DNA of 22,953 nucleotides from a virus, in the IMG/VR virus record IMGVR_UViG_3300009703_000113, positions 1 through 22,953 of that record; one strand, given 5' to 3'. Both the position numbers and the translations under genes were made by a program. The first letter of the stretch is position 1. Each line of letters starts with the position of its first letter. Below are positions 1 to 22,953 of the stretch, piece by piece. The notes under the pieces were generated by a model. That model was not told the origin of the DNA, did not search any database, and saw nothing but the letters and a program-made list of their open reading frames with translations.

Positions 1-1421
1 AATTGAGCTCTCGAAGCAATTGAGATAGCTTTCTCAAGTACCATGAAGAGTCTGCGAACATTGATACGATCAAATGCAGATGCTTTAGCCTGAGCAGTTT
101 TATCACCCCATAGTAGTGTTCCCATTCCCGGAAATGTTACTACTGGATTGATACGGCCTTTATATAAAGTATCCCTTTGAGTCTTAGTTGGATTAAAGGC
201 TAACTTAATAGAACCTTTAATATTACCACGACTCATTCCAGCTGGAGAGAACCAAGGATCTGCTGCATCATCTGTAGAAGCACAAGTTCCAGCAATATCA
301 CCGTTTAATGGTACCCATACATAATTATCATTATATGTATCATACATATATTTCCAACCAGAATCAAATACAGAATAACTAGATGAATTAAATCCAGTTG
401 AGACATTATTGAAATAATCAGTCACATTAGTTGTTTGTGTTGCAGAGTTAGAAACCCCAACAACATCTGATATCAACGGTGAAATAAATGCTAGGCAATC
501 TTTACGAGTTGCTGCAACATCAAGACAATCTTTAGCAAATGTTAAATCTGCATCACCTGATATTAATAAATTAAGATCAACTGTATCAGCATCATTAAAT
601 TCGTCTAATGCTTCAGATCTATCACCAGTAGTAACAGTTCCATCAACACCATTAGCTAACGATAATGAGTAAGCTGCTTCTGTACCAAGATATGCAGCAC
701 TAGCAATAGCTGAGCCCCAAGCAGTTCCGCTTGTTGCTGTAGGATGATCCATCCAGTGAACATATCTAGATGAACGGAATAGAACATCTTTATAATACAT
801 GCCTTCGCCTGTAATAGACTTAACATCATATGATTTTGAAGCAATAAATGTTTCTAATACAGTTCCAGCAACACCAGTGATACCACCATCTTCATCAGAA
901 ACGACTATATAAACCTCATCATCAGCACCACCAAGACCGAGAGCATAATCTGTTGTACCCGGTTTTATATCAAATAAAGCCTCATGTGCCCATCCAGAAA
1001 ATGCTCCCCCTGAAGGACATACATCTACTTTAAGACTGTTTCCCCATACTCCTGGGGTTTTTGCTGCAAAATCGCCAACTGCGGTTAATGTAGTATTTTC
1101 CCAAATATCATCATTCTTAATCAATATACCCGCTGTTCCCGATGCGTTGAGCGCGGCAGATTCATCAATTGCACGAACTACTTTCAGTGTGCCTGAATAT
1201 TTTAAAAAGTTTGCGGCTGTCCACCAAGATGCAGAGTTAGAACTATTTGGCTTACCAAAATTATCTACCAATTCAGCTTCGGTCGAAACTGTTACGATGG
1301 TGTCACAGGGGCCTTTATCAGCCACTATAACAATACCACCAATTGATGTAGATACATTTGGAATTATAGTTGTTAAATCTTTCTCTTGGACTAATACGCC
1401 GGGACTAACTTGAAAAGCCAT
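1..1421 (-). CDS. 18: Contractile tail sheath protein, gp18-like (C-terminus off the left edge)
   Basis: This gene reads leftwards and is open across the whole left end, so it has no stop in the window. The visible part is 473 codons; T4 gp18 is about 659 residues, so the C-terminal domain is missing. The protein begins MAFQVSPGVLVQEKDLT, the usual sheath start with an SPGV motif and an acidic patch. Near the left edge it has FPGMGTLLWGDKTAQ followed by AFDRINVRRLFMVLEKAI, which matches the conserved sheath-family core (G-x-x-x-W-G-x-x-T, then NVRRL). The sheath polymerises around the tail tube and contracts to drive infection. The start at 1421 is preceded by AAAGGAGAAAACT, a good ribosome binding site, and a minus-strand TATAAATA box lies 78 nt upstream. 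It is transcribed away from every other gene in the window. Identification is from recognised family motifs. Confidence 0.95.
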   Translation of the reverse strand, partial: MAFQVSPGVLVQEKDLTTIIPNVSTSIGGIVIVADKGPCDTIVTVSTEAELVDNFGKPNSSNSASWWTAANFLKYSGTLKVVRAIDESAALNASGTAGILIKNDDIWENTTLTAVGDFAAKTPGVWGNSLKVDVCPSGGAFSGWAHEALFDIKPGTTDYALGLGGADDEVYIVVSDEDGGITGVAGTVLETFIASKSYDVKSITGEGMYYKDVLFRSSRYVHWMDHPTATSGTAWGSAIASAAYLGTEAAYSLSLANGVDGTVTTGDRSEALDEFNDADTVDLNLLISGDADLTFAKDCLDVAATRKDCLAFISPLISDVVGVSNSATQTTNVTDYFNNVSTGFNSSSYSVFDSGWKYMYDTYNDNYVWVPLNGDIAGTCASTDDAADPWFSPAGMSRGNIKGSIKLAFNPTKTQRDTLYKGRINPVVTFPGMGTLLWGDKTAQAKASAFDRINVRRLFMVLEKAISIASRAQ

Positions 1422-1491
1422 AGTTTTCTCCTTTGTGTGTTATTTAATCCCATTATATAGTTTTTTCATCACATTCATTATATTTCATTAA

Positions 1492-1499
1492 TATTTATA
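1492..1499 (-). promoter_or_regulatory. T4-type late promoter for the tail sheath gene
   Basis: Read on the minus strand this is an exact TATAAATA, the T4 late promoter -10 box used by the gp55-type late sigma factor. Its first base lies 78 nt upstream of the sheath ATG. It faces away from the plus-strand late box at 1531-1538, making a divergent late control region. AT-only octamers do arise by chance in such a genome, but this one is intergenic and correctly oriented. Confidence 0.75.
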
Positions 1500-1530
1500 A
1501 AATAAGTGTTTTATTATCGTCTACTATCAT

Positions 1531-1538
1531 TATAAATA
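1531..1538 (+). promoter_or_regulatory. T4-type late promoter for the decarboxylase gene
   Basis: Exact TATAAATA in the divergent gap, 75 nt before the ATG at 1606. It suggests that the ThDP enzyme downstream is expressed late, together with virion genes. No sigma70-like -35 element accompanies it, as expected of T4-type late promoters. Confidence 0.72.
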
Positions 1539-1593
1539 CGATAAAGAAGTTCCACACGTGAGTGTCGATTAAATAATATTTAATAATTTAATG

Positions 1594-1601
1594 AAAGGTG
1601 A
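1594..1601 (+). promoter_or_regulatory. Ribosome binding site that decides the start of the decarboxylase
   Basis: AAAGGTGA lies 4 nt before the ATG at 1606, at usable spacing. The earlier in-frame ATG at 1591 is preceded only by A/T sequence with no Shine-Dalgarno match, so the start at 1606 is preferred. Confidence 0.65.
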
Positions 1602-1605
1602 ATAT

Positions 1606-3285
1606 ATGAATTTAGGACATTTTTTAATTAAGCAACTCAGATTGTATGGTGCGGAACACATATTTGGTATTCCGGGCGATTACACTCTAAATTTTATGAG
1701 AGAGATAGAACAAAATCCCGGAATAGAATATGTTGGGGTTTCGAGAGAGGATTCGGCTGGGTATGCTGCTGATGCTTATGGTAGACTCCGTGGATGTGGT
1801 GCAGTATGTATTACCTATTCTGTAGGTGCAATGAATATTATGAATGCTGTGGCAGGGGCATATGCAGAAAAATCCCCTATGGTGGTTCTTGTTGGTAAAC
1901 CCAGTGAAGAAGATCTCAAGATAAACCCCAATCGACATCATACTATCTCTACCGGCAATACACAAAAAGAAATCTTTTCAAATATAACATGCAATGCTTA
2001 TACCTTAGATTCTGAGGATATGTTCGTCAATATGGCAGTGATTCATCTTGCCCTGAATCAAATGAGAATGCATTCACGACCAGTATATATTGAATTTTCG
2101 AATAAAGATATAATGCGAAGCGTTGATCATTATCTCTCTAAGTTCTATGCGGTATATGGTAGGGATGTACCCTATAACCACAAACCACAAATCCTAGACC
2201 TTCCCTATGAGGGACTTGATAAATTTGTCCATGCAAAGAATAGAGTTCTTATTATTGGGCACGAAGTGTTTAGGAATACATTAGAAGATCAAATTCTTGA
2301 GTTCTCTAAAAAATTAAATATACCAATTTTCACAACTCTCCTTGGCAAGTCTACTATATCAGAATTTGAACAAAATTGTCTTGGTTGTGTTTCTGAACTA
2401 TTTTCTGATATCTCTATTATCAATAAAATAAAAGAATCTGACTGTATTGTAACACTTGGTATGGTTAACACAGATGTAGAATCATTTTCTTGGAATGCTG
2501 ATATATCTATTAATATGGACGATGGTATTAGATTCAATAACGATTATATAAAAGAATTAAAGACTTCAAATTCGGGGTTCCTCGAATTGGTTAGTTCTTT
2601 TATATCAAAATTTGAAGATATAGAGGCACAAGATTCAGCGGTTCTTGACGAATGGAAAGAAATTGTAGATTCTACTAAGAGCACTAAAGTTGAGGTTGAT
2701 TCTACCGAGGTTTCTAGTCCGATTAAACTCGAATGTGTGTTCGATTTAATTGGGAAGACTGTGACAGATGATCATATAATCATATCCGATATAGGGGAAT
2801 CTTTATTTGGTATGATTGATATTCCAGTAAGGAAGGGTCAATTCCTTTGCATGGCGTATTATACTTCCATGTCGTTCTCGGTTCCCGGCGCAATTGGGGT
2901 TAAGTATGCCAAACCGAATAAAAGACCAGTCATTATTGTTGGGGATGGTGCATTCCAAATGACAGGATCTGAATTCTCAACACATATTCGTAATAATTTA
3001 AACACTATTGTAATTATATTGAACAACAGGGGATATTCAACTGAAAAAGCTATTATGGAAGGCGAATTTAATGATATACATAATTGGAGCTATGAAAAAA
3101 TTACGGATCTCACGAATGGGGGCGTTGGTGTACACGTACAGGATTCGACGAAGTTTAAGGAGGTATTTGAAATGGCGATAGCAGATGAATCCGAATCCTA
3201 TGTATTGAACGTTGAGATAGATCCAGAAGAACAATCTGCTCCAATGAAAAATATAATCCAAAAACTATGTATAGATAAACTGTGA
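1606..3285 (+). CDS. ThDP-dependent 2-keto-acid decarboxylase (pyruvate/indolepyruvate decarboxylase family)
   Basis: A 559-residue protein from the preferred start (564 from the ATG at 1591). Family length is about 540-570, so it looks complete. Domains in order are PYR (about 1-170), central (about 195-340) and PP (about 375-540). Counting from 1606, the residues that define the decarboxylase family are present: Asp25 in IPGDY, Glu48 in REDSAGYAAD, the His111-His112 pair, the ThDP/Mg motif GDG at 446-448 ending in NN at 473-474, and Glu480 in GYSTE. The HH pair and the final Glu set these enzymes apart from acetolactate synthases. The family removes CO2 from a 2-keto acid to give an aldehyde, in the cytoplasm. 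The substrate cannot be told from sequence. The gene follows a late promoter and the next ORF starts 5 nt after its stop. It has no structural role that I know of, so it is probably an auxiliary metabolic gene. Confidence 0.88.
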   Translation: MNLGHFLIKQLRLYGAEHIFGIPGDYTLNFMREIEQNPGIEYVGVSREDSAGYAADAYGRLRGCGAVCITYSVGAMNIMNAVAGAYAEKSPMVVLVGKPSEEDLKINPNRHHTISTGNTQKEIFSNITCNAYTLDSEDMFVNMAVIHLALNQMRMHSRPVYIEFSNKDIMRSVDHYLSKFYAVYGRDVPYNHKPQILDLPYEGLDKFVHAKNRVLIIGHEVFRNTLEDQILEFSKKLNIPIFTTLLGKSTISEFEQNCLGCVSELFSDISIINKIKESDCIVTLGMVNTDVESFSWNADISINMDDGIRFNNDYIKELKTSNSGFLELVSSFISKFEDIEAQDSAVLDEWKEIVDSTKSTKVEVDSTEVSSPIKLECVFDLIGKTVTDDHIIISDIGESLFGMIDIPVRKGQFLCMAYYTSMSFSVPGAIGVKYAKPNKRPVIIVGDGAFQMTGSEFSTHIRNNLNTIVIILNNRGYSTEKAIMEGEFNDIHNWSYEKITDLTNGGVGVHVQDSTKFKEVFEMAIADESESYVLNVEIDPEEQSAPMKNIIQKLCIDKL

Positions 3286-3289
3286 TGCA

Positions 3290-3859
3290 ATGGGAAGACC
3301 GAGAACATGGACCGTATATTACACATTTAATTCTGAGGGAATAATATATAACATATTTTACACCAAAGACGAAAACCATGATAAGAGGGTAAGAAAATAC
3401 AAATCCGGATTAACAAATTCTGAGGCTATTCTCTTAGTCAAAATAATGAAAAATAAGTATGGTATAGATTCTATAGATATAAATGAATCTATACCAGACA
3501 AACTTAAATATCTGAAGCTACCTCCCCTGAGTCATAAATCTAGGTTAACCACATCATGGAACAAAGGTCTGAGGACTGGAGGATCTTACAAATCATCAAC
3601 AACAAAAGCTAATAACAGAATTAAAACTAAAAAAGAAATTTGGTTAAATAATACATTCACAAATAAATCTTGTGTATTTTGTCATGAATCGGAAATAGTT
3701 TGTCTAAGATATTATCCGAAAGGAAGGGAGATTATCAGAATAAATAATAATTTAGGTATAACACAAAGGAGATGTAGATTGATCGAGTTAATCGAGAATC
3801 AAGATGTCGTTTGCCTTAACTGCGAAAGTAAATTGAATATAGGACTCGAATTAATTTGA
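3290..3859 (+). CDS. Degenerate HNH/zinc-ribbon protein
   Basis: 189 residues, basic in the first two thirds. The C-terminal third has CVFC (128-131) and CLNC (175-178), spaced as in the zinc-binding frame of HNH endonucleases, with the typical helix LIELIENQDVVC before the second pair. The catalytic histidines are absent: the usual H-H after the first pair reads RYYP, and the usual C-H-x-x-x-H end reads CESKLNIG. A stretch around residues 88-110 (SWNKGLRTGG and a Lys/Thr-rich tail) recalls the DNA-binding modules of homing endonucleases. It may be a homing-nuclease relic or a zinc-binding DNA-binding protein. The start lies 5 nt after the decarboxylase stop with no good ribosome binding site, so translation is probably coupled. 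Domain assignment is moderate; cleavage activity is doubtful. Confidence 0.6.
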   Translation: MGRPRTWTVYYTFNSEGIIYNIFYTKDENHDKRVRKYKSGLTNSEAILLVKIMKNKYGIDSIDINESIPDKLKYLKLPPLSHKSRLTTSWNKGLRTGGSYKSSTTKANNRIKTKKEIWLNNTFTNKSCVFCHESEIVCLRYYPKGREIIRINNNLGITQRRCRLIELIENQDVVCLNCESKLNIGLELI

Positions 3860-3866
3860 AAAAAGG

Positions 3867-3895
3867 TTTACTTTTCGACGAAATTGTTGTATAAT
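3867..3895 (+). promoter_or_regulatory. Early promoter (host sigma70 type)
   Basis: The -35 element TTTACT (3867-3872, within GTTTACTTT) and the -10 element TATAAT (3890-3895) are separated by exactly 17 nt. GTTTAC is the -35 form common among T4 early promoters. It lies just after the HNH-like ORF and just before two tiny ORFs and the dehydrogenase, so those genes are probably expressed early. The promoter at 5164-5192 has the same elements and spacing. Confidence 0.82.
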
Positions 3896-3926
3896 ATAAG
3901 TATAAATTGTTTAGATGAGATAAATT

Positions 3927-4043
3927 ATGTTGATAAATTTTACTAAATCTGGAATAAAAATATCCCTCGAAAAAGATATTTCGGTATACATATTATATAC
4001 TATCATGATTTTTGGTATGACTATAAAGAGTATTATTTCTTAA
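3927..4043 (+). CDS. Tiny hypothetical protein (38 aa), possibly membrane-associated
   Basis: This ORF begins MLINFTKSGIKISLEKD and has a hydrophobic run at about residues 18-32 (ISVYILYTIMIFGM), which could be one short membrane segment. It starts about 30 nt downstream of the early promoter -10 box. The ribosome binding site is weak (GATGAGATAAATT). T4-like phages often have such small early ORFs just after promoters, but this one rests only on position and an open frame. No family is recognised. Confidence 0.4.
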   Translation: MLINFTKSGIKISLEKDISVYILYTIMIFGMTIKSIIS

Positions 4044-4066
4044 AAATCATAGCTCAGGAGTTAAAA

Positions 4067-4213
4067 ATGAATACAGATAAAAGTTATACATTACTTACAC
4101 CTAAAGTACCAAAGAAAAAAATCAAGAATCAAGTCGAAGATTCTAAAAAAAGACATTTAAATGATGCCACCCCTGAAGAATGGGATAGGGTGACGAAATC
4201 AACGAAAAAATAA
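4067..4213 (+). CDS. Small basic hypothetical protein (48 aa)
   Basis: The protein begins MNTDKSYTLLTPKVPKKK and is rich in Lys, with charged stretches and a conserved-looking end (ATPEEWDRVTKSTKK). The ATG has a good ribosome binding site (CAGGAG, 6 nt upstream). It lies 23 nt after the 38-aa ORF and 13 nt before the dehydrogenase, so it fits a single early operon. The strong binding site and tight packing make it a likely gene. Its basic charge could suit nucleic-acid or polymerase binding, but I recognise no family. Confidence 0.6.
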   Translation: MNTDKSYTLLTPKVPKKKIKNQVEDSKKRHLNDATPEEWDRVTKSTKK

Positions 4214-4226
4214 TGGACGGTGAATT

Positions 4227-5135
4227 ATGAAATCATTTTTAAATAAACGTGTTATTATATCGGGGGGATCTAGAGGTATAGGTCTCTCCATTGCTAAAAA
4301 ACTAGCAGGGCATGGTGCTAAGGTAGCAATCCTAGCAAAAACTGCAAAATATCATCCATCGCTTCCTGGAACTATATATACTGCCGCAAAGGAGATAGAA
4401 GAGGCAGGAGGAGAAGTACTTCCTCTTGTTACCGATGTTCGAAAGGAGGATGAGGTTCTTTCGGCGGTGGATGCTACTGTTGCCGCCTTTGGTGGTATCG
4501 ATATTCTTATTAACAATGCAGGTTATGTTAATCTTACCCCGACGATGCGAGTTGGAATGAAACAATTTGATTTAATGTTCGCAGTCAATGTGCGCGGTAC
4601 GTTTCTTCTTTCAAAGGCATGTATACCACATCTCAAGGAAGGTGATAACCCTCATATTCTTAATATATGCCCTCCCCTAGATATGAAAGCTAAATGGTTT
4701 TCGACAGCTCTACCTTATTCATTATCTAAATTTGGTATGTCTCAATGTGTTCTAGGTATGGCAGAGGAATTCAGATCTCTTGGTATTGGGGTAAATGGAC
4801 TATGGCCACATTCCCTTGTAGCAACTGCAGCAATTTCTAATGTGGTTGGTGGAATAATTTCCCTGAAACATTGTAGGGATGTATCAATTATGGCGGATGC
4901 CGCAGAGGCGATTCTATCTCGAGATTCGAAGAAGTTCACTGGGGGGTTTCACATTGATGATGTACTTCTAAGATCAGAAGGGGTCGTGGATTTCGAGCGT
5001 TATAGAATAGATGCAGAACAGGATCTATGGTCTGATTATTTCATTCCAGATGATACGCCTCAGATTGAACCAATGGAATTTCCTGATATCCCACAGAATT
5101 ACGGAAAAGTAGCACATAAAAACGCTATGACATGA
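4227..5135 (+). CDS. Short-chain dehydrogenase/reductase, HSDL2-like family
   Basis: 302 residues with a Rossmann fold. The nucleotide-binding motif reads SGGSRGIG (12-19), NNAG is at 96-99, and the catalytic pair Y164-x-x-x-K168 is present. Several blocks match the hydroxysteroid dehydrogenase-like 2 (HSDL2) branch: AKTAKYHPSLPGTIYTAAKE, then HILN-x-x-PPL, YSLSKFGMSQCVLGMAEEF and GVNGLWP. Human HSDL2 carries an extra C-terminal SCP2 domain that is absent here, as in bacterial single-domain members. The family's Ser in LSPPL is Cys148 here, which may alter catalysis. The C-terminal tail from about 255 is acidic and Pro-rich. The enzyme is cytoplasmic and NAD(P)-dependent; its substrate is unknown. 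The gene follows the early promoter at 3867 and two small ORFs, so it is probably expressed earlier than the decarboxylase. Confidence 0.88.
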   Translation: MKSFLNKRVIISGGSRGIGLSIAKKLAGHGAKVAILAKTAKYHPSLPGTIYTAAKEIEEAGGEVLPLVTDVRKEDEVLSAVDATVAAFGGIDILINNAGYVNLTPTMRVGMKQFDLMFAVNVRGTFLLSKACIPHLKEGDNPHILNICPPLDMKAKWFSTALPYSLSKFGMSQCVLGMAEEFRSLGIGVNGLWPHSLVATAAISNVVGGIISLKHCRDVSIMADAAEAILSRDSKKFTGGFHIDDVLLRSEGVVDFERYRIDAEQDLWSDYFIPDDTPQIEPMEFPDIPQNYGKVAHKNAMT

Positions 5136-5159
5136 AATAAATTGAAATAAATTGAAATA
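5134..5159 (+). repeat. Short tandem repeat after the dehydrogenase stop
   Basis: The 10-nt unit GAAATAAATT occurs twice in direct succession and a third copy begins (GAAATA). It starts at the dehydrogenase stop and ends just before the second early promoter. It may be simple slippage in AT-rich DNA. Its A-rich phasing could act as an UP-like element for the promoter, but that is only a suggestion. Confidence 0.45.
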
Positions 5160-5163
5160 GTTG

Positions 5164-5192
5164 TTTACTTTCCTGCACCAGTATGGTATAAT
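5164..5192 (+). promoter_or_regulatory. Early promoter (host sigma70 type)
   Basis: TTTACT (5164-5169, within GTTTACTTT) and TATAAT (5187-5192) are separated by 17 nt, the same layout as at 3867-3895. The stretch before the -10 includes TATGG. It is followed within 35 nt by a small ORF with a strong ribosome binding site and serves the gene set 5225-6821. Confidence 0.85.
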
Positions 5193-5224
5193 GTAACCAT
5201 AGATTAATTAAATGGAGAAGGAAT

Positions 5225-5311
5225 ATGACTACTCGAGAAAAAATCCAACATGATGCTGCTGTTGCTCTTTGGCTTAAAGACCACGATGCTCTCGTAAAAA
5301 CCTGCTACTAA
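5225..5311 (+). CDS. Very small hypothetical protein (28 aa)
   Basis: The peptide begins MTTREKIQHDAAVALWLKD and ends KTCY. It is the first ORF after the second early promoter and has a strong ribosome binding site (GGAGAAGGAAT). It is followed by a 22-nt gap and another ORF with its own binding site. The strong initiation signal in a promoter-proximal position supports a translated micro-protein. It could instead be a leader peptide for the genes behind it. No family is recognised. Confidence 0.5.
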   Translation: MTTREKIQHDAAVALWLKDHDALVKTCY

Positions 5312-5333
5312 ACTTTCGCGAAGGAAATATATT

Positions 5334-5561
5334 ATGAATGAATTGACTACAACTAATCTAATTAAAATGAATTTTACCCAACACCTAGATGTCCACAATC
5401 AAGTTCTTGATTCTGATGCATTTTGGGTTACCCTTGACGAACTTTCTTTAACAGACGATCAACCATATGATGATACTATGGTTGATGATGTTGCTGATAT
5501 CTATCCAGAAGTCTTAGATGCTAAAATAGATTTTGCTGAAGATATGAAGGAGATGTTATGA
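5334..5561 (+). CDS. Small acidic hypothetical protein (75 aa)
   Basis: 75 residues, strongly acidic from residue 24 on, with repeated Asp pairs (DDQPYDDTMVDDVADIYPE). No Cys, signal peptide or membrane segment is visible. The ATG is preceded by GAAGGAAATATATT, a reasonable binding site. The stop overlaps the next start (ATGA), so the two are translationally coupled. Small acidic early phage proteins often bind and alter host enzymes or mimic DNA; this is only a family-level guess. I do not recognise it. Confidence 0.7.
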   Translation: MNELTTTNLIKMNFTQHLDVHNQVLDSDAFWVTLDELSLTDDQPYDDTMVDDVADIYPEVLDAKIDFAEDMKEML

Positions 5562-5776
5562 GTTTATTTGATAGTAATACAGGTCTCATCCACATGGATT
5601 TAGCTTCAATTGAACCTAAACAAGAACGAGCAGGGATCGAAGCAACTTATATAGACGACTCCCCCTGTAAGACATGTTCGAGAAGAGCTAATTGCATGGT
5701 TGAATGCGAGGATTTTGAGAAATACGTTGATCCTCTAAAATATGCTCGAAAAATGAAAAAAATGGGAGGATTATAA
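5558..5776 (+). CDS. Small four-cysteine (metal-binding-like) hypothetical protein (72 aa)
   Basis: 72 residues, starting inside the stop of the previous ORF (ATGA). A tight cluster C37-x2-C40-x5-C46-x3-C50 sits mid-protein and is followed by EDFEKYV. Four cysteines at such spacing usually bind zinc or an Fe-S cluster. The N-terminus is acidic to neutral and the C-terminus basic (KYARKMKKMGG). It sits in the early operon just before the 347-aa protein with a 1-nt gap. A DNA-binding or regulatory role would fit an early position but is inferred. No named family is recognised. Confidence 0.75.
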   Translation: MSLFDSNTGLIHMDLASIEPKQERAGIEATYIDDSPCKTCSRRANCMVECEDFEKYVDPLKYARKMKKMGGL

Positions 5777-5777
5777 T

Positions 5778-6821
5778 ATGTCCAATAAAGAAAAAATAAG
5801 AGCTAAATGGTCTACTGAGTTAATTGAACCGGATTTACCGAAAGATTACGGGAAATACGATGTGATCAAGGCTCTTGCCTGGTATAATATCATGACTGAC
5901 TCTAAAACCTGTGCAGGATATGTTAATTCATATCTCAAGAAAAGAAAAATTTTAAAGGTCATAACCCCTCAGAATTCTATACAAACGGCTGCTGCTGTGG
6001 CAAGACTCATTGATCGGAATCAAATTACAGATTCCAAAAACTTGGAGTGGATGGAAGATTGGGTATCCCAATTGAACGATAAGGTTATTGTCCCCAAGGA
6101 TCCAAATAAAAAAGTTATTTCAGTTGCTGAAGCTACTGCAAATAAATTGAATTTCTTTCTTGAAGGTCTAGATAATGCTGTGGATGACTACATTTTCAAT
6201 TCAGATTTTAAAATGAAATTCTCGACAGAAAAATATTTAGCTAATAACAATGTTAAGTATGGGATGCTCAAACACATCGATAAATGGGCCTCAGACTTCC
6301 GTGACGAGATTATTTTAAGTAAGACGGATAAAGACCTTAAAGAAGGATATTCGAACTTTACAACACCCCAGAAGAACAAAATCATCAAATTCCTGAATAC
6401 CATGATAGAAGGAGTGGGAATCTATGGTGTTGCTATTAAACCGGAGAGAGTTAAAAAAATTAAATCTCCTTCGAAGATTGTCTCAAAATTAAAATATGCA
6501 AAATCATTTCCAGAGCTTAAACTCAAATCAGAAGATCCGCAAGGGCTAATCGGATCAAAAGAGGTTTGGGTATATAATACTAAAACCAAAATCCTTGGAT
6601 ATTATACATCCCTTGATGGAATGACTGTCACTGGAACAACTCTCCGGGGGTTTGATTTTTCAGAGCAAAGACGCTTAAGGAAACCAGAAGAACAACTCAA
6701 ACTCCTGACCAATACGAGAAAAGGGCAATGGATCAAGAAATTCACTACCCTAGCCAAGACCGTTAGAACTAGTGGAAACGGTAGATTTAATGATGCGACA
6801 ATTATCCTTAAGGTTTTCTAA
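5778..6821 (+). CDS. Conserved-looking hypothetical protein (347 aa)
   Basis: 347 residues, Lys-rich and basic, with no signal peptide or membrane segment. The N-terminal 200 residues look helical (DVIKALAWYNIMTD; a TCAGYVNSYLKKRK block near 43-57). After a basic linker (KPERVKKIKSPSK, 221-233) the C-terminal part reads KEVWVYNTKTKILGYYTS (261-278), then GTTLRGFDF and RRLRKPEEQLKLL, looking like a small beta-rich domain. From memory this C-terminal pattern occurs in hypothetical proteins of T4-like cyanophages; I could not check. It is the last gene of the second early operon and ends 7 nt before the late promoter of the hub gene. The basic charge fits nucleic-acid binding, but no function is assigned. 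A GGAGG binding site precedes the ATG. Confidence 0.85.
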   Translation: MSNKEKIRAKWSTELIEPDLPKDYGKYDVIKALAWYNIMTDSKTCAGYVNSYLKKRKILKVITPQNSIQTAAAVARLIDRNQITDSKNLEWMEDWVSQLNDKVIVPKDPNKKVISVAEATANKLNFFLEGLDNAVDDYIFNSDFKMKFSTEKYLANNNVKYGMLKHIDKWASDFRDEIILSKTDKDLKEGYSNFTTPQKNKIIKFLNTMIEGVGIYGVAIKPERVKKIKSPSKIVSKLKYAKSFPELKLKSEDPQGLIGSKEVWVYNTKTKILGYYTSLDGMTVTGTTLRGFDFSEQRRLRKPEEQLKLLTNTRKGQWIKKFTTLAKTVRTSGNGRFNDATIILKVF

Positions 6822-6835
6822 TAACCATATAAATA
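6819..6835 (+). promoter_or_regulatory. T4-type late promoter for the gp5-like hub operon, with shared upstream element
   Basis: TATAAATA at 6828-6835 lies 35 nt before the ATG of the hub gene. The 10-nt TAATAACCAT (6819-6828) that runs into it is repeated at the gp25 promoter (9578-9587). The gap between the hypothetical gene and the hub gene is only 41 nt, so the box is unlikely to be there by chance. Confidence 0.82.
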
Positions 6836-6862
6836 ACTATATTACTATAATATAATGTTTAC

Positions 6863-8110
6863 ATGGAAAATTATTTTGGAAAAAACGGGTTTATTTGGTT
6901 TGTGGGTGTTGTCGAAGACCGAATGGACCCAGAAAAACTTGGTAGAGTTAGGGTTCGTTGTCTGGGGCATCACTCCCCAGATAAAATAGATATACCCACG
7001 AATCATCTAGGGTGGTCAACTGTCATGGCACCCACAACAAATCCCAGCATGAACGGTCTTGGATCTACTCCACCGTTTCTAGTTGAAGGTTCTTGGGTTA
7101 CGGGTTTTTTTGTTGATCAATTCAAGCAAGAATGTATTATTGTGGGTTCCCTTCCCGGATTTAATTTTCCATCTGAGGACTCTGACAATAAAGACGGATT
7201 CAAAGATCCGAATGGTGTATATCCGAGATCTGGTACAGACCCAGAAGATACAAATAAGTTGGCAAGGGGAAGTCGTGCATTAACACACAATTCTCTTATA
7301 ACAAGAAAGAACAACAAAATAACAGATATACCAAAAGCAACCAAACCACAGTTATCTACTGTGGAATCTATGCCTGAAGACAAAAGGGCAACTTGGGACG
7401 AATTAAATCCCAAATCAGACACTTTTTCCGTATACCCTTATAATCATGTTAACGAATCAGAATCGGGTCATGTACGTGAAGTAGACGATTCTCCGGGGGG
7501 AGAACGTATAATGAACTACCATCGTACCGGAACATTCGATGAAATTCATCCCGATGGATCTAAGGTCACAAAGATTGTTGGATCCGAATATGAAATAACA
7601 CTAAGGGATAAGAATGTATTAATAGAAGGTGCATGTAACATAACCATATCTGGCGCTTGTAGACAATTGATCAAGGGCGATTATATCCTCGAGGTTGAGG
7701 GTAATTATACAGAGAAGATTCATAAAAATCATTATGTCAAAATTGGTGCTGGAGAATCTGGTGGTAACGAAGCATACGAAATACTTGGTAATAGAACTGG
7801 GAATATTTCGAGCAACGATAGCATAAGAATAGCGCAAAATATAGAAGCTGTATGTAACGGTAATCATAATTATCAGTTAAATGGGGATTACTCCCAAACA
7901 ACTATGAAAGATTATTCATTAACCACCTCAGGAATATCTTCTATACAATCTACGAAAAATATATCAATAAATTCTGTAACAGAGGATTGTTCCATTAAGG
8001 CTGGAGGAAAAATGAATATTCGGTCTGATCAGAAACTTGATATGCATTCAGAAAGTGCAACTATAGACATTTCTGCGAATAATAAATCTGGCGCAATTAA
8101 CTTAAACTAG
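6863..8110 (+). CDS. 5: Baseplate hub/needle protein, gp5-like, without lysozyme domain
   Basis: 415 residues against 575 for T4 gp5. Residues 1-105 form the OB-fold domain (FVGVVEDRMDPEKLGRVRVR at 13-32, then EGSWVTGFFVDQ and IIVGSLPGF). A linker follows. At 191-216 comes YPYNHVNESESGHVREVDD with GGERI, the lead-in to the triple-stranded beta-helix needle found in VgrG and gp5 proteins. From about 235 the sequence has short beta repeats (KNVLIEGACNITISG, then GDYILEVEGNYTEKI). The T4 lysozyme domain that sits between OB-fold and helix is missing, as in many marine relatives. The needle pierces the outer membrane. The ATG has no clear Shine-Dalgarno, and the late promoter lies 35 nt upstream, leaving a very short leader. 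A helical protein, a nuclease and the PAAR tip follow in the same operon. Confidence 0.92.
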   Translation: MENYFGKNGFIWFVGVVEDRMDPEKLGRVRVRCLGHHSPDKIDIPTNHLGWSTVMAPTTNPSMNGLGSTPPFLVEGSWVTGFFVDQFKQECIIVGSLPGFNFPSEDSDNKDGFKDPNGVYPRSGTDPEDTNKLARGSRALTHNSLITRKNNKITDIPKATKPQLSTVESMPEDKRATWDELNPKSDTFSVYPYNHVNESESGHVREVDDSPGGERIMNYHRTGTFDEIHPDGSKVTKIVGSEYEITLRDKNVLIEGACNITISGACRQLIKGDYILEVEGNYTEKIHKNHYVKIGAGESGGNEAYEILGNRTGNISSNDSIRIAQNIEAVCNGNHNYQLNGDYSQTTMKDYSLTTSGISSIQSTKNISINSVTEDCSIKAGGKMNIRSDQKLDMHSESATIDISANNKSGAINLN

Positions 8111-8119
8111 GAGAATAAT

Positions 8120-8890
8120 ATGCCATGCGGAATTGATCTAGATTTTGATGCACTAAAAGATAAAATAGCAGCTCTGAAAGAGTCTGCTATGGCTGAAATT
8201 GAATCAACCGTTGCAGCTGCAAAAGTTGCAGCAGAAGCGGCAATGGATGAGTTTAAACTCATCTTGAGATCGATGATACCGGAAATGCCGGAAGGGGATG
8301 ATTTACCGGTCATTCCAATGCTTCCCGAGTTATTAATTTTAGTCGAAAGAGCTAGGCAGATAATGGCGAATCCTACCGCCGAAGGTCTTAAATTATTGGT
8401 ACAATTAAAATCAGATTTCCTAAAAAAGTATGGGGATGCACTCGCTAAGTCTGGATCAGATTTAGATGATTTAATTGACGGATTACTTGAGGGAATTGAT
8501 CCATGTTCATTGGTTCCTAATATAGTAACAGATTCCGCTGGTAATATCATTGAAAAAGTTAAAAAACCATTATATGCTAAAACCGATGCACTGACAGAAT
8601 CCCCGTCAGTCGAATTACCCGCGATGAAAACTCTGAGAGAACAAATATCCTCAGCATTGGGTGAGACTGAAGTGAATTTAGAATTATCTAAAACCTTAGT
8701 AACAGATAGTCTAGAGAAATTTGATTTATCAGAAGAAATTAAAAAAATGTCAGAAATGGTAAGCCCTGAATTATTCCACGAATCAGCCGAGAAAATGAAT
8801 TCGATAGACGCTGATATTAATAAATCATTAGAGGGATTAAGACCATCTCAATTATTAGCAAAACTTGAGGAAGTTAGAAAAAATGTATAA
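8120..8890 (+). CDS. Predicted virion-associated helical protein (256 aa)
   Basis: 256 residues, mostly helical and rich in Ala, Glu, Lys and Leu. Residues 8-50 form an Ala-rich amphipathic helix likely to make a coiled coil, and 160-256 are again helical and charged. Between them is the block IDPCSLVPNIV (126-136). I associate this kind of block with structural proteins of marine T4-like phages, from memory. The start has a strong binding site (AGGAGAAT). It lies between the gp5-like needle and the nuclease, and its end overlaps the nuclease start by 8 nt. This position suggests a hub or needle accessory, but the function is unknown. Confidence 0.8.
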   Translation: MPCGIDLDFDALKDKIAALKESAMAEIESTVAAAKVAAEAAMDEFKLILRSMIPEMPEGDDLPVIPMLPELLILVERARQIMANPTAEGLKLLVQLKSDFLKKYGDALAKSGSDLDDLIDGLLEGIDPCSLVPNIVTDSAGNIIEKVKKPLYAKTDALTESPSVELPAMKTLREQISSALGETEVNLELSKTLVTDSLEKFDLSEEIKKMSEMVSPELFHESAEKMNSIDADINKSLEGLRPSQLLAKLEEVRKNV

Positions 8891-9281
8891 CTATAAGATT
8901 CAAGTTATAAAGGTTGTTGATGGTGACACTATTGATGCTCGCATTGATCTCGGGTTTGATGTCTCTATAAAGAACAGAATACGTCTATCTGGCATTGATG
9001 CACCGGAATCAAGAACCAGAAATCTAACAGAGAAAAAATATGGTCTTGAAGCCAAAGAAAAACTCAGAGAATTACTTACACATGAATCTGATGTCCTTAC
9101 TGTTCAATCCCACGGATTAGGAAAGTATGGTAGAGTTCTCGGTACACTTTATACTGGGGATAAAAACATCAATGAGGCAATGATATCAGAGGGGTATGCA
9201 ATTGAATATCAGGGTGACAGGAAAATAGATACCCCTGAGTTATTAAAAATGCTTGATGCGGTAAGATCATGCCAGCAGTAG
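8883..9281 (+). CDS. Staphylococcal-nuclease-fold (thermonuclease-like) enzyme
   Basis: 132 residues with the full SNase-family signature: VVDGDT (11-16), IRLSGIDAPES (33-43) and GKYGRVLG (80-87). By alignment with staphylococcal nuclease, the calcium ligands Asp13, Asp15-Thr16 and Asp39 and the catalytic Arg34, Glu42 and Arg84 are all kept, so it should be active on DNA or RNA with Ca2+. No signal peptide is seen, so secretion is not predicted. The ATG at 8883 is preceded by GAGGAAG inside the previous gene. A TTG at 8865 in the same frame would add six residues but lacks support. The 3' end overlaps the PAAR gene by 13 nt. Lying between needle and tip genes, it could be virion cargo or a host-DNA degrading enzyme. 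Confidence 0.9.
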   Translation: MYNYKIQVIKVVDGDTIDARIDLGFDVSIKNRIRLSGIDAPESRTRNLTEKKYGLEAKEKLRELLTHESDVLTVQSHGLGKYGRVLGTLYTGDKNINEAMISEGYAIEYQGDRKIDTPELLKMLDAVRSCQQ

Positions 9282-9574
9282 CCAGAGGATCGGCAGTAGA
9301 TACCGTAACTACTAATCACGGATGTACAGCTTCAACAACCACAGAAGGTAAATCCTCAAATGTAATTGTGAATGGTACTGGTGTACATAGAAAATCAGAT
9401 TTAAACACCTCTCATACTTATTCACCACCGGGTTGTCCGTCCCACCAAACTGCCATTTCCGCGGGATCCTCTACAGTATTTGCTAACGGTCTCGGTATTG
9501 CTAGAATAGGCGACTCCTATAGCGGCGGTGAAGAGGTATCTTCTGGATCTTCTAACGTATTCGCAGGGAATTAA
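9269..9574 (+). CDS. 5.4: PAAR-domain spike-tip protein, gp5.4-like
   Basis: 101 residues covering one PAAR domain and nothing else. The start MPAVARGSAVDT, the middle block with SSNVIVNGTGVHR, and the end FANGLGIARIGD then SSGSSNVFAGN follow the PAAR pattern of short beta turns ending in N-G and G-D. His and Cys residues at His40, His49, Cys56 and His59 are candidate metal ligands that hold the cone together. In T4, gp5.4 caps the gp5 needle and sharpens the tip. The gene overlaps the nuclease by 13 nt and ends the hub operon, just before the next late promoter. Confidence 0.9.
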   Translation: MPAVARGSAVDTVTTNHGCTASTTTEGKSSNVIVNGTGVHRKSDLNTSHTYSPPGCPSHQTAISAGSSTVFANGLGIARIGDSYSGGEEVSSGSSNVFAGN

Positions 9575-9577
9575 TTA

Positions 9578-9595
9578 TAATAACCATTATAAATA
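9578..9595 (+). promoter_or_regulatory. T4-type late promoter for the gp25-gp6 wedge operon, with shared upstream element
   Basis: TATAAATA at 9588-9595, 35 nt before the gp25 ATG, is preceded by TAATAACCAT (9578-9587), the same ten bases found at the gp5 promoter. It sits in a 48-nt gap. The gp25 ATG behind it has no clear Shine-Dalgarno. Confidence 0.83.
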
Positions 9596-9622
9596 ATAAT
9601 ATAATAACAAATCATTAATGAT

Positions 9623-10066
9623 ATGGCAATTCAGACATCAGCACACATAGATGCACAGGGAACCAATATATCGGATAAAACTATTCGAATATGGAAAGAT
9701 CTCAACATGGGATTTTCTTCTCACCCTGTTACGGGGGACATTAATAGAGTCTACGATGTAGAATCAATTAAACGATCGGTGAAGAATCTAATTTTAACTA
9801 ATTATGGCGAGAGACCCTTTCAGCCTTGGATCGGTTCAAATATAAGGGGGTTATTATTTGAGCAGATGGATCCATTAACTATGTCTGCATTAAAAACACA
9901 AATAGAAATATTATTAAACAATTTTGAACCTAGAGTCATATTAACATCATTAGAAATAAATGATCTCGATTCAAATTCTCTGAGAGTTACAATATATTTT
10001 ACTATAATTAATTCAATATCTGGGGAAGTACATTCCCTTGACACTTTTCTAGATAGGATAAAATAA
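9623..10066 (+). CDS. 25: Baseplate wedge protein gp25
   Basis: 147 residues (T4 gp25 is 132). It has the signature of the GPW/gp25 family: VKNLILTNYGERPFQPWIGS (53-72), GLLFE (76-80) and the FEPRV turn with EPR at 102-104. The fold resembles a lysozyme in outline but is not an enzyme. In T4 it sits at the core of the wedge with gp6 and gp53 and helps start sheath assembly; homologues occur in type VI secretion systems (TssE) and contractile bacteriocins. The stop overlaps the gp6 start by one base (TAATG), so translation is coupled. The start follows a late promoter with a short leader and no clear ribosome binding site. Confidence 0.95.
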   Translation: MAIQTSAHIDAQGTNISDKTIRIWKDLNMGFSSHPVTGDINRVYDVESIKRSVKNLILTNYGERPFQPWIGSNIRGLLFEQMDPLTMSALKTQIEILLNNFEPRVILTSLEINDLDSNSLRVTIYFTIINSISGEVHSLDTFLDRIK

Positions 10067-11871
10067 TGGCAATTTCCACTACAGAACAGGATTTCTTTGA
10101 TATAAAGAACAATCTCAAATCTTTCTTGGGAAATCAATCTCAATTTGTGGATTATGATTTTGATGGGTCTGCAATGTCAACCCTTCTTGATGTATTAGCA
10201 TATAATACTCATTATAATGCCATTACAGCATCAATGAGTGTAAATGAAATGTTTCTTGATACTGCACAGCTTCGACATAATGTAGTTTCTCATGCTAAAT
10301 CCTTGGGGTATACCCCCAGATCAGTTAGAAGTTCAAATGGTTCGATTAGTTTAACTGCTGATGTCAGTAATAGTCCTGACAAAATAACAATACCCCGAGG
10401 TACTACATTCAATGGACCGAATGGAATAAAGTTCAATACTATTTCTGACTATATTGCAACGGTTACTGGAAGTTCAATTGCAGTTTCAGATATTACAGTA
10501 TACGAAGGTAAATTTATATCTAACTCCTATGTTGTTGATTCTGGTAGACAAGTATACAGAATACCAAATAAATCGTGTGATATGACAACCCTCCGGGTAA
10601 AGGTATACAAAGATTCAACCTTAACTGATTTTACAACATATATAGAATCTAAAACTCTGGTTGGTCATAATAGTACATCTGCTATATACTTCACTCAAGA
10701 GGGTATAGATGAAAGTTTTGAAGTATATTTTGGTGATGATATTATCGGTAAAAAATTAGAAATCGGTAATGTCGTTGAACTCGAATATTTAAAATCATCT
10801 GGAGATATTGCAAACGGTATTACTACAATGTCATCCGGATCTTCTGTGACAAACCTTACGAACATAGCTATTACCCTGACGGATAAAACCTCTGGTGGTG
10901 CTGGTATAGAAACCATAGAATCTATAAAGAAAAACGCACCATATTTATATACTGCTCAGAACAGAACTGTTACTATTAATGATTATAAATCTTTATTAAA
11001 GAATCATTTCTCTTTCATTGAAGATATGACTGTATGGGGTGGGGAAGATAATATACCACCAGAATATGGTAAAGTATTTTTATCGGTCGATACTTCTAGC
11101 AACACTGCTCTGACTTCATTAGAAAAAACTTCTATCCTACAAGAACTTAATAAATTTAAACTCACTTCCATATTACCAGAATTTGTTACTCCAGATTATA
11201 CTAATCTAGTTTTAAATGTGAAATTTACATTTAATTCTTTAGTAACATCTAATACAGCAACAGGATTATCATCACTTATATCGGATAAGATTGTGGCGTT
11301 TAATCCAAAATTAGCGAAGTTTGATACCTCCTATTATAATTCAGATATAATATCGCTTATTTTGGCTGCTGACCCTAGTATTGTATCGGCCACAGTTAAT
11401 CATACTGCAAATAAAAGTATAGCATCATTCACCAATGTTACGAGTAAATATACTTTTAATTTTAATAATGCAATATATCATCCACACGAATATCATACAA
11501 CCTCTGCTCTAAAAGGGGTTGTTTCCTCGGACGGATTTAATATAACCAACTCAACTTATACTCATTTTCTTGAAGATGACGGCATCGGTAAAATTAAGCT
11601 CTCATATATTTCAGATGAAGGTGCTACAGTAATTGTAAATAGTCAAATAGGAACTGTTGATTATACTACTGGCGAAATTATAATTTCAGAAATATCAATA
11701 TCTTCAGAAACACTTAAAATGAATGTACATTTAGATTCATTTGATGTTATACCTCTAAGAAATGATATTATTACAATATCAGATACTACTATAAGCGGTA
11801 CACAATTAACAAGTAAATTGGGAATTCAAACAACTGAGACCAATTATACAGCATCACCGGCTAGATTATAA
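10066..11871 (+). CDS. 6: Baseplate wedge protein gp6
   Basis: 601 residues (T4 gp6 is 660). The N-terminus is diagnostic: FFDIKNNLKSFLGNQ, then DYDFDGSAMSTLLDVLAYNT (about 29-48) and the block with NEMFLDTAQLRHNVVSHAKS. The middle has the gene J-like/gp6 core (YTAQNRTVTINDYKSLLKNH, about 296-315, followed by WGGEDN). In T4 gp6 dimers form the inner ring that joins wedges to each other and change shape on contraction. The start overlaps gp25 by one base and the stop overlaps the next ORF by one base. Confidence 0.95.
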   Translation: MAISTTEQDFFDIKNNLKSFLGNQSQFVDYDFDGSAMSTLLDVLAYNTHYNAITASMSVNEMFLDTAQLRHNVVSHAKSLGYTPRSVRSSNGSISLTADVSNSPDKITIPRGTTFNGPNGIKFNTISDYIATVTGSSIAVSDITVYEGKFISNSYVVDSGRQVYRIPNKSCDMTTLRVKVYKDSTLTDFTTYIESKTLVGHNSTSAIYFTQEGIDESFEVYFGDDIIGKKLEIGNVVELEYLKSSGDIANGITTMSSGSSVTNLTNIAITLTDKTSGGAGIETIESIKKNAPYLYTAQNRTVTINDYKSLLKNHFSFIEDMTVWGGEDNIPPEYGKVFLSVDTSSNTALTSLEKTSILQELNKFKLTSILPEFVTPDYTNLVLNVKFTFNSLVTSNTATGLSSLISDKIVAFNPKLAKFDTSYYNSDIISLILAADPSIVSATVNHTANKSIASFTNVTSKYTFNFNNAIYHPHEYHTTSALKGVVSSDGFNITNSTYTHFLEDDGIGKIKLSYISDEGATVIVNSQIGTVDYTTGEIIISEISISSETLKMNVHLDSFDVIPLRNDIITISDTTISGTQLTSKLGIQTTETNYTASPARL

Positions 11872-13166
11872 TGAATATAGAAAATCAATTTCCTGAATAC
11901 ATAAGGGAACAATTCCCGGATTTTGTACGTTTTGTCGAATTGTATTTCGATTTTCTCAATTCTGCTGAAATAGTATACTCCTCAGGGATTGGTAATCTTG
12001 TAATAGATAGTATTCTGACGGGGGATGTTTCTGGTACTACTACTAAAATTACTGGGATAGATCCTACTAATAATAGAATATTTGTGACAAAACAAAATTC
12101 ACTTGTTATTGGAGAGAGTCTATCCGATGGATCTGGTAATTCTTGTAAAATTGTATCATATACACCCAACCCATCACAAACAATATCAGAACTGCTGAAT
12201 TATAAGAATCTGGATGAAACCAGATCTACTTTATTTGAAAAGTATCGTTCGGATTTAATGACAGTTATACCGAACCGGTTAGAAAAATCTGTAGACATCC
12301 CTAACCTTATTAAAAATATAAAAAGTTTATACGTACAAAAAGGAACTACTGAATCATATAAAACATTATTCTCATTATTATTTAATGAATATGTTGAGAT
12401 CTATTATCCTGCGTATGATATGCTTGAATTATCTGCAGGAGAATGGAGTGGCAGATATTCTATAGAGGTTGATGTTGTTACTGGTAATCCCTTTAGTATA
12501 ATAGCTGCTGATGTTACACTAACAACTCCCACTTTCAAAAGTGTTGTTACTCATGTATCCTATATTAGAAGAATATCGTTTACGAGGTTTGAAATGTATT
12601 TTCAAGATAGAATTGAAGATTCATTTGCAGTAGAAGGTACATCCATTGTTGGTTCAGGATTTACCGGTGCAATACCAGCTTCAACTTCCATAGTATCTTA
12701 TGGTGGAGAACATACAGATAATAAAGGGTTTGTTTCAGATTCTAATTACCTTCAAAATAAATATTACCAAAAATATTCATATGTTGTTAAATCTAACGTA
12801 GTTCCGAATTCATATAAATCAATTATTAAAGGTGCTCTTCATCCTGCCGGATTAGTAGAATTCGATGAATTGGTTATAACTAATCTTCTATCAGTATCAG
12901 ATGCTCTTCGAGTGTTAAAAGCTAGATTTATCAAGAATTTCAATGAAGGACTTGATACCACAGATGATGCGTTATTGAGTATATTTAAAACCCTAATCGA
13001 TTCGATTAGTATAACAGACTTATATGCTATGGGCATAAATAAAGATATATCAGGGGATAGTATTGGGTTTTCCCATATTCAATATTTCGATTTAAACCCA
13101 TATGCCGTAGACTATTTTAATCAACCAGCTGTCGGTACAGACGCTTACACAGATTCGAGAATATAA
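11871..13166 (+). CDS. Virion structural protein in the gp7 slot of the wedge operon (431 aa)
   Basis: 431 residues between gp6 and gp8, where T4 has gp7 (1032 residues). The N-terminus (NQFPEYIREQFPDFVRFVEL at 5-24) is a motif I associate with structural proteins of marine T4-like phages next to gp6. Residues 48-98 hold a small beta module (GDVSGTTTKITGI ... GESLSDGSGNSCKI) that also appears in the two giant proteins downstream. Then come RSDLMTVIPNRLEKSVDIPN, SLYVQKGTTESYKTLFSLLF and, near the end, a helical stretch and a C-terminal tail (NPYAVDYFNQPAVG). It is probably a wedge or wedge-fibre connector replacing gp7. No T4 gp7 sequence similarity is obvious to me. Coupled to gp6 by TAATG. 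Confidence 0.8.
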   Translation: MNIENQFPEYIREQFPDFVRFVELYFDFLNSAEIVYSSGIGNLVIDSILTGDVSGTTTKITGIDPTNNRIFVTKQNSLVIGESLSDGSGNSCKIVSYTPNPSQTISELLNYKNLDETRSTLFEKYRSDLMTVIPNRLEKSVDIPNLIKNIKSLYVQKGTTESYKTLFSLLFNEYVEIYYPAYDMLELSAGEWSGRYSIEVDVVTGNPFSIIAADVTLTTPTFKSVVTHVSYIRRISFTRFEMYFQDRIEDSFAVEGTSIVGSGFTGAIPASTSIVSYGGEHTDNKGFVSDSNYLQNKYYQKYSYVVKSNVVPNSYKSIIKGALHPAGLVEFDELVITNLLSVSDALRVLKARFIKNFNEGLDTTDDALLSIFKTLIDSISITDLYAMGINKDISGDSIGFSHIQYFDLNPYAVDYFNQPAVGTDAYTDSRI

Positions 13167-13601
13167 ATGAAAAATGAAGAAAATTTAAAAGTAACAGGTC
13201 ATGTTAATATACAAGTTATTAACTCTGGCAAAGTTATCAACTCTATTGATATTGATAATTTAGTAGTAACCACCGGAAGAAATTGGATCGCAGGGTTAAT
13301 TGCTGGAACAACAGGCACCATGTCCCACCTGGCAGTAGGAACAGGAACAACTGCGCAAGTGTTGGCGGATACCACGCTTGAAACCGAACTCGCTAGGGGT
13401 ACTACAACAGGTTCTTCTTTAAACAATACCGCTTCTTTCTCCTCAGTTTTTAACGCTGGTGTTGCAACTGGTGCTATTACCGAAGCTGGTATATTCGATG
13501 CGGCAAGTGCTGGGAATATGCTTTGTAGAACAACTTTTGCCGTTGTTAATATAGGATCTTCTGATTCTATGTCAATCACATGGACTATAACAGTCTCTTA
13601 A
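13167..13601 (+). CDS. Small virion structural protein (144 aa)
   Basis: 144 residues, beta-rich with Gly, Ala and Thr. It has the block NLVVTTGRNWIAGLIAG (31-47), then MSHLAVGTGTT (52-62), ELARGTTTG, and GAITEAGIFDAASAGNMLCR (about 102-121). This layout is widespread among small tail or baseplate proteins of phages of several tail types, in my recollection often next to gp8-like genes or tail fibres. Its exact role is unknown; a small oligomeric collar or fibre-attachment piece is possible. It starts directly after the previous stop (TAAATG) and ends 1 nt before gp8, firmly within the wedge operon. Confidence 0.82.
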   Translation: MKNEENLKVTGHVNIQVINSGKVINSIDIDNLVVTTGRNWIAGLIAGTTGTMSHLAVGTGTTAQVLADTTLETELARGTTTGSSLNNTASFSSVFNAGVATGAITEAGIFDAASAGNMLCRTTFAVVNIGSSDSMSITWTITVS

Positions 13602-13602
13602 T

Positions 13603-15204
13603 ATGTCTAATGCTAAAATAACACCGCAATTTCATTATTCAATTGCTAAATCAGTATTTGATGATATAGCGACGAATACGGGTCATTATAATTACTTTCT
13701 TTCTAATACAACGCCATGGACTGATCTTGCCAATGTTCCTGTGTATAATGTTTCTGTTAGTTCGGAAACCGATATTCGCTCGAATATGATATCAACCAAA
13801 AAGGTTAATATCAGCGACGTATCCTTTGTTGTGCCAGATAATCAATGGGCATCCGGTGAAATTTTTGATATGTATGATGATGTAGTAGACATGAGCACAA
13901 AGAAATTCTACGCTATCTCCAATAACAGAATATATAAATGCCTAGATAATAATGGAGGTGTTGCATCAGTAACACGACCAACCGGAACTGAATTATTCAA
14001 CATTTCAACCTCTGAAGGTTATATCTGGAAATATATGGCAGATATACCATCGGGTTTTATCAATAAATTTGCCGGATCTGGAATGATGCCCATAACAAGG
14101 CAGATTCATAATCCTTATTATTCTGCAGGTAATATACTAAACGAAAATGTAACCATCATAACAGCGGGCACAGCTTATGATGACCAATCTTACCTGGTTA
14201 TAGATGGGGATGGAACTGGTGCAGATGGAACGGGAACTGCTACTGCTACTGCTACACTAGATAGTAATGGATCTGTGACCGATGTTACTATTACTGATGC
14301 AGGGAAGGGTTATACCTATGCCAATTTAACCATAGTCAAAGGGGCCAATGATCCTGGAAGTGGTGCTACATTTGAAATTAGCGTAGGTAATTATGGTAAT
14401 CTAGATACTAATCAAGCTGTAGTCGAAGCTGCTGCTGTCGATGGGTCAATATCAACGATCATTATAGAAAATGGTGGTTCAGGATATGACATACCAGGTA
14501 ATGTAACTGCAACAGTTGTAGGAGATGGGACTGCAGGTGCTATTAGTTTAACTATAACTAACGGGGTTATAACGGACTTAATAATTGATAATTATGGTTC
14601 GGGATACAATTACGCCACTATATCTATAACAGATTCCTCTCTACAAAAAGGCAGTGGTGCATCACTCAGAGTTATTATATCTCCTCGTGGTGGACATGGT
14701 TACGATCTTCCTAGAGAGTTAAAATCGACAACTCTCTGTTTATTTAATTCCCTAGACGAAGATAAAAATCATGGTATCATAGTAAATAATGATTACAATC
14801 AAATAGGATTGATCAAAGGTATAGAACAATATGGTGTAACATCAAAGTTCTCTGGTGCAATTGGCACGACCTGTTATTTGATTGATGCGTCCAGTATTTC
14901 GCCATCAGTGATTATTAATACAGTTATATATATGGGGACAAAGACATTTAGGGTTATAAGTTATGATGGATCTAAAGTCTTATTACAGGCAATACAACAC
15001 AGTACAGATCCTTCCGGAACTTTATTTTTAGATTCGGATGCAACGAATACAGCACTCACAGTTACTTCAATATTATTTTCCCCCACTATAAATAAATATT
15101 CTGGGGATATTATTTTAGCGGAAAATCGGATAACATTTTCTGTGACAGGTGATATCAATTCTGGTAATCAGGGAGTTAAGTTTAAATCTTACATATCGTT
15201 CTAA
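13603..15204 (+). CDS. 8: Baseplate wedge protein gp8-like, enlarged by Gly-rich repeats
   Basis: 533 residues against 334 in T4 gp8. The N-terminus is typical of gp8 in marine T4-like phages: SIAKSVFDDI (13-22), HYNYFLSNTTPWTD (28-41), then KKVNISDVSFVVPD. Further on are RIYKCLDNNGGV and GYIWKYMADIPSG (139-151). From about 185 to 370 it has an insertion of beta repeats marked by G-x-G-Y turns (GKGY 234, GSGY 292, GSGY 332, GHGY 364) with GDGTGA-like strands between. These may form a stacked or Ig-like decoration that faces outward. In T4 gp8 dimers bridge the wedge to gp10 and gp7. It is the last gene of the wedge operon; a late promoter follows its stop directly. Confidence 0.88.
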   Translation: MSNAKITPQFHYSIAKSVFDDIATNTGHYNYFLSNTTPWTDLANVPVYNVSVSSETDIRSNMISTKKVNISDVSFVVPDNQWASGEIFDMYDDVVDMSTKKFYAISNNRIYKCLDNNGGVASVTRPTGTELFNISTSEGYIWKYMADIPSGFINKFAGSGMMPITRQIHNPYYSAGNILNENVTIITAGTAYDDQSYLVIDGDGTGADGTGTATATATLDSNGSVTDVTITDAGKGYTYANLTIVKGANDPGSGATFEISVGNYGNLDTNQAVVEAAAVDGSISTIIIENGGSGYDIPGNVTATVVGDGTAGAISLTITNGVITDLIIDNYGSGYNYATISITDSSLQKGSGASLRVIISPRGGHGYDLPRELKSTTLCLFNSLDEDKNHGIIVNNDYNQIGLIKGIEQYGVTSKFSGAIGTTCYLIDASSISPSVIINTVIYMGTKTFRVISYDGSKVLLQAIQHSTDPSGTLFLDSDATNTALTVTSILFSPTINKYSGDIILAENRITFSVTGDINSGNQGVKFKSYISF

Positions 15205-15212
15205 TATAAATA
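15205..15212 (+). promoter_or_regulatory. T4-type late promoter for the outer baseplate/fibre operon
   Basis: Exact TATAAATA beginning on the base after the gp8 stop and 36 nt before the next ATG, almost the same spacing as at the gp5 and gp25 promoters. Unlike those two, this leader has a clear ribosome binding site (AGGAAAGAG), and the TAATAACCAT element is missing. Confidence 0.8.
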
Positions 15213-15240
15213 TAATATATACCTAGGAAAGAGAATTATT

Positions 15241-18200
15241 ATGTCTTACAATTTTAATACAGATCCTTATTTTGATGACTATGATGAGTTAAAGGATTAT
15301 TTGAGAATATTGTTTCGCCCAGGCACAGCTGTGCAAGCGAGAGAATTAACACAAATTCAAACAATACTACAAAATCAAGTCGATTCTATAGGTAAACATT
15401 TATTTAAAAATGGTTCTCCTGTTGTTGATGGCAGACTTAATTATTCTCCCCGAACAGATTATGTTAAAATAATACCCCCTTCTACGGGGGTTGTATTATC
15501 TGATTCGGAGGGGTTATTATATACTGGAGCTACTTCTGGCGTTACAGGAACAATAATTCATACAGAAACATCAGATTCGAATGATACGAATGATGTAGTT
15601 TATGTTAGGTATATTTCATCTGGTACTTCTGGTGAAACAACATTTCAGGCAAATGAGAATATAACTTCTAGTGGAGCTACACTTACTGTACAATCTGACG
15701 CTTCTGGTAACGTTGTTTCTGGTCTCGGTTCAATGTTATCTATAGCTAATGGTATATATTATATAGATGGATTTTTTGTTAAAGTAGTACAATCTAATCT
15801 CATATTAAATAGATATGATTCAACCCCATCGTTTACCTGTGGTATTGAATGGGAACACGACATAACAACCTCTGCTACAGATTTAACTCTAAATGATAAT
15901 GCAACAGGCTCTCCAAATTATGCCGCTCCTGGAGCTCATAGATATTCAATATCCACGACATTTGTAAAATATCCGCTGACCGTTAATTCCGAAGGGGATT
16001 TAACCAATACAGAATCTAAACCAAGATACCTAGAATTATATAGGGCTGAGGTTGGGGTTACTCGCTTAATGCAAGATGCCCCTAATTATAGTGTTGTTGA
16101 GCATGAACTAGCTAAACGAACATATGACGAATCTGGCGATTACGTTGTAAGAGATTTTACAATAGATTTTATCGAGGATCGTAATAATTTTGTAGAAACC
16201 TGGGTCGCATCATCAAATTATATAATTGGTGACGTAATTAGGGAAGATGTTGGTGGATTGACCTACACATATAAATGCGTTACGGCGGGAACATCGGGAT
16301 CAAATAAACCTACATTTCTAACAACCTTTTCAACTTTTACGGATGGTGGTGTAACGTGGCAATTCGTTGAGAAGGTTCATTTAAATTCTGGTGCATATCC
16401 TGCTATTCCTCCTGTTACAACCCCTGTTACATACGCTGGTCAAGAAGACAAATATATTGCAGAAATTTCAAATGGCATAGGTGTAGTTAGGGGATTTTCC
16501 CATACACAAACTGGTAAATTAAGATTAAAGAATGACAGAGCTCGAGATATAGCAAGGGAAGATGCTTCTACAGTTTCCGTGAGTACACCTAAATATGTGC
16601 TGATTGATCTTCCATCCGCATTACCCTCGCAAATGGGTACAGAATTTATTGATTTTGATATATACAACGAATTCAGTCTCGCTCCTGGAACTGCTGTTGG
16701 TACTAAAATAGGAACTTGTAAAGCAAGATGGATTGAAAGACATAACTCCACAGTAGGTAATAATGAATATAGAGTTTATATTCATGATATATCTATTGAT
16801 TCTGGATATATCTTTTCTAGGAATGCTAAATGTTTATATATTGATACTGCTTCTACAATAGGATCAGCTAATTTCACTGGTAACATTACACAATCTTATG
16901 ATGGATTAACAGGAGCGATAGACGGTTCAACCGGATCTGCCAATATTACAGGTATCGGCACAAAATTCGCAGAGGAACTTAAGGTAGGGGATTATATAAC
17001 TGCAGATTCGGGTGTTAATAAATATAAAATTGGTACCATCACAGATACTACATTAACAGTTACCCCCAATTTGGCTGCTGGGATAACATCATCTGTATTT
17101 TCTATCTCAAATTCCTATATTGCAAATAACGATAACAATGCGGTTTATAAATTAACACATAACTTCATTAAAGATCTGAAGGAGGCTGATGGCATTAGTT
17201 CTGATACTGATTATTTTATAACAAGAAAATTAGGTACTCAATCAACTCTTGCATCGACAACAACTCTAACATTTCCCCTAACTGGTGATGAAACTTTTGC
17301 TCCAATTACACCGCAAAATTACACTGTAATTAATACTAGTACTGGTAGTATCATAAATCCCCACACGATTACACGCTCTAATGCTAATCAATTAATTACA
17401 GTATCAGGATTAGCGAATTCAACATCATATGCTGTATTTGGCACTGTTAGAAGATCTAATGCCCAAGCGTCAACTAAAACAATATCGGTAGGAACTTTTG
17501 ATTTAACTACTTCGAACGCTATCAATATATCAAAAATATTATTAGATAAAGCAGATTGTACAAAATTATTATCAGTTAAAGTAGCTCCCGCATTTGGTAC
17601 TATAGACTCCAGCAATGATGCCACTAAAGACATCACATCACAATATAAATTAAATTCAGGTCAAACCAATTTATATTATGGTATAGGATCGATTGAACGA
17701 AATACGGCTTCGGATTTAACTGGATCTATTCGGATTTATTTTGAATATCATGATCATTCCTTTAGTTCTGATAGAGACTTTTTCTCGGTTGAATCCTACA
17801 TTTCTACAGATTATACAAATATACAACCTAATCTTAGAGATTCAATTGATTTTAGACCAGTGCAAAATGATAATGGGGTTGGATTTAAAAATGCTAATTT
17901 CGGTATATTAAAATATGATAATGATGTTTCACTGGATTATTCATACTATCTTCCGAGAATGGATGGAATTGTATTAACCCCCAAAAAAGAGATTAAAATC
18001 ATTAAGGGTGAATCATCATTAACCCCTCAAATGCCGACACTACCAGAGGGGTCTATGTTATTATATACTCTAGGTAATGTGCCTTACGGTGGAGTCTTAC
18101 CTTCTTCTGTTAAGGTTAAGAAAAAAAATAACCGTCGATATACTATGAAAGACATAGGGAAACTGGATAAACGTATTGATAATTTGGAATATTATACGTC

Positions 18201-18633
18201 TCTAAGTATGTTAGAGCTGGAAACATCTACGACAGAAGTAAAAGATCCCAATGGATTCAGCCTATTCAAAAATGGATTTATTGTTGATTCTTTTAATGAT
18301 ATGGGTGTTGGTGATCTAAAGAACCCAGATTATAAATGTTTTATAAACACTGGCGCTGGAGAATTAAGATCCCCGATAATAGAGTCCCACATAAAATTAA
18401 AAGAAAATGGAACAATATCCGATAGGATTTCGAATAATTATGTCGTAAATAGCAACATAGTAACATTACCCTATACGGAGAAAGAATATGTTGGAAATTC
18501 TAATAGTTCTCGAGTATCAAATGTTAATCCATTCGCCGTAGTTTCGTTCATTGGTATAGGGGAATTAACACCAGAATCAGATATATGGACTGATACCAAC
18601 ACGCTCCCTGTTATCAGAGATTCAAACTATTAA
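15241..18633 (+). CDS. DUF4815-type virion structural protein (1130 aa)
   Basis: 1130 residues. The start is diagnostic for the DUF4815 family of T4-like marine phages: YFDDYDELKDYLRILFRPGT (10-29) and VQARELTQIQTILQNQ (31-46), then GKHLFKNGSPVVDG. The family continues at YYIDGFFV, KRTYDESGDYVVRDF (292-306), DKYIAEISNGIGVVRGF and, near the C-terminus, RRYTMKDIGKLDKRIDNLEY. Three modules appear inserted: a beta module at about 85-152, a W..Y..GD...Y.C..GTSG module at 321-377 like those of phage adhesins, and a GTKF...VGDYI module at about 563-623. It is probably part of the outer baseplate or its fibre-bearing periphery. It has its own late promoter and is followed by a partner gene after 17 nt. 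Confidence 0.85.
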   Translation: MSYNFNTDPYFDDYDELKDYLRILFRPGTAVQARELTQIQTILQNQVDSIGKHLFKNGSPVVDGRLNYSPRTDYVKIIPPSTGVVLSDSEGLLYTGATSGVTGTIIHTETSDSNDTNDVVYVRYISSGTSGETTFQANENITSSGATLTVQSDASGNVVSGLGSMLSIANGIYYIDGFFVKVVQSNLILNRYDSTPSFTCGIEWEHDITTSATDLTLNDNATGSPNYAAPGAHRYSISTTFVKYPLTVNSEGDLTNTESKPRYLELYRAEVGVTRLMQDAPNYSVVEHELAKRTYDESGDYVVRDFTIDFIEDRNNFVETWVASSNYIIGDVIREDVGGLTYTYKCVTAGTSGSNKPTFLTTFSTFTDGGVTWQFVEKVHLNSGAYPAIPPVTTPVTYAGQEDKYIAEISNGIGVVRGFSHTQTGKLRLKNDRARDIAREDASTVSVSTPKYVLIDLPSALPSQMGTEFIDFDIYNEFSLAPGTAVGTKIGTCKARWIERHNSTVGNNEYRVYIHDISIDSGYIFSRNAKCLYIDTASTIGSANFTGNITQSYDGLTGAIDGSTGSANITGIGTKFAEELKVGDYITADSGVNKYKIGTITDTTLTVTPNLAAGITSSVFSISNSYIANNDNNAVYKLTHNFIKDLKEADGISSDTDYFITRKLGTQSTLASTTTLTFPLTGDETFAPITPQNYTVINTSTGSIINPHTITRSNANQLITVSGLANSTSYAVFGTVRRSNAQASTKTISVGTFDLTTSNAINISKILLDKADCTKLLSVKVAPAFGTIDSSNDATKDITSQYKLNSGQTNLYYGIGSIERNTASDLTGSIRIYFEYHDHSFSSDRDFFSVESYISTDYTNIQPNLRDSIDFRPVQNDNGVGFKNANFGILKYDNDVSLDYSYYLPRMDGIVLTPKKEIKIIKGESSLTPQMPTLPEGSMLLYTLGNVPYGGVLPSSVKVKKKNNRRYTMKDIGKLDKRIDNLEYYTSLSMLELETSTTEVKDPNGFSLFKNGFIVDSFNDMGVGDLKNPDYKCFINTGAGELRSPIIESHIKLKENGTISDRISNNYVVNSNIVTLPYTEKEYVGNSNSSRVSNVNPFAVVSFIGIGELTPESDIWTDTNTLPVIRDSNY

Positions 18634-18650
18634 ATTAAACGAGAATATCA

Positions 18651-21600
18651 ATGGTCGCTAACGTACAATCAAAATTAGAATACGAAATTACTGCAGAAGA
18701 ATCAACTGCGGCATTAATTCAAGCTGCAGAAGAATATAATGCCGCGAATCCGGATACCGCTGTTCCTATAGAATGGAGCACACTCTCAACCGGTATCGCA
18801 ACAAATGACAGCAGAATAATGGATATCATTGCCTCAGCGAATCTTATTTCGGCCGATGAAGAAGTGGCTCAGTCGGAAAACAGTTCTGCGGTAGCGGCAT
18901 TTACTGAAATGAACAAGGGTGATCAATCCAATGAAATACTATCACATGCTTCTAAATTTACGCAATCCTTCACAGATGCATATAATACCGCCAATGGCAC
19001 GGATTTTGCAGTATCAACAGATGTTGAATTTGGCACTGAAGCTATGCCAGCACCCCATGACCCAACCGGATCAACATTAACTTATCCTATAATCAATAAT
19101 TCGACGTGGTCAAAACCCATTGATACGGACTTTGATATATCTGGGGTTCCACCAGAAAATATTATATATGGAACTGGTCCGGATATTACAGAGACGATAG
19201 AAACTTGGGAAACCGTAACAACGACTACTCAAGTCGCTCACACTACATATGAAACGAGAGCCGAATATACTGAAGAGAAGTCATCAAAAATAATTTCAAG
19301 TTTAATTCCTTACATGAGGGCAGTAACCCTAAAGTACGTGGTAACGGGATTGAAAAGAGATTCAATTATTAATGTATTTGCTGATAAAATTGACTTATCA
19401 GAATACACTATACCTTCGACAGAATTAACTGTATCTGTAACATCAGGAACATTTGATACAAAGAGTGTTGTTGGATCAGAGGATGCTGATATCCGAAAAG
19501 TTTCTGGAAATAAAGTAACAGCATTAAATATTGGGGATGTTATAACTGGTGGAACATCTTCTGCAACAGCTGTTCTATTGGGTATAGAGAAAACTTCGGG
19601 ATCCAATATTGTACTATTCGTATCAAATGTTAAAGGTACTTTCGCCGCATCCGAAGTTATTACAGGATCAGTCTCCGGCGCAATAGCAACTATATCTACT
19701 ATAAACACACCAACTGCAACGAAATCATCCCCCTACGGTAATCTCTACGGATTATTAACAATTCCGAATGAGGGAGATAAAAAACTAGTTGTTGGCAAGA
19801 AAGAGATTATCTTTACAACATCAGGTCTATCAGATCTCTTTTCAGAATCATTTGCCATTGTCGATTTTTCTTCAACAGGTACATTGCTGTCCACTCAACC
19901 CAAAGTTTCTAGTATTAGAAATTGGGTAGAATATCCGATTACTACCTATACAACAGAATCATCAACACAAGATGTTAGGGGTGAAGATATAGTTGTGACT
20001 AGAGCAGGGGAAGAAATTCCTATTGGTTTGGAATGGCATGCTCAATGGAAATGCCCGGTCGATCCTCTATGTCAAACCTTTTTTGTTGAAGATGACACAG
20101 GTATATTTGTAACTGGTATAGACTTATACTTTGGACAAAAAGATACATCTGATATTCCTATATATGTTTCAATAGTAGATACTGTCAACGGTTATCCTGG
20201 TCCTCGTTCACTTCCTCTATCGGAAGTTTATGTTGATGCTGACGATATCATTGTAGATACAGTTAATACAACTACAGTAGGGTCTAAAACTTACGGGAAT
20301 CCTACCCCAACTAATATAAAGTTTCGTGCTCCGGTTTACCTCGAGGGTGGTAAAGAATATGGTATCTACATAAAATCAGATTCAGAAAAATACGTTGTAT
20401 GGACATCATATATGGGTGACGATGATATAAGTGGTGGGGGTTCTATACAAACACAACCTCTTCTCGGGTCTCTATTCAAATCTCAGAGTGCATCTGTTTG
20501 GACAACTGATCAATATGAAGATCTAACATTTAAACTATATAGAGCTGAATTTGATACCGATGCCGGCACTTTCAACCTCGTTAATGATGATATCCCAGAG
20601 ATCGACGTTCCTCATATATTTGGTAGAACTAAAACCAATTCACCATTAATTAGAATATCATTACCAAATAATGGACTCAATAATGGGGATTCCGTTGTAA
20701 TTTCTGGTCTCGAGGCTGGTACTTATGCTGGGATTAACGCTACAGCTATTAATGGTACACACATTATATCTAATGCTGAGAATGATTTCTTCGTCATAGA
20801 TTCTGGTACAAATGCTACAAGCTCTGAATATTTAAGACAGAAATTTGGACTAAAAATAACAAATAATATTAAAGTTGATGACATACAACCGGCATTCAAA
20901 GATAAAATTATACCTGGTACCAATCTCGAATATAAGTATAAGAAATATGGTGATACATCCTATACAAAACTAGTAAATAGACTCAATAAATCTACTCCAT
21001 CTACTATCTCAGTTCTTAATCCAGTCGGGGAAACTGCACAATATTCGGGAAACAGTTCATTAGAATTTAAAGCAACATTAACAACAACAGATGCAAAGAT
21101 ATCACCAATAATTAATATTGCTGGTATTGATGCACTATGTTCTACAAATAGAATCAATTCACCAGATATTACTAATATTAATACTGCATTGGATGTGGGA
21201 TCATTTACATCTGGTACATTAACCAACTCTCCAACATCTTCTACTATATCGACTGCCGATGCAGCGACTATATTAGAATTTGGTAAATTCAAAATTGGAA
21301 TGAACCTTCATATATATGATGGAACTTCTGGTGGTACAGATCTTGGTAACTTTATCATAACGGATATATCTGCTGATAAGACTACCGTGACAGTAGCTTC
21401 CGAATTTACTATGACAGGAACAACCCTATATATAGAATATAACACTAGATATCTTGACGAAATAACACCGATGGGATCTACATCAGTTTCGAAATATGTT
21501 TCGAGACCGCTTCAATTTGTTAACATTTCAACTGGGTTTAAGTTATTCTTTACATATAACCAACCCTATAACACTAGTATAGATTTTTATTACAGAACAT

Positions 21601-21824
21601 CTAATTCTGGTGTTGAAGGTGTAATACATAAAGAATTAAAATATACAAAAATTGATAACCTCGGTACAAAATCATCTAATAATAGGGGTGGATTTTTTGA
21701 GGGTAATGTCACTGTCACCGGTGTAGATGATTATGATATCATTTCGGTTAAGATAGTTTTTAATTCCGGAGATTCCAATAAAACTCCTAGACTCAGAGAT
21801 TTCAGGATCGTGGCAGTAGCATAA
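18651..21824 (+). CDS. Large virion structural protein, companion of the DUF4815 protein (1057 aa)
   Basis: 1057 residues. Residues 1-130 are Ala- and Glu-rich and probably helical, unlike the rest. From 219 it has IPYMRAVTLKYVVTGLKRDS, and at 469-480 PVDPLCQTFFVE followed by GIFVTGIDLYFGQKDTSDIP and NGYPGPRSLPLSEVYVDADD. I know these blocks as the C-terminal half of long DUF4815-type proteins, where they follow a VNPFAVV-like block; that block ends the 1130-aa protein here. The two genes may be one ancestral protein split in two. Residues 292-349 carry the same small beta module as two other tail proteins. Later parts are beta-rich and probably bind receptors or fibres. The start has a modest GAGA binding site and the stop overlaps the next ORF (TAATG). 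Confidence 0.82.
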   Translation: MVANVQSKLEYEITAEESTAALIQAAEEYNAANPDTAVPIEWSTLSTGIATNDSRIMDIIASANLISADEEVAQSENSSAVAAFTEMNKGDQSNEILSHASKFTQSFTDAYNTANGTDFAVSTDVEFGTEAMPAPHDPTGSTLTYPIINNSTWSKPIDTDFDISGVPPENIIYGTGPDITETIETWETVTTTTQVAHTTYETRAEYTEEKSSKIISSLIPYMRAVTLKYVVTGLKRDSIINVFADKIDLSEYTIPSTELTVSVTSGTFDTKSVVGSEDADIRKVSGNKVTALNIGDVITGGTSSATAVLLGIEKTSGSNIVLFVSNVKGTFAASEVITGSVSGAIATISTINTPTATKSSPYGNLYGLLTIPNEGDKKLVVGKKEIIFTTSGLSDLFSESFAIVDFSSTGTLLSTQPKVSSIRNWVEYPITTYTTESSTQDVRGEDIVVTRAGEEIPIGLEWHAQWKCPVDPLCQTFFVEDDTGIFVTGIDLYFGQKDTSDIPIYVSIVDTVNGYPGPRSLPLSEVYVDADDIIVDTVNTTTVGSKTYGNPTPTNIKFRAPVYLEGGKEYGIYIKSDSEKYVVWTSYMGDDDISGGGSIQTQPLLGSLFKSQSASVWTTDQYEDLTFKLYRAEFDTDAGTFNLVNDDIPEIDVPHIFGRTKTNSPLIRISLPNNGLNNGDSVVISGLEAGTYAGINATAINGTHIISNAENDFFVIDSGTNATSSEYLRQKFGLKITNNIKVDDIQPAFKDKIIPGTNLEYKYKKYGDTSYTKLVNRLNKSTPSTISVLNPVGETAQYSGNSSLEFKATLTTTDAKISPIINIAGIDALCSTNRINSPDITNINTALDVGSFTSGTLTNSPTSSTISTADAATILEFGKFKIGMNLHIYDGTSGGTDLGNFIITDISADKTTVTVASEFTMTGTTLYIEYNTRYLDEITPMGSTSVSKYVSRPLQFVNISTGFKLFFTYNQPYNTSIDFYYRTSNSGVEGVIHKELKYTKIDNLGTKSSNNRGGFFEGNVTVTGVDDYDIISVKIVFNSGDSNKTPRLRDFRIVAVA

Positions 21825-22006
21825 TGAAGGTCGAATCGAATCCGAACCTAAATAAAAACAAGTTCGGGTTAATTGTTAATTCGAATAAAAATGATTATAA
21901 TAAGTACATGGAAGATAAGAAAATTAGAGTCAGAATGGATAAATTAGAATCTGATATAAATAGTATAAAAGATATGTTAGTACAATTATTGAATAAGGAA
22001 CCATAA
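21824..22006 (+). CDS. Small coiled-coil protein (60 aa)
   Basis: 60 residues. The N-terminal half is rich in Asn and Lys (NPNLNKNKFGLIVNSNKNDY). Residues 34-57 (RVRMDKLESDINSIKDMLVQ and on) have heptad spacing of Leu, Ile and Met, typical of a short oligomerising coiled coil. It overlaps the large protein before it and the 56-aa ORF after it by one base each (TAATG twice), a chain of coupled genes. It may be a chaperone or trimerisation aid for the fibre genes, but this is inferred from shape and place only. Confidence 0.75.
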   Translation: MKVESNPNLNKNKFGLIVNSNKNDYNKYMEDKKIRVRMDKLESDINSIKDMLVQLLNKEP

Positions 22007-22176
22007 TGGCTGAACTCTATCTGAGACAACCAAATACAACAACTCCGACGGTAACAACGGTTAAGAATAACCCACTAACCAATGAAGAAGTTGATAGTAA
22101 TTTCGTTAACATAAATGATGAAGTTGAACAGGCTTCGGAATCAGCTGTTGCAATGGCAATAGCATTAGGAGGATAA
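22006..22176 (+). CDS. Small tail-fibre-related protein (56 aa)
   Basis: 56 residues, beginning MAELYLRQPNTTTPTVTTVK. It then has NNPLTNEEVDSNFVNINDE, a motif common near the N-terminus of many phage tail fibres (P-L-T-x-x-E-V-D-x-N-F-x-x-L/I-N), and ends in an Ala-rich helix. The ATG overlaps the preceding stop (TAATG). An AGGAGG binding site for the next gene lies at its own end. Since the fibre motif stands alone in a mini-gene, this may be a separate connector or a split-off fibre tip. Confidence 0.72.
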   Translation: MAELYLRQPNTTTPTVTTVKNNPLTNEEVDSNFVNINDEVEQASESAVAMAIALGG

Positions 22177-22177
22177 T

Positions 22178-22501
22178 ATGGCAAATACATTTAAAAATGC
22201 AGGAATTCAAGTAGGAACGAGTAGAACTACTTTATATACCTGCCCAGCATCTACGACAGCTGTTATACACGCATTATATATTTCGAATGTTGACGGGATA
22301 ACTGGTTCGGATGTAGATATCGAAATAACAGTTGATGGCGGTACAACATACAGATATATAGGTAAAACACTAGCAGTACCAGAGGATTCAACTCTGGTCT
22401 TAGATAAACCGATTAATTTGGAAGCCGGGGATATATTAGCAGTAACTGCATCAAGTACAGGTGATATAGAAGCAGTTTGCGCAATTTTAGAAATAGCATA
22501 A
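22178..22501 (+). CDS. Small virion structural protein (107 aa)
   Basis: 107 residues, predicted all-beta. It begins MANTFKNAGIQVGTSRTTLY and has CPASTTAVIHALYISNVDG, then VDIEITVDGGTTYRYIGKTL and PEDSTLVLDKPINLEAGDIL. The pattern (small beta-sandwich with an ISNxD turn and a KPINLEAGD turn) recalls small tail or decoration proteins seen near fibres in marine phages; I cannot name a family. It has one of the best ribosome binding sites in the window (AGGAGG at 22167-22172), so it may be made in high amount. Its stop is 12 nt before the tail-fibre start. Confidence 0.82.
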   Translation: MANTFKNAGIQVGTSRTTLYTCPASTTAVIHALYISNVDGITGSDVDIEITVDGGTTYRYIGKTLAVPEDSTLVLDKPINLEAGDILAVTASSTGDIEAVCAILEIA

Positions 22502-22513
22502 GGATTATTATAT

Positions 22514-22953
22514 ATGTCATATATAGGAACTAAAACCGGCGGCCACGTATTTAGATCGAATGCATTTAATTCGGTCAGATATACAGGCGACGGAACAACT
22601 ACTCAATACAATTTACCAGAAACCGTTGTTGATGACGATGCTGTTCTTATTCATATAGATGGCGTTAAACAACATGCGCCCGCAGCATATAGTACCAGCG
22701 GAACAACCCTAACATTTACAGGAGCTCCACCAAGTGCTTCTTCCATTGAGATAATACTCTTTGGTATTGGAGAGGTTAATATACATACTCCAACCTCCAA
22801 TTCTGTTGGTATTTCTGCTCTTAAAACCCCTGATGGTACAGCTGGTCAAGTATTAACGACCGATGGAGCTGGTGCGCTTAGTTTCAGTTCTAAATCAACT
22901 GAGACTCTAGCTTCTATGGGAGTTACATCTACTGCAGCAGAGTTAAATATACT
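22514..22953 (+). CDS. Tail fibre protein, N-terminal part (runs off the right edge)
   Basis: 146 codons are visible, with no stop. The N-terminus (MSYIGTKTGGHVFRSN) is short. Residues 20-83 form a beta module of tail fibres: VRYTGDGTTTQYNLPETVVD, VLIHIDGVKQ, YSTSGTTLTFTGAPPS and IEIILF. Next comes TPDGTAGQVLTTDGAGALSF (105-124), the linker before fibre repeats, and TAAELNI at the right edge, a frequent motif of trimeric fibre shafts. The binding and receptor parts must lie beyond the window. It is the last visible gene of the outer baseplate/fibre operon. Confidence 0.85.
   Translation, partial: MSYIGTKTGGHVFRSNAFNSVRYTGDGTTTQYNLPETVVDDDAVLIHIDGVKQHAPAAYSTSGTTLTFTGAPPSASSIEIILFGIGEVNIHTPTSNSVGISALKTPDGTAGQVLTTDGAGALSFSSKSTETLASMGVTSTAAELNI

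Follow-up and report, generated by a model that had tools for sequence, protein, structure and literature searches.

The interval between the tail sheath and the baseplate genes of this T4-like phage is probably an insertion locus that holds two independent auxiliary genes, a functional ThDP-dependent 2-keto-acid decarboxylase (KDC) for medium or bulky substrates and a separate short-chain dehydrogenase (SDR). This reading is based on the sequences, their conservation and selection, the catalytic residues, the predicted fold, the gene contexts and the co-occurrence of the two genes, from which we infer catalysis, substrate range and benefit. The ORF coordinates and profile searches of the window, which is the whole stretch of 22,953 nucleotides that was analysed, placed both genes between a gp18-like tail sheath gene (3..1421, minus strand; PHROG 23, E 5e-91), which forms the left border of the locus and continues beyond the window, and the gene for a gp5-like baseplate hub subunit (6863..8110, plus strand; Gp5_OB, PHROG 430), which forms the right border. 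This placement agrees with an earlier note on this DNA, as does the observation that neither of them is a standard T4 gene.

The two genes differ in their promoters. A late-type promoter element, TATAAATA, precedes the sheath gene (1492..1499, minus strand), where it is kept in nearly all of the aligned intergenic copies, and a second one lies 68 nt 5' of the KDC gene (1531..1538, plus strand), where it is invariant in all eight copies from the close lineage of the window phage (clade A). Because the number of these elements in the AT-rich window (8 observed vs 5.7 expected) is not significant alone, their support comes from conservation only; the KDC-side element is retained even in the close relative L277, whose locus is without the KDC. 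The transcription unit of the SDR is preceded by an early or host-type (sigma70-like) promoter, TTTACTTT-N15-TATAAT (3867..3895, plus strand), which was found in 6/6 loci, with small substitutions in some of the copies. This pair of boxes occurs twice in the window vs 0.02 expected, the second copy being located downstream of the SDR (5164..5192, plus strand). The difference between a late promoter for the KDC and an early one for the SDR, which the earlier note had pointed out, is thus itself conserved.

Identity and substrates of the decarboxylase

The KDC gene (1606..3285, plus strand) encodes an indole-/phenylpyruvate decarboxylase-like protein of 559 aa; its start has a conserved Shine-Dalgarno sequence, AAAGGTG, while another ATG further upstream, at 1591, lacks such conservation. 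Its domains, residues and predicted fold are those expected of a member of the ThDP 2-keto-acid decarboxylase (PDC/IPDC/KDC) superfamily. The TPP_enzyme_N, M and C domains follow each other in order with 101, 55 and 81 bits, well over the Pfam cut-offs, and the AlphaFold model (pLDDT 90.6) had IPDC, KDC4427, PDC and KdcA as its top Foldseek matches (TM 0.81-0.85); over IPDC, PDC, KdcA and PPDC, the TM values were 0.80-0.85. The alignment confirmed that the catalytic set is intact, as had been noted earlier from the sequence: the protein has D25, E48 (the Glu for ThDP activation), H111/H112 and E480 as well as the ThDP motif GDG...NN, and the set is complete in the T4-like copies and in almost all of the huge-phage and cellular relatives. 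Moreover, the gene is under purifying selection (dN/dS 0.08-0.13). The indolepyruvate and phenylpyruvate decarboxylases (TIGR03394, TIGR03393; 2nxw, 1ovm, 8zk6) and KdcA/KivD (2vbf, 9msa) share with the phage protein the three-domain ThDP fold, a full-length alignment, the HH pair, the GDG..NN motif and the Glu at E480, with the exception of the A. brasilense PPDC, which is without this Glu. However, the phage protein is only about 22-27% identical to these enzymes by structure alignment, is phage-encoded and has a pocket combination of its own, and its score on TIGR03394 (248.8 bits; curated cut-off 554.5) makes it a relative and not an equivalog member.

The pocket combination was read from four alignment positions, 396, 400, 479 and 483, which we take to have roles in substrate choice. 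The phage KDC has I396/L400/T479/I483 at these positions, compared to Q/F/V/I in KdcA and M/L/M/F in PPDC, while in PDCs the position of L400 is occupied by a large aromatic residue. Since no bulky residue of the pyruvate specialists was found in the pocket, medium to bulky 2-keto acids would be the likeliest substrates, and judging from the four positions these are likeliest to be branched-chain or aromatic 2-keto acids from amino-acid breakdown. It is unlikely that the enzyme is instead a pyruvate decarboxylase that forms acetaldehyde for the fermentative regeneration of NAD+ in low oxygen. The PDCs among the Foldseek matches fit such a role, as does the related contig G006, which encodes an alanine dehydrogenase, a PPDK/PEP synthase-like enzyme and a malate dehydrogenase, the first two of which are placed around the pyruvate node; but it is opposed by L400, by the top NCBIfam models, which are indolepyruvate/phenylpyruvate decarboxylases, and by the best PDB sequence matches, which are KdcA and PPDC and not PDC.

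The dehydrogenase and its linkage to the decarboxylase

The SDR (4227..5135, plus strand; 302 aa) belongs to the HSDL2/PRK08278 family, which bears out its earlier description as HSDL2-like. It scored 378.3 bits on NF006133/PRK08278, above the curated cut-off of 250, its full length was matched by the family (3kvo, 3sc4, 3e03), and human HSDL2 (3kvo) was its second-best PDB match. The residue table shows the Gly-rich NAD(P) motif SGGSRGIG and the N-Y-K of the SDR tetrad (N121, Y164, K168), and the gene is under purifying selection (dN/dS 0.04-0.11). The catalytic Ser is replaced by Cys148, and the Cys is found in 7/7 phage copies, whereas the cellular relatives have Ser (15/20) or Ala (5/20) at this position. 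The earlier note did not contain this detail. Because both genes lie on genuine phage contigs and related phages keep them intact, with conserved sequences and purifying selection, the name of auxiliary metabolic genes that had been suggested for them is a fair one.

It had also been considered conceivable that the two enzymes together convert a keto acid into an alcohol in two steps. A dedicated pathway of this kind, in which the KDC would produce an aldehyde and the SDR would reduce it while regenerating NAD(P)+, now appears improbable. The linkage of the genes speaks for it: the block of KDC, orf189 and SDR next to the sheath gene was found in all six of the clade-A contigs that are long enough to show it, the window included, and in L017 and L004 the block is 86-96% identical while the surrounding genes are down to 45-72%, which suggests that it is exchanged as one block. 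The retained N, Y, K and NAD(P) motif also agree with a reductase. Adjacency and co-occurrence hold only within one close lineage, and outside it each gene was found alone. In the contigs compared, which are fragments, no member of the sister lineage (clade B) has the SDR, and eight of its contigs carry the KDC, which occupies two positions other than that in the window. The KDC is also without the SDR in the T4-like fragments L139 and L157 and in relatives of the huge phage LR756511 (about 17 contigs, most of them large); in L277, the SDR occupies the same locus without the KDC and follows a malate dehydrogenase gene. The neighbours of the KDC vary accordingly, being sheath and hub genes in clade A, lipase and PRPP synthetase genes in G006, gp46- and gp47-like genes on its two sides in G008, a preceding formyltransferase-like gene in L139 and an upstream NrdB-like gene in L157. 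Between clades A and B the KDC is about 67% identical, with a median near 41% for the other shared genes. In the gp6 relatives, which are about 39% identical, neither KDC nor SDR was found near gp5, with few contigs reaching far enough. The co-occurrence of decarboxylase and reductase across lineages that is expected of an Ehrlich-type keto acid-to-alcohol module was not observed. Moreover, HSDL2-family SDRs are linked to lipid metabolism and not to short aldehydes. The separability of the genes in both directions, their different promoters and the change from Ser to Cys thus support two auxiliary genes and not a dedicated keto acid-to-alcohol pathway.

With two independent metabolic genes gathered in the interval, the KDC would be predicted to catalyse R-CO-COOH -> R-CHO + CO2 and would probably channel amino-acid carbon during infection. 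In the T4-like phages the aldehyde would probably be left to host enzymes, whereas huge phages would often process it with an aldehyde dehydrogenase (ALDH) of their own. The SDR, expressed from its early-type promoter, would probably act in lipid or acyl metabolism or have a modified, possibly non-redox role, and would not be a dedicated partner of the KDC.

Lipid and carbon genes in related phages

Relatives of the window phage carry linked beta-oxidation genes. This leads to another explanation, namely that the ThDP enzyme serves mainly for carboligation or for the handling of fatty-acid chains together with these genes and the SDR, by acyloin formation or by an alpha-oxidation-like removal of one carbon. 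The KDC adjoins lipase, FadB and FadA genes in G006 and G002 and lies near FadB and FadA in G008, a FadE gene in L285 is linked to a clade-A-type ssb-like gene, and the lipid link of the HSDL2 family points in the same direction. We nevertheless regard this explanation as having little chance of being correct: 2-hydroxyacyl-CoA lyases scored about 62-67 bits compared to 195 for the KDCs, the HH pair is characteristic of decarboxylases, and no fad genes were seen near the KDC in the huge-phage contigs or in L157. Many KDC and SDR matches in deposited 'phage' records resemble bacterial contamination, but it is very improbable that contamination or chimeric assembly put the two genes into the contigs studied here, as the same junctions recur in independent metagenomes, the closest cellular KDC and SDR found are only 39% and about 55% identical, and the phage promoters and flanking structural genes are conserved. 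Except for LR756511, the deposited phage matches were set aside as probable contamination (isolate read-sets, whole bacterial contigs, mostly 20-30% identity).

Relatives of the decarboxylase and its meaning for infection

The huge-phage KDC (LR756511.1, unannotated; L141-L160) is of the same family and is also phage-encoded, but it forms a separate branch and has a fixed neighbourhood: its gene is next to IF3, and in many cases an IscA-like gene and an ALDH gene follow downstream. Among the KDC-bearing huge-phage-type records, which are fragments and the only ones counted, ALDH was present in 11 of 18 and lay 3-7 kb downstream in eight of these 11; it is perhaps the partner step of the KDC in these phages. 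Among the cellular relatives found, the closest reach 39% identity and belong to a KDC family that occurs in Nitrospirota, Planctomycetota and Verrucomicrobiota (e.g., Nitrospira moscoviensis, L061). The genes of this family stand alone in their genomic context, and its proteins share with the phage KDC the catalytic residues as well as T479 and L400. The T4-like phage KDCs are placed on a long branch and have C415/M416/M403, whereas the stand-alone cellular KDCs have mostly S/P/A. In a tree with long-branch references the T4-like and huge-phage KDCs were separate; without these references, a weakly supported branch (83%) had all of the phage KDC rows on the same side.

Most of the metabolic genes that have been described from phages to date concern photosynthesis, nucleotides, sulfur or the pentose phosphate pathway, and a phage KDC is apparently unreported in BFVD, the phage annotations and the literature searched. 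Our literature search on phage keto-acid decarboxylases, beta-oxidation genes and huge-phage ALDH yielded nothing relevant except the work of Hurwitz (2013, PMC4053976), in which fadB and other carbon genes were proposed as virus-borne in the Pacific Ocean Virome. That study dealt with virome gene families, with fadB outside its 14 contig-validated genes, and no decarboxylase is named in its text. We tentatively raise the possibility that 2-keto-acid decarboxylation is a recurrent, selected phage function and that phages run the amino-acid and lipid catabolism of the host to pay for their replication; this would comprise a T4-like marine lineage with a programme of lipase, FadE, FadB, FadA, thioesterase, malate dehydrogenase and PEP synthase, and the huge phages with ALDH. 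That at least two groups of phages have kept a KDC suggests that infection has a target not recognised before, the keto acids derived from amino acids. As a single soluble enzyme, the KDC can be assayed, and its substrate profile would assign a defined reaction to what is so far a vaguely described auxiliary gene. Additionally, neighbouring phage metabolic genes should not be assumed to form a pathway: the adjacency of KDC and SDR is real and was lost on wider comparison.

Small open reading frames of the locus

Two further reading frames lie between the KDC and the SDR. The first, orf189 (3290..3859, plus strand), starts 4 nt after the KDC, contains two Cx2C pairs and is conserved in the locus. 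It had no match in Pfam, PHROG or NCBIfam, and from the Cx2C..Cx2C spacing we considered a decayed HNH-type zinc protein, which was rejected as there was no family match and the AlphaFold model was uninformative. At the L277 locus, orf189 is retained with 53% identity. The second frame encodes 48 aa ahead of the SDR (4067..4213, plus strand), and its start and ribosome-binding site, with the Shine-Dalgarno sequence CAGGAG, are conserved in all six loci.

Results and Discussion

The window (22,953 bases of a virus record) was recognised from gene calls and domain and PHROG matches as a T4-like structural cluster, with the tail sheath gene (3-1421) on the minus strand and, on the plus strand, the gp5 hub, SNase, PAAR and baseplate genes of the gp25 and gp6 types. 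Both genes that the earlier note had reported between the sheath and the hub are present, i.e., a ThDP-dependent 2-keto-acid decarboxylase (KDC; 1606-3285, 559 aa) and an HSDL2-family short-chain dehydrogenase (SDR; 4227-5135, 302 aa). The KDC start codon was placed at 1606 because the ribosome-binding site is kept across the copies while an upstream ATG is not. The decarboxylase gene is intact, conserved, selected and found in several phage groups, and the SDR has its own history.

The KDC carries all three TPP_enzyme domains; its best-scoring models were indolepyruvate/phenylpyruvate decarboxylase, with scores below their equivalog cut-offs, and the nearest solved structures by sequence were KdcA, the A. 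brasilense phenylpyruvate decarboxylase (PPDC) and KivD. An alignment with 64 relatives confirmed that the catalytic residues are intact: D25 (the catalytic Asp), E48 (the Glu that activates ThDP), both His residues of the pair (H111, H112), the GDG..NN motif and E480, the other catalytic Glu, are all kept. The A. brasilense PPDC has Leu at the E480 position, and the phage enzyme is thus more canonical in this respect. The AlphaFold model that was built from the aligned sequences was confident (pLDDT 90.6, pTM 0.92) and superposed on indolepyruvate decarboxylase, KDC4427, PDC and KdcA. At the positions which, from the PDC/KdcA literature, we take to form the substrate pocket (KdcA Q377, F381, V461 and I465), the aligned phage residues are I396, L400, T479 and I483. 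Pyruvate decarboxylases have Trp where the phage KDC has Leu, which suggests substrates bigger than pyruvate. The protein also matches PHROG 11199 (function unassigned), and therefore unrecognised relatives exist.

In the window's own lineage (clade A), every contig of sufficient length has the order sheath on the minus strand followed by KDC, the conserved orf189 (3290-3859; two Cx2C pairs, function unassigned) and SDR on the plus strand. The full order is visible in G001, G009, G011, G013 and the window; G012 was counted although it starts inside the KDC. Among the clade-A copies, which are 88-99% identical, dN/dS was 0.08-0.13 for KDC, 0.08-0.21 for orf189 and 0.04-0.11 for SDR. The block behaves as a recombination unit, more similar to the window copy than its surroundings are: its identity is 93-96% in L017, compared with 62% for the sheath and 45% for gp6, and 86-94% in L004, compared with 66% for the sheath and 51-72% for the next three genes, before gp5 reaches 98% again.

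As the earlier note had observed, the promoter classes differ. The late-type TATAAATA upstream of KDC, which is faced by a divergent late-type element before the sheath, is invariant in 8/8 copies, while the early-type TTTACTTT-N15-TATAAT ahead of the SDR unit is kept in 6/6 loci with small substitutions and its occurrence is far from chance expectation. No late element was found upstream of KDC in the sister lineage (clade B), and late expression therefore belongs to the window-type locus and not to the enzyme.

The earlier note had called a two-step route from keto acid to alcohol conceivable, but the co-occurrence of the two enzymes did not hold beyond clade A. The eight clade-B contigs (G002-G008 and G010) come from T4-like phages and, wherever they span these genes, carry homologues of gp5/gp6/gp25 or of the sheath; their KDC is 67% identical and the SDR was found in 0/8. 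KDC is flanked by lipase and PRPP synthetase in the G006 type and by gp46-like and gp47-like genes (named by eye) in G008, and it lies at other genome places again in the T4-like fragments L139 (53%) and L157 (55%). Conversely, L277, whose sheath is 84% identical to that of the window, retains the late promoters and orf189 (53%) at this locus, but another gene takes the place of KDC, and the SDR (72%) starts 10 nt downstream of a malate dehydrogenase gene. KDC without SDR and SDR without KDC mean that the two are separable passengers of one insertion locus. By eye, the replacement gene at the late promoter (L277:4629-5024) reads like a SleB-type cell-wall hydrolase, and a similar gene occurs at L139:2068-2499. 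The orf189 gene (L277:5021-5590) keeps its sheath-hub place with or without KDC.

The SDR is a full-length NF006133/PRK08278 member (378 bits against a cut-off of 250), with human HSDL2 among the closest solved structures. N121, Y164 and K168 are present, but the catalytic Ser is replaced by Cys148 in all six clade-A copies; L277 also has the Cys. In 20 gammaproteobacterial relatives (46-55% identical) the position is Ser (15/20) or Ala (5/20). Ser-to-Cys replacement inactivates some classical SDRs, and the earlier note's premise of carbonyl reduction by the SDR is thus weaker than it was put there.

More distant KDCs (30-38% identical) turned up in scans of IMG/VR, on about 17 additional contigs of 31-511 kb, and in LR756511, a published huge phage of 595 kb. 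Most of these contigs share the LR756511 neighbourhood of a conserved uncharacterised protein, KDC, IF3 and often an Fe-S (IscA-like) protein, and several have terminase-like matches above cut-off. The order in this type (L141-L160 and L027, which is LR756511.1) is conserved protein, KDC, IF3, sometimes IscA-like protein and aldehyde dehydrogenase (ALDH); the conserved protein (e.g., L144:7068-7913) matched no Pfam family. ALDH was present in 11/18 KDC-bearing huge-phage-type records, and in eight of these it lies 3-7 kb downstream of the decarboxylase gene, compared with 0/8 T4-like records tested. The huge phages are the better case for a putative pairing of decarboxylation with an aldehyde-processing step. 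The closest cellular KDCs are stand-alone genes, 34-39% identical and mostly from Nitrospirota, Planctomycetota and Verrucomicrobiota.

During infection, KDC would turn medium or bulky 2-keto acids of amino-acid breakdown into aldehydes, which a phage ALDH may often oxidise in huge phages and which would be left to the host in T4-like phages. The SDR would have a separate role early in infection, probably lipid- or acyl-related. A search of BFVD for a phage KDC returned only giant-virus acetolactate-synthase-like proteins, none was found in searches of PMC papers, the LR756511 record is without annotation, and the text of the huge-phage paper does not mention a decarboxylase. The enzyme class has apparently not been described before in phages; its kind, the auxiliary metabolic gene, is known, and the conservation and dN/dS of KDC bear out that label.

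The 115 kb clade-B contig G006 (IMGVR_UViG_3300028198_000256) encodes FadA and FadB (L013:4293-7598), Lipase_3 (L013:9175-9957), FadE (L030:13657-15780) and alanine dehydrogenase, as well as malate dehydrogenase, an HpcH/HpaI lyase, a PPDK/PEP synthase-like enzyme and a 4HBT thioesterase (all four on L029). This is a near-complete lipid-breakdown and gluconeogenesis-like set in a T4-like phage, and related fragments recur in many contigs. In a previous survey, fadB was one of the virome gene families reported, though it was absent from the contig-validated genes (Hurwitz et al. 2013, PMC4053976). In L285, FadE and an HpcH/HpaI lyase lie alongside a single-strand-binding-protein-like gene that shares 81% identity with its counterpart in clade-A G009 and 42% with the one in G006; because of this linkage, beta-oxidation genes are probably present in clade-A relatives as well. 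In the window, orf347 (5778-6821; PHROG 11903, function unassigned) shares 95% identity with its G009 counterpart and 60% with that of G001, and homologues adjoin FadA/FadB in L190 and L193.
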